The notes beneath the pieces were generated by a model. It had not been told where the DNA came from, did no database searches, and saw only the letters and a program-made list of their open reading frames with translations. Shown one piece after another: positions 1 through 64,000 of a stretch of 64,000 bases of DNA (its first letter is position 1; each line of letters opens with the position of its first letter). The stretch comes from Reichenbachiella ulvae. Lineage in GTDB: Bacteria > Bacteroidota > Bacteroidia > Cytophagales > Cyclobacteriaceae. The position numbers and the translations under genes were made by a program. The stretch spans positions 3,286,001 through 3,350,000 of the forward strand of contig NZ_JAOYOD010000001.1 of assembly GCF_025833875.1 (NCBI RefSeq). Reading direction: 5' to 3'.

Positions 1-1
1 G

Positions 2-1168
2 CCCGAAACCTGGATCGATAGTTATACGGAGTCTGTGGACCATTTTGGTAACACTGCCATTTTTTGGTCAGGAAAGGATTTCTTTAACACTACCAAAACT
101 GAATCGCTCCTATTTTCCTATCAGCTCGACGATCAGAAATGGTCTCCTTATAGTCATGAGACCAGCCATACTTTCTTGAGTTTGACTGATGGGAAGCACA
201 CCTTCAAGGTACGTGCGATGCGAAAGGAAGGAAATGTAGATCCTACTCCTGCGCAGATTGAATTCACAGTTTTACCACCAGTTTGGAAACAACTCTGGTT
301 TATTACGCTTCTGATTCTTTTCATGGGAATCATATTCTACTATCAGTACCAGATCTATCAAAAACGCCTCATTCTGCAGTCTGTCAATGCCGATTTAGAA
401 AAAAGCAATACTACATTGGTCAAAAAAACAGAAGAGCTAGCAGATGCACTAGATCAGTTAAAACAAGCCCAAACCAAACTGATTCAAAACGAAAAAATGG
501 CGACACTTGGTGTGCTATCGGCTGGTGTGGCTCACGAAATCAACAATCCCCTCAATTTTATCAAAGGAGGTGTGGACGGGTTGCTCCCAATTGTATCTGA
601 ACTGGAGAAGAAGGATAAAAATCTGGCCAAATTTGTCAAGATCATCAATGAAGGAGTCAAACGTGCCAATGCCATTGTAAAAGGCCTCGGCAAATTCAGT
701 AGACAAACCGACTCTACTATTGAAACCTGCGATATTCATCGCATCTTAGAAGATTGCCTGCTCATTTTGCATGGTACGATGAAAAACAACATCGAAATAG
801 AAAGGGACTTTTGTAGTGAACAACTGATCGTAACAGGGAATGAAGGGAAATTGCATCAGGCCTTTTTGAATATTCTTGCCAATGCCCAACAGGCCATAGT
901 AGGTAATGGGAAGATTGCTATCATCACAACAGTAAATGATGAAAGCTGCCAAATCAAGATTACAGATACGGGTGTCGGGATGAGCGAAGAGCATATGACT
1001 AGAGTTGGAGAGCCATTTTTCACAACCAAGGGACCTGGAGAAGGTACCGGTTTGGGGATGGCAATCACGATTTCGATTATAGAAGAGCATCAGGGAGGAC
1101 TCAGTTTGGATTCGGTGGAAAGTCAAGGAAGCACCTTCACTATTTCCTTGCCACTAAAAGTCAGTTGA
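2..1168 (+). CDS. Sensor histidine kinase, 5' end outside the window
   Basis: The frame is open from base 2, so the gene begins upstream; the GTG at 35 is only an internal codon. Visible parts in order are the end of a Y_Y_Y-like beta-sandwich (about residues 20-80 counted from the GTG), one membrane helix near residue 90, a coiled coil, a HisKA dimerisation segment with H167 in the motif AHEINNPLNF, and a HATPase domain with NAQQA (N box), DTGVGM and GEGTGLGM (G boxes). A Y_Y_Y domain just outside the membrane is usually preceded by a beta-propeller sensor, so this is probably the end of a periplasmic-sensing kinase like the one at 36093. No receiver or HTH domain follows, so its partner regulator is elsewhere. 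It converges on the next gene, with a shared terminator between them. Confidence 0.9.
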   Translation, partial: PETWIDSYTESVDHFGNTAIFWSGKDFFNTTKTESLLFSYQLDDQKWSPYSHETSHTFLSLTDGKHTFKVRAMRKEGNVDPTPAQIEFTVLPPVWKQLWFITLLILFMGIIFYYQYQIYQKRLILQSVNADLEKSNTTLVKKTEELADALDQLKQAQTKLIQNEKMATLGVLSAGVAHEINNPLNFIKGGVDGLLPIVSELEKKDKNLAKFVKIINEGVKRANAIVKGLGKFSRQTDSTIETCDIHRILEDCLLILHGTMKNNIEIERDFCSEQLIVTGNEGKLHQAFLNILANAQQAIVGNGKIAIITTVNDESCQIKITDTGVGMSEEHMTRVGEPFFTTKGPGEGTGLGMAITISIIEEHQGGLSLDSVESQGSTFTISLPLKVS

Positions 1169-1186
1169 TACAAACTAGAGTAAAAC

Positions 1187-1214
1187 AAAAAAAGGATCCC
1201 TAAGGATCCCTTTT
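1187..1214. terminator. Bidirectional intrinsic terminator
   Basis: A stem built from GGATCC repeats, flanked by A7 on one side and T4 on the other, lies between two convergent stop codons. On the minus strand the stem is about 10 bp with a TTAG loop followed by T7, a standard Rho-independent terminator. It can end both the kinase and the large surface-protein transcript. Confidence 0.8.
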
Positions 1215-1234
1215 CACTTGTTGGGCAGTATCTA

Positions 1235-4200
1235 CTACTGTTTCATAAATCTGGTGGTAAATGATCGAAGGCTTTCACCTTGCAGTCGAATCAGATAAAC
1301 TCCTGATTTCAGGCCCGATACCGGGATGCTGGATCCACCATCGATCAATACACCTGCATCCAGAATTTGACCATCCAAACCAATGATCTGATATTGACTA
1401 TAGTCCTTAGCATAGCCCTCGATCATGAGTCGTGTTGTTGTTGGATTTGGATAAAGTTTTATACTTGGGGTTGCTTCATCTTTTGCAGATAGCACCTCTT
1501 CAGCTTCTATGGTTATTTCGAATGTCTCGGTGATGCTAGCGCCAGAAGCATCCGTTGCGGTTACCTCCACACTCAATACATTGCCTTCCATCGTCGAAAG
1601 ATCTACGGCCTGAGACAATATCAGATCTGTACCATCAATTTCGAACATATCTGAGCTTTCGCTGAAGGTCAACACTTCCTCACCGTCTTCGTCGCTAGCC
1701 GACAAGGTTCCTACTAGAGCACCTGCTTGAGCACCATCTTGTACTACATTGGCTGATAAAGCCAATCCAAATGGCGCATCATTTTGATCTGTAATCTGGA
1801 TGGTAAAACTCTCTGTGAAGTTATTTCCATTACCATCATTAACAGTGATCTCGATGCTGTAGTTACTTTGAGATTCAAAATTGTAGACTTCATTGGCCAC
1901 TAGCTGGCTTCCGCTGATAGCAAAAGCTCCTCCTTCAGCCTGACGCAATCCAACTTCGATAGCTTCAGAAATCACGCTCACTGAATATGTGTAAGTCTCA
2001 CCCTGATCTGGATCCTCTACAGAGAGCTCTCCGATTACTTCTTGCAGTGCATTGTTTTCCGCAATTGTGTTATTACTCAAAGAGATGGCTACTGGAGCTT
2101 CCGCTACATTCTCAACAGTCAGTGTAAAGCTTTCGGTATAAGAATCACCCGCCGCATCACTTACGGTCAACTCTACATCGTAACTGCTTCTCGTTTCAAA
2201 ATCCAATTCTGCGTTGGTCACAATCTGATCTCCCGAGATTACAAAAGGTAAAGCATTGTCAACCTCTACGATGATTTCATCCTGTCCCAATGCAACTACA
2301 TCTCCTGAAGAAGCTACCAGACTATAAGTGAAGCTGTCATCTACATCCGCATCCGTGGTACTAATCGTAGCTACCACAGTCCCTATCGCTGCATTCTCTA
2401 ATACTGAAGTAGCAGACAGTGACAAGTCAGTCGGTGCCTGATTCACATTCTGCACAGTCAACTGCAAAGTCACGCTTGCCTCAAACACGCCATCCGTAGC
2501 AGTAATAGTTAGTATCACTACATTTCCTCCATCTGTGAAAGTCGGAGTGCCACTTAATGTGATATTAGTTGCTGTAACACTCTGCGACAACCAGGAAGCC
2601 GCAGCACCTAAATCCACTGTATAAGTCAAGTCATCACCATCTACATCTGAGAACATCAAACCTGGATTCTCACTAAAATCAAATACCTGCCCCTCTGTGG
2701 CAACCAACCCTTCAGAAGCATAATTGGCAACCGGCGCATCATTGACTGGTGTTACCGTCAACAAGAAGCTAGTTGAAGCTGTCGCTCCTTTTGTATCTTC
2801 TGCTGTCAAGGTAATCGTAGCACTACCATTGTAATTTGCATCTGGGACGATATCTAAAATACCCTCAGTCAGCGTCAGTGCTACTGCAGACACATCTGAA
2901 GTGGCGCTGTATGTCAAAGCATCTCCATCAGGATCTGAAAAATATCCCGTGATGTTAACACCATTCATCTGAGTGTCTTCATCAATGGTTATATCCCCAG
3001 GTTCTACTTGAACCACAGGCACCTGGTTATTGGGGCTCACATTCACATTGGCTGTGGCAGTTACTACATTGCCAGCTGCGTCTGTTACTGTTAGGGTCAC
3101 TGTATTATCTCCCAAATTTGCCTCTGTGAAAGAGGTCACATCTAGTGTCATACTTGCTATCGAACAGTTGTCAGAAGAGCCATTGTCAATATCCGTTACC
3201 GAGATGGTAGCATTATTGGTTTCGTCCAAGACAACCACTATGTCCTGAACCAGCACCACTGGATCAGTATTATCCGAAATCGTAATAGTCGCTGTTTCAG
3301 TGGCTACATTTCCAGATTCGTCCGTGGCGGTGACAGTCACAGTATTAGCCCCAAGGTTATCACAACCAAAACCTGTAACATCCAGGGTCATCACCAGACT
3401 TTCTTCTACAGTACAGTTATCAGAAACACTGCTTAAAACATCTGCCAGTGCAATACTAGCCGCACCATTGGCGTCAAGATCTAAAGCCAAATCAGTCAAA
3501 ACTAAAGTTGGAGCTGATGTATCGGCACCAACAGTTACAGTCACTACATTAGATAGCGTCAAATCGCATGAAGCTGTTCCAGCTGCAAGGCTTGCTCTAA
3601 CTGAATAGTTAGTAGTTGCAGTAATGTTTTCGGCAGTGAATACGATATCATTTCCTGTTCCCGCTACTGGCCCCAGGACATCCGTGCCCGCATCGTTGTT
3701 AACCAGATAGTAGTTCACACCTATTTGAGAAGTTGCTACAGCAATCGCAGCACTTCCACCCTGACAAGTTTCAGTATCCATTGCCGTCACAGTTCTATCC
3801 TCTACATAGCTAGTCACTGTCACCACGGCGGTAGCGTCTGCACTGTTACCCGCTTCGTCCGTTACGGTTAGTGTCACTGTATTTTCTCCCAACTGATCAC
3901 AAGTGAAAGAAGTAATATCCAAACTCATCGCAAGGCTTTCTGTAGCAGTGCAATTATCACTGCTTCCATTGTCAATATCAGCTGTGGTGATCGCAACCGA
4001 ACCTTCGGCGGTCAGCTGTACAGTGATATCCTGAGTCAGAATACTTGGAGCTTCGCTGTCTCCGACAGTCAGAGCTACTGTCTGCTGCATCGTACGCGAA
4101 CAGCTCAGATTAGAACCGATCAAACCATCAACCCATACTGTCGCAGGGTTCATGCTGACCAAAGTCGCGTCATTGCCATTGCCGCTGGCATCTGCTGCTA

Positions 4201-7200
4201 TCGTAGCATCAGTCCCATCATCAAATTTGAAATAAACGGCCAATCGATCTTCAGTTCCTGCTAGACCTTTGTTCATGGTAGATTTCAATTCGTCCTGCGT
4301 ACGAGCATATCTCCACACACGGAATTCGTCCATCTTACCATCAAAGAATTCGGCATTATCATTATTAGTGCTGTAGTCTTCGCCAATTCCCCAAACAGAA
4401 GAGTTGTAAACTACAGAAGTAGCCGTAAATGTTCCATTGGCAACCAATTCACCATCCACATATATGCTCGCCACACCATCCTTAAAAGTGGCAGCCACGT
4501 GATTCCATGCATTTAATGTCAACACATCACCAGCAGAAATATACTCAGGCGTATTGACATCCTTTCTCACATACAATCTCAAATCATCACCATCATGCAC
4601 GCCCGTTTCAGCATTGACCAGATCAAAAACAATAGATCCAACAGCAGCATATCCAGTACCTGAGAAATTAGAAAAGATTCTTCTACTACTTGTTCCCTCT
4701 GGATAAATCCAGGTTTCGATCGTAAACTCATTGCTGATCGCCATGCTAGCTGAATCGAAAGGAATGGTCAACCTATCATTTGTACCATCAAACTCCAATG
4801 ATCCAGAAGTTCCAGATACGGGTTCCTCTGCATATACTTCGTAAGTAATGTCTTCGTTTAACTCTCCCGTTTGGAATACCAAAGGACTACCTGTACCTGC
4901 TATGGGTCCAGCGATTTCATCTCCGGTATCAGCATTCAATAGGTAGTAATCAAATCCAGTCACTGATCCAGACGTAGTGATGGTCGTACCAGCAGCATCC
5001 GCCTGACAAAAATCTGTCTGACCAGCTGTCAAAGTCACTTCTTCAAGAGTAGTAGTCGACAAAGTAACACTGACACTTGCATCAGCCGTACAGCCATTTT
5101 CGTCGGTACCCGTCACTGTGTAGGTAGCATCTGCTGTAGGAACAAAAGACACTCCATCGACAACATCATTGTCCCAGGCATAGCTAACCGCTCCATGACC
5201 TGTTAAGGTTACACTTTCTCCTTCACATATTTGTAAACTTGATGCAGAAGCAAAAACACTTGGCGCTCCATTTACAGTTAGATTTGCAAAGATCAAAGAA
5301 TCGACGCTCGTTCCTGCCTTAGAATAAGGATAGAAACCTGCAGTCGTATAGTCTGTGCCATTGATAGCAATGGTTTCTCCATCGCAGATAGCTAGCTGCT
5401 CCAACTTAGGATAGTTGCTATTAAGGTAGCCCATTTCTACTGCTGAAAGTACTCTGTTGTACATCATGAAATCGTCCAAAGCAGCATTAGCCGGGCTAAT
5501 GATCGAGCCATAGCCACCCACGATGGTACTACCGAACATGATCATGTCTGAACTAGACTCTGGCATACTGGCAGGACCTGTAGTGGCCAATTCATAAGCC
5601 GTACCATCTAGATACAAAATAACTGCTCCACTTTTCTGAATCGAAAAAGCGATATGATACCACTGATCTGAAAACAGGGAAACGCTGTGATTGTAAATCG
5701 AAGATCCTACTTTAATCGAAATGCTCCCCGAATAGTAGGCCAACCTTAGATCCTGGCTACCTCCATAAGTTTCGAAGAAAGTTCTAATTCCTGAGGTAGC
5801 TGAGGTCAAATCCGTTTCTGGCTTCACCCAGATGCTGGCAGATACACCGCCATTGTCATCATTGTAGGTATAGCTTTCGATGGTACTTCCATTAGGCAAA
5901 TTGGTCGTCCACATGTCCGTGCCATTGAATAGCATCGCACCAGCCGCATCGCTGTATCTATCTTCGAAAGCCGTAGGTAGGGTACTGCTGCTGTATTTAG
6001 ACAAATCTCTGTTGTTACCTGTATAATCTTCAACTACTCCATCCGAAATCGGGTAGTAAGCCGTCATTCCAAAAGTCAAATCCACTTCATAGGTATTGGT
6101 ATAAGAAATAGCTGCATTGCCATTTCCAGCCAAATCCGTAAACGCATCAGCAGCTATATCAAATCCAAAGCTTCCTTCAGCAGAAGGAACAATGGATACC
6201 GTAGCTACCATTCCTGTGATGTCAAATGACCGAATAGTAGCATTGGTCAATACGACATCAGACTCTTCGAGTCCAGTTACCGCCTCGTCTACCGTGATGG
6301 TTACTTCTGCCAGTGCGTTGTAGGTGGGCTCAGGGGTAGAAGACTCGACCAATGGCGCATTGAATGTGCCATCATAAGTCAAGGCAATCTCGTTAGATGC
6401 CGTATTCAGTAGCGCTCCTCCATCCTGAGCAAGATTTTCTGCGACCGAAAGAGTGATCGCACCATCAGCATCCGGCGTAACATCTACCGTATAAGTATCT
6501 CCACTTCCACTCAGGTTAGAAACGGTAGCATTGGTGGCAGTAAAATCCGTCAGCTCAAACCCGGTCACAGCCGCTGTGAATGTAGCCGTTACCTGGAAAG
6601 GGGAGTTATTGGTAAGTTCTCCTTCTGAAGTAGACAAAGTCAAACCGGGTCTATCAGTGACAGTAAAAGTCCAATTCGCTGCACTAATTCCGGTATAGCT
6701 GACCCCATTGGTTCCTACTATCGCACCAGAGGCGATAGATACTGAATATTGTTTACCACTTTCAAATGTCTGTCCGTGATCAATGGTCACCTCTCCGCCA
6801 TCGAAGATCAAATCAGCGGCGGGGATCGTTACCAAATCCACAGCATCGGTCTCATTTCTGACGACCACATCACCCGTTCCTGCTTCCACATTAGCTCCAA
6901 AAGTGATTAGGATCGGGCTGGTTTTAGAAACCTCCGTAGCATTGTGAACTGGCGATAAAGTTGGCGTTCCCAGAGACAAAATCTGAGCTGAGAAGAACAT
7001 GTCATTGTTGCTGGCACCAGCGCCAAGAATTCGTCCACCAGCATAGTAATCTGCGGCAGCATAGGTCCCATATTGAAATTGCGGAGATCCCGACCATCCC
7101 ATGAAACGTGCCGTATACTTCTGACCACTCGTCACCTGGATGTTCAGCGAACTCAAATCAAACTGATTGGTTCTGCCTGCTCCAACCTGAATATTCCCGG

Positions 7201-7528
7201 TCCTTCCCAATTCGTTGGTAAAGCCTTCGCCAGAGTAGATGATCACGTAGGCGGTCGCCACAGTATTGTTGATTGCAGTTGGTCTTACAAAATTTAGCTT
7301 ACCTGTCGCACAGGCAGTAAATGATTGACCTACTCCACTGCCAGACCAGGCCGTGCCTCCGTTACCGTTGACATTGGTGTTGATATTACAATTTTGGGCA
7401 AATGAAGACATGCTCGCTAACATGACTACACATAGCCCTAACAAAGTTCTCTTAAAGGATGACAGCTGTTGACCCCAGGGGCGGCAACTCTCCTCCTTTT
7501 GAGTTAAGGTGTATGAATCTCTTTTCAT
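1235..7528 (-). CDS. Giant T9SS-exported multidomain surface/adhesin protein
   Basis: About 2,097 residues from the ATG at 7528; the frame is open further upstream, but that extension would put 30 non-signal residues before a good signal peptide (hydrophobic LLGLCVVMLASMSSFAQ). Domains seen in order: SbsA-like Ig and Bacterial-Ig repeats (to about residue 480), a LamG/concanavalin-like domain (about 487-710), an Ig/PKD-like domain, a second LamG (about 910-1130), three HYR-type repeats with SDNC and DEAGN/DESGN/DAAGN motifs (about 1195, 1375 and 1460), several cadherin-type repeats with NDAP/NQAP linkers (about 1500-2010), and a type A T9SS sorting domain starting at KLYPNPT. Role inferred: cell-surface adhesion or carbohydrate/protein binding; no catalytic domain was seen. 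The LytTR operon lies immediately upstream on the same strand and may regulate it. Confidence 0.88.
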   Translation of the reverse strand: MKRDSYTLTQKEESCRPWGQQLSSFKRTLLGLCVVMLASMSSFAQNCNINTNVNGNGGTAWSGSGVGQSFTACATGKLNFVRPTAINNTVATAYVIIYSGEGFTNELGRTGNIQVGAGRTNQFDLSSLNIQVTSGQKYTARFMGWSGSPQFQYGTYAAADYYAGGRILGAGASNNDMFFSAQILSLGTPTLSPVHNATEVSKTSPILITFGANVEAGTGDVVVRNETDAVDLVTIPAADLIFDGGEVTIDHGQTFESGKQYSVSIASGAIVGTNGVSYTGISAANWTFTVTDRPGLTLSTSEGELTNNSPFQVTATFTAAVTGFELTDFTATNATVSNLSGSGDTYTVDVTPDADGAITLSVAENLAQDGGALLNTASNEIALTYDGTFNAPLVESSTPEPTYNALAEVTITVDEAVTGLEESDVVLTNATIRSFDITGMVATVSIVPSAEGSFGFDIAADAFTDLAGNGNAAISYTNTYEVDLTFGMTAYYPISDGVVEDYTGNNRDLSKYSSSTLPTAFEDRYSDAAGAMLFNGTDMWTTNLPNGSTIESYTYNDDNGGVSASIWVKPETDLTSATSGIRTFFETYGGSQDLRLAYYSGSISIKVGSSIYNHSVSLFSDQWYHIAFSIQKSGAVILYLDGTAYELATTGPASMPESSSDMIMFGSTIVGGYGSIISPANAALDDFMMYNRVLSAVEMGYLNSNYPKLEQLAICDGETIAINGTDYTTAGFYPYSKAGTSVDSLIFANLTVNGAPSVFASASSLQICEGESVTLTGHGAVSYAWDNDVVDGVSFVPTADATYTVTGTDENGCTADASVSVTLSTTTLEEVTLTAGQTDFCQADAAGTTITTSGSVTGFDYYLLNADTGDEIAGPIAGTGSPLVFQTGELNEDITYEVYAEEPVSGTSGSLEFDGTNDRLTIPFDSASMAISNEFTIETWIYPEGTSSRRIFSNFSGTGYAAVGSIVFDLVNAETGVHDGDDLRLYVRKDVNTPEYISAGDVLTLNAWNHVAATFKDGVASIYVDGELVANGTFTATSVVYNSSVWGIGEDYSTNNDNAEFFDGKMDEFRVWRYARTQDELKSTMNKGLAGTEDRLAVYFKFDDGTDATIAADASGNGNDATLVSMNPATVWVDGLIGSNLSCSRTMQQTVALTVGDSEAPSILTQDITVQLTAEGSVAITTADIDNGSSDNCTATESLAMSLDITSFTCDQLGENTVTLTVTDEAGNSADATAVVTVTSYVEDRTVTAMDTETCQGGSAAIAVATSQIGVNYYLVNNDAGTDVLGPVAGTGNDIVFTAENITATTNYSVRASLAAGTASCDLTLSNVVTVTVGADTSAPTLVLTDLALDLDANGAASIALADVLSSVSDNCTVEESLVMTLDVTGFGCDNLGANTVTVTATDESGNVATETATITISDNTDPVVLVQDIVVVLDETNNATISVTDIDNGSSDNCSIASMTLDVTSFTEANLGDNTVTLTVTDAAGNVVTATANVNVSPNNQVPVVQVEPGDITIDEDTQMNGVNITGYFSDPDGDALTYSATSDVSAVALTLTEGILDIVPDANYNGSATITLTAEDTKGATASTSFLLTVTPVNDAPVANYASEGLVATEGQVFDFSENPGLMFSDVDGDDLTYTVDLGAAASWLSQSVTATNITLSGTPTFTDGGNVVILTITATDGVFEASVTLQLTVQNVNQAPTDLSLSATSVLENAAIGTVVATISTTDADVDDSFTYSLVASSGDVVALGQDEIIVEVDNALPFVISGDQIVTNAELDFETRSSYDVELTVSDAAGDSYTESFTLTVENVAEAPVAISLSNNTIAENNALQEVIGELSVEDPDQGETYTYSVSVISEAIEVGLRQAEGGAFAISGSQLVANEVYNFESQSNYSIEITVNDGNGNNFTESFTIQITDQNDAPFGLALSANVVQDGAQAGALVGTLSASDEDGEEVLTFSESSDMFEIDGTDLILSQAVDLSTMEGNVLSVEVTATDASGASITETFEITIEAEEVLSAKDEATPSIKLYPNPTTTRLMIEGYAKDYSQYQIIGLDGQILDAGVLIDGGSSIPVSGLKSGVYLIRLQGESLRSFTTRFMKQ

Positions 7529-7830
7529 AGTAGTAGATGTTGATTGAAAAATAAAATCCACCAAACATCTACAGACAGACTTAAAAAACTTTGGGACTTG
7601 AGTGATCGACCGTCTCACAGGACGAATGGTTCATTCTTTTGAGGGAATGAAAATGCCAGGTAATTATGAAAATAATTTGCTCATTGCTACGATATGCTTT
7701 GCATCGGGTACCCGATAGGGATTCTCCTCTTATCCCGATAGACAATGTCCCCTTAGCCCGATACAGATCGTATCGGCATGGCGATAGGGATCGTATCGTT
7801 AAAAGGCCTCAATTGACCGTTTGATTATTT
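7529..7830. other. Intergenic region with a cluster of CGATA/TATCG palindromes
   Basis: This gap separates the LytTR regulator from the surface-protein start. It contains a perfect 14-bp palindrome ATCGGGTACCCGAT at 7703-7716, a TATCCCGATA at 7731-7740, an inverted pair CCGATAC / GTATCGG at 7758-7764 and 7770-7776, and a third CGATA / TATCG pair at 7782-7798. No exact TAnnTTTG box was seen. The cluster may be an operator array for the surface gene; this is inference from position and symmetry. Confidence 0.5.
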
Positions 7831-8583
7831 TTAGGACAAAGAATTGAGCACGGCCAAAAAAGAATCCTTCTTGGCCCGAGCCAAAGGAATAGAAGTACCA
7901 TCTACCATTTCGATCGCTCCTCCTTCTCTCTTGTCATACTTTCTCAGGTGATTCATATTGATGAGATAGGATCTGTGGGGACGATAAAAGCCCAACTCTC
8001 GTAGAATCGATTCGTAATCCTTGAGTGTTCGAGAAATAACCACCTCTTGCCCGTTCTGAAGAGCAAAAACCGTATAGTTGCTATCTGACTTGCAATACAA
8101 TATTTCATCTACATCTACAATCTGAATAGAGTTTTGATCCTTCAATACGATTCGTCTCAGTTGTTGATTTCTGGACTTCAAACTTTCACTCAGACTCTCG
8201 ATCTGTTCTTCATCCGTTGGGCTGGGCTCATCCAGTACTTTGGTAATGGCCGCCTTGAACTCAAAAGGATTAATTGGCTTTAGGATATAATCAATCGCGT
8301 TGAACTTGAAGGCCTTTACCGCATATTCATCATGTGCAGAAACGAAAATAATCTTGAACCCACGTTGCTCTGGAGTCAGGTGGGCAAGAAAATCAAAACT
8401 GGTTACCCCTTCGGCCAGATTAATATCCAGCAGAGCCACATCAGGTTGAAAACCCTCCAGTACCTCAAAAGCCGAGTCTATCGAAAATGCCTCCTTAATT
8501 TCGGCTTGCGGAATATTTTTTTGGATGTAGGATTGTATGGTTTGACGAGCCGACGACTCATCATCGAGAATCAATATTTTCAT
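7831..8583 (-). CDS. LytTR-family response regulator
   Basis: 250 residues. A receiver domain (1-120) shows the acidic pair D7/D8, phospho-acceptor D53 in LLDINL, and K102 in LKPIN. A LytTR DNA-binding domain follows (about 140-250, with ILYCKSDSNYT and RPHRSYLINM motifs typical of the fold). It starts 6 bp after the upstream kinase gene, forming a kinase-kinase-regulator operon. Family knowledge: LytTR regulators bind direct repeats upstream of exported or surface-protein genes. The next gene downstream is the giant adhesin, a reasonable but unproven target. Confidence 0.92.
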   Translation of the reverse strand: MKILILDDESSARQTIQSYIQKNIPQAEIKEAFSIDSAFEVLEGFQPDVALLDINLAEGVTSFDFLAHLTPEQRGFKIIFVSAHDEYAVKAFKFNAIDYILKPINPFEFKAAITKVLDEPSPTDEEQIESLSESLKSRNQQLRRIVLKDQNSIQIVDVDEILYCKSDSNYTVFALQNGQEVVISRTLKDYESILRELGFYRPHRSYLINMNHLRKYDKREGGAIEMVDGTSIPLARAKKDSFLAVLNSLS

Positions 8584-8589
8584 TCTTTA

Positions 8590-10506
8590 TTAGACACTTA
8601 CCAGTTGGGTCGGTAGTCTCAAATTTATCCTATATCCATGGATATCTCCTGCTTCATTTAGGATATTTTGACTTTCCATTCCGACCTTCTTATTCGCAAA
8701 GGCACGCAATTTACTCAAACGTTCATTGGTGATCTTTGTGGCTAATGACTTGTGATCTACGACTACCTTGCTCTCTTCCACTCCGACTCCCGAATCTTCT
8801 ATCTCCAGCCCGACCAGCGAATCCCCAATCTTTTCGAAATGGATTCGGATTCTATTCTTCTGTCCATCCTTTCTAAATAGCCCATGCTCCAGCGAGTTTT
8901 CGATAAAAGGCTGAGCAAACATCGGTGGTACGCCTGCATAGTCCTCATCCAGATCCTCATCAATCACTATCTCATAATCAAACTGATCCCGAAACCTCAT
9001 CTGCTGCAGCTGCAAGTAATTCTCCAGCATAGATACCTCCTCTGACAGTGTAATAAACTCCTGTCTGGAATTCTCCAGAATCTGACGCATCAGCGTGCTG
9101 AACATCCCCATGTAGTGACTCGCCCCTTCTGGTTCGTTTTCTTCCAGGTATTGCTGGATGGCTGTCATGGAATTGAAGATAAAATGAGGATTCAACTGAG
9201 AGCGTAAAAACCGCTGCTCCAACTCTGCTGCAGACCGTTCTTTTCTCGCCTTCTCCTGTCTGTAAAAGATAAAGCCACCCAGCACCAACACCACAGCTAC
9301 CAAAGCGCCTATCACCAGTTGATTTCGCTGTTTGCTGATCTCCAGCGATTGAATGGCCGCTTGCTGACTCAAACTCTCTATTTCCTGATCTTTCTTTTCA
9401 GTTTCAAACTTAGTCTGAAGCTCCTCTAACTTCTGCTCATTTTGCGCTTTCCCGAGCGAATCATAAAACACAATCTGACCCTTGAGGTCTTTCAGCATAC
9501 CCTCATAATTTCCAGAGATCGAATCCAATTCGAACTGATGCTCCATGTGCCTCTTTTCCTCATTCAGAGAGGCATATTGCAAATACCTTTCTGCCGAATC
9601 CTGATATTGATAAGCTTCTTGGATCCTTCCCAGCATCTTCAAATTAATCGATAGATTACTGAACAAATTGAAGTGTCCCTCTTTGGGAAAATCGAAGGAT
9701 CGATACTCCTCAAGGAGATCAAAATAGCTATCTGCCGCCAATTGATAATTCCCCATTCCATATTGGACTGAAGCTATATTAGCCATCACCCTAAGTCTTC
9801 TAAAATCCAAGCCCCTCTCGACATAGTGGTCATAAATCTTTCTGTACATTACCAGAGACGAATCATACGCTTGCTTATAGAAATACAAACCTGCCAATAA
9901 CTCAGAGATGGAAAGCATCTCAGCTTCATTACCCTCAGCAATCTTCAGAGCGTCTTGTTGAAAAAGAATCGCATGATCAACATCACCATTGTACATGTAA
10001 GCCAGCGAAATCATTCTCAATGCCTTCGTTTTTTGCTTGGGCAGCATGGCTAACTCCATCGCTCTCATCCCATAGTAAATACAGCTATCAAATCGTGATT
10101 CATCCAAATGCATCGATGCTAAATGAACATTGAGCCAGGACATATTGAGTGTATCTTTTTCTTTAATTGCCCACTGCATTCCCTCGTTTGTAATTGTAAA
10201 TGCCCTGTCATTTATCCCTTCTAAGAAATACGCATACCCTAGCTGACGATGTGCCAATGCCCTTCTAATTCCTAGTTTTTCAGAAAGTTCAAGTGCCAAT
10301 TCTCCATAATAAATCGCTGAGTCACCTTTGCGAATGGTACTGTATTCATTGGACAAATTGATGAGCACCAAAAAGCTGGAATCGTAGGGTACTTTATCCA
10401 ATTGAAGACGCAGACTGTCTATTTTACTTTGAGCGAATAAAGAAGAGAAGGGCAGATACAGCAGAAAGGCAATCAGAAATATTTTTTTTAACATAGCTAG
10501 TTTCAA
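8590..10506 (-). CDS. LytS-type sensor histidine kinase with TPR sensor region (copy 1)
   Basis: 638 residues: signal peptide (1-26, LLYLPFSSLFAQ), TPR-like helical repeats (about 30-340), coiled coil (355-395), one membrane helix (398-415), a His_kinase domain with H441 in QLNPHFIFN, and a HATPase domain with FIENSLEHG and DSGVGV. The TPR part lies outside the cytoplasm and is probably the sensing or protein-interaction module. From about residue 393 through the first half of the ATPase domain the protein is nearly identical to the kinase encoded just upstream at 10565-12565, while the TPR parts differ. It is coupled by 6 bp to the LytTR regulator, its likely phosphotransfer partner. Confidence 0.92.
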   Translation of the reverse strand: MKLAMLKKIFLIAFLLYLPFSSLFAQSKIDSLRLQLDKVPYDSSFLVLINLSNEYSTIRKGDSAIYYGELALELSEKLGIRRALAHRQLGYAYFLEGINDRAFTITNEGMQWAIKEKDTLNMSWLNVHLASMHLDESRFDSCIYYGMRAMELAMLPKQKTKALRMISLAYMYNGDVDHAILFQQDALKIAEGNEAEMLSISELLAGLYFYKQAYDSSLVMYRKIYDHYVERGLDFRRLRVMANIASVQYGMGNYQLAADSYFDLLEEYRSFDFPKEGHFNLFSNLSINLKMLGRIQEAYQYQDSAERYLQYASLNEEKRHMEHQFELDSISGNYEGMLKDLKGQIVFYDSLGKAQNEQKLEELQTKFETEKKDQEIESLSQQAAIQSLEISKQRNQLVIGALVAVVLVLGGFIFYRQEKARKERSAAELEQRFLRSQLNPHFIFNSMTAIQQYLEENEPEGASHYMGMFSTLMRQILENSRQEFITLSEEVSMLENYLQLQQMRFRDQFDYEIVIDEDLDEDYAGVPPMFAQPFIENSLEHGLFRKDGQKNRIRIHFEKIGDSLVGLEIEDSGVGVEESKVVVDHKSLATKITNERLSKLRAFANKKVGMESQNILNEAGDIHGYRINLRLPTQLVSV

Positions 10507-10564
10507 TTCACTAAATTAATCATCGAATCATCTGACGAACTATAACAAAATTTCACCTACTTCC

Positions 10565-12565
10565 TCAGACATTGACTAATTGAGTCGGCAGTCTCAAATT
10601 TACCCTATAACCATATACATCCCCCTGTTCATTTCGGATATTTTGGGTTTTCATACCTACCTGCTTATGACTCCATGCTCTAAGCTTATTCAGACGCTCA
10701 TGAGTTATCCTGGTAGCAAGTGATTGATGATTCACTCGGACTTTTCCTTGCTGCGTGCCCACGCCAGAGTCTTCAATTTCAAGTCCCAACAAACCTTCTT
10801 CAATCTTATTGAACCTTATCCTAATTTGATTTTTTAGTCCATCCTTTCTAAATAGCCCATGCTCCAGCGAGTTTTCGATAAAAGGCTGAGCAAACATCGG
10901 CGGTACACCTGCATAGTCCTCATCCAGATCTTCATCGATTTCAATCTCATACTCGAACTGATCCCGAAATCTCATCTGCTGAAGTTGCAGATAGTTCTCC
11001 AGCATAGACACTTCCTCCGCCAGGCTGATAAACTCCTGTCTGGAATTTTCTAATATCTGCCGCATCAGTGTACTGAACATCCCCATATAATGACTCGCGC
11101 CCTCTGGTTCGTTTTCTTCCAGGTACTGCTGGATGGCGGTCATAGAATTGAAGATAAAATGAGGATTCAACTGAGAGCGTAAAAACCGCTGCTCTAGTTC
11201 TGCTGCAGACCTTTCTTTTCTCACTTTCTCCTGTCTGTAAAAGATAAAGCCACCCAGCACCAACACCACAGCTACCAAAGCGCCTATCACCAGTTGATTT
11301 CGTTGTCTACTGATTTGTAAAGATTGAATCATCGATGCTTGCTCCAATTCAGATATTTTCTGTTCCTTCTTTTCAGTCTCAAATTCCATATTCAACATGG
11401 AAAAGTAGTTTTTGTTTTTTTCATTACTAATGCTATCGAGGAGTTCTTGATATCGGGTAATATCATCCAAAGCTACTTTCGGGTTTTCATTCCTATTGAT
11501 TTCAGATCTCACCTGAAGTAACTGCATAAAAGCCTCCATGTTACTGGAGCTAAGAAGTAAAGTCTTCAACTCCTCCAAAATTTTATTAGCCTGAACCAAA
11601 TCAGCATTTGGACGACTGGCTAAATACTTAGCATAAGCAAAATTGAATTGATTATAATGAGAGCCCGAATTGACATCTACCAGTTTTTCCTTGCATAATT
11701 CGAGCTCCATTTCAGCTTCTGTCCACCGCTCCTGCATAATGTAGAGCTTACTAAGTTTGACACACACAGATACTAACAAATAATCTGCGCCATTGTCCTC
11801 TAATGTTCTTTTCGCCTTAATTAAGTTTCTTTCCGCTTCTTCATAATCCCCCATTTTGGTCAATACATCCCCTAAATACTGTAGAACAGTAGTAATTTGC
11901 TCTTTGTTCTCAGACACTTCAGCTTGTTTTAAAGCAACGTCATAGTAACCAGCAGCATCTTCCAATTTACCCTGAGACTCAGCTAAAAGCCCCAGATTAC
12001 TATTGGCCGTGCTTCGATACAACAACATGTCGTTATCCACCAAACGTAACACCTCAAAAAAAGCTTCTGTAGCTTCCTCAAATGCCCCAACAGATTTATA
12101 GTTGAGCGCTATCCCATTTAAAATGGATGCCCTTCCCAAGCTATCAACTACTGATTCAAAACCTTTTTTAAAGTAGAAATTAGATGAATCAAGTTGCCCT
12201 TGCCTTCTGAATAAATACCCTAAGGAAGTATATGCGTATTCCTTTCCCATATCATAATCGATACTATCAGCTATTTGACAAGACCGCTTAAGATATTGAG
12301 AAGATAATTCGAACTCAAGTTCATTTTCTTTGAACTTACCTAGTATCAAATAATAGGTAGCCAATCCGTACGGATCTTGTACACGATCTGAAATCTCTTT
12401 TACCCTATCCAAATACATCAAACATGAATCGTGATCATTATACAAATACCAATCTGCAAATTGAACCAGGGCATCTATACTATCTATGGAGGATTGGGCT
12501 GCATCGAGTTGCTTTTGATAAGTTGAAACCTCCGACTGACAAATCACCTTATTGTGGGCAAACAA
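10565..12565 (-). CDS. LytS-type sensor histidine kinase with TPR sensor region (copy 2)
   Basis: About 666 residues from a TTG at 12565. TPR repeats (about 45-350), coiled coil, one membrane helix (QLVIGALVAVVLVLGGFIFY), H469 in QLNPHFIFN, and a HATPase domain with FIENSLEHG and DSGVGT. The start is uncertain: codons upstream of the TTG continue the frame as PLFFILIIL, which would complete a signal peptide, but no ATG/GTG/TTG is in frame before the TGA at 12599-12601. In the next frame a TTG would give MRRKAS joining that hydrophobic stretch if one T of a T8 run were absent. The gene is 58 bp upstream of copy 1, so both kinases probably feed the single LytTR regulator. Confidence 0.88.
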   Translation of the reverse strand: MFAHNKVICQSEVSTYQKQLDAAQSSIDSIDALVQFADWYLYNDHDSCLMYLDRVKEISDRVQDPYGLATYYLILGKFKENELEFELSSQYLKRSCQIADSIDYDMGKEYAYTSLGYLFRRQGQLDSSNFYFKKGFESVVDSLGRASILNGIALNYKSVGAFEEATEAFFEVLRLVDNDMLLYRSTANSNLGLLAESQGKLEDAAGYYDVALKQAEVSENKEQITTVLQYLGDVLTKMGDYEEAERNLIKAKRTLEDNGADYLLVSVCVKLSKLYIMQERWTEAEMELELCKEKLVDVNSGSHYNQFNFAYAKYLASRPNADLVQANKILEELKTLLLSSSNMEAFMQLLQVRSEINRNENPKVALDDITRYQELLDSISNEKNKNYFSMLNMEFETEKKEQKISELEQASMIQSLQISRQRNQLVIGALVAVVLVLGGFIFYRQEKVRKERSAAELEQRFLRSQLNPHFIFNSMTAIQQYLEENEPEGASHYMGMFSTLMRQILENSRQEFISLAEEVSMLENYLQLQQMRFRDQFEYEIEIDEDLDEDYAGVPPMFAQPFIENSLEHGLFRKDGLKNQIRIRFNKIEEGLLGLEIEDSGVGTQQGKVRVNHQSLATRITHERLNKLRAWSHKQVGMKTQNIRNEQGDVYGYRVNLRLPTQLVNV

Positions 12566-12577
12566 GATGATTAAAAT

Positions 12578-12600
12578 AAAAAAAAGAGGCCTTTCGCCTC
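12578..12600 (-). terminator. Intrinsic terminator-like hairpin at the start of a kinase gene
   Basis: On the minus strand GAGGC, loop GAAAG and GCCTC are followed at once by T8. This is a textbook Rho-independent terminator, but it sits directly before and within the signal-peptide codons of the kinase at 10565-12565, with no minus-strand gene upstream to terminate. It could be an attenuator in that gene's leader or the end of an unrecognised small transcript. Confidence 0.55.
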
Positions 12601-12602
12601 AA

Positions 12603-12880
12603 TATAAACAAACCGACAGCTCATATCTTTTCACAATTTATTCATTAGAAATCCAACAATTGGCTAGATGTATAACTTGCCTAAAGTTGAATTAATAAAT
12701 ATCACTTCCAACAAAATTCAAAAGAAAATAGACCTTCGCAAATACTTTTGAAGATCCAGATAAGAAATTCAAGGCAATTTTTGAAAACCTACCATGAAAT
12801 AATGAAGATCACTAGGGCTATACTTAGCTTAGCATTGTATATTCAATACTATAATTGAGAATTACCTTGTACCCTCGTAC
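12603..12880. other. AT-rich divergent intergenic region
   Basis: About 280 bp between the minus-strand kinase operon and the plus-strand ktrB gene, so it must hold promoters in both directions. A weak TACCTTG at 12863-12869 could be the -7 element for ktrB, but no well-spaced TTG was found. No open frame of note or recognised RNA was seen. If the hairpin at 12578 is an attenuator, its leader RNA would lie here. Confidence 0.4.
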
Positions 12881-14650
12881 ATGAAAAAAACCACTCCTTC
12901 TATTTTTAATGATTCCCTGGTTTTCATTACCAGTTTAGTTGCTCTGGTTGCACTGGTATTGGACTTTGGCTATCGATTCAGCTTTTGGATGCATCTACTC
13001 ACCGATGTATTTTACTTGCTCTTCGGGCTGGTTTATTCTTCCTTTTTCTTTCAACAATTCCCCGGTTGGAGAAAACTGAAACAACGCCCTTTTGGATATT
13101 ATGTTGCTTTTAGTTTATCGTTTCTCCTGTCATTGATTGCATTGGCCAACACAGTCAATTTTGCCATCAACGATTCGGTATCCTTCAACATATATACTGC
13201 AGGCCTGGTTTTCATTCTCACACTTTTAGAACTTTCCGGACGACTGTATAATCTCAATCGCCAGACCCTGCATCCAGCACTCGTCTTTGCACTCAGCTTT
13301 GTGGTTTTGATATGTATAGGCACCTTATTACTCATGACGCCCAGGGCAGCAGCACACGAAATTCATTTTACCGATGCGCTATTCACAGCCACTAGCGCAG
13401 TGTGCGTCACTGGTCTGGCAGTATTGGATACAGGAAAGGATTTCACACTGATGGGTCAACTCACCATACTAGGCCTGATCCAATTAGGTGCACTTGGCAT
13501 GCTCAGTTTCACCTCCTTGTTTGCCTTGTTCTTCAAAGGTTTTGGCTCTTTCGAATCTCGCCTCAATATCAAAGACATGATCAATGCCGAGACATTGGAA
13601 GGCACATTTAAACGACTGATTCAAATTATAATCTTTGTATTTGTAGTAGAAGGACTCGGTGCTTTTTTGATTTTTTTGACACTGGGGGATCAGTTCGACT
13701 CGTTCAATCAAAGGCTGTTCTTCAGCATTTTCCATTCCGTCTCGGCCTTCTGCAACGCTGGTTTTTCTACACTCAGCCATTCGCTTTACGAAACGGGCTT
13801 CCGCTACAACTACAATTTGCATATCATCATAGCGATACTGATCGTAGCTGGTGGGCTTGGCTATGGAGTCGTCATCAATCTCACCAAATACCTCCAAAGG
13901 TGGTTTCTCTACGGTTCGCACCGAATTTTCAGATTTCACTGGGGGGTAAAGGCAGAAAAGATAAAACCTCAAACCTCTCTCAACAGCAAAATTGTGGTTT
14001 ACACCTCACTCATTTTAATTGTAGTTGGAAGTATAATTTTCTACGCCCTGGAATTTGACAATACATTGAAAAAGCACTCAATCTATGGCAAATTAATTAC
14101 CGCCATTTTTGGTTCCATCACTACACGAACAGCCGGTTTCAACACCATCGATACCGGGTCATTACACATGTCCACTTTGATGATAGTCTTACTATTGATG
14201 TGGATTGGTGCCTCGCCAGGCTCGACTGGAGGCGGTATTAAAACGACCACCTTTGCGGTAGCCACTTTCAATATTGTTCAGCAAGTTTTTGGTTACAAAC
14301 AAATAAAAATAGGCTTCAGGAGAATCGCTCCACAAGCTTTGCAACGAGCTACAGCGATTATTTCCCTGTCCCTAATAGTAATTGGAGCCTCTACCTTTCT
14401 GCTGATCTTTTTTGATGAGCAATTGGGCATCATGCCTATCGCCTTTGAATGCTTTTCTGCCTTTAGTACCGTAGGGTTAAGCATGGGGATTACGAGTGAA
14501 CTGAGTGAAGCAAGCAGATTGATTCTGATCATCACTATGTTTGTAGGACGTGTCAGTTTACTCACCTTACTTACGGGTATAGTCAGACAAATTCACAGCT
14601 ATGAATTTCAACCAATAGAGTATCCAGAAGAAGAAATTTTGATCAATTAA
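12881..14650 (+). CDS. ktrB: KtrB/TrkH-type potassium uptake channel subunit
   Basis: 589 residues, a polytopic inner-membrane protein. The four pore-loop signatures of the Trk/Ktr/HKT superfamily are all visible: AVCVTGLAV, AFCNAGFST, TTRTAGFNT and AFSTVGLSM, each with the filter glycine. It has about two to four extra N-terminal helices compared with Gram-positive KtrB. It moves K+ (possibly with Na+) under control of the cytoplasmic RCK subunit encoded 4 bp downstream. The start ATG at 12881 precedes KKTTPSIF and the first helix. Confidence 0.93.
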   Translation: MKKTTPSIFNDSLVFITSLVALVALVLDFGYRFSFWMHLLTDVFYLLFGLVYSSFFFQQFPGWRKLKQRPFGYYVAFSLSFLLSLIALANTVNFAINDSVSFNIYTAGLVFILTLLELSGRLYNLNRQTLHPALVFALSFVVLICIGTLLLMTPRAAAHEIHFTDALFTATSAVCVTGLAVLDTGKDFTLMGQLTILGLIQLGALGMLSFTSLFALFFKGFGSFESRLNIKDMINAETLEGTFKRLIQIIIFVFVVEGLGAFLIFLTLGDQFDSFNQRLFFSIFHSVSAFCNAGFSTLSHSLYETGFRYNYNLHIIIAILIVAGGLGYGVVINLTKYLQRWFLYGSHRIFRFHWGVKAEKIKPQTSLNSKIVVYTSLILIVVGSIIFYALEFDNTLKKHSIYGKLITAIFGSITTRTAGFNTIDTGSLHMSTLMIVLLLMWIGASPGSTGGGIKTTTFAVATFNIVQQVFGYKQIKIGFRRIAPQALQRATAIISLSLIVIGASTFLLIFFDEQLGIMPIAFECFSAFSTVGLSMGITSELSEASRLILIITMFVGRVSLLTLLTGIVRQIHSYEFQPIEYPEEEILIN

Positions 14651-14654
14651 GCAC

Positions 14655-15353
14655 ATGAAGTATATAATAGTAGGATTAGGCAACTTCGGCTCCTCGCTGG
14701 CACTCAAACTGGCAGAAGGTGGTCATGATGTGATCGGAGTTGACAACAACGAAAACCATATCAATGAGCACAAGGACAAGCTGACCCATACTCTCAAAAT
14801 GGACAGTGCTCACGAACTGGCAGTCAGCCAACTTCCTTTGTCGGACACAGATGCAATCATTATTTGTATAGGTGAGGACTCGGGAGCAGCCATCACGACA
14901 GTCGCCTTATTCAAAAAACATGCGCCTAACTGTAGAATTGTAGCGCGATACACGACCGAAATCCAAAAAACAATCTTGGAGGCAATGGGTATTGAAGAAC
15001 TCGTCAATCCAGAAGCAGAATTTGCCGACAACTTCGCCAACCGACTCACGATCACAGGCAGCCTCAACACCTACATGCTGGACGACAAATATGAACTAGT
15101 CGAGTTCGAGCTGCCAGAAAGCTATATTGGCAAAACTGTCCAGGAGGTCGACATTGTCAAAAAATGGAAAGTTTCTCTTATCACTCTCATACGACACACC
15201 AAAAGCAAAAACCTACTGGGTAGAGAGATTGATAAAACAGAAGTCCAGGGCGTCATCAGTGGCACCACTGAATTTAACAAAGGAGACACCCTCATGCTCT
15301 TTGGAAAAATCAAAGATTTGAAAAACATGATGGATCATTACCAGGAAGACTAA
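14655..15353 (+). CDS. ktrA: KtrA/TrkA-type RCK subunit of potassium uptake
   Basis: 232 residues: an N-terminal RCK_N Rossmann domain with the dinucleotide motif GLGNFGSSLA and acidic D29 in GVDNN, followed by an RCK_C (TrkA_C) domain from about residue 140. A single Rossmann plus RCK_C unit fits KtrA rather than the doubled TrkA of enterobacteria. It gates the KtrB pore in response to nucleotides. It forms a two-gene operon with ktrB, and its stop codon overlaps the stop of the convergent branching-enzyme gene. Confidence 0.93.
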   Translation: MKYIIVGLGNFGSSLALKLAEGGHDVIGVDNNENHINEHKDKLTHTLKMDSAHELAVSQLPLSDTDAIIICIGEDSGAAITTVALFKKHAPNCRIVARYTTEIQKTILEAMGIEELVNPEAEFADNFANRLTITGSLNTYMLDDKYELVEFELPESYIGKTVQEVDIVKKWKVSLITLIRHTKSKNLLGREIDKTEVQGVISGTTEFNKGDTLMLFGKIKDLKNMMDHYQED

Positions 15354-17374
15354 GCCTTCACTTCCGCCTTCTTTCGATAAACCTGTGCAGATCTACAAGG
15401 TGTGTACAAACTTAACTGTGGTTTTTCCTCAACCAACATAGTATGGTGTTCGACAGAGGCATCACATCGACCATGCCCTCCATAGGCCTCTGCATCACTA
15501 TCCAGGATCAACTCAAAAATCCCAGTCTGATTGGCAAAGAACTTATAGTCCACAACAGAACTCGACACACTAAAATTGAAAACGAAGAGTAAATTATTCC
15601 TTTCAAACACAACTACATTATTGATAGGATCCATATTCAATTGCTGTGCAGGCATGGCATTCAGGACATTATTTTCCTTCAGTAGATGCACCATAGCACC
15701 ATCAAAATCTGACAGGTAGTGATATTTCAAATCCTGATTATCCACCAATGACCATTGTCGTCTCGCATATTTGTAGCTCCAGTCATTTCCTTCCCGTGGA
15801 AAATCAATCCATTCCGGATGACCGAATTCATTTCCGATAAAGGTCAAATAGCCCTCACCTCCCAGCGCAGCAGTAAAAAGTCTCAGCATCTTGTGCAAAG
15901 CTATACCTCGATCAATTATTGGATGCTCATCCCCCTTGGACATGTGCCAATACATCTCTTTATCCATCAGCCAAAAGGCCAGGGTTTTGTCCCCTACCAG
16001 CGCCTGGTCGTGCGACTCAGCATAGGCAATCGTCTTTTCCTTATAGCGACGATTGGTTAGCACATCCCACATCTCGTGGATATTCCAATCTTCGTCTGCT
16101 TTGTGCTTTAGGGTTTTGATCCAATAGTCGGGTATCCCCATGCCCAGTCGATAGTCAAAACCAATTCCTCCTTCATCTACCTTTCGGCACATACCCGGCA
16201 TGCCACTCATATCCTCTGCAATCGTAATCGCTCCCGGTTTGATCTCATGAGTTAGCTCATTGGCCAATTGAAGAAAACATATCGCATCCCAATCCACCAT
16301 ATGTCTGAAATACTTGTCGTAGTGATCAAAAGCCACTCCCTCGCCATGATGATGGTAGAGCATGGAGGTCACCCCATCGAAACGGAAACCATCAAAATGA
16401 AACTCCTCAATCCAATAACGTACGCTGGAAAGCAAAAACTGCATTACTTCAGTTCGACCATAGTCAAACAACTTAGAATCCCAGCCTCCATGATAGCCTC
16501 TGCCACCCTTGTGAAAATACTGGTTGTCCGAGCCATCAAAATCATTCAGCCCTTCTGCTATATTTTTAACTGCATGAGAATACACCGCATCCATGATTAC
16601 GGCGATTCCCATCTTATGTGCCTGATCGATCAGATATTTCAGATCTTCCGGTGTGCCAAAACGAGAACTAGCTGCGAAAAAATTGGAGACATGATAGCCG
16701 AAAGAACCATAGTATGGGTGCTCCTGTACAGCCATCATCTGCAGGCAGTTGTAGCCCATTTTCTCTACCCTTGGCAGTACTTCATCCGCAAATTCACGGT
16801 AAGTGCCTACCCCTTCTTTTTCCTGAGCCATCCCGATGTGACATTCATAAATCACCGGATTCTTTATTACACTCGGATCAAAGCCTTGATCAGTCCATTT
16901 AAAAGCTTTTTTAGGTGCCCAGATTTGCCCTTTGAAATCGTGGGTTTCCGGATCCTGAACAGTTCTTTTGATATAAGCGGGGATTCGATCTCTTTCTTGA
17001 AATCCATTTTGGACTTTCACCTTGAGCAAGGTTTGATCAGACAGGGGATGCTCCGAATCATCGGCTACAAAAATGCCCCAAACGCCCTGTTCGTCCTGAG
17101 TCATGGGGTGCAAATCTGCATTCCAGCCATTGAACTCACCAATTAGAGACAATCCATCTGCAGCAGGTGCCCATTCGCGGTACCACCACCCTTTTAATTT
17201 CTTGTCATAGTTGAAACCAAAGTACTCATCAGCAGATGCGAACTTTTTGAGAGAGCCTGCTTCCTCTTTAATTTGCTTCAATCGATCCAGATAATACTGG
17301 TAGCGTTGCATCACATCTTGCTCGTAGGGTGCGAGCCAGGGATCATCTTGAATCAAGCCGATTTTTTTCTTCAT
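15350..17374 (-). CDS. glgB: 1,4-alpha-glucan branching enzyme, eukaryote-like type
   Basis: 674 residues. An N-terminal CBM48 domain (about 55-150, with WYREWAPAA and FNGWN) precedes a GH13 barrel. Conserved regions are DAVYSH (262-267), GFRFDGVTSM with nucleophile D333, IAEDMSGMPG with acid/base E387, and AESHDQALVGDK with D456; a C-terminal beta domain ends the protein. It forms alpha-1,6 branches in glycogen. The NWFAASSRFGTPEDLKYLID-like region and the EDMSGMP motif resemble the plant/animal GBE group, also found in some Bacteroidota, more than E. coli GlgB. No other glycogen gene lies next to it. Confidence 0.93.
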   Translation of the reverse strand: MKKKIGLIQDDPWLAPYEQDVMQRYQYYLDRLKQIKEEAGSLKKFASADEYFGFNYDKKLKGWWYREWAPAADGLSLIGEFNGWNADLHPMTQDEQGVWGIFVADDSEHPLSDQTLLKVKVQNGFQERDRIPAYIKRTVQDPETHDFKGQIWAPKKAFKWTDQGFDPSVIKNPVIYECHIGMAQEKEGVGTYREFADEVLPRVEKMGYNCLQMMAVQEHPYYGSFGYHVSNFFAASSRFGTPEDLKYLIDQAHKMGIAVIMDAVYSHAVKNIAEGLNDFDGSDNQYFHKGGRGYHGGWDSKLFDYGRTEVMQFLLSSVRYWIEEFHFDGFRFDGVTSMLYHHHGEGVAFDHYDKYFRHMVDWDAICFLQLANELTHEIKPGAITIAEDMSGMPGMCRKVDEGGIGFDYRLGMGIPDYWIKTLKHKADEDWNIHEMWDVLTNRRYKEKTIAYAESHDQALVGDKTLAFWLMDKEMYWHMSKGDEHPIIDRGIALHKMLRLFTAALGGEGYLTFIGNEFGHPEWIDFPREGNDWSYKYARRQWSLVDNQDLKYHYLSDFDGAMVHLLKENNVLNAMPAQQLNMDPINNVVVFERNNLLFVFNFSVSSSVVDYKFFANQTGIFELILDSDAEAYGGHGRCDASVEHHTMLVEEKPQLSLYTPCRSAQVYRKKAEVKA

Positions 17375-17456
17375 AGTAGAGTCTCTTTGCTTTTGGTAAG
17401 TTAAGATTCCCTACTTATGATTGAAAAGGAAACGAGTATTAATTATGGAGAGACAG

Positions 17457-18413
17457 TTACACCTTCTTAAAAAACGAATCTACAAACTCCACTTTATTGA
17501 AAAGCTGGAGATCGTCGACACCTTCGCCCACTCCGATGTATTTCACAGGGATTTTGAATTGGTCTGAGATACCAATGACTACACCACCTTTGGCAGTCCC
17601 GTCTAATTTGGTGATGGCCAATGCAGTCACATCCGTGGCTTTGGTAAATTCCTGAGCCTGAATAAAGGCATTTTGTCCAGTACTACCATCCAGCACCAGC
17701 ATAATCTCATGGGGTGCATCCGGAATGAATTTCTGAATTACTTTTTTGATTTTGGTCAGCTCGTTCATCAAATTGACCTTGGTATGCAATCTACCCGCCG
17801 TATCGATGATCACGATATCCGCTTGCTCATCAACAGCCTTTTTCACTGCGTCGAAAGCCACTGCTGACGGGTCTGTATTCATACCATGTGCCACCACTGG
17901 CACACCTACTCGCTCACCCCAAAGCTTCAACTGATCAACTGCTGCTGCACGAAAGGTATCCGCTGCACCCAGTATCACTGACTTACCCGCTTTCTTAAAT
18001 TGAGACGAAAGTTTGCCTATTGTAGTGGTTTTCCCCACTCCATTTACGCCTACCACCAATAGGACATAGGGCTTCTTTTCCTCTGGGAGAGAAAAATCCG
18101 TTCCGTCTGAGGTATTGTTTTCTTCTAGCAGGCCTGCGATTTCTTCTCGCAGAATCAGATTGAGCTGATCCGCATTCAAATACTTATCCTTGGCTACTCG
18201 TTCTTCGATTCGATCGATAATTTTGACTGTGGTATCTACCCCTACATCCGAACTAATGAGCACCTCTTCCAGCTCATCCAGTACATCTGCATCTACTGTA
18301 GATCGACCAGCAACTGCCTTGCCCAGTTTCTGAAAGAAGCTTTCTTTCGTTTTTTCCAGGCCTTTGTCCAGGCTTTCTTTTTTATCCTTCGAAAAAATAT
18401 TGAATAGACTCAT
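17457..18413 (-). CDS. ftsY: Signal recognition particle receptor FtsY
   Basis: 318 residues: the short form with a helical N domain (about 20-100) and a GTPase G domain. The P-loop is GVNGVGKTT (122-130), followed by DTAGRLHTK, the insertion-box region after ADTFRAAA, and TKLDGTAKGG. There is no long acidic A domain, as usual in this phylum. It docks ribosome-SRP complexes at the membrane during co-translational targeting. It follows rpmB-rpmG-DUF4295 on the same strand, a conserved Bacteroidota order, with a terminator between DUF4295 and ftsY. Confidence 0.96.
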   Translation of the reverse strand: MSLFNIFSKDKKESLDKGLEKTKESFFQKLGKAVAGRSTVDADVLDELEEVLISSDVGVDTTVKIIDRIEERVAKDKYLNADQLNLILREEIAGLLEENNTSDGTDFSLPEEKKPYVLLVVGVNGVGKTTTIGKLSSQFKKAGKSVILGAADTFRAAAVDQLKLWGERVGVPVVAHGMNTDPSAVAFDAVKKAVDEQADIVIIDTAGRLHTKVNLMNELTKIKKVIQKFIPDAPHEIMLVLDGSTGQNAFIQAQEFTKATDVTALAITKLDGTAKGGVVIGISDQFKIPVKYIGVGEGVDDLQLFNKVEFVDSFFKKV

Positions 18414-18501
18414 TGGGAATAATTATCAAGTAGCGCCAAAAGTAATGGGATTCAGCGAGATATGGGACATTTTGCCAGACATGTATGCCCACTACGAAAC
18501 A

Positions 18502-18533
18502 AAAAAAGTCTCCTGCGTTTGACAGGAGACTTC
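18502..18533 (-). terminator. Intrinsic terminator after the rpmB-rpmG-DUF4295 cluster
   Basis: An 8-bp perfect stem GTCTCCTG / CAGGAGAC with a 7-nt loop is followed on the minus strand by T7. It lies between the DUF4295 stop and the ftsY start, so ftsY is expressed by read-through or from its own promoter. Confidence 0.75.
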
Positions 18534-18555
18534 TTTCCAATTTCTTTCTTATCGT

Positions 18556-18708
18556 TTACTTAGCTGAGAGTACGTCTTTTACTCTGTCTTCAGTAACGAT
18601 CTCCTCACGAAAAGAGTAAGCACCTGACTTAGTCTTTACCGCTTTGATCACTTTTGCGAATTTTACTCCGTCTTTTTTCTTCAGCGTTGCAACTACCTTC
18701 TTAGCCAT
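18556..18708 (-). CDS. DUF4295 family small protein
   Basis: 50 residues starting MAKKVVATLKKKDG and ending DVLSAK. Lysine-rich and basic. DUF4295 is a Bacteroidota-specific family almost always encoded directly after rpmG, and is thought to be ribosome-associated from that context. It starts 2 bp after the rpmG stop. Confidence 0.88.
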   Translation of the reverse strand: MAKKVVATLKKKDGVKFAKVIKAVKTKSGAYSFREEIVTEDRVKDVLSAK

Positions 18709-18710
18709 GG

Positions 18711-18893
18711 TTATTTAATTTCTTTGTGAACAGTATATTTCTTTAGAATTGGATTGAATTTTTTCAATTCCATTCTGTCAGGAGTATTCTTCCTGTTTTT
18801 AGTAGTGATGTATCTAGAAGTACCTGGCTGACCACTTTGTTTGTGCTCAGTGCATTCTAGTATTACTTGTACTCTATTACCTTTCTTAGCCAT
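18711..18893 (-). CDS. rpmG: 50S ribosomal protein L33
   Basis: 60 residues beginning [18 protein letters not shown], with [19 protein letters not shown], which identifies L33. The zinc-binding cysteine pairs are absent apart from C14, so this is the C-minus form. It lies between rpmB (11 bp upstream) and the DUF4295 gene. Confidence 0.96.
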
Positions 18894-18904
18894 CTTATTC
18901 TAAT

Positions 18905-19144
18905 TTACAGTACAATATTTCCTTTTTGCTTGGCTTTTTTCAACACTGCAGATATACCATGCTTGTTGATGGTTTTCAATGCAGTAGATGAAACTTTCAA
19001 TGTTACCCACTTGTCCTCTTCAGGGATATAAAATCTCTTCTTGAAAAGGTTCGGGTAGAACATTCTCTTTGTTTTGTTATTCGCATGGGAAACGTTGTTT
19101 CCTACCTGTGGTCTCTTACCAGTTATTTGACAAACTCTTGACAT
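18905..19144 (-). CDS. rpmB: 50S ribosomal protein L28
   Basis: 79 residues beginning [23 protein letters not shown], with TKRMFYPNL, diagnostic of L28. It is the first gene of the rpmB-rpmG-DUF4295 cluster. Confidence 0.97.
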
Positions 19145-19185
19145 GATTTCTCGTCTTTTATCGATCCGTGAAAAAAATCGGAGTG

Positions 19186-19193
19186 CAAATATA
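19186..19193 (-). promoter_or_regulatory. Candidate -7 element for rpmB
   Basis: The minus strand reads TATATTTG, an exact match to the Bacteroidota TAnnTTTG box, 41 bp upstream of the rpmB start. No clear TTG at -33 was found, so support is partial. Confidence 0.4.
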
Positions 19194-19248
19194 GGTGCTT
19201 TTTGATAAAAACCATAACAGAGCCATAAAAACTCTGGAAATTATGCAC

Positions 19249-19608
19249 TTATCCTCCTACTCTTTTGGCGGGGTAGCCCTCTTTGGCCAGAACCTGTAGC
19301 ACTTTGTCTCTAAAATCGCCCTGAATCAGGATTTCGCCGTCTTTGGCATTCCCACCTACTCCGCACTTGGATTTTAGCATTTTGGCGAGATCTTTCAGAT
19401 CCTCTGCACTACCGACAAAACCTGTTACCAGAGTCACTTGCTTTCCTCCTCTGTTCTTTTTGTCCAGCATCACTTTGAGGTTCTGCTCATCAGGAGCGAG
19501 AGTTTCTTGTTCAAAACCTCCCTCTTCCTGGTAATCAAAAGAGTCGTCCGTTGAGTAGACGACTCCTATTCTATTCTTAAACTTAGCTTTCTTTGACACT
19601 TGATTCAC
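19249..19608 (-). CDS. SUI1/YciH-family translation initiation factor
   Basis: 119 residues from a GTG at 19608, with another GTG three codons in. It begins with the family pattern FKNRIGVVYSTDDSFDY and carries a SUI1 domain (about 45-115: LDKKNRGGKQVTLVTGF, KCGVGGNAKDGEILIQGD). Bacterial YciH resembles eukaryotic eIF1 and is thought to influence start-codon fidelity. Its start overlaps the upstream universal stress gene by 26 bp, suggesting translational coupling. Confidence 0.9.
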   Translation of the reverse strand: MNQVSKKAKFKNRIGVVYSTDDSFDYQEEGGFEQETLAPDEQNLKVMLDKKNRGGKQVTLVTGFVGSAEDLKDLAKMLKSKCGVGGNAKDGEILIQGDFRDKVLQVLAKEGYPAKRVGG

Positions 19609-20449
19609 GTTTTACATTCAAGGTCCATACCGGACGCTTCGCATGATTCACGACATCTTCGGCAATGGATCCAATCAGCAGATGCATGATACCTGTACGT
19701 CCGTGCGTTTCCATGGCGATCATATCTGCATCGATTTCTTCTGCAAAGGAAACAATTCCATCCTCTTCTGAAAAATCATTGTAAATATGTGTGCTGCAAT
19801 TTTCGAAACCATAGTCCGAAACAAACTGCCCCATCAGCTTCTTGTCATACTTTGTACTTTGGAAATCACCCGGAGAATTGACTCTCACGAAATGAAGCTC
19901 CGCATTGAGAGACTTCTGCAACTGCATCAAATGCTTGATAAAATCTGGTGTTGCATCTTTAAAACCGGATGCCACTGCTATCTTATTGATCTTGTCTACA
20001 TCGCACTTGCTTTTCATGGTCACAACAGGAACGTGACTTTTTCTGATCACTCTTTCAGCATTAGAACCTGTCAGCTCCTGAGTCATACCTTCTGTACCTT
20101 CGGTGCCCATGATCACAATGTCGCACTTGGTTTCAGTAATTTGCTCTGTTATTTCGATGTATGGATTTCCTAATTTAATCTTCCATTTCACTTCTGGCCC
20201 TTTGCCTTCCGCTTTGGCTAACCAATCAGCCATTTTGGCCTCAGCTTGCTCAATCATTTTTTTGATGAAGATGGATTCCATTGGGTCTGCATCTACCACC
20301 CCCATATAATGTACTGACGAACTGGAGGGGTGTTCTATAATGTGAAGCAATACAATTTGGCCGCCTTCCTTGTTCGCTACCTGTAGCGCCAAATCAAAGG
20401 CATGTTCGGCAACTGGTGAGAAATCGGTAGGCACGAGTATCGTATTCAT
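19583..20449 (-). CDS. Tandem-domain universal stress protein
   Basis: 288 residues from the ATG at 20449 (MNTILVPTDFSP), the usual UspA N-terminus; the frame extends upstream but without family-like sequence. Two Usp domains are present. Each ends in an ATP-binding type loop: GTEGTEGMTQELTGSNAERV in the first half and THGRTGIMHLLIGSIAEDV in the second. Role: cytoplasmic nucleotide-binding stress protein, exact function unknown. It is co-transcribed with the SUI1 gene. Confidence 0.9.
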   Translation of the reverse strand: MNTILVPTDFSPVAEHAFDLALQVANKEGGQIVLLHIIEHPSSSSVHYMGVVDADPMESIFIKKMIEQAEAKMADWLAKAEGKGPEVKWKIKLGNPYIEITEQITETKCDIVIMGTEGTEGMTQELTGSNAERVIRKSHVPVVTMKSKCDVDKINKIAVASGFKDATPDFIKHLMQLQKSLNAELHFVRVNSPGDFQSTKYDKKLMGQFVSDYGFENCSTHIYNDFSEEDGIVSFAEEIDADMIAMETHGRTGIMHLLIGSIAEDVVNHAKRPVWTLNVKRESSVKES

Positions 20450-20553
20450 ATCTATTGTGTTTTGTTGATTTTCTTCTAAATCTACAGAACTTTTCCATAG
20501 TATCCGAAAAAGTATACGATCTGGAGCGCTAACAGATACATTCCCTAGCACAT

Positions 20554-20583
20554 AAAAAAAGGGCGACCTAAGTCACCCCTTAT
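20554..20583 (-). terminator. Intrinsic terminator
   Basis: On the minus strand GGGTGAC, loop TTAG and GTCGCCC are followed by T7. It lies 35 bp after the stop of the small exported protein gene at 20616. Confidence 0.75.
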
Positions 20584-20615
20584 TTCCTCCACAGAGGATT
20601 CTACTTTTCTTTTGA

Positions 20616-21020
20616 TTATTTCATCAAGGCAACCAGCTTATCCTGGATATCTGATGTATCTGCTGTAGCATCTTTCAACTCCGCCTTTCTAGCATCGATA
20701 CTTTTGATGTAATAGTTAGCGGCTTCTTTTGGCAAGTGGCACTTAGCATAGTAGTCACCCATTACTTCCAAATTGTACGAATTGGTTTTGATCTCCATTG
20801 ACTGATCCAACCACTCTTTGGCGGTAGCCAATCCTGCATCTTTTTTGATTAGGTATTCTGCTTGTTTGGTTAAAAGCTTCCAATCATCTGGAGCACCATT
20901 TTCTACTGCCTCTGTGGCTTTTTCGATGGCCTTCTCTTTAGTTCCGAAAGCGAATGAAGTTGTACTTACTAATAAGATAGCTGCGATTGCGAATGTTGTA
21001 GTTTTTATTAAGTTTTTCAT
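20616..21020 (-). CDS. Small exported TPR-like protein, function unknown
   Basis: 134 residues from the ATG at 21020; an ATG 30 bp upstream is possible but the inner one begins the signal peptide (MKNLIKTTTFAIAAILLVSTTSFA). The mature part is helical and resembles a degenerate TPR: AVENGAPDDWKLLTKQAEYL, then VMGDYYAKCHLPKEAANYYI. No catalytic motif. It is monocistronic, with its own terminator. Confidence 0.7.
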   Translation of the reverse strand: MKNLIKTTTFAIAAILLVSTTSFAFGTKEKAIEKATEAVENGAPDDWKLLTKQAEYLIKKDAGLATAKEWLDQSMEIKTNSYNLEVMGDYYAKCHLPKEAANYYIKSIDARKAELKDATADTSDIQDKLVALMK

Positions 21021-21218
21021 GACTGTGTTTATTTTAAAAGTTTTTGACATCTGACCATTCTATTGGCGAATGATGTGCCAAAAAACATAAACTACTGAAA
21101 AACAAACACTTAAACATTTCACAAAATATTATTCGCCAAAAACCGAACAGAAAAGTGTCCCAAAACGAACGCTACCGGACAGGAAACCTTTTATTTTCGG
21201 TTTCGTACTTGCGAAAAA

Positions 21219-22115
21219 TCAGAGGATTTGGCCCAGACCGAAAAGAATAACGAAGAGTAGCGTACTTAGAGCCAACTGCTTCAAGAAGGGATCTAAATCA
21301 GCGGCAACCGTTTTATTTCTTACCGCACGATAGTTAGCTAATAAAAGAGGTGTGACCAGGACAAAAGCAAATTGCCACCAGGACTGATAGGACATCAGCA
21401 CAAAAACAACCGCTGCAATTAAACTTCCCACTAACAATATCAAATGATACTTGACAGCAGCAGACCTTCCTAGCCTAACTGGTATCGACCTTTTTCCAGC
21501 TTTTTCATCAGAATCGATATCACGAATGTTATTAACATTGAGTACTCCTGTAGCGAGCAATCCACAACTGATGGCTGGCAAAACAATCGACCAATCCATA
21601 CTCCGGCCATAGAGGAAGTATGACCCAAGCACTCCCGTCAAACCAAAAAAGAGGAAAACAGAAAGATCGCCCAACCCCACATAGCCATAAGGATTGCTGC
21701 CAGATGTATAGGTAATGGCCGCATATATAGCCAACAATCCTAATCCCAGAAAAGCCAGTGCATAGTACCAATCATCACCAAAAGCGATTAGAAGTAAGCT
21801 CACCCCTGAGATCAACGACAACACAACAAAAACCACCATTGCCCTTTTCATGGCTTGCGGACTGATCGCGCCACTTTGTACGGCTCTTTGAGGTCCTTCG
21901 CGATGCTCGCTGTCCGCCCCGTGGATAGAATCCCCATAGTCATTGGCTAGGTTGGACAGGATCTGCAGCAGCACTGTCGTCAATACAGTCAGACCAAATA
22001 TCGACCATGAGAATATCCCTTTGGCATAGGCCAAAAAGCCAGCCATAAAAATACTGGACAATGCCAGAGGCAAAGTTCTTAAGCGAAAGGCTTCTAACCA
22101 GGGTTTGATACTCAT
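21219..22115 (-). CDS. menA: 1,4-dihydroxy-2-naphthoate polyprenyltransferase
   Basis: 298 residues, about eight to nine membrane helices, UbiA superfamily. Both aspartate-rich Mg/prenyl-diphosphate motifs are present: NDYGDSIHGAD (first loop) and NNIRDIDSDEKAGKRSIPVRLG (second loop). It attaches the polyprenyl tail in menaquinone synthesis at the inner membrane. It follows argS by 5 bp and is the last gene of the arginine-linked operon; no other men gene is in the window. Confidence 0.93.
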   Translation of the reverse strand: MSIKPWLEAFRLRTLPLALSSIFMAGFLAYAKGIFSWSIFGLTVLTTVLLQILSNLANDYGDSIHGADSEHREGPQRAVQSGAISPQAMKRAMVVFVVLSLISGVSLLLIAFGDDWYYALAFLGLGLLAIYAAITYTSGSNPYGYVGLGDLSVFLFFGLTGVLGSYFLYGRSMDWSIVLPAISCGLLATGVLNVNNIRDIDSDEKAGKRSIPVRLGRSAAVKYHLILLVGSLIAAVVFVLMSYQSWWQFAFVLVTPLLLANYRAVRNKTVAADLDPFLKQLALSTLLFVILFGLGQIL

Positions 22116-22120
22116 AGGAA

Positions 22121-23908
22121 TTACATTCTTTCTGGCACGTTGATACCGAGCAGCGACATGCCCAACTTGATCGTATCCGCTACCTGACGTGATAATGCCA
22201 CTCGGAAAGCTACCAAAGCATCTTCCTCTTCGGTGAATATCGCCTGATCCGCGTAGAATTTATTATAGCCCTTGGCCAGATCGTAAACGTACTGCGCTAT
22301 GATTGATGGACTGTATTCTTCTGCTGCTGCCTTCAACTTGTTTTGACACTCGGAGATCAAATAGATCAGTTCCGCCTCATTCGATTTGAAAGCAATGTCT
22401 GTAGCTACCTGATCGCTGCTCACACCCAGCTCGGCAGCACGTCGAAGAATCGCAGAGATTCTGGCGAAAGTATATTGAATGAACGGCCCGGTGTTACCCT
22501 GAAACTCGATTGACTCTTGTGGATCGAAAAGCATACGCTTTTTAGGATCAACCTTCAGCAAGAAATATTTCAAAGCACCCAAACCAATGGTGTCATAAAG
22601 TTCTTTGGCCTGCTCTTCACTGAACCCATCGATTTTACCCAACTCACGGGTATGATCCTCTGCGATCTGAATCATCTCTGCCATCAGGTCATCGGCATCT
22701 ACTACCGTTCCTTCACGAGATTTCATTTTACCAGATGGCAAATCCACCATACCATAAGAAAGGTGAAAACATCCATCCGCCCATTCATAGCCTAATTTTT
22801 TGAGGATAAGGAAAAGCACCTTGAAGTGATAATCCTGTTCGTTGCCCACCGTATAGACCAGGCGCTCCAATCCTGGGTATTCTTTGAATCGCTGGATGGC
22901 AGTACCGATGTCCTGCGTCATGTAAACTGCGGTACCGTCGCTTCGGCGCACGATTTTCTGATCCAGACCTTCATCCGTCAGATCGATCCATACCGACCCA
23001 TCTTCCTTCTCGAAGAAATGTCCTGATTTCAAACCATTTTCCACTTCTTCTTTACCCAATAGATAGGTATCAGATTCATAGTAAAGCTTGTCAAAATCGA
23101 CACCCATTTGCTCGTAGGTCGCATCGAACCCTTCGTACACCCACCCGTTCATGGTTTCCCACAGTTGGTAGATTTCAGCATCTTTAGCCTCCCATTTGCG
23201 CAGCATATCTTGGGCTTCCAGTAGTATTGGCGCTTCCTTTTCAGCCTCCTCTTTGGTTTTACCTGCTGCGACCAGTTCTTCTATTTCCTTCTTATATGCC
23301 TTGTCGAACTCGACATAGTATTTGCCTACCAGTTTGTCTCCTTTCATTCCAGAAGAAGCAGGCGTTTCTCCATTGCCGAATCTTTGCCAGGCGATCATCG
23401 ACTTACAGATGTGGATACCACGATCGTTGATGATCTGGACTTTGACCACATCATAGCCCAGGGCATCGTAGATTTTTGCCACTGAGTACCCCAGGAAAAT
23501 ATTTCTCAAATGCCCCAGGTGCAAAGGCTTGTTGGTGTTAGGTGAGGAATACTCTACCATCACCGCACTATCCTTTTTATCTCCCAGACCATATCGCTCA
23601 TCTGACAATGCCTCATTCAATACTGACAACCAGGCCGAATCAGCGATTTCGATATTCAAAAAGCCCTTTACCACGTTGAAGCCAGAAACTGCAGCTGTCT
23701 TATCCTTTAGATATTGCCCGATCTCCTGGGCGGTATCTTGCGGACTCTTTTTAGAAATGCGACCATAGGGAAAGGTCACGAATGTATAAGTCCCCTCGAA
23801 TTCCTTTCGGGTCGGTTGCAGACCCAATTCCTCCAGGTTTGCCTCGTGGCTGTAAAGTTCCTTCAGTGCAGACTGTATGCCTAGCTGTATGTCAGATGCG
23901 ATATTCAT
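22121..23908 (-). CDS. argS: Arginyl-tRNA synthetase
   Basis: 595 residues. Class I synthetase with the HIGH-like HLGH in NTNKPLHLGHLRN, an N-terminal Arg-tRNA additional domain, SGKMKSREG in the KMSKS position, and a C-terminal DALR anticodon-binding domain ending LLGINVPERM, typical of ArgRS. It charges tRNA-Arg. It is encoded 6 bp after the CtlX-like hydrolase, so arginine use in translation and arginine/citrulline turnover are transcriptionally linked here. Confidence 0.96.
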   Translation of the reverse strand: MNIASDIQLGIQSALKELYSHEANLEELGLQPTRKEFEGTYTFVTFPYGRISKKSPQDTAQEIGQYLKDKTAAVSGFNVVKGFLNIEIADSAWLSVLNEALSDERYGLGDKKDSAVMVEYSSPNTNKPLHLGHLRNIFLGYSVAKIYDALGYDVVKVQIINDRGIHICKSMIAWQRFGNGETPASSGMKGDKLVGKYYVEFDKAYKKEIEELVAAGKTKEEAEKEAPILLEAQDMLRKWEAKDAEIYQLWETMNGWVYEGFDATYEQMGVDFDKLYYESDTYLLGKEEVENGLKSGHFFEKEDGSVWIDLTDEGLDQKIVRRSDGTAVYMTQDIGTAIQRFKEYPGLERLVYTVGNEQDYHFKVLFLILKKLGYEWADGCFHLSYGMVDLPSGKMKSREGTVVDADDLMAEMIQIAEDHTRELGKIDGFSEEQAKELYDTIGLGALKYFLLKVDPKKRMLFDPQESIEFQGNTGPFIQYTFARISAILRRAAELGVSSDQVATDIAFKSNEAELIYLISECQNKLKAAAEEYSPSIIAQYVYDLAKGYNKFYADQAIFTEEEDALVAFRVALSRQVADTIKLGMSLLGINVPERM

Positions 23909-23914
23909 TTCTTA

Positions 23915-24856
23915 TTATTCTTTTGGAAGGAAAACCTCTGCCATCATGCAGCGAGCGCTTCCTCCTCCTAGTTTTTCAATTGTATTAAGTGAACTATGGA
24001 TGATGTCTTCGTTATGGTCCAACAATCGATCGATTTGTTCGGGTTCGAGTGACTGATAAGCAGACTCTGACATCACAATAAACTTCTTACCTTCCTGATT
24101 TTCTACTTGCAGCATATTGCCTGCAAATTGCTCTTTTTGGTCCTCGGTGATCTCGATGATTTCTTTGTCAGACTCCTCCAGGCTCTCGATGACTTTAGCT
24201 CTATCATCCAAATCATCAATCGAATCCAGACATATCACAGCAAAACCATCTCCCAGACACATCATCACATTGGTATGATAGATAGGTAGACGCTCGCCGT
24301 TCACACTCTGATTGGCCACAAAATCCACAATCCTAAACCCGAATTGCTCACGGAATGTCTGAAGGACATCTGGATCAGTTCTCTCAGAAAGAGCCGCATA
24401 TGCCAGTTTGTTTTCACGATCCAAAATCAAGCTACCCGTCCCTTCCAAAAACTTATTCACATGCTCAAAATCCGTAAGGTGGATCTCTTGAGATATGACA
24501 AAGCCTTTGTCCTCCAATAGATCAAAAATATCCTCTCTTCTTTCAAGTCTTCTGTTTTCGGCATACATGGGATATAAGCCCACCGTGCCGTCATGATGGA
24601 AAGACACCCAGTTGTTAGGAAAAATACTGTCTGGCGTTTCTGGTTTCAAAGTATCATTCACTACGATCACTTCGATCCCCTTAGCCTCCAGTTTCTCAAC
24701 AAAATTATCGAACTCCTCTAAAGCCTGAGACTGAATTTCAGTCTCGCTTTCCCCTTCAGGTTTTTTCTGATAGTAATTATTGACGGCCGTTTCTTCATTG
24801 AAATGAAAACTGACCGGACGTATCATCAAAAGTGTGGATGTCGTATTCGCTCCCAT
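23915..24856 (-). CDS. ctlX: CtlX-like citrulline/arginine hydrolase, amidinotransferase superfamily
   Basis: 313 residues of the guanidino-group-modifying (arginine deiminase/amidinotransferase) fold. The N-terminal TLLMIRPVSFHFNEETAVNNYYQ and FPNNWVSFHHDGTVGLYPM are characteristic of the CtlX family. GTGSLILDRENKLAYA, H in YHTNVMMCLG, and the catalytic cysteine C303 in GGGSARCMMAEVFLP follow. Family knowledge: CtlX proteins take part in citrulline use; the precise reaction here is inferred. It lies 1 bp after another hydrolase of the same superfamily and 6 bp before argS. Confidence 0.85.
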   Translation of the reverse strand: MGANTTSTLLMIRPVSFHFNEETAVNNYYQKKPEGESETEIQSQALEEFDNFVEKLEAKGIEVIVVNDTLKPETPDSIFPNNWVSFHHDGTVGLYPMYAENRRLERREDIFDLLEDKGFVISQEIHLTDFEHVNKFLEGTGSLILDRENKLAYAALSERTDPDVLQTFREQFGFRIVDFVANQSVNGERLPIYHTNVMMCLGDGFAVICLDSIDDLDDRAKVIESLEESDKEIIEITEDQKEQFAGNMLQVENQEGKKFIVMSESAYQSLEPEQIDRLLDHNEDIIHSSLNTIEKLGGGSARCMMAEVFLPKE

Positions 24857-24857
24857 A

Positions 24858-25775
24858 CTAATAGGTTCTTTTTAGGGGTAAAGTTGAACAACGAAACAGC
24901 CCTTCCATCTTGGCTATTTCAGAATATTTCACGCGCTCCACAGTAAATCCTCGCTTCTCCAATTCAGCATTGAGACGAGTAAACCCCGCCTCGCTTACTA
25001 CCACCTCTGGTGAAATAGAAAAAACATTCGAGTTCATCTCGTACATTTCTTCTTTGGTGATTTCTATACAGTTTTCTGCTCCAAACTCCTCCACCATATA
25101 GTCGTAATCAGCAGGATTTTTAAACCCTCCTTTGTATATGATGCACTGATTAGAACCGATAGGTTGAAAACAGCAGTCCAAGTGCAAGGCATTCTCTCTT
25201 GGATCTGTATCCGATTTCTTCAATTCAAAAGCCTTCACTTCATAATTCGGAAAGCTCTTTTGCAAAAACTCTACTCCAGCTCGATTGGTACGGCTGACTT
25301 TATAGGTATTGTAATCCTCCTCCTCAGAATAACCGACATACAGTTTTCCTTTCCAGGGCATCACATCCCCTCCTTCTGCATGCGCCTCACGAGGCATGAT
25401 CAAAATATTTTCCTTTTCAATTTGATTGACCAGAAAAGTAATCCCATCCTTTTCATGCTCACGATCTTCGATAATGTTAGGCATCACGAATTTATCATAT
25501 ATCACGAAACCGATATCACGTGCATAAACCTGGTTGGTATCTTCTAGCACTTCTGGTCGATAGACTTTAACTCCATGCTTTTCCAAAGCGGCACGAAAGC
25601 CTTCATTTTCTACAATTAAATCCTCTTCCTTAGGAAAAGTACCATCGAGAATATGTTCTCGAGACTTAGGATCATAGACATGCTCCAAATCTGGGGTTCC
25701 TCCCAGACTTTTGGCAGTCCCCAGGACTACCGCTTCGAGCTTTGCCGTCTCATCCCTGATCATCAATTCTATCAT
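24858..25775 (-). CDS. Arginine deiminase-superfamily hydrolase (amidinotransferase/DDAH-like)
   Basis: 305 residues. The fold is shown by YARDIGFVIYDKFVMP, AHAEGGDVMPWKGKLYVG, H in NALHLDCCFQPIG, and the catalytic cysteine C296 in FRCSTLPLKR. This pattern fits a dimethylargininase or amidinotransferase-like enzyme acting on arginine, a methylarginine or a related guanidino compound; the substrate cannot be read from sequence. First gene of the operon with ctlX, argS and menA, preceded by a good minus-strand promoter and divergent from an arginine decarboxylase-like gene. Confidence 0.85.
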   Translation of the reverse strand: MIELMIRDETAKLEAVVLGTAKSLGGTPDLEHVYDPKSREHILDGTFPKEEDLIVENEGFRAALEKHGVKVYRPEVLEDTNQVYARDIGFVIYDKFVMPNIIEDREHEKDGITFLVNQIEKENILIMPREAHAEGGDVMPWKGKLYVGYSEEEDYNTYKVSRTNRAGVEFLQKSFPNYEVKAFELKKSDTDPRENALHLDCCFQPIGSNQCIIYKGGFKNPADYDYMVEEFGAENCIEITKEEMYEMNSNVFSISPEVVVSEAGFTRLNAELEKRGFTVERVKYSEIAKMEGLFRCSTLPLKRTY

Positions 25776-25815
25776 TGGTTATCAATTAATTTTGGGTCGT
25801 TGTTTTTTGGGTCAG

Positions 25816-25844
25816 CAAATTTAATCGGATTTTAACCAAATCAA
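25816..25844 (-). promoter_or_regulatory. Bacteroidota-type promoter for the arginine hydrolase-argS-menA operon
   Basis: On the minus strand a TTG (25842-25844) lies 18 bp before TAAATTTG (25816-25823), an exact TAnnTTTG -7 box, 40 bp from the start codon at 25775. A second TTG lies 5 bp further upstream. Confidence 0.55.
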
Positions 25845-25936
25845 TTCAATGCTCGAAAACATAAATAAGTCTTTGATATTTTTTAATCTTTGTGATATTT
25901 GCGCGATTTTTCCGAACCATTTGACTTGAAAATGAG

Positions 25937-27325
25937 ATGAACAGGTACATAGATCTGATAGACCAAACTTTTTATTTCCCAACTGAAGACTTTGAGGTAA
26001 AAGACGAAAAACTACACTTTCATGGTGTGGACCTTCAAGCCATCATAGATGAATATGGCACGCCTCTCAAAATCACCTACCTACCTAAAATCTCTGAAAA
26101 GATTCAGCAAGCCAAGAAATGGTTCAGCGAAGCACTGAAGAAAAAAAATTATCAGGGAACCTATACCTACTGCTACTGTACTAAATCGAATCACTTTCAG
26201 TTTGTGGTAGAAGAGGCACTTAAGAATGACATCCATCTGGAAACTTCTTCGGCATATGATATAGCCATCATCAAAAGACTGGCAGAGCAAAAACTCATCA
26301 GTAAAGACACTTATATCATCTGCAATGGCTTCAAACGCCCACTTTATGTAGAGGAAATCACTTCGCTTTTGAACTCTGGATTCAAAAACTGTATGCCAAT
26401 TCTGGACAACATGCAGGAGCTGGAATACTATGAAGCCAATGTCAAGGAGAAGTATCAAATGGGCCTAAGAGTGGCTTCTGATGAGGAGCCGAACTTTAGC
26501 TTTTACACCTCACGTTTGGGGATTCGCTACAGCGAAATTGTGGATTTCCACGAAAACCGAATCAAGGGCAAAACAAAAGGTGAGCTCAAAATGCTCCACT
26601 ATTTCATTAATACCGGCATCAAAGATACTGCCTACTATTGGAACGAGTTGAGCCGCTTCATCAACAAATACTGCGAACTCAAAAAGGTTTGTCCAGAGAT
26701 CGAAGCGATCGATATCGGAGGCGGTTTTCCTATCAAAAACTCTCTGCACTTCGAGTATGATTTTGAATACATGGTAGAGGCCATCGTAGAGCAGATCCAA
26801 TTGATCTGTGCAGAACATGACGTGCCCGTTCCAAATATTTTCACTGAGTTCGGTAGCTATACAGTGGGAGAAAGTGGCGCTAATATCTATTCCGTGTTGG
26901 ATGCGAAATTGCAAAACGACAAAGAGCTTTGGTACATGATGGATGGATCGTTCATCACGCATATGCCAGACGTATGGGGACTAAACACGAAATTCATCAT
27001 GCTGCCTGTCAACCTGTGGAACAACGACTACCACCGCGTGAATGTCGGAGGTCTGACATGCGACAGCATGGACTACTACGATTCTGAAGCACACATTGGA
27101 GAGGTCTTCCTTCCTAAGGTCAAGAAAGATCAAACGCTATATTTTGGCTTTTTCAATACGGGAGCCTATCAGGAATCATTAGGCGGTTTTGGAGGGATCC
27201 AACATTGCCTGATCCCAGCACCCCAACATGTGATCATCGAAAAAGACGAAAATGGTGAAATGAAAAGCAGGTTGTTTGCAGAAGAACAAACCAGCGAACA
27301 AATGCTGAATATACTAGGCTACTAA
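25937..27325 (+). CDS. Arginine decarboxylase-like PLP enzyme (fold type III)
   Basis: 462 residues. The alanine-racemase/ornithine-decarboxylase fold is visible: PLP lysine K83 in YCTKSNHFQF, the glycine-rich phosphate loop IDIGGGFPIKN, and the C-terminal sheet-domain motifs GLTCDSMDYY (catalytic cysteine region) and GFFNTGAYQESLGGFGG. This length is typical of the short Bacteroidota form called arginine decarboxylase, which makes agmatine. Diaminopimelate or other amino-acid decarboxylation is possible, but the divergent arginine genes favour arginine. Confidence 0.82.
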   Translation: MNRYIDLIDQTFYFPTEDFEVKDEKLHFHGVDLQAIIDEYGTPLKITYLPKISEKIQQAKKWFSEALKKKNYQGTYTYCYCTKSNHFQFVVEEALKNDIHLETSSAYDIAIIKRLAEQKLISKDTYIICNGFKRPLYVEEITSLLNSGFKNCMPILDNMQELEYYEANVKEKYQMGLRVASDEEPNFSFYTSRLGIRYSEIVDFHENRIKGKTKGELKMLHYFINTGIKDTAYYWNELSRFINKYCELKKVCPEIEAIDIGGGFPIKNSLHFEYDFEYMVEAIVEQIQLICAEHDVPVPNIFTEFGSYTVGESGANIYSVLDAKLQNDKELWYMMDGSFITHMPDVWGLNTKFIMLPVNLWNNDYHRVNVGGLTCDSMDYYDSEAHIGEVFLPKVKKDQTLYFGFFNTGAYQESLGGFGGIQHCLIPAPQHVIIEKDENGEMKSRLFAEEQTSEQMLNILGY

Positions 27326-27391
27326 AGCTTTGAAAAATGGAAAGCCTACTTATTTTAGCGCTTCATTCATTATCCTAATTGTCTGCATACT

Positions 27392-28120
27392 TTGAACGAT
27401 AGTCTAGTCATCATACCTACCTTCAATGAAAAGGAAAACATTGAAGCCATATTGAAAGCAGTTTTAGAGCTGAATAGTGGCTTTGATATTTTGATCGTGG
27501 ATGATGGCTCCCCGGATGGGACTGCGGCCATTGTACAATCGATGATGGAGGCCCATCCTGAAATTCGTTTGATCGAACGTGAGGGAAAACTTGGCCTAGG
27601 CACCGCCTACATCCGTGGATTCGCCTATGCCATCGAACATGGCTATGACTATGTATTCGAAATGGATGCGGACTTCTCTCACAATCCAGCTGATCTTCTT
27701 CTTTTGCGCAAAGCCTGTAAAGAGGAAGGCTATCACCTGGCAGTCGGATCGCGGTACATATCTGGCGTCAATGTGGTCAACTGGCCCATGGACCGTGTAC
27801 TCATGTCTTACTTTGCCAGTATCTATGTACAATTCATCACAGGCATCCCTATCAAAGACACCACGGCCGGATTCAAATGCTACAGAAGAGAGGTTTTGGA
27901 AACCATCGGCCTGGACAACATCCATTTCGTGGGTTATGCCTTCCAGATCGAAATGAAATTCCTCACCTGGAAATATGACTTCAAGATTAAAGAAGTGCCT
28001 ATCATCTTCACAGATCGTACGAAAGGCACTTCCAAAATGAGCAGAGGCATCTTCAAAGAAGCCGTCTTCGGCGTGATCCAAATGAAAATCAAGAGCCTCT
28101 TTCGCAAGTACATTAGATAA
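27392..28120 (+). CDS. Polyprenol-phosphate mannosyl/glucosyl transferase, GT2
   Basis: 242 residues starting at a TTG (27392) before NDSLVIIPTFNEKENI; no ATG fits the family start. GT2 motifs are VDDGSPDGT and the DxD-type EMDADFSHNP, then KDTTAGFKCYRR and QIEMKFLTWKYDFKI. There is no C-terminal membrane domain, matching the soluble dolichol-phosphate mannose synthase type. It transfers a sugar from a nucleotide sugar to a lipid carrier at the inner face of the membrane. Confidence 0.9.
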   Translation: MNDSLVIIPTFNEKENIEAILKAVLELNSGFDILIVDDGSPDGTAAIVQSMMEAHPEIRLIEREGKLGLGTAYIRGFAYAIEHGYDYVFEMDADFSHNPADLLLLRKACKEEGYHLAVGSRYISGVNVVNWPMDRVLMSYFASIYVQFITGIPIKDTTAGFKCYRREVLETIGLDNIHFVGYAFQIEMKFLTWKYDFKIKEVPIIFTDRTKGTSKMSRGIFKEAVFGVIQMKIKSLFRKYIR

Positions 28121-28176
28121 GCATCAGTTATCTAACATCCCTCTGACAAGAGACCAGAAAACGAGCGGACCAATAG

Positions 28177-28238
28177 ACCAGAAGACCAGAACACCAGAGG
28201 ACCAGAACACCAGAAGACCAGAACACCAGAAGACCAGT
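28177..28238. repeat. 8-bp tandem repeat array (ACCAGAAN)
   Basis: Seven contiguous 8-bp units plus a partial one: ACCAGAAG and ACCAGAAC alternate, so the higher-order period is 16 bp, with one ACCAGAGG variant. Degenerate GACCAG units continue upstream to about 28151. It lies between the glycosyltransferase and dps in non-coding DNA. There are no unique spacers, so it is not CRISPR. Confidence 0.9.
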
Positions 28239-28348
28239 ATCCCCCATAGATGATCCTTATCAGTTCATTGTACAAATAGATAAGATTGAATCACCCTTCG
28301 GCATGCCATTTGCGTTCATTGAAGTAGAGAATTTAATCGATACAGAAC

Positions 28349-28792
28349 ATGAAAAAGAACACAGAAATAATAGGACAACTAAACGAATTACTAGCAGACT
28401 TTCAGATCTTTTACCAAAACCTAAGAGGCTTTCACTGGAATATTCAGGGTAAAAACTTCTTTGAACTACATGCCAAATTCGAAGAATTGTATGTAGATGC
28501 AGCAGCTAAAGTAGACGAAATCGCAGAGCGTATCCTCACCATCTCTGGCACCCCCATGCATGGGTTTCAGGATTATCTGGACACTGCCGAGATCGTGCCA
28601 GTAAAAAATGTCCACGATGATGAGACGGCTGTCAAAACCATAATTTCAAACCTTGAAAAAATCATCGAAAAAGAAAGAGACATCAAGGAGCTGGCTGGAT
28701 CAGTAGATGATAGTGGTACAGAAGATCAAATGTCCGCATTTATAGAAGAGCAAGAAAAAACGCTTTGGATGTACAAAGCGTGGTTGAAATAA
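28349..28792 (+). CDS. dps: Dps/ferritin-like DNA-protection protein
   Basis: 147 residues, one four-helix ferritin-like domain. Intersubunit ferroxidase residues are in place: H29 in FHWNIQG, H41 in FELHAKFEELY, and D56 and E60 in KVDEIAERIL. It oxidises iron with peroxide inside a dodecamer and protects DNA in stress. The N-terminus lacks a long lysine tail, so DNA binding is uncertain. A strong terminator follows. Confidence 0.93.
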   Translation: MKKNTEIIGQLNELLADFQIFYQNLRGFHWNIQGKNFFELHAKFEELYVDAAAKVDEIAERILTISGTPMHGFQDYLDTAEIVPVKNVHDDETAVKTIISNLEKIIEKERDIKELAGSVDDSGTEDQMSAFIEEQEKTLWMYKAWLK

Positions 28793-28815
28793 AAACACAT
28801 AACTTCAAATTCAGA

Positions 28816-28843
28816 AAGGCCACTCGAAGGAGTGGCTTTTTTT
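28816..28843. terminator. Intrinsic terminator between dps and the LuxR regulator
   Basis: A perfect 7-bp stem GCCACTC / GAGTGGC with GAAG loop is followed by T7 on the plus strand, with three A on the opposite side. It lies between convergent genes and reaches the regulator's stop region. Confidence 0.85.
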
Positions 28844-29486
28844 ATTGTAACAATCCTTGCATCAGGGTCTGCTTCACCAACCCGGCTGTATTCTTTACTC
28901 GCAGTTTTGATAGCAAATTTTTTCGATGCGTATTGACCGTATGCTGAGAGATAAATAGTTCCTCCGCAATCTGTTGAGCTGTGTACTCCTCCACTATCAG
29001 TGCTAGTATCTCCCTTTCCCTTTTGCTCAATTCTACTTTTGGCTTCTCATCCGGAACCACTGCAAACAAACTCCTGGTATATTTTTCCTGAACCTCCTCA
29101 GAAAAATATTTCTCCCCCTGAAACACTTTTTTTATCCCATGAACCAACTCCTCTTTTTCAGCATTTTTCAATACATATCCCTCCACCTGTGCAGAAATCA
29201 ATTGATGAATAGTAGCCGGATCGCTATGGGTGCTAAGTACTAGTACCTTCGTGTTGGGCAATTCTTTTTTGATGTACTGACTGAGTTGGATCCCATCCAC
29301 TCCCGGCATACTGACATCCGTTAAGACCACATCGATGGGTTGTCCTTCTAACAATTGAATGGCCTCTTCTCCTGAACTAACGGTATCAACCACCTCTATT
29401 TCCTCCTGATCTTTCAAAATGGAATGAAGCCCTTGCAAAAACATTTTGTGATCATCTACTATCAGTATCCTAATTCCTTCCTTCAT
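28842..29486 (-). CDS. NarL/LuxR-family response regulator
   Basis: 214 residues: receiver domain (1-120) with DD at 11-12, phospho-acceptor D57 in VLTDVSMPG, and a conserved lysine in VLKNAEKEE; a LuxR-type HTH (about 148-214) with LSKREREILALI and FISQHTVNTHRKNLLSKL. Its start overlaps the stop of the upstream kinase by 4 bp (ATGA), so the two form a matched pair. Confidence 0.93.
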   Translation of the reverse strand: MKEGIRILIVDDHKMFLQGLHSILKDQEEIEVVDTVSSGEEAIQLLEGQPIDVVLTDVSMPGVDGIQLSQYIKKELPNTKVLVLSTHSDPATIHQLISAQVEGYVLKNAEKEELVHGIKKVFQGEKYFSEEVQEKYTRSLFAVVPDEKPKVELSKREREILALIVEEYTAQQIAEELFISQHTVNTHRKNLLSKLRVKNTAGLVKQTLMQGLLQ

Positions 29487-31501
29487 GTCATCATAGCGTT
29501 TGGTTCCTTTGTATTCAGAGGTTGTGGCAATGGCCAGTCTACGCTCACGATGGTTCCTCTTCCTATCTGTGAGTCGATGTGCAACCGTCCATTCAGCACT
29601 TTCACCCGTTGTTTGATATTGTCCAATCCAATGCCGTTCAAGCGCCTGGACCTATCAAAACCTCTTCCATTATCCTCAACCATCATATTGATCTCCTCCT
29701 CATTTTGCGTCAGAGCTACTTCTGCATAGCTGGCTCTGGAGTGCTTCATCACATTGGATACCAATTCTTGCAACACGCGATACATGTCTATTTTGTATTG
29801 GTCAGGCAGATAGTTGAGTGACAAATCCCTCGAAGCAATAAACTTAATCTCCAGACCTTCTAACGCACTAGATCTACTCTCGACAAAATCCCTTAGTAAA
29901 TAAACAAATGGTGCATTCAGTACTTTGGTAGTGCTCAGGTCATGTGACAGGGTTCTCACTTCATTGTAGGTCGAATCTACTTCTTGAATCAATTCCTCTA
30001 TGCCTGTTTGTTGACCCTTTAGCTGATTCAATTGCAATTTGATTCCGGCCAGTGTTCCCGCCACGCCATCATGCAGCTCTCGGGCTATTCTCTTACGCTC
30101 ATTTTCCTGGCCCTCCAGGCTCGACCTTATGTTTTGTATCTCTCCCTCTTTCAGAATTTCCTGGATAGTTCTCTGATTGATCTCTTCATTCTTCTGAGTC
30201 AGAATCTCCTTATTCTTCAACTTTTGAGAATAATTCTGAATCACTACCACTACCAATATCAAAAGCAGAGCACTACCAAAAACCGCTACATTTCGAATCA
30301 ATTTCTCCTTCTCAATTACAGCGTCATTCAAGGCTTGCTCGGATTGCAGCATAGATATTTCCTTTTCCTTCTTTTCTGCCTCATATTTAGCCAGCAGTTC
30401 TTCTATCTGATAATTCTTCTCCAGCGTAAAAAGGCTGTCCTTCATCTGCAAATGCTGAAAAAGATAGTCATAGGCTTGCTGATACCGACCCGCTCCGGCT
30501 TCATTAAAGGCCAGATTGGCGATGATAAACAAGAGGTCGTCAGAATTGATTTGCTCGGCAATGGCACGACTCTTCTTGTGATTGACTCGTGCAGAATCAT
30601 ATTGCCCCATTTCGAAATAAATCAAGCCAAGTTTGTTGTAAGACACCAGCAACAATGGCCAGGCTTCCTTTTTCTGTAATGACCTCAAGGCTTCCTTTTC
30701 ATATTCCAAAGCCTTGTCAAGTTTCCCCATATTCAGATATAGAGAGGCGATCATTCCCATGGTATAAGTAAACCCGTCCCAATCTTCATTTTTCCTTTGT
30801 AGCTCGAGGCTTTGTTTGAAATAACCCAGGGATTTGTCATAGGCCTCTCGTTTGGATTCTAGCATCCCAAGGTTGCCCAAAACCACGGCTTTGATAAAAT
30901 CTGAGGGTTCCAGTTTCAGGCATTTGAAGTAATAATCTCGTGCCATTTCGTAATGATCCTGCTCGAAATGTATGGTACCAATGTTATTGCTAATCCTTAT
31001 TTCTTGCTCCACGAAACCCTCCAATTCCGCAATTTCCAGTCCTTTGGAATAATTATCTAGACTAGCCACCAAATCTCCAAGGAATCTAAACGTTGAGCCG
31101 AGCTGTTTGTAGCTCATCATCAATCCATGTGGGTTGCCCAAAAGCTCATATACCTCTTTGGATAGAACAAAGGCCTTCACTGCCTTTTGCCCTTGTCCAG
31201 TTGTCAGGTACACCTCCCCTTTTTGAAAGGCAGTTTTAGCCATTCCTGCTTTGTAGCTAACCTTTTGACTCAGTCGAAAAGCTGAATCCAATAAAAGAAG
31301 AGAAGAATCCGAATGGACCCCTTCTTGCTTTGATGATTCAATGAAGGAATCTACCAGGGATTCGACCATTCGAGGCAAGTCGTACGGCAAAGCCTCCACA
31401 CGGCTCACCATACTGATTAACACAACTACCAAACCAATTGCCCACTTGCTGATTAACTCTCTCTTCATTGCTGGCAGCAAATATAACAGCCCCAAGTTCA
31501 T
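29483..31501 (-). CDS. NarL-type sensor histidine kinase with TPR domain
   Basis: 672 residues. An N-terminal hydrophobic signal/anchor (ISKWAIGLVVVLISMVS) and TPR repeats (about 60-360) lead to a coiled coil, one membrane helix (about 405-423), a HisKA_3 domain with H477 in RIARELHDGVAGTL, and a HATPase domain with NVMKHS and DNGRGFD. The start may be the ATG 11 codons in (MKRELISKWA), which leaves a cleaner signal peptide. Its TPR region is not the same as those of the kinases at 8590-12565. Partner regulator is encoded by the overlapping downstream gene. Confidence 0.92.
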   Translation of the reverse strand: MNLGLLYLLPAMKRELISKWAIGLVVVLISMVSRVEALPYDLPRMVESLVDSFIESSKQEGVHSDSSLLLLDSAFRLSQKVSYKAGMAKTAFQKGEVYLTTGQGQKAVKAFVLSKEVYELLGNPHGLMMSYKQLGSTFRFLGDLVASLDNYSKGLEIAELEGFVEQEIRISNNIGTIHFEQDHYEMARDYYFKCLKLEPSDFIKAVVLGNLGMLESKREAYDKSLGYFKQSLELQRKNEDWDGFTYTMGMIASLYLNMGKLDKALEYEKEALRSLQKKEAWPLLLVSYNKLGLIYFEMGQYDSARVNHKKSRAIAEQINSDDLLFIIANLAFNEAGAGRYQQAYDYLFQHLQMKDSLFTLEKNYQIEELLAKYEAEKKEKEISMLQSEQALNDAVIEKEKLIRNVAVFGSALLLILVVVVIQNYSQKLKNKEILTQKNEEINQRTIQEILKEGEIQNIRSSLEGQENERKRIARELHDGVAGTLAGIKLQLNQLKGQQTGIEELIQEVDSTYNEVRTLSHDLSTTKVLNAPFVYLLRDFVESRSSALEGLEIKFIASRDLSLNYLPDQYKIDMYRVLQELVSNVMKHSRASYAEVALTQNEEEINMMVEDNGRGFDRSRRLNGIGLDNIKQRVKVLNGRLHIDSQIGRGTIVSVDWPLPQPLNTKEPNAMMT

Positions 31502-31617
31502 GAAGCACGCTCATTGACATCACTAAAAATGGTGAATCTTTCATTTACCATTTTGTGGCGATGCATAAGATGGGGCTGGCCGCTAACCTTGCATTGTATT
31601 ATTTAACAAACAAAACA

Positions 31618-32313
31618 ATGATCAAACAAATTACTAAAATCAGCTTAACGATTGTGGTTTTGACATTAGCACTATTGTCAGAATCAAAGGCACAGAAATT
31701 AGACAAATTCGGTAGCTCTACTGAAAAATCAGTAGGTCCCAAAACCATCAGAGTACCTTATACAGATGTGATCTCATATCTGGGATACGCAGCTCCGGGC
31801 AACGAAGACGCAGTAGTAGACGACAAAAAATTCTATTACATCTACATCTGGGTTCCGGCTGTGGCACCAGAATTAGGAGTCAGAATGATGTCTCCAGTTG
31901 GAAATACAAAAATCAAAAATGCACTTGAGTCTGCAGACTTTCAAGACCAAAAGGGCAGCAAGGATTACTTTGATACATACATCACATTGGAGAGATCTGA
32001 TATCGTGTCAAAAGACAATATCAATCAAAATGCAGTAGACAATGCAAACTGGGTTGTTTTGGAAAGAAACGATGACAGTAGCGAAATGCCAAAGCAGCCA
32101 AGCGGAAGCAGCTATAATTCTCTTTTGAGATATAAAAGTGAAGCCAGCAATCCGGCAAAAGCGCTGACTGTTGGTCTGTACAGAGTTGGATTCACCACTT
32201 ACAAACGAGGTGAAGTAAACGGAACATTCCTTGCAGAAGTAGCCGCTCCTATCAAACTCCCAGGTGTAGCCATGGCTAAGACCCTGGATGAGCTAAACGA
32301 GCAATTGAAATAA
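31618..32313 (+). CDS. LipL32-like exported protein
   Basis: 231 residues from the ATG at 31618; the upstream extension of the frame is not signal-like. A signal peptide ends near ESKA/QK at residue 25, with no lipobox cysteine. The mature protein matches the Leptospira outer-surface lipoprotein LipL32 along its length as remembered from the family: a VPYTDVISYLGY block (47-57), YYIYIWVPAVAPELGVRM (73-90) and MSPVG, YFDT..LER (117-126), YNSLLRYK (166-173) and GLYRVGFTTYKRGEVNGTF (186-204). The poly-aspartate loop of LipL32 is reduced to NDDSSE. Function unknown; a surface or periplasmic binding role is inferred from LipL32. It is monocistronic with its own hairpin downstream. Confidence 0.82.
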   Translation: MIKQITKISLTIVVLTLALLSESKAQKLDKFGSSTEKSVGPKTIRVPYTDVISYLGYAAPGNEDAVVDDKKFYYIYIWVPAVAPELGVRMMSPVGNTKIKNALESADFQDQKGSKDYFDTYITLERSDIVSKDNINQNAVDNANWVVLERNDDSSEMPKQPSGSSYNSLLRYKSEASNPAKALTVGLYRVGFTTYKRGEVNGTFLAEVAAPIKLPGVAMAKTLDELNEQLK

Positions 32314-32327
32314 TTTCCAACAAATAT

Positions 32328-32355
32328 GGCCTGATCCTCTGGGGTCAGGCCCTCT
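32328..32355 (+). terminator. Intrinsic terminator after the LipL32-like gene
   Basis: A 7-bp stem GGCCTGA / TCAGGCC with a short loop is followed by CTCTTTC. The U-tail is weak, so efficiency is uncertain. Confidence 0.55.
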
Positions 32356-32368
32356 TTCATTTATTGAC

Positions 32369-32767
32369 ATGACCGAAAGCACCATTTCTATCGTATTGGG
32401 AACTTTGACGATTCTCGTTTTACTTGCCAAAAGACTCTTTCCTTCTATTCAAAACAACATTTTACTTCTTTGTCAGGGCATCATCAGTGTTTGCTTTTGT
32501 GCCATTGGACTCTACCATTTTTTAGCAGACATCATGGCTTATCAAATTTCAGGACTTGCCCTAACCCAACAAGACCTGATGGCCAACTTATGCGACATAT
32601 TGGTCATCGCGCTAGGTGTGGTCATACTCAACGACTCCATATTAGCCATGAACTATCAAAAACTTAATTTGGAGAACCAACCCAGTCACTGGATGTTCAA
32701 AACCAAACAATTCATGTTGAGTATTGCTTGCGTGCTGGCAGGACTATATGATGTTTATGCGATCTAA
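32369..32767 (+). CDS. Small four-helix membrane protein, function unknown
   Basis: 132 residues with four predicted membrane helices: near residues 5-20, 30-58, 70-92 and 112-130. No motif recognised. It lies 55 bp after the LipL32-like gene across a hairpin and converges on a thioredoxin gene 7 bp away. Confidence 0.65.
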   Translation: MTESTISIVLGTLTILVLLAKRLFPSIQNNILLLCQGIISVCFCAIGLYHFLADIMAYQISGLALTQQDLMANLCDILVIALGVVILNDSILAMNYQKLNLENQPSHWMFKTKQFMLSIACVLAGLYDVYAI

Positions 32768-32774
32768 ATTTGGA

Positions 32775-33203
32775 TCAATTCAGTTCATCCAAAGAATTCA
32801 TAAAATCATTGCTTTTCAGATAGCCTACGATCTTTTGATGGGACTGAAGATCTGAACTAAATACAACCATGGTTGGAAGTCCTTCTATGGCCACTTGTTG
32901 AGCCAGTTCCTTTGCTGTGATAGCCTTGTCTCCGAAAACAAAACGTTGCGGGCTATCAAAATCCAACTTCACAGCATAAAACTCCTTGTTCATTCGCTCA
33001 GCCACTTCCTTATCCGAAAAGGTGGTTCTGTCCATCTTTTTGCACCATCCGCACCACTCAGCAGTGAAGTCGATAAAAATCGGGCGACTATCTGAGGTAT
33101 TCAATTTTTGCGCCTCCTCCAGCGTGTACCAGTTCATCTCCTGAGCCTGAGTAGCCCATGTCAACCCTAACAGTAGAGTAAGGCTCATTAATACTTTTTT
33201 CAT
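32775..33203 (-). CDS. Exported thioredoxin-fold protein
   Basis: 142 residues from the ATG at 33203 (MKKVLMSLTLLLGLTWATQA signal peptide); the frame extends upstream without a signal. A thioredoxin-like domain has the redox motif AEWCGWCKKM (C51, C54) and cis-proline segment IEGLPTMVVF. The CGWC motif with following KKM matches the DUF255/thioredoxin_7 type periplasmic disulfide-handling proteins. Role inferred: periplasmic thiol-disulfide exchange. Confidence 0.87.
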   Translation of the reverse strand: MKKVLMSLTLLLGLTWATQAQEMNWYTLEEAQKLNTSDSRPIFIDFTAEWCGWCKKMDRTTFSDKEVAERMNKEFYAVKLDFDSPQRFVFGDKAITAKELAQQVAIEGLPTMVVFSSDLQSHQKIVGYLKSNDFMNSLDELN

Positions 33204-33341
33204 GTTTCTTATTTTATTGGGTGAATAACGTTGCAACTGCATTTCTATTGATAAAGTTCGAATGAAAATCCGAAAATCCATCAATCGGTCGTATTTTTCG
33301 CTCCCAAGCGATTAATTTAACACTCTGAATCGTTCAAGCTT

Positions 33342-34103
33342 ATGTACATCAATCTTTCCGGACTCAACGTACTCGTGACAGGTGCCAGTCGAGGAATCGG
33401 CAAAGCCATCGCCTCTAAACTGGCAGAGGCTGGAGCTACCATTGCTGTTCATTACAACAAAAACATGCGCGAAGCTGAAAATCTCGCACATGTCCTCGGC
33501 AATGAATCCAGAGCTTTTCAGGCGGATCTATCCCAGCCCGATGATGCCGCTAACCTTTTTGATCGGGTGATTCTGGAGATGGGAAGTATCGAAATATTGG
33601 TCAACAATGCAGGTGTCGCCATCCCCGCAGACATAGATGCAAAAGAATCTGATTGGATCAATAGCTGGAACACCAATATCCAGGTCAATTTGACCTCCAG
33701 CGGTATTCTTTGCAAAAAAATCATCGAGCACTTCCTCAAAAGAAATTCGGCAGGTAGAATCATCAACATCAGCTCCAGAGCGGCTTTTCGTGGAGATACT
33801 GCAGAGTACATGGCCTATGCTGCATCCAAAGCTGGCCTGGTAGCCCTCACTCGCACCATCGCGCGGGCTTATGGCAAACAAGGCATCAAAGCTTTCAATA
33901 TCGCACCAGGGTTTGTCAAAACAGATATGGCCATCGGGATCATGGAAAAATATGGAACAGAGCACGCCTCTTCGGACATCGCACTGGAGCGAATGACCGA
34001 ACCAAAAGACATTGCGCCTTTAGTAACCTTTTTGGCAAGTGGGATGGCAGATCATGCTACCGGTAGCACCATAGATGTAAATGCCGGCAGCTACGTGCAC
34101 TAA
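33342..34103 (+). CDS. SDR-family oxidoreductase, FabG-like
   Basis: 253 residues, classical SDR: cofactor motif TGASRGIGKAIA, NNAGVAIP, catalytic serine in INISSRAAF, and YAASKAG with tyrosine and lysine. The C-terminus GSTIDVNAGSYVH is typical of FabG relatives. Reduces a 3-oxoacyl or other carbonyl with NAD(P)H; the substrate is unknown because no fatty-acid genes are adjacent. Confidence 0.88.
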   Translation: MYINLSGLNVLVTGASRGIGKAIASKLAEAGATIAVHYNKNMREAENLAHVLGNESRAFQADLSQPDDAANLFDRVILEMGSIEILVNNAGVAIPADIDAKESDWINSWNTNIQVNLTSSGILCKKIIEHFLKRNSAGRIINISSRAAFRGDTAEYMAYAASKAGLVALTRTIARAYGKQGIKAFNIAPGFVKTDMAIGIMEKYGTEHASSDIALERMTEPKDIAPLVTFLASGMADHATGSTIDVNAGSYVH

Positions 34104-34216
34104 TCTACTCCTATCACCAAAAACAAAAAGAGCAATAAGACCAACATAAAAACATAAAGGAACAGGTCGTTTCTAAAGTACTTTTTGTACTTGCTATAAA
34201 ATTCTCTCAGATTCAA
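34100..34216 (-). CDS. Possible 38-residue single-span membrane protein
   Basis: From a TTG at 34216 the frame encodes a basic head (NLREFYSKYKKYFRND), a strongly hydrophobic helix (LFLYVFMLVLLLFLFLVIG) and stop. The positive-inside layout and the overlap of its end with the SDR stop codon make it plausible as a real small membrane protein. It has no ATG and no homologue I recognise. Confidence 0.4.
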   Translation of the reverse strand: MNLREFYSKYKKYFRNDLFLYVFMLVLLLFLFLVIGVD

Positions 34217-34287
34217 TTGCTATTAGATTTTCGCTAACAATAGTTTGACGCTTTGATATGCAAGCTTAATTATATCTGGTATAGAAA

Positions 34288-34317
34288 TTTGGGATAGGTT
34301 TTACTTTTTTACCTTTG
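34288..34317 (+). promoter_or_regulatory. Bacteroidota-type promoter for P5C dehydrogenase
   Basis: TTTG (34288-34291) is separated by 18 bp from TACCTTTG (34310-34317), an exact TAnnTTTG -7 box, 37 bp before the ATG at 34354. Confidence 0.65.
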
Positions 34318-34353
34318 CAGTCCAATAAGGAACAAACATTAAACAAAAAAGAT

Positions 34354-35985
34354 ATGCCCAAAGGAATATTTCAGGTGCCTACACCTATAAATGAACCTGT
34401 AAAGTCATACCAGGCCGGTAGCCCGGAAAAAATCGCATTGAAAGCAGCAGTAGCTCAGATGCGAAGCGAAGAAATAGATGTACCGATGTACATCGGAGCT
34501 GAAAAAGTCACTACCGACGAAAAAGTGAGAATGGCCCCTCCTTATGATCACAAACATACGCTGGGTTATTTCAACCGTGGAGACGAAGGTCATGTGGAGC
34601 AAGCGGTAAACGCGGCTCTTGGCGCTAAAGAAGCCTGGCAAAACCTGTCATGGGAGCACCGTGCAAGTATTTTCTTGAAAGCAGCTGATTTGTTAGCGGG
34701 TCCTTACAGAGCCAAAATCAATGCTGCAACTATGCTCGCTCAGTCTAAAAATGCTTTCCAGGCAGAGATTGATTCAGCTTGTGAATTCATCGACTTCTTG
34801 CGTTTCAACGCGCACTACATGACGCAGATCTATAGCGAACAGCCTAACTCAGCGCCAGGTATGTGGAACCGTTTGGAGCACAGACCATTGGAAGGATTCG
34901 TATTTGCTATCACTCCATTCAACTTTACTGCCATCGCAGGGAACCTACCATGTGCTCCGGCTATGATGGGTAACACCGTAGTATGGAAACCAGCAGATAC
35001 CCAAGTGTATTCTGCTAGAGTCATCATGGAAGTACTGAGAGAAGCAGGTCTGCCAGACGGTGTGATCAACTTGATTTATACCGATGGGCCTGTAGCTGGA
35101 GAGGTAATCTTCAAACACAGAGATTTTGCTGGCCTTCACTTCACAGGTAGTACGGCCGTATTCCAACATCTATGGAAAACCATCGGAGAAAACATCTCTA
35201 TGTACAGAACCTACCCAAGAATCGTAGGGGAAACAGGCGGTAAAGACTTTATCATCGCGCACAAATCTGCCAATCCAAAAGCTTTGGCTACTGGTATCGT
35301 CAGAGGTGCATTCGAATTTCAGGGACAGAAATGTAGTGCCGCATCCAGAGCTTACATTCCTAACAACATTTGGGAAGAGACCAAAGGCTACATCGTTGAG
35401 GACTTGAAGTCAGTCAAAATGGGATCACCAGAAGATTTCACCAATTTCGTGAATGCTGTGATCGACGAACGTGCTTTTGACAAAATCGCAGGATTCATCG
35501 ACAAGGTGAAAGAAAGCAACATGGCTGAAATCATCTCTGGTGGTGGATATGACAAGTCTAAAGGCTACTTCATCGAACCAACAGTAGTGGTGACTCAGGA
35601 CCCGATGTTCCTGACGATGTGTGAAGAAATCTTTGGGCCAGTGATCACGATTTATATTTACAACCCTGAGCATTTCGAAGAAGCGCTAGAGCTAGTGGAC
35701 AAAACTTCTGACTATGCACTGACTGGTGCGATCTTCTCGGATGACAGATATGCCATCGAGCTGGCGACTAAGAAACTAGTCAACTGCGCAGGTAACTTCT
35801 ACATCAACGACAAGCCTACAGGTGCTGTTGTAGGTCAGCAACCATTCGGAGGCGCCAGAGGTTCTGGTACCAACGATAAGGCAGGTTCCGTACTCAACTT
35901 GTTGAGATGGGTATCTCCTCGTACGATCAAGGAGACCTTCAACCCTCCGACAGATTACAGATATCCGTTTATGGAAGAAAAATAA
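34354..35985 (+). CDS. pruA: L-glutamate gamma-semialdehyde (1-pyrroline-5-carboxylate) dehydrogenase
   Basis: 543 residues from the ATG at 34354 (MPKGIFQVP), the usual Bacteroidota start; the promoter -7 box overlaps the upstream TTG, excluding it. An aldehyde dehydrogenase with FAITPFNFTAIAGNLP, FTGSTAVF, catalytic E293 in VGETGGKD, and nucleophile C327 in FQGQKCSAASR. The length and the LRWVSPRTIKE C-terminus match the single-domain P5CDH. It oxidises P5C to glutamate in proline/arginine breakdown. It is monocistronic: promoter in front, strong terminator behind. Confidence 0.95.
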   Translation: MPKGIFQVPTPINEPVKSYQAGSPEKIALKAAVAQMRSEEIDVPMYIGAEKVTTDEKVRMAPPYDHKHTLGYFNRGDEGHVEQAVNAALGAKEAWQNLSWEHRASIFLKAADLLAGPYRAKINAATMLAQSKNAFQAEIDSACEFIDFLRFNAHYMTQIYSEQPNSAPGMWNRLEHRPLEGFVFAITPFNFTAIAGNLPCAPAMMGNTVVWKPADTQVYSARVIMEVLREAGLPDGVINLIYTDGPVAGEVIFKHRDFAGLHFTGSTAVFQHLWKTIGENISMYRTYPRIVGETGGKDFIIAHKSANPKALATGIVRGAFEFQGQKCSAASRAYIPNNIWEETKGYIVEDLKSVKMGSPEDFTNFVNAVIDERAFDKIAGFIDKVKESNMAEIISGGGYDKSKGYFIEPTVVVTQDPMFLTMCEEIFGPVITIYIYNPEHFEEALELVDKTSDYALTGAIFSDDRYAIELATKKLVNCAGNFYINDKPTGAVVGQQPFGGARGSGTNDKAGSVLNLLRWVSPRTIKETFNPPTDYRYPFMEEK

Positions 35986-35992
35986 TGATAGA

Positions 35993-36020
35993 AAAAGGCC
36001 GCTGATGCGGCCTTTTTTAT
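35993..36020 (+). terminator. Intrinsic terminator after pruA
   Basis: AAAAAGGCCGC, loop TGAT and GCGGCCTTTTTT form an ideal GC stem and U-tail. Confidence 0.9.
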
Positions 36021-36092
36021 TTTATTTACTTTTACAGACAATCTTTCCGACCTTCTTTTGGCAGGTGTAGGTTTTACCCTTTATATTCAGAT

Positions 36093-39000
36093 TTGAATTC
36101 AAATCAACGCAGGGTGAGGCAATTGGGAAAGAGCACAATCGATACGATACAAACAGGCAAATTAAACTCCATACTTTTTTCGTTTATACTATCTCTGCTC
36201 TTCGCTCAGAACAGCTGGAGCCAAGACCGAACCTTCAAACTAGACTATCTCGGCGATGATGAAGGTCTCTCCCAAAACACCATCAATTGCATCATACAGG
36301 ACAAACTCGGTTACATTTGGTTCGGTACTCAGGATGGCCTCAACCGATACAATGGCTATGAATTCGAAATTTTCAGACATGATGAAGCTGATAGCAGTAG
36401 CATTAGCGACAATTTTGTACTGGGTATAGATGCCGATGCAAGGGGCAATCTCTGGATCGCTACTCGAGGGGGCGGACTCAACTTCTTTGACATTCGCACC
36501 GAAAAGTTTTCACACTACGTACATGACCCGAGCAACTCCAATTCCATCAGCAACAACCGACTGAGAACAACGCTGGTAGACCGAAAAGGAAATATCTGGA
36601 TCGGAAGCAGAGGAGGCGGACTTAATAGGTATAATCCGACAAGTAAGACTTTCACTCGCTACAGGCATAGCGACGATCCTAATTCCCTTGCGGGTGACGA
36701 GGTTTACTGTCTATTCGAAGATCAAAAAGGCGTCATCTGGATTGGAACAAGTCAGGGTCTCAATCGGTACCAGGAGAGCAATGACAACTTTATCACTTAT
36801 CTACCGGGGACCTACATTCGAGGCATCATAGAGGACCACAAGAAACGTCTCTGGATCGGATCATTCGGCAAGGGTCTCATTTTGTTCAATCGTGAATCAG
36901 GGCAGTCCAGCAGCTACCTACATCAGCCCGACAACCCCAAAAGCCTTAGTAGCAATCAGATCATGTCGCTACTCGAAGATGACAATCACAATTTATGGGT
37001 GGGAACTCACGGGGGCCACCTCAATCTTTTCAATCCTGAGCAAAACAGTTTTCAAAATCTGCAAGTCATCTCGCCCAATGTGAGGACACTGTATCAGGAT
37101 CAAAGCAAGACCCTATGGATCGGAACCCGATGGGGCATCAACAAAGTCAACCGTCAAAAACAAAAATTCAGTCATTATAGAAATTCGGAAGTCAATCCTA
37201 ACCTACTCACCAGTAACAGTATTTTCACAGTCTTAAAGGACACTGATGACCGCTACTGGATCGGCTCCTTCGAAAAGGGCTTGACTCTGATCGATGAAAA
37301 AAATAGACTGAACCTCAAGTTCACGAAATCATCTGGAAGTGGGCTGCAAGGAGACAAAATGAGAAGCCTCTTTCAGGATTCTCAGGGCAATATTTGGGCA
37401 GGAACCAGAGAAAATGGCCTCTATCTCTATCATGAGCAAACTCAAAAGATGATCCCTTATCCCATCATGGGAAGACAAAAGATCTCTGTCAATCAAATAT
37501 TTGAAGACAGTAAAAATGACCTTTGGTTCTGCACCTTCAACGGGCTCTTTCATTTCGATCCTGACACGAAAAAATTCACACACTACGAAAAAGAAGATGA
37601 CAGGTCTAGCCTCCACAGCAATGCCACCTGGTCAATTCGTGAAGACCAGAATGGCAAATATTACATTGGGCTCTACGCAGCAGGCTTTGACATATTCGAC
37701 CCTAAAAGTCACACCTTCACTCATTTTGAAAAGGACGTCAATGATCCCAGCAGTCTGGCCAACGATGGTGTCTCCGAAGTTTTCGTCGATTCCAAAAACA
37801 GAATTTGGGTAGCCATCTATGGAGGTGGGCTAGACTATTTTGATCCTGAGACCGAAAAATTCACGCACTACTCCCGCAACGAAGGGTTAGCCAATACCGC
37901 GCTCTATGGAATACTCGAGGACGAGAAAGGACATCTCTGGATGAGTCACAACCTGGGCATATCCGTTTTCGATCCGGAAACCAAAAAATTTACCAATTAC
38001 AGCAAAGACGATGGTCTCTTTGGCCATGAGTTCAACTCCTCTGCCTATTTCAAAGCCCATGACAATGAAATGCTTTTTGGTGGAATGGAGGGTTTATTGA
38101 TGATCAACCCAGACAAATTAGAATCTATCGAAGACCTACCCAGGGTCATGATCAACCAGTTTTCGTTGTACAACAAGGAAGTCGAACCTGGCAAAGGCGG
38201 CGTACTGGATAGCTTGATCGAATTCGATCATCAGATCACTCTGGACCACAACCAAAACTACCTTTCGTTTAGGTTCGTAGCACTCAACTATGTCAATGCC
38301 AATAACAGCCGATACCAATACAAACTCATCGGTTTTGACAAGCAATGGGTCGAAGCATCCAACGACCGAACGGCCAAATACACCAATCTACCCCCGGGCA
38401 ACTACACATTCAAAGTCAGGAGTACACTCAATGGACAATTCGAAAACTATACGACCGATCAGATTCGATTGACGATACTGACGCCCTGGTGGAAAAAAGA
38501 ATGGTTCATGGGGCTCTGCGTCCTATCCATTTTCGGACTGCTTTGGTCAGGTTACAGCTATCGCACTCACGCCATCAAAAAGAAGAACATAGCACTAGAA
38601 AACACAATCAAGGAGAGAACCAAAGAAATCGCCGAACAAAAGGAAATGCTAGCCAGTCAAAATCTGGAACTCCGCCAGCTCAACAAAGAAAAAAATGACC
38701 TGATCGGCATGGTCGCCCATGATCTCCGCACTCCTCTCAACAACATCAAAGGACTGGTATCGCTGATCGAAATATCCGAAGACTCCCTCAGTGAGGAAAC
38801 AGAGGAAAGCATACAATTGATCCATGAATCGACCGATCGCTTGCGTGGTATGATCACCAAAACGCTGGATGTAAACGCCATAGAAGCCAGGACGATCAAC
38901 CTTAAAAAATCCTACTTCGAAATCAATGAACTGCTGAAAGAAGTCGCCTACAATTTTCGACCTATTTCGCAATCCAAAAAAATCGAAATCCTATTAGAAC

Positions 39001-39368
39001 AAAGCACTAATCAGTATCAGGTACACCTGGACAAGAACTATTGCATCCAGATCTTCGAAAACATTATTTCCAATGCCATCAAATTTTCGAATTCTGGCAC
39101 ACAGATTAAAATCACCACCCACGAAATCAGCGAAAAAATACAAATCCATGTCACTGATCAAGGCCCAGGCATCAGCCAATCGGACATGAAAAAGCTCTTC
39201 GCCAACTACAAACCCCTGAGCGCAAAACCTACTGCTGGCGAAGAAAGCAGTGGCCTGGGACTTTATATCGTCAAAAAATACGTCACTGCCATGAATGGGA
39301 AAGTTTGGTGCGAAAGCGAAGTGGGCAAAGGCAGTACCTTCATAGTGGAATTCCCCCTGGCTGATTAG
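36093..39368 (+). CDS. Beta-propeller (Reg_prop/Y_Y_Y) sensor histidine kinase
   Basis: 1,091 residues. The listed start is a TTG; a GTG 7 codons in is equally possible, and both precede the signal sequence (FSFILSLLFAQNSWSQ). About 14 two-component propeller repeats follow (motif G.IW.G....GL.R, about 50-650), then a Y_Y_Y domain (about 720-790), one membrane helix, coiled coil, HisKA with H876 in VAHDLRTPLNNI, and HATPase with NAIKFS, DQGPGI and GLGLYIVKK. This is the architecture of hybrid two-component systems that sense glycan fragments, but it ends after the kinase domain: the receiver and AraC domains of those hybrids are missing. A separate regulator is therefore required and none is adjacent. 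Confidence 0.92.
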   Translation: MNSNQRRVRQLGKSTIDTIQTGKLNSILFSFILSLLFAQNSWSQDRTFKLDYLGDDEGLSQNTINCIIQDKLGYIWFGTQDGLNRYNGYEFEIFRHDEADSSSISDNFVLGIDADARGNLWIATRGGGLNFFDIRTEKFSHYVHDPSNSNSISNNRLRTTLVDRKGNIWIGSRGGGLNRYNPTSKTFTRYRHSDDPNSLAGDEVYCLFEDQKGVIWIGTSQGLNRYQESNDNFITYLPGTYIRGIIEDHKKRLWIGSFGKGLILFNRESGQSSSYLHQPDNPKSLSSNQIMSLLEDDNHNLWVGTHGGHLNLFNPEQNSFQNLQVISPNVRTLYQDQSKTLWIGTRWGINKVNRQKQKFSHYRNSEVNPNLLTSNSIFTVLKDTDDRYWIGSFEKGLTLIDEKNRLNLKFTKSSGSGLQGDKMRSLFQDSQGNIWAGTRENGLYLYHEQTQKMIPYPIMGRQKISVNQIFEDSKNDLWFCTFNGLFHFDPDTKKFTHYEKEDDRSSLHSNATWSIREDQNGKYYIGLYAAGFDIFDPKSHTFTHFEKDVNDPSSLANDGVSEVFVDSKNRIWVAIYGGGLDYFDPETEKFTHYSRNEGLANTALYGILEDEKGHLWMSHNLGISVFDPETKKFTNYSKDDGLFGHEFNSSAYFKAHDNEMLFGGMEGLLMINPDKLESIEDLPRVMINQFSLYNKEVEPGKGGVLDSLIEFDHQITLDHNQNYLSFRFVALNYVNANNSRYQYKLIGFDKQWVEASNDRTAKYTNLPPGNYTFKVRSTLNGQFENYTTDQIRLTILTPWWKKEWFMGLCVLSIFGLLWSGYSYRTHAIKKKNIALENTIKERTKEIAEQKEMLASQNLELRQLNKEKNDLIGMVAHDLRTPLNNIKGLVSLIEISEDSLSEETEESIQLIHESTDRLRGMITKTLDVNAIEARTINLKKSYFEINELLKEVAYNFRPISQSKKIEILLEQSTNQYQVHLDKNYCIQIFENIISNAIKFSNSGTQIKITTHEISEKIQIHVTDQGPGISQSDMKKLFANYKPLSAKPTAGEESSGLGLYIVKKYVTAMNGKVWCESEVGKGSTFIVEFPLAD

Positions 39369-39423
39369 CATTTTTGAAGATAGTACCTTAAGAAATTAGG
39401 ATAATTACGCAGATTTGCCTTCC

Positions 39424-40176
39424 ATGATAGAACTCTTCGGCTATAGTCTCACCTACCAGTCTTTTGCCTTTTTCCTGATTGTAGGCATCCTTATTGGTAT
39501 GTCCAAAACGGGCGTGCATAGCGCGAACATGCTCGCAGTACCTCTGTTGGCTGTCATCTTTGGTGGCAAAGCATCCAGTGGATTGATGTTGCCGGTATTA
39601 ATCATGGCTGATTTTTTTGGCGTCAAGCACTACCATCGTCATGCAGAGTGGCGCTATCTCTGGAAGTTGTTTCCCTGGGCCATTCTCGGCATTTTGGCGG
39701 GTACTTATTTCGGACAAATGATCGACGATCAGATGTTTCGTACGATCATGGGTGTGATCATTTTTGTCAGCCTGGTGGTGATGGTGTGGATGGAGAAAAG
39801 CAACAAAAAGAACATACCCGATTACCTCTGGTTTGCAGCGCTGATGGGGATCATCGCCGGATTTACCACCATGGTAGGCAACCTCGCAGGATCTGCCATG
39901 GCACTCTACCTCCTGTCCATGCGCATGCCCAAAAATGAATTCATAGGTACAGCCGCGTGGTTCTTCTTATGTGTCAATGTTTTCAAAGTTCCTTTTCATA
40001 TTTGGGTCTGGGACACGATCAGTTGGCAGTCATTTGCTCTGGATTTATTACTCCTCCCTTTCATCGCCATTGGTGCCTATCTGGGCATTCACATCATCAA
40101 GAAAATCTCAGACAATTATTTCCGTTGGTTCATCATACTCATGACCTGTGTGGCAGCCGTATTTATGATCATCTGA
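39424..40176 (+). CDS. TauE/SafE-family membrane transporter
   Basis: 250 residues from the ATG at 39424; a TTG 9 bp upstream is less likely. Seven to eight membrane helices with family features GILIGMSKTGV near the N-terminus and GFTTMVGNLAGSAMALYLL in the second repeat. Relatives export sulfite or other organosulfur anions; the substrate here is unknown. Confidence 0.88.
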   Translation: MIELFGYSLTYQSFAFFLIVGILIGMSKTGVHSANMLAVPLLAVIFGGKASSGLMLPVLIMADFFGVKHYHRHAEWRYLWKLFPWAILGILAGTYFGQMIDDQMFRTIMGVIIFVSLVVMVWMEKSNKKNIPDYLWFAALMGIIAGFTTMVGNLAGSAMALYLLSMRMPKNEFIGTAAWFFLCVNVFKVPFHIWVWDTISWQSFALDLLLLPFIAIGAYLGIHIIKKISDNYFRWFIILMTCVAAVFMII

Positions 40177-40277
40177 TATCTCCAATTTGGATTCATCCAA
40201 TATTTCAGTTCACCTTTTGAATAAGATCAACTGAAAACCAATATTTTACTTCGATTCACACCAGAATCCCGGCTAGA

Positions 40278-40394
40278 ATGATTAAGATTGTGGTCGACCA
40301 TTTCAGGAGAAACCATAAGCCTACCGTATCTCCCTTGATCAAGCTTGACCCATTCTTATTGCTGTTATTAAAGCGTGTTCAGGAAAAACTATGA
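40278..40394 (+). CDS. Possible 38-residue ORF coupled to the desaturase
   Basis: ATG at 40278 opens a 38-codon frame (MIKIVVDHFRRNHK... ...LLLLLKRVQEKL) whose stop overlaps the desaturase ATG as ATGA. This overlap is typical of translational coupling, so it may be a leader peptide or small protein controlling the desaturase. No homologue recognised; chance is possible. Confidence 0.35.
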   Translation: MIKIVVDHFRRNHKPTVSPLIKLDPFLLLLLKRVQEKL

Positions 40395-41494
40395 TTAAAT
40401 ACAAATTTAAAAGGAAAGAAAAGGATGACTTTTGGGATACACTCAGATCCAGAGTCAATGAGTATTTCAAAGACAATGAACTAGACAAAGATGCCAATGC
40501 ATTGATGGAAAGAAAAACCATTGCTCTTTTCACACTCTACCTCACCCCTTACTTCCTATTGATATTTGCAGGCATCACCAACTACTGGATCCTAATGGCC
40601 CTTTGGGTCGTGATGGGACTGGGCAAAGCTTTCATTGGCACTGCCGTCATGCACGATTCGGTCCATGGCGCCTACTACAAAAATAAAAACCGCAACTGGT
40701 TGATCACCTGGTCAGCCACTCTAATTGGTGTAGACAAGCTGATCTGGAAAATACAACATAACGTGATCCATCACACCTACACTAATATAGAAGATACGGA
40801 CGAAGACATCCTACCTCGCTTCTTTTTTAGATTCTCTGAGCACCAGCCCAAAAAGTGGTTTCACCGCTTTCAGCATATATATGCACCCGTCTTCTATTGT
40901 GTACCCATGCTGGAATGGCTCACAACTAAAGATTTCGCCAAGGCCATAGAATACAGGCAACGTGGTTTCATCAAAAAAGGAAGAGAGTTCAGAATAGAAT
41001 TTACCAAAATCATAGGTCGCAAGCTTCTTTACTACATCGTCTTTATAATCATTCCAATCTTGATGATAGATATTCCTATTGGTGCAAGCATTGCAATGAT
41101 AATAGGATCAAATGCTGTAGCAGGAATCATGCTTGCATTGATATTCCAACCCGCCCATGTAGTCCCGCTTACGGATTTCGTAAAGCAAGAAGAAGAAGAC
41201 ATGGAAAGCTGCTGGGCTTCTCATCAGCTCTACACCACAACTAATTTTGGCATGTACAACCCAATCCTGACCTGGCTGGTCGGTGGGCTCAACTTTCAAA
41301 TCGAACATCATCTCTTCCCAGATGTCTGCCACATTCACTATCCTCAGTTAGCGACAATCGTCCAGAAGACGAGTAAAGAGTATGGACTGCCCTACCACAG
41401 CTTCCCAAGCTTCCGCGCAGCGGTAGCAGGACACTTCGGTCACCTGAAAGAGATGGGGAGATCGACTCAAAAGCTACAAGTCCAGGGAGCCTAG
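40391..41494 (+). CDS. Front-end-like membrane fatty acid desaturase
   Basis: 367 residues. Three histidine boxes are visible: H88DSVH92 in MHDSVHGAYY, H123NVIHH128 in IQHNVIHHTYT, and QIEHHLFPDV near the C-terminus. The QIEHH third box is the hallmark of front-end (delta-5/delta-6 or linoleoyl-CoA type) desaturases. No cytochrome b5 domain is fused, so an external electron donor is needed. Four to five membrane helices. It adds a double bond to lipid- or CoA-bound fatty acids. Its stop abuts the stop of the convergent next gene. Confidence 0.9.
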   Translation: MIKYKFKRKEKDDFWDTLRSRVNEYFKDNELDKDANALMERKTIALFTLYLTPYFLLIFAGITNYWILMALWVVMGLGKAFIGTAVMHDSVHGAYYKNKNRNWLITWSATLIGVDKLIWKIQHNVIHHTYTNIEDTDEDILPRFFFRFSEHQPKKWFHRFQHIYAPVFYCVPMLEWLTTKDFAKAIEYRQRGFIKKGREFRIEFTKIIGRKLLYYIVFIIIPILMIDIPIGASIAMIIGSNAVAGIMLALIFQPAHVVPLTDFVKQEEEDMESCWASHQLYTTTNFGMYNPILTWLVGGLNFQIEHHLFPDVCHIHYPQLATIVQKTSKEYGLPYHSFPSFRAAVAGHFGHLKEMGRSTQKLQVQGA

Positions 41495-42274
41495 TTACTT
41501 TGTGGAGTGCAAAAGTTGCTGAAAATACGCCGCGCTGTACCTCAACCGACTCCCGTACCAGCTAAACATTTCTCCATCTACCAGAATCACCTTGGCATTG
41601 GGCAGCAGAGTCTGCATGGAATCGATGTGCTTTTCCTGGAAAGGAAAAGGCTCGGAAGACAACATCACGATCTCTGGATCTAGTTCTCGAATCTCCTGGT
41701 CACTTAGCTCAGGATACCGGGTATCCTGCACCACATTTTCCCAACCGCAGCACTCCAGCATCTCATGTACAAAGTTGTCCCTGCCAGCTGCCATCCAGGG
41801 CTTCTGCCAAATCAGATAAAGCACACGCTGAGATCCCAAAGTCGCTAGCTGCTTAAAACTCTCCTGGATCTCAGACACCAGAGCTCCCGCCTTTTCCCTC
41901 GTCTCGGTGATCTCACCCAGCCTTTGCATCATATCCAGCGCTTCCTCCAGTGTATTCACATCACTGACCCAGACAGGGTAGTCAGGCATCAGCGCCTCCA
42001 CATCGGCACGGGTATTTTCTTCTTTGTTGGCGATGATCAGGTCAGGCTGCAATTGGGCAATCACCTCATGCTTCAACTGCTTGGTACCTCCCACACGAGT
42101 CTTGCTACGAAACCACTCCTCCGGATGAATGCAAAATTTGGTAATCCCTACCACCCGATCACCCAAGCCCAAATCAAATAGCAATTCGGTCAATGAGGGC
42201 ACAAGGCTAATGATCCGCTGGGGTGTGGAAGGAATATCGATACTACGCTGGAGTTGGTCTGTGTATTGGGGCAT
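41495..42274 (-). CDS. Helical-backbone metal/cobalamin receptor protein (BtuF-like)
   Basis: 259 residues of the periplasmic-binding-protein class III fold: RIISLVPSLTELLFDLGLGDRVVGITKFC, PDLIIANKEEN and QEIRELDPEIVMLSSEPFPF. There is no signal peptide at the annotated start, although the family normally acts in the periplasm; related stand-alone proteins without a signal occur in Bacteroidota. Binding of cobalamin or a siderophore is inferred from the family. No transporter gene is nearby. Confidence 0.8.
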   Translation of the reverse strand: MPQYTDQLQRSIDIPSTPQRIISLVPSLTELLFDLGLGDRVVGITKFCIHPEEWFRSKTRVGGTKQLKHEVIAQLQPDLIIANKEENTRADVEALMPDYPVWVSDVNTLEEALDMMQRLGEITETREKAGALVSEIQESFKQLATLGSQRVLYLIWQKPWMAAGRDNFVHEMLECCGWENVVQDTRYPELSDQEIRELDPEIVMLSSEPFPFQEKHIDSMQTLLPNAKVILVDGEMFSWYGSRLRYSAAYFQQLLHSTK

Positions 42275-42382
42275 TTTTGAATGGTCATTTGATCAACATC
42301 GACGAGGGTTAAAACCTCCTTGACGTTCTGCTTTGCAATTAAGTCGAAGGCAAGTTAATTTACAGCCTTTAACTAACCATAT

Positions 42383-42856
42383 ATGAAACAACTTTTCACA
42401 TCGCTATTAATCCTTTTACCGCTGACAATCAGCGCTCAAACCAACAACATCATACAGGAAGACAATTGGTTTGATGGTGCTGTTTATGATGTTGATGGGA
42501 ACAAAACAAAAGGGCAAATCAATTTCAACTATGCACTGAACAACCTTAGGCTAAAATCAGAAGATGGAATAAAAATTCACACTGCTAACTCCATTTCTTC
42601 ATTTGAAATAGTAGTCAAAGGAAAAACACGCAGCTTTCATGTCCTTCCATACTTCGAGCCTTCAACAGGAAAAACAACTGACCTTTTCTTTGAACTACTG
42701 CACAAAAATGATTCTTACTTTGTGCTATCCAAACACAAATTAGTGACCAGTACATTAGTCACTAATGTAAACCCATCTACCACTTCTACCTCATCTATAG
42801 AAATCTCTGGCGACACATCGGTAATTCTGCCATCCTGTATCAGCACCATCTGCTGA
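42383..42856 (+). CDS. Exported hypothetical protein, probably 3'-truncated
   Basis: 157 residues with a signal peptide (LFTSLLILLPLTISAQ). Residues 25-118 (GAVYDVDGNKTKGQINF, FEIVVKGKTRSFHVLPY, FFELLHKNDSYFVLSKHK) resemble a Bacteroidota family of exported proteins of unknown function that are usually longer. After residue 118 the frame runs through an inverted repeat into antisense of an amidohydrolase fragment, so the last 38 residues are not native. Likely a decaying gene. Confidence 0.6.
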   Translation: MKQLFTSLLILLPLTISAQTNNIIQEDNWFDGAVYDVDGNKTKGQINFNYALNNLRLKSEDGIKIHTANSISSFEIVVKGKTRSFHVLPYFEPSTGKTTDLFFELLHKNDSYFVLSKHKLVTSTLVTNVNPSTTSTSSIEISGDTSVILPSCISTIC

Positions 42857-43056
42857 GCCATGACAGTATCAGCCGTCATAGCGATGACATTAACATTTTT
42901 GATTAAGTAGCTATTTGTTTCTGCATCGGCAATATTGGAAAGCTTCAAATAACGAGTTTCGAATTGATCCAACACAATGGCACCTGAAGCCACTCCGATC
43001 AATACCAGGATGAAAGATCCTAGTAGAATAAGACTTACCTTCAGTACCTTATTCAT
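42715..43056 (-). pseudogene. 5' fragment of an amidohydrolase-family gene
   Basis: An N-terminal membrane helix (VLKVSLILLGSFILVLIGVASG) is followed by the beta-sandwich opening of metal-dependent hydrolases (YLIKNVNVIAMTADTVMAQQMVLIQDGRITDV... VEVVDG). Amidohydrolases normally continue with a PGLIDxHxH metal site and 300 or more further residues; here the frame instead runs into the inverted repeat and stops. No catalytic residue remains. It is coupled by ATGA to the small membrane protein upstream. Confidence 0.75.
42739..42767. repeat. Nested inverted repeat at a deletion junction
   Basis: ATTAGTGAC (42739-42747) and GTCACTAAT (42758-42766) form a perfect 9-bp inverted repeat; CATTAGT-C-ACTAATG (42753-42767) forms a second, overlapping one. 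It sits exactly where both convergent genes lose family-like sequence. Confidence 0.7.
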
Positions 43057-43220
43057 TTTTCTTCCTTGTCTTTTTTGTCTTTGATAACAGAGGCTAGTCC
43101 AGCACCAAGGGCCACACCCAGACTTAACCAGAGTCCAATATTATCAGTAAGAACACCAATAACAACGCCCAACACTACGCCTATGAAAAGATAAGTGGTA
43201 TTAAAGTTCTGCTCTTTCAT
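43053..43220 (-). CDS. 55-residue small membrane protein
   Basis: Starts MKEQNFNTTYLFIGVVLGVV and ends KDKKDKEEK. Two short hydrophobic segments around TDNIG, rich in glycine (GVVLGVVIGV, LGVALGAGLA), suggest a helical hairpin with glycine-zipper packing and a charged cytoplasmic tail. Its TGA overlaps the ATG of the amidohydrolase fragment (ATGA), so both were probably co-translated. Confidence 0.65.
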   Translation of the reverse strand: MKEQNFNTTYLFIGVVLGVVIGVLTDNIGLWLSLGVALGAGLASVIKDKKDKEEK

Positions 43221-43284
43221 TTCTATCTATTATGAATTTATGCATGTATAAAACCTAATGCCTTTCTTCAATAAAAGTAACGAA

Positions 43285-44274
43285 TTAGGCGGTCAGTAAA
43301 ACCACGTTTCCTCTTTTGTGCCCGGTATCAATGTATCGATGGGCCTCAGACAACTTGGCCAATGGAAATTGTCTATCTATGATAGTTTTCAACTTGCCAG
43401 ATTGTTGCACCTCGACAACTTTTTCTAAAAGCTCTCTCAATTGATCATCTGATTTCAATCCGGTCGCTTCGAACCTCGCTTTCTTTTTACCGAATAGTTG
43501 AGTCCAAAGCATCTGTCCCAGCAAGGAAAAGCTCAATACCGGAGACAAATAACTTCCCTCCTCCTTCAAAATCGATTTACAAGCACCAAATGAACTTTTG
43601 CCAACACTATCGTAAACGCAATCGAATTTTGTCTCTGACTGATGAAAATCCTCCTGGCTGTAATCAATCACATGATCGGCTCCCAGCGACTTGACCAACC
43701 CCACATTCTTGGTGCTGGTCACGGCAGTCACGTCTGCACCAAAGTACTTAGCCAATTGCACCGCCGAACTCCCCAGACTCCCAGAAGCCCCATTGATCAA
43801 CCAATGTTGGCCTTTCTTGATTTGAGCAATCTGATAGAGGAAATTGAATGAAGTCAAATGGCCATCGCAAAAGACAGCTGCCTCAGCAAAATCAAGATTT
43901 TCTGGCAATGGGAGAATAACGCCTTCCTCTTTGATGACCAAAAATTCTGCATTGGCACTAAATCCCAAAGTGGTCTCGCCGAATACCCGGTCTCCCTTCT
44001 TGTATCTGGAGACAGCTGAGCCTACCTCCTCGACATAGCCTGCAAATCCAGTTCCTGGGATAGGACTTTTGGGCTTAGTCAATCCCACAAACAAGCGTCC
44101 AAAATAAGGCTTTCCTGTTCGCATCATGGTATCCGCTCTGGTCGCCGATGTACTTACTACCCTTACCAATACCTCATCAGCTTTAGGTTCTGGTCTTTCT
44201 ACTTCCTGATACTGAAACACCTCTGGAGATCCGTATCCATTGGCCACTATCGCATTCATTTTATTCGTTTGCAT
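43285..44274 (-). CDS. MDR-family NAD(P)-dependent alcohol dehydrogenase/quinone reductase
   Basis: 329 residues from ATG at 44274; a second ATG six codons in is possible. GroES-like N-terminal domain, then a Rossmann domain with INGASGSLGSSAVQLAKYFGADV and the SLGADHVIDYSQEDF strand. The structural-zinc cysteines are absent, placing it near zinc-independent quinone oxidoreductases. Reduces enones or quinones with NADPH; substrate unknown. The TPR-AraC regulator at 44378 lies just upstream on the same strand. Confidence 0.88.
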   Translation of the reverse strand: MQTNKMNAIVANGYGSPEVFQYQEVERPEPKADEVLVRVVSTSATRADTMMRTGKPYFGRLFVGLTKPKSPIPGTGFAGYVEEVGSAVSRYKKGDRVFGETTLGFSANAEFLVIKEEGVILPLPENLDFAEAAVFCDGHLTSFNFLYQIAQIKKGQHWLINGASGSLGSSAVQLAKYFGADVTAVTSTKNVGLVKSLGADHVIDYSQEDFHQSETKFDCVYDSVGKSSFGACKSILKEEGSYLSPVLSFSLLGQMLWTQLFGKKKARFEATGLKSDDQLRELLEKVVEVQQSGKLKTIIDRQFPLAKLSEAHRYIDTGHKRGNVVLLTA

Positions 44275-44377
44275 GTCTTTTTATTTTTTGATTCATAGCA
44301 AAAAGACAACAACTACATCAGGCATTTGTTCTGAATAAAAGGAAGAGGTTCCGAATTATAAATCCGTACTTATTTGT

Positions 44378-46174
44378 CTATGACTGATGGCTTTTCTGAT
44401 AGGCTTTGGGGGTCATCCCAGTGAATCTTTTGAATGCGGTGTTAAAAACGGTCTTTGAACTAAAGCCACTTTCGTAAGCCAGACCGATGAGGGAAATATG
44501 AGAATTGGTAGGGTCGACCACCAGCTTTTTGAAATGCTCAATCCTACGCTCATTGATGTATTCATTAAAATTCTTATTCAACTTCTCATTGAGCAACCAG
44601 GACAATTGGTTCGGATGAATCTCGATCTGCTCAGCCAGAGATCGCAAACTCAATGAAGGATTGAGATAAGGGCAATCCTGGGAAACAAATGCCTCCAACA
44701 CCTGCATGACAGCTTTAGAAGTAGCTTCATCCAAAGCAGAGCTATTGGCCTTTTTGTTGATGATGGGAGTTTGAGGGATTTTGAAAATTCTTTCCTTGTA
44801 GCCTTCGAATTTGGGGTGCTCATGAATGCTCCCTGCCAACGGATCAGCAAAGGCCAAAAGTAAAATAGACGATTGGTTATCAAACAGGTTCTCTAAGACT
44901 GCAAAAGCATCCTCGTACCTCTCCAGAGTTGAATAGACCATGTACAGATAAGCATGAGCCTGAAATGAGGTATTCGACTGTGACTGTTTCTCAAGCTCTG
45001 CCAATGTGGTAGTGAACTCCTCTCTGGTCCTATGCTTCAGCAGGTTCAGACATTTCAGTCCCAAACGTTCATCAGGCATGATCATCTCCGTAGGTACCGA
45101 ATCCAGCAATTGCTCGAATTGTTCAGACTCATCCTGAAGGATCAATATATAAGCCTTCACGAGCAAGGCTGGAAGATTCCGAGGGTTGATAGTTAACAGT
45201 TCCTTAAGGAGAGCATTGGATTTTTCGTACTCCTCCATCCGGTAGTAATAATAGGCCTCAAAAAATTTCGTCTCCTCATTGAGCGGATCTATGGACTTGG
45301 CATATAGCAAATGTTCCTCCGCCTTTTTCCCGTCACTCCTCATCATATACAAGAAAGACATGAATTGCTGTGCCTCAGAATAGTTGGGCTTACTGGCAAT
45401 TGCCTTTTGAGCATATTGCAAGGCTTTCTCATAGTTGGCCTCCGTAAAAAAAGCCTGATTGGCCAGGAGATAATTGAGCGGCGCATTATCTGGATCTATG
45501 GACTCAGCCTGCTGGATGGAAGATATAGACTTGGTCCAGGCTTCTTCCCTGGGAGCAAAACCCGCGACAGCCAAAAAACTATAAGCATCTGCCAATCCCG
45601 TATGCGCATCGATCATTTGTGGATCAGACCTCAGTGCCTCCTCGAAGTGCCCGATGGCCAAATTCACATCTTCCGGATTCCATTTGTTGAAAAGCTTCTT
45701 GCCTTTGAGCAAATGTTCATAGGCATTGAGGTTTTGCGTAGGTCGTTCGGCCAATTGATCCTCTATCTCCAAATGCCCAAAGTGCTCGCGCAGCTTATCC
45801 GCTATCAGTAGACTAATCTCATCCTGGATGTCAAAAATATTCTCCAGTTTTCGATCCCAGCTTTCGGTCCAAAACTGAGAATCATCTGCCACATGAATCA
45901 ACTGAGCAGTAATCCGCAATCGATCGCCAGCCACTCGTACGCTCCCCTCTAGTATATTCCCTACCTGCAACTGCTCCCCAATCTGACTGATCGGAATCTG
46001 CTTCCCCTTGAAATAGAAACTGGAGGTACGAGAGGTCACCTTCAATTGATCGATCTGCGCCAATGCCGTAATAATTTCCTCCGTGATGCCATCACAAAAG
46101 AATTCATTGGCTCCATCCGCACTCATATTTACGAATGGCAGTACTGCTATCGATTTTTCAAAACTGTTTGTCAT
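44378..46174 (-). CDS. FlgO-like/TPR protein fused to an AraC-type DNA-binding domain
   Basis: 598 residues. Residues 5-135 match the FlgO/TolB-N-like module that is usually fused to adenylate cyclases or transcription factors (IAVLPFVNMSADGANEFFCDGITEEI, GSVRVAGDRLRITAQLIHV, FWTESWDR). TPR repeats cover about 145-470. An AraC/XylS HTH pair ends the protein (about 490-597: NFNEYINERRIEHFKKL, IGLAYESGFSSKTVFNTAFKRFTGMTPKAYQ). There is no membrane segment, so this is a cytoplasmic regulator. The reductase gene 103 bp downstream is a likely target. Confidence 0.87.
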   Translation of the reverse strand: MTNSFEKSIAVLPFVNMSADGANEFFCDGITEEIITALAQIDQLKVTSRTSSFYFKGKQIPISQIGEQLQVGNILEGSVRVAGDRLRITAQLIHVADDSQFWTESWDRKLENIFDIQDEISLLIADKLREHFGHLEIEDQLAERPTQNLNAYEHLLKGKKLFNKWNPEDVNLAIGHFEEALRSDPQMIDAHTGLADAYSFLAVAGFAPREEAWTKSISSIQQAESIDPDNAPLNYLLANQAFFTEANYEKALQYAQKAIASKPNYSEAQQFMSFLYMMRSDGKKAEEHLLYAKSIDPLNEETKFFEAYYYYRMEEYEKSNALLKELLTINPRNLPALLVKAYILILQDESEQFEQLLDSVPTEMIMPDERLGLKCLNLLKHRTREEFTTTLAELEKQSQSNTSFQAHAYLYMVYSTLERYEDAFAVLENLFDNQSSILLLAFADPLAGSIHEHPKFEGYKERIFKIPQTPIINKKANSSALDEATSKAVMQVLEAFVSQDCPYLNPSLSLRSLAEQIEIHPNQLSWLLNEKLNKNFNEYINERRIEHFKKLVVDPTNSHISLIGLAYESGFSSKTVFNTAFKRFTGMTPKAYQKSHQS

Positions 46175-46265
46175 ACTACCTGTAGTCTAAATTCAAGTTG
46201 GCTCGTCAGGTAAATATATTCTAAAGTATCCTGATTTGCAGCCAGCAAATAGTGCGTGCTCTATT

Positions 46266-46757
46266 TTACTTGCGTAGCAGGCTCCAGATGATCAGCGCAA
46301 AGGAAGCAATAGAAGCCAGCGTACGGATCAGATTGTAGCGATTCCACTTATCCTCTATTTTCTTTCTCATGACAGACCAATCTTCCGTCTTCAATTCTTC
46401 CAGATCCACGGCATCCAACATTTCGTTGAGTGGAATATTGCCCAGAATAGTCACCAGAAAGGCCCCTATCCAGTAAATCGCTGTGGCGAGCAGAAGGATT
46501 TTAAAATCGTAAGTCCCGTGACTACCATAATTAAGCGCTGCGGAAACCGGCAGAGAAACAATCGGCAGTATAAAAGCGAAATAAAACATAGGGTTCAGGA
46601 TTTCTCGGTTCATGGATTGCAGCGAACTGAGATAGATATAATCATCCAATTGCCCGATCCCAGGCTTTACCGCATTGGTCCAGGTAAAAAATATACCGGC
46701 CATGAGACCGGTGGAGAATAAGGCCAGAACTACTGATATTGATTTCATAGTTACCAT
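46266..46757 (-). CDS. DUF1772 four-helix membrane protein
   Basis: 163 residues, four membrane helices. The pattern TGLMAGIFFTWTNAVKPG and LLATAIYWIGAFLVTILGNIPLNEMLD is characteristic of DUF1772/anthrone-oxygenase-like proteins. Function unclear in bacteria. It may start at the ATG three codons in. It follows the NAD(P)-binding gene by 4 bp in the operon from 47706. Confidence 0.82.
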   Translation of the reverse strand: MVTMKSISVVLALFSTGLMAGIFFTWTNAVKPGIGQLDDYIYLSSLQSMNREILNPMFYFAFILPIVSLPVSAALNYGSHGTYDFKILLLATAIYWIGAFLVTILGNIPLNEMLDAVDLEELKTEDWSVMRKKIEDKWNRYNLIRTLASIASFALIIWSLLRK

Positions 46758-46761
46758 TTTC

Positions 46762-47397
46762 TTAATAGGATAGACCTGGAGTTTTCAATAAATATTGGTT
46801 CGAAGACAGCTGCTTCAAAATGAAATCAGCTACATCTGCCCGAGAGATTTTCAACTGGAGTTGTCGTTCCTGCGGGCCAAACCCATGCTGATACCTACCC
46901 GTCAAACTGCCATCAGTAAAGGCCCCTGGCCTCACTATCGTCCAATCCAGTCCACTGTTCATCACATAGTCTTCCTGCAGTTCATGATCCAGAAAAACCT
47001 GTTTCAGAAACCAACCGAACATGATTCGCTTCCAGAAGAAATTCAAATTGCTGTTGCTATCGCCGGCACCAAGCGTACTTTGGCAAATCAAACGACGCAC
47101 GCCATGTTCCTTCAGTCCCTGGATAATGTGTTTGGTGCCTTCTGACCTCACCGTGCTTTTGCGACTGTTGCCCGAGCCTAGTGCGATGATCACGATATCA
47201 TGACCCGCAATTGCCTCAGATACTGCTTCTTGATCATAGACATCTCCTTCGATGATCTGTAGTTGAGGATGCGCTTGATAGTCCAGACGCGATCGATCTC
47301 TACAAAATGCAGTCACTTCGATATCGCCTTTCAAAGCTTGCTGCAAGACGTGCTTGCCAATCGTCCCAGTGGGACCAAAAACGATTACTTTTTTCAT
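46762..47397 (-). CDS. NAD(P)H-binding atypical SDR (NmrA/SDR_a5-like)
   Basis: 211 residues. Rossmann motif FGPTGTIGKHVL at the N-terminus, DIVIIALGSG, and LDWTIVRPGAFTDG, typical of atypical extended SDRs that use NAD(P)H. The YxxxK motif is not clear, so it may bind cofactor without classical SDR catalysis. It lies 7 bp after the cytochrome gene. Confidence 0.85.
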   Translation of the reverse strand: MKKVIVFGPTGTIGKHVLQQALKGDIEVTAFCRDRSRLDYQAHPQLQIIEGDVYDQEAVSEAIAGHDIVIIALGSGNSRKSTVRSEGTKHIIQGLKEHGVRRLICQSTLGAGDSNSNLNFFWKRIMFGWFLKQVFLDHELQEDYVMNSGLDWTIVRPGAFTDGSLTGRYQHGFGPQERQLQLKISRADVADFILKQLSSNQYLLKTPGLSY

Positions 47398-47404
47398 GTT
47401 TCAT

Positions 47405-47706
47405 TTATTTTAAAGTGTTCAACCAGTTTTTCAATGCGTTGCTTTCTTGCTCAGACAATCTAATGCTGCTGCCTCGTGGCATTCTTTTCCTCACGAACAC
47501 CTGCTCGTAGATACTCGACCCATAGGCATCCATGTTCTCCTCTGTGAACACCCTGCTGGGATTGCGTCGGGCATGGCAGACGTTGCATTTGGATTCTAAT
47601 ACTTCCATTGCAGATTTCTTCTCCTCGGAGATAGAGGGATCAGCCCCGCTGGGGCATAAACAACAAGTGGTGGCGCAAAAATGGCCAAGGCAAAAAGTAG
47701 CTTCAT
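47405..47706 (-). pseudogene. Exported c-type cytochrome, apparent frameshift after the signal peptide
   Basis: The heme site CNVCH and a downstream methionine (KRMPRG) identify a small mono-heme cytochrome c of about 100 residues. Its reading frame has no signal peptide. The ATG at 47706 gives an ideal signal peptide MKLLFALAIFAPPLVVYA, but in another frame that stops after 36 codons. One base missing, most simply from the G4 run at 47650-47653, would join the two frames (APAGADPSISEEKK). It may be a pseudogene, a phase-variable gene or a sequence error. It sits in an AraC - cytochrome - SDR - DUF1772 cluster. Confidence 0.65.
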
Positions 47707-47774
47707 TTGTCAATTAATTATGAGACAAAGAAAGCAGTAGGATCAAAGGGAAAATTGAACAAAACCGACAAAAG

Positions 47775-48566
47775 CTACTGAGCCAATGCCGTGTTTTTAA
47801 GATAAAATGAAGGGGTTTGCCCCGTGTAGTGCTTGAACACACGAATGAAATGGGACTGATCAGTAAAGCCACTGTCCAGACCTACATGAGTAAGGTTGTC
47901 GTACTCTGTTTGATTCAGCTTGTTAAGCGAAGTTTGAAACTGAATGATTTTTGCAAATTGCTTGGGGCTGAGCCCAATCTGCTGCTGAAAATTGCGTTCG
48001 AGGGTTCTTTCGGTTAGATATATTTCGTCACAAATTTCTTTCACCCTAACTTTCCCTTCCGACTCGACGACCAACTTGATGGCCTGCTGAATGCGATCAT
48101 CCTCAGGAACTTGATGCACCTCAATCAACTCCTCGACCAGATCAGAAATGATTTCTATTTTTTGCGACAGTTCATTAGCGCTGAGCAACTTTTGGTGGTA
48201 TTTTTTCGCATCTAGGTTGTTGAGTTGCAAGAGATCGTAGCAATCATCATTGAGTTCTCGCGGATCTACTCCCAATAGGTATTTGGATGCAAATGGGTAT
48301 AACTGCAGAACCACAAACTGGTACTCCCCCTCCGACTCCAAAGTAATGGGTTCCAATGTTTGACCATAAAGAAAAAGTTCGGAAAGCTTCTTATCTCTAG
48401 GCTGAAGATAAAAACCCTTAGCAGATTGCTGAAACATAATCCCCGGATAGCCATCGGCATAGATAGGCAGTTCGTAGTGCCCCTTCTGATTCGAGGATTC
48501 ACTGACCATGATGCAATTGACATAGGGTCTGATACTCTCTCTCAATATGTACTGAATCTCTTCCAA
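47775..48566 (-). CDS. AraC-family transcriptional regulator
   Basis: 263 residues. N-terminal ligand-binding region with DUF6597-like features (ADGYPGIMFQQSAKGFYLQPRDKK), C-terminal AraC HTH pair (VKEICDEIYLTERTLERNFQQQIGLSPKQFAKIIQFQ, then GLDSGFTDQSHFIRVFKHYTGQTPSFYL). It is upstream of and in line with the cytochrome-SDR-DUF1772 genes, its probable targets. Confidence 0.9.
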   Translation of the reverse strand: MEEIQYILRESIRPYVNCIMVSESSNQKGHYELPIYADGYPGIMFQQSAKGFYLQPRDKKLSELFLYGQTLEPITLESEGEYQFVVLQLYPFASKYLLGVDPRELNDDCYDLLQLNNLDAKKYHQKLLSANELSQKIEIISDLVEELIEVHQVPEDDRIQQAIKLVVESEGKVRVKEICDEIYLTERTLERNFQQQIGLSPKQFAKIIQFQTSLNKLNQTEYDNLTHVGLDSGFTDQSHFIRVFKHYTGQTPSFYLKNTALAQ

Positions 48567-48711
48567 TGGTTACAACGGATCGTGGACACTCGAAAAATGT
48601 ACGTAAGCCTATGAATTAATGTTGGCAAATAGTGAAATCCAGGTGTAAGCTTCTCTAAAAACAGGACTGTTATCCTTTTTTTGATTCCTAAGGTTTACCA
48701 AGCCAAATGAA

Positions 48712-50190
48712 CTATTTGGACTCATTCAACAATTCATTCAAGGCTTTTTTGGAACTTTCGCTGCCCAATTCAACTGCGTTTGTGTAGCACTTTACAGCTT
48801 CTTCTTTTTGGTTGTATTTTAGATAAGCCTCACCTAGCGAATCCCATAGATTACCATCCTCTGGAAAGAGTTTCACATTAAGTTCAAACAATGCTAATGC
48901 CCAATCAGGCTCGCTTTCTTTCTTCATTCTGCTATATCCAAGTCGATTGAGTATGGCAGGGTCATTAAATTCATCCTTAAGTTCCTTATTTAAAAAATCT
49001 GGCAATTCATCAGCATGGGTAGAAGGGTTCACCTTCATAAAATCATGAATCAATTCATAAATATTTTTGGAAATAGCTGTACAGTTGTAGTCCGAGTCGA
49101 AAATCATTTCACCTATTTCTCGGGCAACATTTTCTGATTCACGACCCAAAAACGCATTGGTTATGTAGATGACAACTACATCGTCATCTATGAACCTAAC
49201 AAAGTCAGCGAAATACAGCCCGTTACTACCATTATGAGCAACGATTTTAGTATCTCTGCTACTTTGAGATATGGCCCAACCATATCCATAAAATGAGGTA
49301 TTTTTATCATTTTCGGCTACATAGGGAGTTTCTTGAGCCAGTCTTGTTTCTGATGCTAAAACTGCATTGTTTTTTAAAGCAAGGTGCCATTTGTACAAAT
49401 CCTCTACGGAAGAATGAATATCTCCCTTGCCTATACTATACCAATGCTTGTCATTGTAAGGGAGGTGCTGTTGAGTCGTTCCCCAATCTGCCCATTGCTC
49501 TTCATCTCTGTTATAGTAGTATCCATGTGCCAATCGTTCCGAACTAAAATTGATACTCTTATAGCCTGTGCTTTCCATTTGAGCAGGTTCAAATAGATAC
49601 TCATTTAGAAAAGAACCATAGGTCTGACCTGAAACCGATTCTATTATTGCAGTGAGTATGATATAGTTGGCATTTGCATATTGGTAGTTTGTCCCAGGTT
49701 TAGATTGTAATTCTGATTCAAAAAATTCTTTTAAGAACTGCTCCTTACTTGCTTCATTGTATCTAAATCCTCCAGTCCTATTGGATATCCCAGATGTATG
49801 GGTTAATAGTTGATGAATAGTAATACCTCTTTTGTCTTTTGGTGCCTGATCAAAGTATGAACCTATCTTATCAGATGTTTTAATTCGTCCCTGCTCTACG
49901 AGTTTTAAAATAGCCGATGCGGTAAATTGTTTAGTTACAGAGCCAATATTAAAAACGGTTGATGGTGAATTAGGTATCTTATTTTTTCTATCAGCCCATC
50001 CATATCCATTGGATAAAACAATTTCACCTTTTTTTGAAACCAAGACAGCTCCAGAAAAGCCATTCGCCACGCTTGCTTCCAAATAAGAGTCAATTCTATT
50101 GACTAGCTCTTCATTCGTGTTTTGAGAAAAACAGCTTATGGTTGAAAAGATGGTGCATGCGAAAATCAGTACTTTAATAGATAGATTCAT
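48712..50190 (-). CDS. Serine hydrolase (class C beta-lactamase/DD-peptidase fold) with TPR tail
   Basis: 492 residues. Signal peptide or lipoprotein signal (FACTIFSTISC at 20, then FSQ). The beta-lactamase-fold domain has catalytic S84-V-T-K87 in GSVTKQFTASA, Y170-A-N172 in YQYANANY, and HNGSNGLY in the KTG position. A short TPR-like tail covers about 425-485. Likely a periplasmic esterase or peptidase rather than an antibiotic-resistance enzyme. Monocistronic; the lower GC content stands out from the nearby helicase. Confidence 0.88.
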   Translation of the reverse strand: MNLSIKVLIFACTIFSTISCFSQNTNEELVNRIDSYLEASVANGFSGAVLVSKKGEIVLSNGYGWADRKNKIPNSPSTVFNIGSVTKQFTASAILKLVEQGRIKTSDKIGSYFDQAPKDKRGITIHQLLTHTSGISNRTGGFRYNEASKEQFLKEFFESELQSKPGTNYQYANANYIILTAIIESVSGQTYGSFLNEYLFEPAQMESTGYKSINFSSERLAHGYYYNRDEEQWADWGTTQQHLPYNDKHWYSIGKGDIHSSVEDLYKWHLALKNNAVLASETRLAQETPYVAENDKNTSFYGYGWAISQSSRDTKIVAHNGSNGLYFADFVRFIDDDVVVIYITNAFLGRESENVAREIGEMIFDSDYNCTAISKNIYELIHDFMKVNPSTHADELPDFLNKELKDEFNDPAILNRLGYSRMKKESEPDWALALFELNVKLFPEDGNLWDSLGEAYLKYNQKEEAVKCYTNAVELGSESSKKALNELLNESK

Positions 50191-50349
50191 TTTTTGATTA
50201 ATTGTTTGATGACAAGTAAGTCTGACAGATTTCTATTTTGTTACAGTTTTTATTCAAATTATTGCCAGCGCCTGGTATATGAAGGGTAGGCGGCTATTAT
50301 ATATTTATCTTATTGTAATTAGTTTATTCAAATTGGCATTTCTCTTTTT

Positions 50350-50778
50350 TTAGATTCTAACTTGATAGGCTATAAATAAGCAACCCAGGATGATGACTAC
50401 ATTTATAGTAGCTCGGATTGCCCATGGAAACTTCGAGTAATCAATTTTCGCATAGTCGCTTACAATCACACTGAGCCCCATAAATAAAAACCATGGTGTG
50501 AGGAGTAATGTGACTTTCCATTTTAATATCATGATGGCCAAATCATGTATCAATCCACAAACAGCAAATGTGATTATCAGGGACAATGCTGGAGGAAAGA
50601 TGAGCTTAAGCGGTTTGAAGATATATTTCCCAAGATAATATCCCCATATCGGATTCCAGTACTGCCAAAATATAGCAAACGTTCCGGCTCCCAGAGACCG
50701 ACCCAACATGTTGCGAAGTGAATCACTGTGACCTAATGGTACCCCATTTCTTCTTTTTACGTAATCAGATAAATTCAA
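50350..50778 (-). CDS. Small membrane protein resembling the C-terminal part of MBOAT acyltransferases
   Basis: 142 residues with about four membrane helices. The order of FAIFWQYWNPIWGYYLGKYIFKPLK and a conserved HD in FAVCGLIHDLAIM resembles short Bacteroidota proteins annotated as acyltransferases of the MBOAT/wax-synthase type, in which the membrane histidine is catalytic. Too short for a complete MBOAT, so either a distinct small family or a remnant. Confidence 0.55.
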   Translation of the reverse strand: MNLSDYVKRRNGVPLGHSDSLRNMLGRSLGAGTFAIFWQYWNPIWGYYLGKYIFKPLKLIFPPALSLIITFAVCGLIHDLAIMILKWKVTLLLTPWFLFMGLSVIVSDYAKIDYSKFPWAIRATINVVIILGCLFIAYQVRI

Positions 50779-50881
50779 ATTAGCACCTTGTGTGTTTGAC
50801 TCATTTAATTATTCCAGTCCATTAGAATCAAATAGTCTCACAACCCAAAAAACAATGGATCCTGACTTGTCAGACTAAGGC

Positions 50882-51532
50882 TTAAAATTTCCACCCTAAG
50901 TAAATCTGTGGCTCAAAGAGAAAGTAGTTCCTCCACTTATCGTCCAACTGCTTAAATCCATTAGGAGCATTGTTATCAGACGTCCAGAGCATACAATTAA
51001 TCTGTGGTTCTACGAAAAAATGCTTCTTCTTGCCAAATGCGATATGGTAGCCCAAATGATAGGAAGTATAAAGTTTAAAGCCATTTTTGATTTTATTACC
51101 GTCTAGATCCAAATAGGTTTGAAGTTGAGGCAAAACTTCAGCAGTTGCAAATAACCCTTTCCATAGCATACGTTGGTAGGACATGCCTAATCCCATGGTT
51201 CGCACATGTCCTGGATAGTATTCACTTTCTGTTTCTATTTTATCCAATAGACCATCCCACCATGTGATTCCCATCGGCTGAAACAATCTAAAGTGGGCAA
51301 ACTTCACACCTATGATGTTCTTATTATCTAGGTTTCTTTTGACATGAAGCTCTATGTGTTGTGTACTAGTATGATCGTCCCAAGAACTAAAAATAAGTGA
51401 TTCAGGAACAAAATAAGGGATACTCACCCTCCACTTTTGGGTTACTTCAACCACTTTGTCTGAACGTGATGGCATTTGAGCAAAAGCACTAAATGCACAT
51501 AGAAATAAAAGAATTGTAAATAGATTTTTCAT
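50882..51532 (-). CDS. Outer-membrane beta-barrel protein, DUF2490-like
   Basis: 216 residues with a signal peptide (LFTILLFLCAFSAFAQ). The rest alternates aromatic and polar residues in beta-strand blocks and ends in a terminal phenylalanine (FLFEPQIYLGWKF), as in outer-membrane barrels. The spread of barrel strands fits about eight to ten. Function unknown. Confidence 0.65.
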   Translation of the reverse strand: MKNLFTILLFLCAFSAFAQMPSRSDKVVEVTQKWRVSIPYFVPESLIFSSWDDHTSTQHIELHVKRNLDNKNIIGVKFAHFRLFQPMGITWWDGLLDKIETESEYYPGHVRTMGLGMSYQRMLWKGLFATAEVLPQLQTYLDLDGNKIKNGFKLYTSYHLGYHIAFGKKKHFFVEPQINCMLWTSDNNAPNGFKQLDDKWRNYFLFEPQIYLGWKF

Positions 51533-51762
51533 GATTGTATTTTTTTAAAACCGATTTCAACAAAGCAGCTTTCTTTATCTCTAGTTCATCTAGTAAAGGA
51601 GAAAGGACTCATTATAGATTCTACTTTATCGAATTGATAATGCGAAGATGGAGTAGAGATGAAGGTGAATCGTTCTAAAATGTAATTCCGAACTTAATAG
51701 TGAGATTCGGCACCTATTCGGCAGGCTTACATTTGATTAGCATAAAATCTAATCTTCCCAAA

Positions 51763-51793
51763 AGCCAACAGCCAATCGCCAACAGCCCAATGG
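51763..51793. repeat. Short imperfect tandem repeat upstream of the helicase
   Basis: GCCAACAGCCAATC is followed by GCCAACAGCCCAATG, two near-identical 14-15-bp units. Non-coding. Confidence 0.6.
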
Positions 51794-51813
51794 CAAAAGC
51801 AATTACTATTATC

Positions 51814-51821
51814 TAGCTTTG
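51814..51821 (+). promoter_or_regulatory. Candidate -7 element for the helicase gene
   Basis: TAGCTTTG is an exact TAnnTTTG match. Transcription would start near 51827, so the ATG at 51838 is the better start than the one at 51826. No good -33 element was seen. Confidence 0.4.
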
Positions 51822-51837
51822 CCGGATGCATCAGGAC

Positions 51838-53181
51838 ATGAACACATTCGCATCCCTTTCCCTCAACAAAGCCATGCTTCGTGCCATCGAAGACTTAGGT
51901 TTCGATACGCCTACTCCCATTCAGTTGGAGGCCTTTCCAGTGATCTCCTCGGGATCGGATGTTATCGGTATCTCACAAACCGGTACGGGTAAAACCTTTG
52001 CCTACATGCTGCCCCTGCTACAGCAGCTCAAGTTCTCCAAAGAAAAGCATCCGCGCATACTCATACTCGTACCGACTCGCGAACTGGTGGTACAGGTGGT
52101 CGAGCAGATCCAGTCCTATGCCGCCTACATGACGCTCAGGGTCCTGGGGGTATATGGCGAATCCAATATCAAACTACAGCGTGCTGCGCTGGCCGAAGGA
52201 CAGGATGTGATAGTGGCCACTCCGGGCCGTCTCTACGACCTGATCATAGACCGCTCCCTCCAGCCCAAAAACCTGAACAAACTGGTGATCGACGAAGTAG
52301 ATGTGATGCTGGACCTGGGTTTTCGCACCCAGCTGACCAACCTCTTCGAGTTACTCCCTACCAAGCGACAAAACATCATGTTTTCCGCTACGATGACCGA
52401 CGAAGTAGACGAGCTCATCGTGGACTACTTCACCACCCCGGAGCGCATCACTATAGCTGTCAGCGGGACTCCACTGGAAAACATCAAGCAGACTGCCTAC
52501 CCTGTCAAAAACTTTCTGACCAAGGCCCGACTGCTCAACGAACTGCTGTCCGATCACAAGACCTACCACAAGGTTTTGGTATTTGTCTCCCAAAAGAAAC
52601 AGGCCGACCGACTCTTCGATTTGGTAGAGGAAGCCTACGGCTCATCGGTGGGCATCGTCCACTCCAACAAGACGCAGAACTATCGCCTCCGCACCGTTCA
52701 GGATTTCGAAGAAGGGCGCATAAGGATACTGATCGCCACTGACGTGATCGCCCGTGGACTGGATCTCGACAAGATCTCGCATGTGATCAACTACGACGTA
52801 CCCAACTATCCCGAAAACTACATGCACCGCATCGGCCGTACGGGCCGTGCCACCGAGCAGGGACAGGTCACCTTGTTCTTCACCGAAAAGGAAGTCCCCC
52901 AAAAGGAAGCCATCGAGGCACTGATGAACTATGAGATCCCGCTGCTGGATTTCCCCGAAGAGGTGGAAGTCACCGACCAGCTGATCCCCGAGGAGCGTAC
53001 CCGTGTCCGTGAGAACAACTACAACCGCAACACCAAACCCAAAGAGATCATCCCGGATGCGGAAAAATTAGAAAAGAATAAAAAGGTAAACCAAGGGGGC
53101 TCCTACAAGCGAAAGATAGCTGCCAAGCACAAAAAGCCCATCACCCGCGGCGACAAGATTCAAAAGAGGAAGAGGAGGTAG
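51838..53181 (+). CDS. DEAD-box RNA helicase
   Basis: 447 residues from 51838 (MNTFASLSL); an ATG 4 codons upstream lies at or before the predicted transcript start. Motifs in order: Q motif (FDTPTPIQ), I (SQTGTGKT), Ia (PTRELVVQV), II as DEVD instead of DEAD, III (SAT), and the C-terminal motifs HRIGRTGRA (VI) and TDVIARGLD (V). A basic C-terminal tail follows. It unwinds RNA, probably in ribosome assembly or cold adaptation. GC content is clearly higher than in neighbouring genes. Confidence 0.92.
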   Translation: MNTFASLSLNKAMLRAIEDLGFDTPTPIQLEAFPVISSGSDVIGISQTGTGKTFAYMLPLLQQLKFSKEKHPRILILVPTRELVVQVVEQIQSYAAYMTLRVLGVYGESNIKLQRAALAEGQDVIVATPGRLYDLIIDRSLQPKNLNKLVIDEVDVMLDLGFRTQLTNLFELLPTKRQNIMFSATMTDEVDELIVDYFTTPERITIAVSGTPLENIKQTAYPVKNFLTKARLLNELLSDHKTYHKVLVFVSQKKQADRLFDLVEEAYGSSVGIVHSNKTQNYRLRTVQDFEEGRIRILIATDVIARGLDLDKISHVINYDVPNYPENYMHRIGRTGRATEQGQVTLFFTEKEVPQKEAIEALMNYEIPLLDFPEEVEVTDQLIPEERTRVRENNYNRNTKPKEIIPDAEKLEKNKKVNQGGSYKRKIAAKHKKPITRGDKIQKRKRR

Positions 53182-53220
53182 TTGGTTGGTCAATAGTCGG
53201 GAGTCAATAGTCAATAGCTA

Positions 53221-53254
53221 TTCCGCCTTTACGAAAGAGGGCTAGGGGGATTCA
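53221..53254. repeat. Degenerate copy of a CCCCCTTTACGAAAGGGGG element
   Basis: GCCTTTACGAAAGAGGGCTAGGGGGATTC differs at a few bases from the element split by the IS at 53471 and 54653. Two copies within 1.4 kb suggest a REP-like dispersed repeat. Confidence 0.6.
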
Positions 53255-53310
53255 AGCAATACTACCAAATACCTAGAGTACCATCAACTAGTAGATTCAT
53301 GCTCCATTAA

Positions 53311-53350
53311 TCCTTCCCCACGGGAAGGTGCCGATAGGCGGAAGGGGTAT
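53311..53350. repeat. Palindromic element with perfect hairpin
   Basis: CCTTCCC, loop CAC and GGGAAGG form a perfect 7-bp stem, followed by GTGCCGATAGGCGGAAGGGG. This form of sequence is a common dispersed intergenic repeat in Bacteroidota as I recall; copy number in this genome cannot be seen here. Confidence 0.5.
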
Positions 53351-53488
53351 TCGCTAGAGGCTAGATACTAGATTAAATTATCCTTGATGATTAAAAATGT
53401 AAAAGGCTAAAGGCTAAATGTAAAATTAAAAAGTCAACAGTCCGGATACCAGTTTCAATAGAGGCTATGAATTCCCCCTTTACGAAAG

Positions 53489-54641
53489 CAGGGCTGTTGC
53501 ATTCTAAAAAATGGATTAACTTGAAAATTAAAAATGGCATCAGAAAGTATCATTTGGTATTTAGGAAAAGTGAAGGATCACAGGCGTGGTGCGGGTCAGC
53601 GACATTCTCTGGAATTGGTACTGGTCATCGTGCTGATGTCGGTAATGAGCGGCTACTATGGTTATCGTGCTATTGGAGATTTTATAGAAAGAAATAGAGA
53701 GAACTTATTGTCTACTTTTCAGCCCAAACAAGACAGATTACCGACTTTTTATACTATTCGAAGAGTGTTGATGGGATTGGATTTTGATTCCTTTTCTCAT
53801 CAATTCTATCAGTGGAGTAAAGCCTATGTTTCGATAGAGTCTGGAGAGTGGCTTAGTGTAGATGGCAAGGCCATCGGTGGTACAATGAGTGATTATTCAA
53901 AGTCGTATCAGAATTTCATCAATCTAGTGACCGTATTCGTTTCCAGACAGAAAATGGTATTAGCCAATGGAGAAGTCATTAACTCAAAAGAGAGTGAAAT
54001 ACCTGTAGTTCGTCAATTAATAGAGATGCTGGATCTCAAAGATGTGGTCTTTACTATGGATGCTCTTCATTGTCAAAAAAACGGTAGAAGTGATTATAGC
54101 TAGTGGAAATAATTATGTAATTGGAGTGAAGAAAAATCAAAAGACACTCTACCAGAGCATCGAAAAGTGTGCCCAAGAAAAGCCTATAGGTTATTATTCT
54201 CAGCTAGAGAGAAACAAAGGAAGAATAGAAAATAGAGATGTAACAGTGTTCAATTTGCCAGAGGAAATAAAAAAACAATGGACTGGTGCACAACACGGCA
54301 TCAAAATTAGAAGAGAAGTAAAAGTCAATGGACGCTACAGGGAAGAAAACGCGTATTATTTAAGCAGCATAAAGAATGGAAGTGCATTATTATACAACTA
54401 TGGGATAAGGAATCATTGGCACATTGAAAACAGTCTACACTGGACCAAAGATGTAACGATGAAAGAAGATGCCTCTAAAATCAGATTAGGCAACGCTCCA
54501 TCAATTATATCCACGCTTAAAAATGGTGCAATGAATATATTTAGAAAACAAGGCATGAATCAAATAGCAAAGGCCACCAGACTGGTAGCCAATGATATTG
54601 AGACTCTAAACAAACTAATCAATTAGAATGCAACAGCCCTG
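53489..54641 (+). mobile_element. ISAs1-family insertion sequence, 1,153 bp
   Basis: Perfect 19-bp terminal inverted repeats (CAGGGCTGTTGCATTCTAA at 53489-53507 and its complement at 54623-54641) are flanked by an 11-bp direct repeat CTTTACGAAAG (53478-53488 and 54642-54652) from target duplication. It carries one transposase gene split by a frameshift. The insertion lies inside the palindrome CCCCCTTTACGAAAGGGGG. The intact TIRs and perfect target duplication point to recent insertion. Confidence 0.93.
53534..54626 (+). pseudogene. ISAs1-family (DDE) transposase with frameshift at an A7 run
   Basis: The first frame (53534-54103) begins MASESIIWYLGKVKDHRRG and holds the DUF4372/DDE start (SVDGKAIGGT with the first aspartate) up to FTMDALHCQK. 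The second frame (from 54075) continues KKTVEVIIASGNNYVIGVKKNQKTL, the expected next segment, through to RNHWHIENSLHWTKDVTMKEDAS with the final glutamate. The join is at seven adenines (54075-54081). Two extra A (9 in all) would restore the likely ancestral CQKKTVE reading; one fewer would also restore frame. Either a dead transposase or one using slippage. Confidence 0.88.
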
Positions 54642-54700
54642 CTTTACGAAAGGGGGCTAGGGGGATTTGAACCTCGAACTCTTTTTTATACACCAAACTG

Positions 54701-55077
54701 TCCTTAACTCATTTCTCACACTTCTAGACAGAAAGCGACTAGCCCTTGACTCTTTTCTCACAGTTCTAGAAACCAAGTGAGCAGTCCTTGACGGTTTTCT
54801 CTCGCCTCTAGACAAAGGTTGACCAGCCCTTGACAAGTTTCTCGCAGTTCTAGAGTTACATGGAGCAGTTCTTGACAAACATCTCGGTATTCTGGACTGT
54901 ATGGCAGCAGTTCTAGAGTAGGATTGACCAGTTCTTGGGTGCTAGTGACCCCTTCTAGAGAGTAGTTGACCCTTCCTTGGGTGCATGTGACCCGTTCTAG
55001 AGAGTGGATGACCCTTCCTTGGGTGCATGTGATCGTTCTAGAGAGAGTATGACCCGTTCTGGGCACTTTAGAGGCCG
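54701..55077. repeat. Degenerate 21-bp tandem repeat array, 42-bp dimer period
   Basis: Starting at 54701, 18 successive units keep a 21-bp register with a single 1-nt slip (the unit at 55016 is 20 bp). Units alternate between type A (TTCTAGA...TGACCAG) and type B (TCCTTGA or TTCTTGG...), so the full period is 42 bp. The right half is the most regular (for example units at 54953, 54974, 54995 and 55016). The array lies in non-coding DNA between the IS and the 3' end of a PAS kinase. The minus-strand frames across it show seven-residue repeats only as a consequence of the 21-bp period. Confidence 0.9.
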
Positions 55078-55111
55078 TTTTTTGGTGGTGCTTAATTACT
55101 TTTGGGGTGGT

Positions 55112-56578
55112 TCAAACCGCCACCTGCACACGAAAACTCGACCCTTGTCCCTCCTGACTGGTAAAACCTACTTGCCCATCCAGTTTCTTGGCGGTCTGCT
55201 TCAGCAAATAGAGCCCTAGTCCTGCACCCTGAGAGAGTGAGGTGCCCCGGTAGAACATATCAAAGACCTGTGGCTGGATTTCTTCCTTGATTCCGATCCC
55301 ATTGTCATCGAACTCGATCGATAGCTCACCCTCCTTTATCGCCAGACGAATATCGAGCGTACTTTCCTCCTTATTTCGATCCAAAAAGTTGTAGGCATTG
55401 GACAGTAGACAATTGAAAATGATCTTTAGTCGCTCTGGATCCTGCCTCACCGAAAGGGATTCTTCTACCTCGCATCTTACTTTTAAAATCCCATAGTTCG
55501 GATGAAAACGGTAGTCCCGCTTGATGCTATCCAGCAGTTCTTTGAGCTCCACCTCCTCGATCACCTTGCGATTGTTCATGTTGCGGGCATAGTCCATGAT
55601 CGAGTGAATCAGTCGGTCCATGGCATCCACCCGACTACTGATGATCCCGGTGTATTCTTTGATTTTTTCGATATTGTCCTCATGCACGATTAGGTTGATC
55701 AGCCCCATGATTGAAGTCAGGGGTGACCTGAGGTCGTGGGAAATCCTATAAGAAAATGCATTCAATTCGGTATTCTTCAGCATCAGATCCTGTTCGGCCA
55801 GTTTTCTTTTCGAGATATCCCTGGACGAACTGATGATCAATGCCACCTCTCCTTTTTCATCGAAAAGCGGTTCGCTATGCACAGAAGCCCAGATCTTTTC
55901 CCCTGTCTTGGTCACCAGCATTACATCCATTTGCGGGGGTGGTCCCTCCGATTTGCCCTCTGCACTCCGCTGATGGTCTCGTTCCAATAGTTGAATAAAA
56001 TCCGGATGAAAAAACTCATAGGGCGTCTTTCCTTCCATCTCGTGAGGTTCAAACCCTACCAGAGATTTGACTGATGGAGATACATAGAGGTAGCGAGCAT
56101 CCTCAGGGTGATGCAGACATACGACATCCGAGATATGATCCGTGATCAACTGAAACTTGTCCATATTGGCCGACAAGTGACTGGATATATCCGTGATGGC
56201 AGTAGGTGATGACTTCAACAAGTCCGCGACCTCTTCCACAGATGCTGTCTCATTGGCGTACACTTCCCCAAATCCTACGAAAGCATCTATCTCCTTCAGG
56301 TATTGAAATTTCCATTTGGACGAAAGCACCTTGCCCTGATACGTCAAGGTCAGCAATAGCTCAGTGGTATCATGCTTCATTTCCTCCATGGCTACCTGAA
56401 TTTGCAGGCGCTCTGGGTCGTTCAGGAGCAACCCAAAATCCGCGCTATCGTCGAAGTAATGTCTAAAAGCAGCATTGGCAGCCAGTATGGCCGACTGAGC
56501 ATTAATGATAAGTGAGGGTTGGTCTGTAATCTCAATGATTTTCTTCGATTGCTCGAATAGCAGATCCACAGTGTTCAT
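55112..56578 (-). CDS. PAS-domain sensor histidine kinase
   Basis: 488 residues, no membrane helix, so cytoplasmic. An N-terminal PAS-like region (about 10-105), a second well-formed PAS/PAC domain (about 140-260: DHISDVVCLHHPEDARYLYVSPSV..., then SRDISKRKLAEQ), HisKA with H281 in RISHDLRSPLTSI, HATPase with NAYNFL, DNGIGI and GAGLGLYLLKQ. No partner regulator lies adjacent. It senses a small ligand or redox state through PAS; signal unknown. Confidence 0.92.
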   Translation of the reverse strand: MNTVDLLFEQSKKIIEITDQPSLIINAQSAILAANAAFRHYFDDSADFGLLLNDPERLQIQVAMEEMKHDTTELLLTLTYQGKVLSSKWKFQYLKEIDAFVGFGEVYANETASVEEVADLLKSSPTAITDISSHLSANMDKFQLITDHISDVVCLHHPEDARYLYVSPSVKSLVGFEPHEMEGKTPYEFFHPDFIQLLERDHQRSAEGKSEGPPPQMDVMLVTKTGEKIWASVHSEPLFDEKGEVALIISSSRDISKRKLAEQDLMLKNTELNAFSYRISHDLRSPLTSIMGLINLIVHEDNIEKIKEYTGIISSRVDAMDRLIHSIMDYARNMNNRKVIEEVELKELLDSIKRDYRFHPNYGILKVRCEVEESLSVRQDPERLKIIFNCLLSNAYNFLDRNKEESTLDIRLAIKEGELSIEFDDNGIGIKEEIQPQVFDMFYRGTSLSQGAGLGLYLLKQTAKKLDGQVGFTSQEGQGSSFRVQVAV

Positions 56579-56796
56579 CCTCTAAATATAGTTTTTTATC
56601 TCTAATGCCCTACATCTATTGTATAAAAGGCAGATGGTAATATGTAGCGCATAGAAACGAGGAGGGCTTTGCTCTTTTTTTGAGAATAGGACGGCCAGGG
56701 ACTTAAACCCTAAACTTTGCAGCTACAACCTTGAACTCTTGGTCTTTCTCCCCGTAATAAACCCCATCCCCAAATGATAACAAGAGGACGAAAGGA

Positions 56797-57807
56797 ATGA
56801 ACAAAGAAATAAAAGTCTCCCTATTGGATCTGGGAGTAGTGAAGCAGGGAAAAGAAATTGCAGACGCGCTGGCAGACATCACCACCAATGCCCAGAAAGT
56901 AGAGGAGCTGGGCTTTCATCGCATATGGCTCGCCGAGCACCACAACATGCCGACTGTATCCACAGCTGCCACCGCAGTATTGATAGGTCATATCGCTGGT
57001 CGGACCTCACGCATCCGCGTAGGAGCGGGCGGCATCATGCTGCCCAATCATAGTCCGCTATCCGTGACTGAGGAGTTCGGGACTTTGGACACCCTCTACC
57101 CTGGCCGCATCGATCTGGGTCTGGGACGTGCACCGGGTACAGATCAGCCTACAGCTGCCGCGCTTCGCAGAGGCAATCTCGCCAGTCAAAACGACTTCCC
57201 TCGCGACATTCAGGCCTTGCAGCAGTTCTTCAGCTCCGACAACAGCCAGTCCAACGTCCGAGCATTCCCCGGAGAGGGACGAAAGGTGCCTTTGTATATA
57301 TTAGGATCGAGCACGGATAGTGCCTATCTCGCAGCTGAGCTGGGACTGCCCTATGCTTTTGCTTCACATTTCGCTCCCACTCAGTTGTTTCCAGCACTGG
57401 AGATCTATAGGCAGAATTTCAAACCTTCGGAGGTTCTAAAGGAGCCCTACGTGATGGCGGCCGTTAATGTGATCGCTGCAGATACTGACGAAGAAGCGGC
57501 CCACCTTCGCACTAGCCTCGACTTGATGGCACTAGGCATGGTCACCGGCAAGAGAGGCAAGCTTTCTCCTCCGGTAGATGAGATGCCAGAGATATTTTAT
57601 CACCCCGAAGTGCAGCAAGCACTGGGCCGACTGAGCACCTTTACCTTCGATGGATCAAAAGAAACTATAAGACTGAAGATCAATGAATTTCTGGAACAAA
57701 CAGGAGCCGACGAGCTGATCACCACCAACTACATCTACGATCAGGAGGCCCGACTCAAATCCTTCGATCTACTAGCTGAAGCTTTAGAACTCAACTGTTT
57801 AGTATAG
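56797..57807 (+). CDS. LLM-class flavin-dependent oxidoreductase
   Basis: 336 residues of the bacterial-luciferase-like fold: KVSLLDLGVVKQG at the N-terminus, GFHRIWLAEHHNMPTVSTAATAVLIGHIAGRT, RIRVGAGGIMLPNHSPLSVTEEF, and LYPGRIDLGLGRAPGTDQPT. These match the YhbW/MsnO8 subgroup. It uses FMNH2 or F420-like flavin to oxidise an unknown substrate. It stands alone between divergent/convergent neighbours. Confidence 0.9.
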   Translation: MNKEIKVSLLDLGVVKQGKEIADALADITTNAQKVEELGFHRIWLAEHHNMPTVSTAATAVLIGHIAGRTSRIRVGAGGIMLPNHSPLSVTEEFGTLDTLYPGRIDLGLGRAPGTDQPTAAALRRGNLASQNDFPRDIQALQQFFSSDNSQSNVRAFPGEGRKVPLYILGSSTDSAYLAAELGLPYAFASHFAPTQLFPALEIYRQNFKPSEVLKEPYVMAAVNVIAADTDEEAAHLRTSLDLMALGMVTGKRGKLSPPVDEMPEIFYHPEVQQALGRLSTFTFDGSKETIRLKINEFLEQTGADELITTNYIYDQEARLKSFDLLAEALELNCLV

Positions 57808-58108
57808 GTGCTGCTGGCCTTTATTCATTTTAGTTTTTAGAGGTGAAAAATCAGAAAAGAAATAAAAGGCTGTTTGAGTCCCGACAATTTAGAATATAGT
57901 GAAAGATCCAAATGGACGAGTTTCTTTTATTTCCTGATATTACGACACTAAAAGCGTTGAAAAATGAATAGTAGCCATGATTTCTTTGCTTACTTTCTTC
58001 ATCAAGGAAGAAAGTAAGAAACAATTAATTATACACCTGCATTTTTATAATTTATTGCGACAAATGCATTCAGGTTAACTTTAATTGTTCATAAATCTAT
58101 TTTAAATA
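57808..58108. other. Intergenic region with one strong hairpin
   Basis: About 300 bp without a gene. The only distinct feature is a perfect 12-bp stem, CTTACTTTCTTC (57989-58000) and GAAGAAAGTAAG (58007-58018), around a 6-nt loop. It has no T-run directly after it, so it is not a normal terminator. Similar TTACTTTCTT..AAGAAAGTAA hairpins are common dispersed elements in Bacteroidota, as I recall. Confidence 0.55.
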
Positions 58109-58597
58109 ATGTTGTCTGCTCAATCTAAACTCATCCAATTACTCAGTGAACTTGAAAACTACATTCAACAAATTCCAGAGGAAAAGCTATCTCAGAAACC
58201 CGCTCCAGACAAATGGTCTAATAAAGAAATACTGGGACATCTGGTCGACTCAGCACTCAACAATCTGCAGCGCTTCACTGAGATCCAGTTCACGCCCAGA
58301 CCTTACGTGATTCGAAAATATGCACAGGATGACCTGGTGCGAGCCAACGACTATCAACATGCGGATACCAGGGAAATATTACAGCTCTTGATCGCTTTGA
58401 ACACCCGCATCATCCGAGTGATGGATCAGCAAACAGAAGAGATGCTAGCTTATGAGATTGAAATCGAAAAAGGCCAGACCGAAGACCTTCGTTTCTGGAA
58501 TCAGGACTATGTCGATCACTTCGAGCATCATCTCAGGCAGATTAAAAAAAAGGCTGCCCCAACAATGAGACAGCCCGGTACTCTAAACTATGTATGA
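58109..58597 (+). CDS. DinB-family protein
   Basis: 162 residues, a DinB/YfiT-like four-helix bundle. Metal-site histidines fit H46 in KEILGHLVDSALNNL and the C-terminal H of YVDHFEHHLRQIKK. The PAPDKWSNKEILGHL segment is a strong family marker. Relatives are metal-dependent thiol or glutathione/bacillithiol-linked transferases of unclear role. Its stop abuts the next gene's stop and its 3' codons contain that gene's terminator. Confidence 0.87.
   Translation: MLSAQSKLIQLLSELENYIQQIPEEKLSQKPAPDKWSNKEILGHLVDSALNNLQRFTEIQFTPRPYVIRKYAQDDLVRANDYQHADTREILQLLIALNTRIIRVMDQQTEEMLAYEIEIEKGQTEDLRFWNQDYVDHFEHHLRQIKKKAAPTMRQPGTLNYV
58543..58577 (-). terminator. Intrinsic terminator of the GH5 gene, inside the DinB coding end
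   Basis: On the minus strand GGCTGTC and GGGCAGCC form a 7-bp stem (one G-U pair), followed by T8. It lies downstream of the GH5 stop but within the last codons of the convergent DinB gene, so the two genes share this DNA. Confidence 0.7.
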
Positions 58598-61546
58598 TTA
58601 ATTCTTGACAAAGCGAAGGCTCTGACCTCCATCGAACCTAAGGAGGTACACCCCTCGATCCAGGGAAGAAACATCCAGCACCAATCGCTTTTCTCCCGCC
58701 AGCTGCTGACGATATTTCAACCTACCATCTATTCCGAATATGGCCATGTGTTTACTGCTTTCGTCAACCCCTTCGATATTCAAAAGGTGATTGGCGGGGT
58801 TTGGATAGGCGGCCAATTGCAATTCATGGCTTACAACAGTCGAGCCTGCAATCCTTGCTCCGCTGCTATTGCTGATTTCGAACCAGTTGAGGTTAAATCC
58901 TCCGGAAGCAAAAGCGAGTGCAATGTCTTGCACACCTGCATTCAACTGTACGTTTTGAGAGATAGTAGTCCAACTCTGCCAGCCACCTGTTGCATCTACG
59001 TTGATAGTACCGTAAGCACTACCGCCTCCGAAAGGCTCCAATACAATCTGGCCACCACCACTGGGGCTCGCCACGCGATAGCTTACCGTATAGCTCCCTG
59101 TAGATGGAATGTTGACAGAGTAGCCTGCCCAGTCTCCTGCATCGATCCAACCTACATTTTGGCCTCCTCCGGCATCTTGAGCGTTTTCTGTATCCAACCC
59201 GCTCATTTCAAAATAGTTTTCTGCCTCGATCCTTTGTGTACTTGGAGTAGGATTGTTGGCAGCAGCCAAACTCACATAGTTGACATTAAGACCTGAACTG
59301 GGGAAATAAAGTCTAAGGGTCTGAGTTCCTGCATTGAGCGAAATAGTGGCAGTCACAGTGCTCCAATTTTGCCATCCACCTGTCGCATTGAAACTGGCAG
59401 AAGCCGTACCGCTGCTCGCCTGTAGTTGGATACTCTTATTGGCGTTTCCATCTGCTGCCACTCTGAACGATACCTGATAGCTGCCAGAACTGTTCACATT
59501 TACGCTATAGTCCGCCCAATCACCAGCATCTACATAGCCAATATTTTCTCCCCCTTCGGAACAGGCCTCTGTCTGGATGCCACTCATAGCACTGTAATTT
59601 TCCGCTTCGATGACTCCTGGCAAATTGATCGCATTGTTGTTGGGATTGACTGTCACCGTTGCGGATGCAGAGACACCATTCTGACTGGCAGTGACCGTAA
59701 ATGTACCCGCAGCGGTGGCCGTAAATAGTCCATTGCCATCTGCCCCCGACCAACTAGGAGAGATATTCATCACATTGCCATTTTGGTCATAGCCTGTGGC
59801 ACTGAAGCTTTGAGATTGTCCGACATTCAGGGTCACACTGGCCGGACTGATTTGTATACTTGACAGGACTGGAGAGGTCGAAAGCTCAAACCAATTGACA
59901 TTGATTCCGGAATTCGGAAAGTACAAACGCAGGGTTTGTATCCCGGCATTCAGATACAAACTCGCAGAGGCAGTCGTCCAAGTCTGCCATCCACCCGTCG
60001 CATCAAAACTGGCGCTGGCTACATTCCCACTGCCTTGCAGTTCGATACTCTTACTACCCGTATCCCCAGAGGCTACTCTAAAGTTGACGGTATAGGTGCC
60101 ACTACTCGGAACATCCACTCTATAATCAGCCCAGTCTCCCGGATCAGCATAGCCCAGATTTTCACCTCCCTCGGAGCTGGTTTCAGTTTGTAAGCCATTC
60201 ATGTCACAATAGCTTTCTGCTTCTATCGCGCCATTAATCCCAACGGCACTGGCATTGTCACATCCCTGTGGCTGAGTTAGCCCAGTGTTTTTCACCGCAT
60301 CATAAAAACCCTGATGCCAGGTCAATCCGGGAGATCCATTAGCAATATTGTTTTGACAGAAAGCAATCATGTCGTTATAGATATTCGCTGGAGGCGTTCC
60401 TCCATTGTTGATGAAGTTCTTGAGGTTTTCATAGGGTGCATTGGGGTGAATCGTCCATAGCGTACGGTCATGCGACATCTTTTTAAAAGACCAGGGGAAA
60501 TAATCCACGTTGTTATTCAGACACCAATCGGTCATGTTTCGGAGATTACTATTATCGCTTTCGCCATATTCGCCTAGGATCAGCGGCACATTCAGTTTGT
60601 TGCATAGATCCAATCGACCATCCAGAGCAGACACATCATTAGAATAGTGATGCGTCTGATACACCAGATTATTGTCCCAGCGATAGTTGATGCCACTTTG
60701 ATTTTGGGTTTCTGGATCCATCCAGTCGAGCTTCTGCATATCCGATCCCCACCAGCTGCCTTCTGCCACGATGATGTGATTGTTGTCCACCTCACGAATG
60801 GCATTTCGCATGGTAATCATGGACCCCAATAACTCAAACTCACGACCAGGCTGAGGCACAGGCTCGTTGATCAAATCATAGCCCCAGATCACGGGCTCAT
60901 TGGCATAGTAGCTGGCTATATGCTTCCACACCTCAGCTGCGATGTTGACATTATTCCCATCCCAAAAAGTAACCGACTCTCTCGGTTGACTGGCATTGGA
61001 ATTGACATTGTCTGAGTGATCGCCAGGATTTTGGTAGCCGGGCGCGGCGTGCATATCCAGTAAGACATACATCCCCTGAGCACGACAAAAGTTGACCACA
61101 CGATCGATGTACTGAAATCCTCGATCAGATGGAGCGTTGCTATTATAGTCCCAAAAAAGGTTGAAATGAAAAGGGACCCTTACTGAATTAAAGCCCAAGC
61201 CTTTCAGGTCGGCGATGCCCTGCGCCGTGACATAGTTCATCCGCCATTGGTGTTCAAACTCGATGGCCTGTCCCAGGTCACCTCCGAAGGCATCCTTAAC
61301 GGAGTTGAAAAACTGAGTGTGGGTGCGATAATTGAAATCTCCCATCATCAGGTAGCCTTCCCAAAGCAACCAGTTACCCAGGTTCATTCCTGTAAAATAA
61401 AGATCGTTTCCATTTTCATCTACGATCTGTGTTCCGTTGGTATGCACATACTGTGCATGTAGAGGTTGGTGCAGTCCGAGAGTCACCAGGCATAATATAG
61501 CCAGCACTCTCATCGCCCTGCGATTCAAGTCAATTTTGTCTTTCAT
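58598..61546 (-). CDS. Secreted GH5 endoglucanase-like enzyme with three CBM6 domains and T9SS tail
   Basis: 982 residues from the ATG at 61546 (MKDKIDLNRRAM, then signal VLAILCLVTLGLHQPLHAQ); the frame extends upstream without signal features. A GH5 barrel (about 30-420) has NLGNWLLWEG, VRVPFHFN, acid/base E228 in DLINEPV, and nucleophile E326 in LILGEYGES. CBM6 #1 (about 436-556), a Bacterial-Ig (Big_2) domain (about 559-636), CBM6 #2 (about 643-763), and CBM6 #3 (about 771-893) follow, then a T9SS type A domain (about 913-982, AYPNPANHLLNIEG). It is exported to the surface or medium to cut beta-glucan, cellulose or mannan; the exact substrate is unknown. It stands alone, outside a polysaccharide utilisation locus. 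Confidence 0.92.
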   Translation of the reverse strand: MKDKIDLNRRAMRVLAILCLVTLGLHQPLHAQYVHTNGTQIVDENGNDLYFTGMNLGNWLLWEGYLMMGDFNYRTHTQFFNSVKDAFGGDLGQAIEFEHQWRMNYVTAQGIADLKGLGFNSVRVPFHFNLFWDYNSNAPSDRGFQYIDRVVNFCRAQGMYVLLDMHAAPGYQNPGDHSDNVNSNASQPRESVTFWDGNNVNIAAEVWKHIASYYANEPVIWGYDLINEPVPQPGREFELLGSMITMRNAIREVDNNHIIVAEGSWWGSDMQKLDWMDPETQNQSGINYRWDNNLVYQTHHYSNDVSALDGRLDLCNKLNVPLILGEYGESDNSNLRNMTDWCLNNNVDYFPWSFKKMSHDRTLWTIHPNAPYENLKNFINNGGTPPANIYNDMIAFCQNNIANGSPGLTWHQGFYDAVKNTGLTQPQGCDNASAVGINGAIEAESYCDMNGLQTETSSEGGENLGYADPGDWADYRVDVPSSGTYTVNFRVASGDTGSKSIELQGSGNVASASFDATGGWQTWTTASASLYLNAGIQTLRLYFPNSGINVNWFELSTSPVLSSIQISPASVTLNVGQSQSFSATGYDQNGNVMNISPSWSGADGNGLFTATAAGTFTVTASQNGVSASATVTVNPNNNAINLPGVIEAENYSAMSGIQTEACSEGGENIGYVDAGDWADYSVNVNSSGSYQVSFRVAADGNANKSIQLQASSGTASASFNATGGWQNWSTVTATISLNAGTQTLRLYFPSSGLNVNYVSLAAANNPTPSTQRIEAENYFEMSGLDTENAQDAGGGQNVGWIDAGDWAGYSVNIPSTGSYTVSYRVASPSGGGQIVLEPFGGGSAYGTINVDATGGWQSWTTISQNVQLNAGVQDIALAFASGGFNLNWFEISNSSGARIAGSTVVSHELQLAAYPNPANHLLNIEGVDESSKHMAIFGIDGRLKYRQQLAGEKRLVLDVSSLDRGVYLLRFDGGQSLRFVKN

Positions 61547-61973
61547 TAGTAATTTAGTTTTAAGTGAAGCCTGTCGGTTTGTTGATTCACTTAAAGTTTG
61601 TCTTTCATAATCCTTTCGCCAATCGGTCAAACCTCAGGCATATTCCAAATGTCAGGAGAAGAATATGGCTTACCTATTGTAAGTAGCAAATTGGTGGATT
61701 GAAAGAGAGCAAAAAAAGACACTACACATTGATTATCTGAACGTTACAGATTATCCACTCTAAAAAAAAGTGGACAGGGAGGAGTGTGAGATAGGATGAT
61801 TCTAAGAAGTATTTAAGTTAGATTCATCGATCAGCCGAGTTCATTGCTGCAAGGGAACAATTCAGTTTTTCAATCAACCACCCTTCACGAAAAAGAACAT
61901 TCCTAAATATTCACATTGCCGTTAAACTTCGCCCCTATTAACTCAAAACCAAATAACTATTAACTAAGTTTTA
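61547..61973. other. Intergenic region upstream of the GH5 gene
   Basis: About 430 bp between two minus-strand genes. No gene, strong hairpin or TAnnTTTG box was found. A direct repeat GATTATC occurs at 61731-61737 and 61749-61755 with 18-bp spacing and could be an operator; this is speculative. Confidence 0.35.
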
Positions 61974-62690
61974 TTAAATATCCCCCAGCTGTGGGCGGAT
62001 GACGATGTCTTCTATCACGGTATTTTTAGACAACTGATGGGTGGACCAAATGGACTCAGCTACATCTGATGCCTTGATGAATCGACTCTCAGGCAATTCC
62101 ACTCCTTCCCAGCTGGCTGTAAGTGTAGCACCCGGCATCACAGAGATCACCCGAAGACCTTTGTCCTGAAGCTCGAATCTCAGATTTTGAGAAAAACCGT
62201 ATAAAGCAAATTTAGATATACTATAAGATCCTCCATTAGTATAGGCCTTGAGACTGGCTACCGAGCAGATATTAAAAATATCCCCTGTTTTTGCTTCCAG
62301 CATTCTTGGCAGCAGCTTTCGGGTCAGATGATAGACGCTGTAGAGGTTGGTATCGATCATCAGCTCCAAATTGCCTTCTGCTTCTTCCAGCAAAGATCCC
62401 GGCAAAAACACGCCAGCATTGTTGATCAATACATCCACGGTAGAAACGGTACCCAAAACCCAATCAGCAAAGGCCAATACCTGGCCCTTCTGAGACAGAT
62501 CTGCAGAAAAGGTGTGTATTTTCGCATTGGGAAAGCGAGACTGCACATCATCCTCCATAGCCAACAAATCCTTTTGATTGCGGGCGCAAGCCAGTATTTC
62601 ATATCCTTCTTGAGCAAAACGCTCGATTACCGCTCTGCCGATTCCTTTGGTTCCTCCTGTTACTATGACGTTCTTCATATCTCTATTCAT
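61974..62690 (-). CDS. SDR-family oxidoreductase
   Basis: 238 residues; a second ATG four codons in (MKNVIVTGG) is the more family-like start. Classical SDR with TGGTKGIGRAVI, NNAGVFLPG, serine in NICSVASLKAY and YSISKFAL. The substrate is unknown. Divergent from mlaE-like gene on the plus strand. Confidence 0.88.
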   Translation of the reverse strand: MNRDMKNVIVTGGTKGIGRAVIERFAQEGYEILACARNQKDLLAMEDDVQSRFPNAKIHTFSADLSQKGQVLAFADWVLGTVSTVDVLINNAGVFLPGSLLEEAEGNLELMIDTNLYSVYHLTRKLLPRMLEAKTGDIFNICSVASLKAYTNGGSYSISKFALYGFSQNLRFELQDKGLRVISVMPGATLTASWEGVELPESRFIKASDVAESIWSTHQLSKNTVIEDIVIRPQLGDI

Positions 62691-62840
62691 AAAACTGAAA
62701 ATTAATCAAACAACCCAGCCTCGCAGAAGACCGTAGAAAAATATTTTAGCATTGAAGTAAAAAATGGCCAGAGTTGACCGTCAATTGACTTTTAGTTCTA
62801 TTAAAATTATTAATTTGGAGCTTAGAACATAAATCAGCAC

Positions 62841-63569
62841 ATGCGCAGTTTCGGACGCTTTATTATTTTCATTCAAACCATGCTGGTCAGGCGCGAGTCT
62901 TTTTCGACTTACGTCAAACTCATCATCGAAGAAACCATCAAAATCGGCGTAAACACCGTGTTTTTAGTGGCGATTGTTTCGACCTTCATTGGTGCAGTGA
63001 CCACCCTACAGACGGCTTACAACCTGGTCAGTCCTTTCATACCCTCCTATGTCATATCGATGGTGGTGCGAGACATGACTGTACTGGAGCTGGCCCCAAC
63101 TGTGATGGCGATTGTTTATGCCGGTAAGGTAGGATCCAATATCGCGGGTGAGCTCGGGACGATGCGAATTACAGAGCAAGTAGATGCACTAGAGGTGATG
63201 GGAATCAACGCCACTTCCTATCTCGTACTGCCCAAAATCATCGCATCGATCATCGCCTACCCTATGTTGGTCGTAATATCAGCATTTCTTTCTTTGGTAG
63301 GTGGCTACATAGCGGGCTCTCTGGCTGGAGTGATCACCCCGACAGAATTTGTATACGGTATACGCTACGAGTTCATAGAGTTCAACATCACCTTTGCTTT
63401 GACGAAGGCCTATGTATTTGCTTTTCTGGTAGCAGCCATTTCTGCTTACAAAGGTTTCTATACCAAAGGAGGTGCTTTGGAGGTAGGGGTAGCAAGTACC
63501 GCAGCAGTAACCAACAGTTGTATTGCGATCCTTTGTGCCGATTTCTTACTGACTAAATTGATGCTCTGA
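62841..63569 (+). CDS. mlaE: MlaE-family lipid ABC transporter permease
   Basis: 242 residues, five to six membrane helices. The MlaE/DUF140 signatures are clear: RDMTVLELAPTVMAIVYAGKVGSNIAGELGTMRITEQVDALEVMGI. In the Mla system this permease moves phospholipids between the inner and outer membrane. The ATPase gene begins 1 bp after its stop. Confidence 0.94.
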   Translation: MRSFGRFIIFIQTMLVRRESFSTYVKLIIEETIKIGVNTVFLVAIVSTFIGAVTTLQTAYNLVSPFIPSYVISMVVRDMTVLELAPTVMAIVYAGKVGSNIAGELGTMRITEQVDALEVMGINATSYLVLPKIIASIIAYPMLVVISAFLSLVGGYIAGSLAGVITPTEFVYGIRYEFIEFNITFALTKAYVFAFLVAAISAYKGFYTKGGALEVGVASTAAVTNSCIAILCADFLLTKLML

Positions 63570-63570
63570 C

Positions 63571-64000
63571 ATGATAGAAGCGAATAGAATCAGCAAATCA
63601 TTTGAAGGCAAACTCATACTTGACGATATTAGCGCCAAGTTTCATAAAGGAAAGACCAATCTAATCATTGGATCCAGTGGTACGGGTAAAAGTGTCTTTC
63701 TAAAGAATCTAGTGGGCCTCGTTCAGCCTGATGAAGGAGAGGTGCTCTATGATGGTCGTAACTTTACCCATTCGGACAAAACTACCAAGGCAGACATTCG
63801 TCGCGAGATAGGTATGCTCTTTCAAGGTGGGGCACTTTTTGATTCTAAAAATGTGGAGCAAAACATCATGTTCCCACTGGATGTGTTGACAGACATGCCT
63901 TTGGACGAAAAGCAGGACCGCGTCAATTACTGTCTGGAAAGAGTGGGCCTAGTGGACTCCAATAAGAAAATGCCATCGGAAATAAGTGGTGGAATGAAAA
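63571..64000 (+). CDS. mlaF: MlaF-family lipid ABC transporter ATPase, 3' end outside the window
   Basis: 143 codons are visible from the ATG at 63571. Walker A is GSSGTGKS (residues about 34-41), the Q loop is MLFQGGALFDS, and the start of the LSGG-type signature reads ISGGMK at the window edge, with the final E of the family pattern SGGM(R/K)KR expected beyond it. It pairs with mlaE; an MCE-domain gene should follow outside the window. Confidence 0.93.
   Translation, partial: MIEANRISKSFEGKLILDDISAKFHKGKTNLIIGSSGTGKSVFLKNLVGLVQPDEGEVLYDGRNFTHSDKTTKADIRREIGMLFQGGALFDSKNVEQNIMFPLDVLTDMPLDEKQDRVNYCLERVGLVDSNKKMPSEISGGMK

Follow-up and report, generated by a model that had tools for sequence, protein, structure and literature searches.

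LipL32 is the main lipoprotein of the Leptospira outer membrane and, for pathogenic species, is described as the most abundant one (PMC4080168); opinions on its role still differ (PMC3544172). Its calcium cluster consists of D132, T133, D164, D165 and Y178 (PMC5566480, PMC8951592). The family has been known outside Leptospira since 2014, when a study of PtlL32 from Pseudoalteromonas tunicata named eleven other species in its text and 11 strains in its Table 2, among them P. tunicata and four Bacteroidetes with orthologs, and put forward a likely horizontal spread (PMC4080168). An earlier note on the DNA analysed here regarded LipL32 as a single branch within a broader environmental family, a view that is right but was already in print (PMC4080168). 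In the main text of the same study the terms lipobox, lipidat and signal peptide are absent (PMC4080168). A second described system of relevance is the FimS-FimR pair of Porphyromonas gingivalis, which controls fimbriae and in which FimS carries periplasmic TPRs (PMC11053733). Here we analysed a LipL32-family gene of Reichenbachiella ulvae within a stretch of 64,000 nucleotides (contig NZ_JAOYOD010000001.1, positions 3,286,001 to 3,350,000), which we call the window. As membership of Bacteroidota in the family is already known, the additions are a count of the calcium site, an unlipidated branch and a link to candidate operators; among the literature matches listed, no matching title or abstract opening describes a link between a regulator and the LipL32 family. 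We consider it rather probable that the encoded protein is a calcium-stabilised, unlipidated periplasmic relative of LipL32 which is run by a neighbouring kinase and regulator through paired sites and which supports surface attachment.

The open reading frame from the ATG at 31618 encodes 231 amino acids and lies where the earlier note had placed it (Table 1). Its product matches the Pfam family PF12103 over all 179 profile positions with a score far above chance (E 3.1e-81; 271.7 bits against a gathering cut-off of 25), and the LipL32 crystal sequences 2zz8, 3frl and 2wfk align to it with E values of 7.7e-29 to 1.5e-28; the fold of this family is predicted also for the window protein. The at least five ordered LipL32 blocks reported before are borne out by the alignment, which shows IYIWVPAV..LGVRM, FDT.I..ER, YNSL.R.K and GLYR..FTTYK.GEV.G. 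The NCBI equivalog for LipL32 proper (NF038394) gives 109.1 bits, below its cut-off of 300. Judged from these profiles the gene is firmly placed as a true member of the LipL32 family, belonging to a Bacteroidota branch that is predicted to be unlipidated. It resembles Leptospira LipL32 (PDB 2wfk, 2zz8, 3frl) in sequence family, fold and the five calcium ligands but differs in being 38% identical to it (sequence P0121), shorter (231 versus 272 amino acids), devoid of a lipobox and equipped with a short acidic loop. An in-frame GTG at 31555 would give 252 amino acids with an internal signal peptide; this extension (31555-31617) runs into the region of the candidate operator and promoter, which makes the GTG an improbable start. 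With a codon adaptation of 0.63 the gene ranks 3rd of the 47 open reading frames of the window, the reference being 34 open reading frames of the ribosomal-protein region (median 0.71), a few of which are not ribosomal; this is only a hint at high expression. The Pfam scan of the window covered 10 of its proteins.

Table 1. Features of the LipL32-family locus (positions in the window).
Feature	Position	Strand	Remark
Response regulator	28842..29486	-	receiver and LuxR-type (GerE) DNA-binding domain
Sensor histidine kinase	29483..31501	-	TPR repeats, then HisKA_3 and HATPase_c
Candidate operator 1, 16-bp palindrome TCACTAAAAATGGTGA	31520..31535	.	between kinase and LipL32-family gene
Candidate operator 2, TACCATTTTGTGGCGA	31546..31561	.	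right half matches, left half degenerate in the window genome
Possible -7 element of the LipL32-family gene, TAACCTTG	31584..31591	+	assigned by eye; inference
LipL32-family protein gene	31618..32313	+	231 aa; residues 42-219 match PF12103
Predicted signal peptide, residues 1-25	31618..31692	+	S-K-A end before Q; by inspection, not by a predictor
D119 T120 codons (LipL32 ligands D132 T133)	31972..31977	+	mapped by alignment
D152 D153 codons (LipL32 ligands D164 D165)	32071..32076	+	D/D in 254/254
Y166 codon (LipL32 ligand Y178)	32113..32115	+	Y in 248/254
132-aa protein, next gene downstream	32369..32767	+	four hydrophobic segments; no Pfam family over cut-off

A protein search returned 1105 proteins at E ≤ 1e-3, and among the best 120, which were listed, the nearest named relatives come from Reichenbachiella, Aquimarina, Zhouia, Flammeovirga and Formosa. 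The distribution of the family is patchy: counting the genome of the window each time, the Pfam model was found in 4 of 8 genomes of the genus, in 7 of 98 relatives, in 7 of 291 genomes of the order sample and in 1 of 395 of the phylum sample, the latter being the window's own genome. Neither the phage nor the plasmid collection gave a tblastn match with protein P0001, and the plasmids gave none with P0139; these searches cover those two collections, and other mobile elements may still be carriers. Several Aquimarina contigs carry two copies of the family about 11-14 kb apart (L019/L027, L018/L041, L017/L059 and L024/L063), and in each case the first copy is followed by the same three other genes.

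The earlier note had stated that the protein lacks the poly-aspartate loop linked to calcium binding. Half of this stands, as the poly-aspartate padding is indeed absent and the five-aspartate run of LipL32 corresponds to NDD in the window protein, but all five calcium ligands are kept (D119, T120, D152, D153 and Y166), and a loss of the calcium site was rejected for this reason. The published ligand letters agree with LipL32 sequence P0121. One alignment shows the full set of five in all of its 88 sequences. In a wider alignment, from which 7 of 261 proteins shorter than 190 amino acids had been excluded, 246 of 254 sequences have it. The longest acidic run near the site has 2 residues in 195 of these 254 proteins, 3 in 23, 4 in 9 and 5 in 27; since the ligands are near invariant while the length of this run varies, the poly-aspartate run is local and the calcium site general. 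Thus, the calcium site, rather than the run or the lipid, is what the LipL32 family conserves. Such near invariance would also suit a periplasmic protein that buffers calcium or stabilises the envelope and has no tie to attachment, the linkage to surface genes at some loci being incidental, and the unlipidated sequences of the Bacteroidota members and of the clade of the Pseudoalteromonas/Photobacterium type point the same way. However, the attachment defect in P. tunicata (PMC4080168) is at odds with this reading and the patchy carriage in the order and phylum samples speaks against a housekeeping role, so that we regard it as unlikely.

The claim of a plain signal peptide without a lipobox agrees with the sequence, which reads ...SESKAQKLDKF around the predicted signal peptidase I type end and has no cysteine within the first 40 residues, as would be needed for the lipobox of LipL32 proper. 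In all 120 listed proteins (query included) the signal peptide ends with A, S or G before QK or QR, and the window protein is accordingly unlipidated by this measure, as claimed, like its 119 nearest listed relatives; in one of them, P0082, a lipobox pattern occurs within the hydrophobic core, five residues ahead of the signal-peptide end, and this protein was judged unlipidated. The database name 'Lipl32 family lipoprotein', which several listed relatives carry, is by sequence wrong on the anchor. A lipobox is present in Leptospira and the lineages nearest to it as well as in Pseudoalteromonas rubra, Marinomonas mediterranea, a Treponematales MAG and a Planctomycetes MAG; the large clade to which a Pseudoalteromonas and Photobacterium jeanii belong was labelled as lacking it. 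The labels were set by eye: 48 of 261 proteins match the lipobox pattern, 13 of which were judged unlipidated because the cysteine lies inside the hydrophobic core before a signal peptidase I type end, and 2 proteins missing the pattern were still judged lipidated. Six proteins beside the named Leptospira LipL32 (P0126, P0127, P0130 and P0132-P0134) are 69-77% identical to the LipL32 query and were judged lipidated.

Mapped onto a tree of 144 rows (including 21 of P0001-P0120 and leaving out 18 fragments or near-duplicates of P0121-P0261) the anchor label changes 4 times, 3 changes being forced by well-supported branches, or 3 times if ambiguous rows are ignored. In the careful trees, for which 68 of the 144 rows were kept at a 72% identity cut, we counted 3 changes (3 forced) and, without the signal-peptide columns, 5 changes (4 forced). 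On these trees the lipidated and unlipidated forms thus interchange at least three times. For the root-state inference the 12 ambiguous rows were run as unknown, as lipidated and as unlipidated. The earlier note had also suggested that the window protein may show the ancestral, non-lipidated form; lipidation would then have arisen in Leptospira. The domain-only tree would favour this, as its midpoint root is lipidated with a probability of only 0.26-0.28, but the tree from all columns gives 0.90-0.99, and judged-lipidated proteins occur outside Leptospira in the four lineages named above. As the choice of columns reverses the state inferred for the midpoint root and the anchor changed at least three times, ancestry is not established, and an unlipidated ancestor seems somewhat unlikely to us.

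Divergent from the LipL32-family gene lie a sensor kinase, whose two hydrophobic segments (residues 15-33 and 404-422) stand on either side of the TPR repeats and which may start instead at an internal Met at 31468, and a LuxR-type response regulator. FimS is likewise a periplasmic TPR sensor kinase from Bacteroidota that controls an attachment structure (PMC11053733), but the window kinase is not FimS, as it reaches 61.3 bits with the FimS equivalog NF053520 against a cut-off of 600, and the targets differ. We compared 75 loci, namely the window and 74 from a genome scan (best 80 of 240 relatives), 36 of them from Aquimarina. Within about 8 kb a TPR sensor kinase cluster is found in 37 of 75 and a LuxR-type regulator cluster also in 37 of 75; both occur near the LipL32-family gene in 36 of 75 loci, or in 26 of 39 without Aquimarina. 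A protein with four predicted membrane segments (4-TM protein) is encoded nearby in 57 of 75 loci; six members were scanned, and none matched a Pfam family above its cut-off. When compared with paralogs from eight genomes, the gene-adjacent kinases form one clade (SH-aLRT 94) that includes two paralogs, in a tree with at most 2 kinases per named genus and, from the loci, only kinases of at least 500 amino acids. Within the genus, the LipL32-family gene and the gene for the 132-aa protein co-occur in 4 of 4 genomes, with the kinase adjacent, and the 132-aa protein has no match in the 4 genus genomes that lack the LipL32-family gene. To the 4-TM family this protein can be related only doubtfully (hhalign probability 17%, E 0.0015; E 0.0048 with the 4-TM-family profile). 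Other counts speak against a fixed unit. Among the seven gene-positive genomes of the order sample the kinase pair stands beside the gene in only two (G000 and G481) and the 4-TM profile A4 matched none, while it matches five gene-negative genomes. In two of these, G714 (L133) and G673 (L132), the kinase pair lies near the 4-TM gene and no LipL32-family gene was found, and G396 has the pair and no LipL32-family match; the regulator module thus also exists without the LipL32-family gene.

Between kinase and LipL32-family gene two candidate operators were identified, the second starting 26 bp after the first, and their 16-bp size agrees with the 7-2-7 dimer sites known for NarL-type regulators. 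A scan of 90 loci gave such paired palindromes in 8, each from Cytophagales (four Reichenbachiella, i.e. the window, L012, L139 and L140, two Fulvivirga, Marinigracilibium and one 'Cytophagales bacterium'), with 13 pairs in total, and none of the 90 loci showed a pair in a Flavobacteriaceae operon. By script 11 of the 13 pairs are intergenic, and those of L139 and L140 lie between kinase and gene by gene coordinates. When only sites matching 9 or more of the 10 half-site positions are taken, 7 of the 9 pairs spaced 17-60 bp stand at exactly 26, whereas three shuffles gave about one pair each over all spacings together; single strict sites show only a mild excess, with 38 counted and a mean of 21 and maximum of 34 after shuffling. 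Because the loci that yielded the motif are also those in which it was counted, the spacing and not the motif is the independent part. In Aquimarina and Maribacter (L016, L023 and L053) a single palindrome without a paired partner was seen upstream of the 4-TM gene. The right half of operator 2 is part of a GYGATGYAT element present in 7 of 82 upstream regions overall and in 7 of 10 chosen loci, which were picked after the element had been noticed. A CTAAYMTTGCA sequence similar to the possible -7 element is shared by the four Reichenbachiella rows. The Bacteroidota -33/-7 promoter pattern was rejected as a general upstream feature, as it occurs in 3 of 78 regions (shuffled mean 0.4).

In 8 of 8 pair-bearing loci the pairs lie upstream of the LipL32-family gene. 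From this synteny and the conserved sites we consider control of the gene by the kinase and regulator via the candidate operators likely. The kinase pair might instead be a chance neighbour, or regulate only itself with the palindromes belonging to its own promoter, given that the sites in the window stand between divergent genes, either of which could be the target, and that G396, G714 and G673 have the pair without the gene. Yet in L039, L071 and L073 palindrome pairs precede the LipL32-family gene though it does not directly adjoin the kinase, and in L039, L065 and L073 pairs are also found ahead of the 4-TM gene, which makes a mere neighbourhood quite improbable.

For the regulated, periplasmic protein that we favour, the following model can be proposed. 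The protein would be exported by Sec and cleaved by signal peptidase I after residue 25, and the mature jelly-roll protein would stay in the periplasm, as it has no lipid anchor and no T9SS sorting domain by Pfam and NCBIfam scans. The TPR kinase, given its FimS-like layout, would most likely sense an envelope signal in the periplasm, and its LuxR-type partner would bind the two 16-bp palindromes and activate the LipL32-family gene. In relatives it would also activate the genes for the 4-TM membrane protein and for an FG-GAP/HYR protein, a predicted T9SS-exported surface protein, which in L073 has a T9SS CHU_C signal and a palindrome pair between its gene and the kinase, and which in relatives adjoins a PorP/SprF gene. 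We infer that the LipL32 relative binds calcium in the periplasm and belongs to a regulated programme of surface attachment, being made on commitment to surface life and aiding attachment as the P. tunicata ortholog does. PtlL32 likewise comes from a marine non-pathogen, although from a phylum different from that of the window host. Both the impaired attachment of the mutant in P. tunicata (PMC4080168) and the subsurface location reported for LipL32 (PMC3544172) would fit this model.

A direct adhesin, reaching the surface by some other route and binding host matrix as proposed for LipL32 and PtlL32, would agree with the binding of recombinant LipL32 and PtlL32 to matrix structures and with the poorer attachment of the ptlL32 mutant to matrix and alga (PMC4080168), as well as with the predicted T9SS-exported surface proteins at some loci. 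But the window protein has neither a lipobox nor a detected T9SS sorting domain, and the adhesin reading is further weakened because LipL32 itself is reported to lie largely below the surface and a Leptospira lipL32 mutant to be equally adherent to ECM (PMC3544172); we therefore hold it to be distinctly improbable. Returning to the periplasmic protein, it is possible, if somewhat short of probable, that the LipL32 family of Bacteroidota as a whole is the output of a dedicated two-component attachment programme, in which a FimS-like TPR kinase and a LuxR-type regulator would act at the paired palindromes and switch it on along with the 4-TM protein and, in some species, a T9SS-exported surface protein and its SprF-type partner. 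If true, Leptospira LipL32 would be the lipid-anchored offshoot of a periplasmic attachment partner and not an adhesin by origin. An unlipidated branch in environmental bacteria that keeps the calcium site and comes with a candidate regulator and operator offers a tractable place to probe the role of this fold.

Other genes recur around the module. A cluster whose one scanned member belongs to the SIMPL family (PF04402) occurs in 26 of 75 loci and in many of them precedes the LipL32-family gene, for example in Flavobacteriaceae (L068:7269-7886). In the window the module is flanked by ferritin-like (PF00210) and thioredoxin-like genes (28349-28792 and 32775-33284), and similar flanks are found at L139 and L140.
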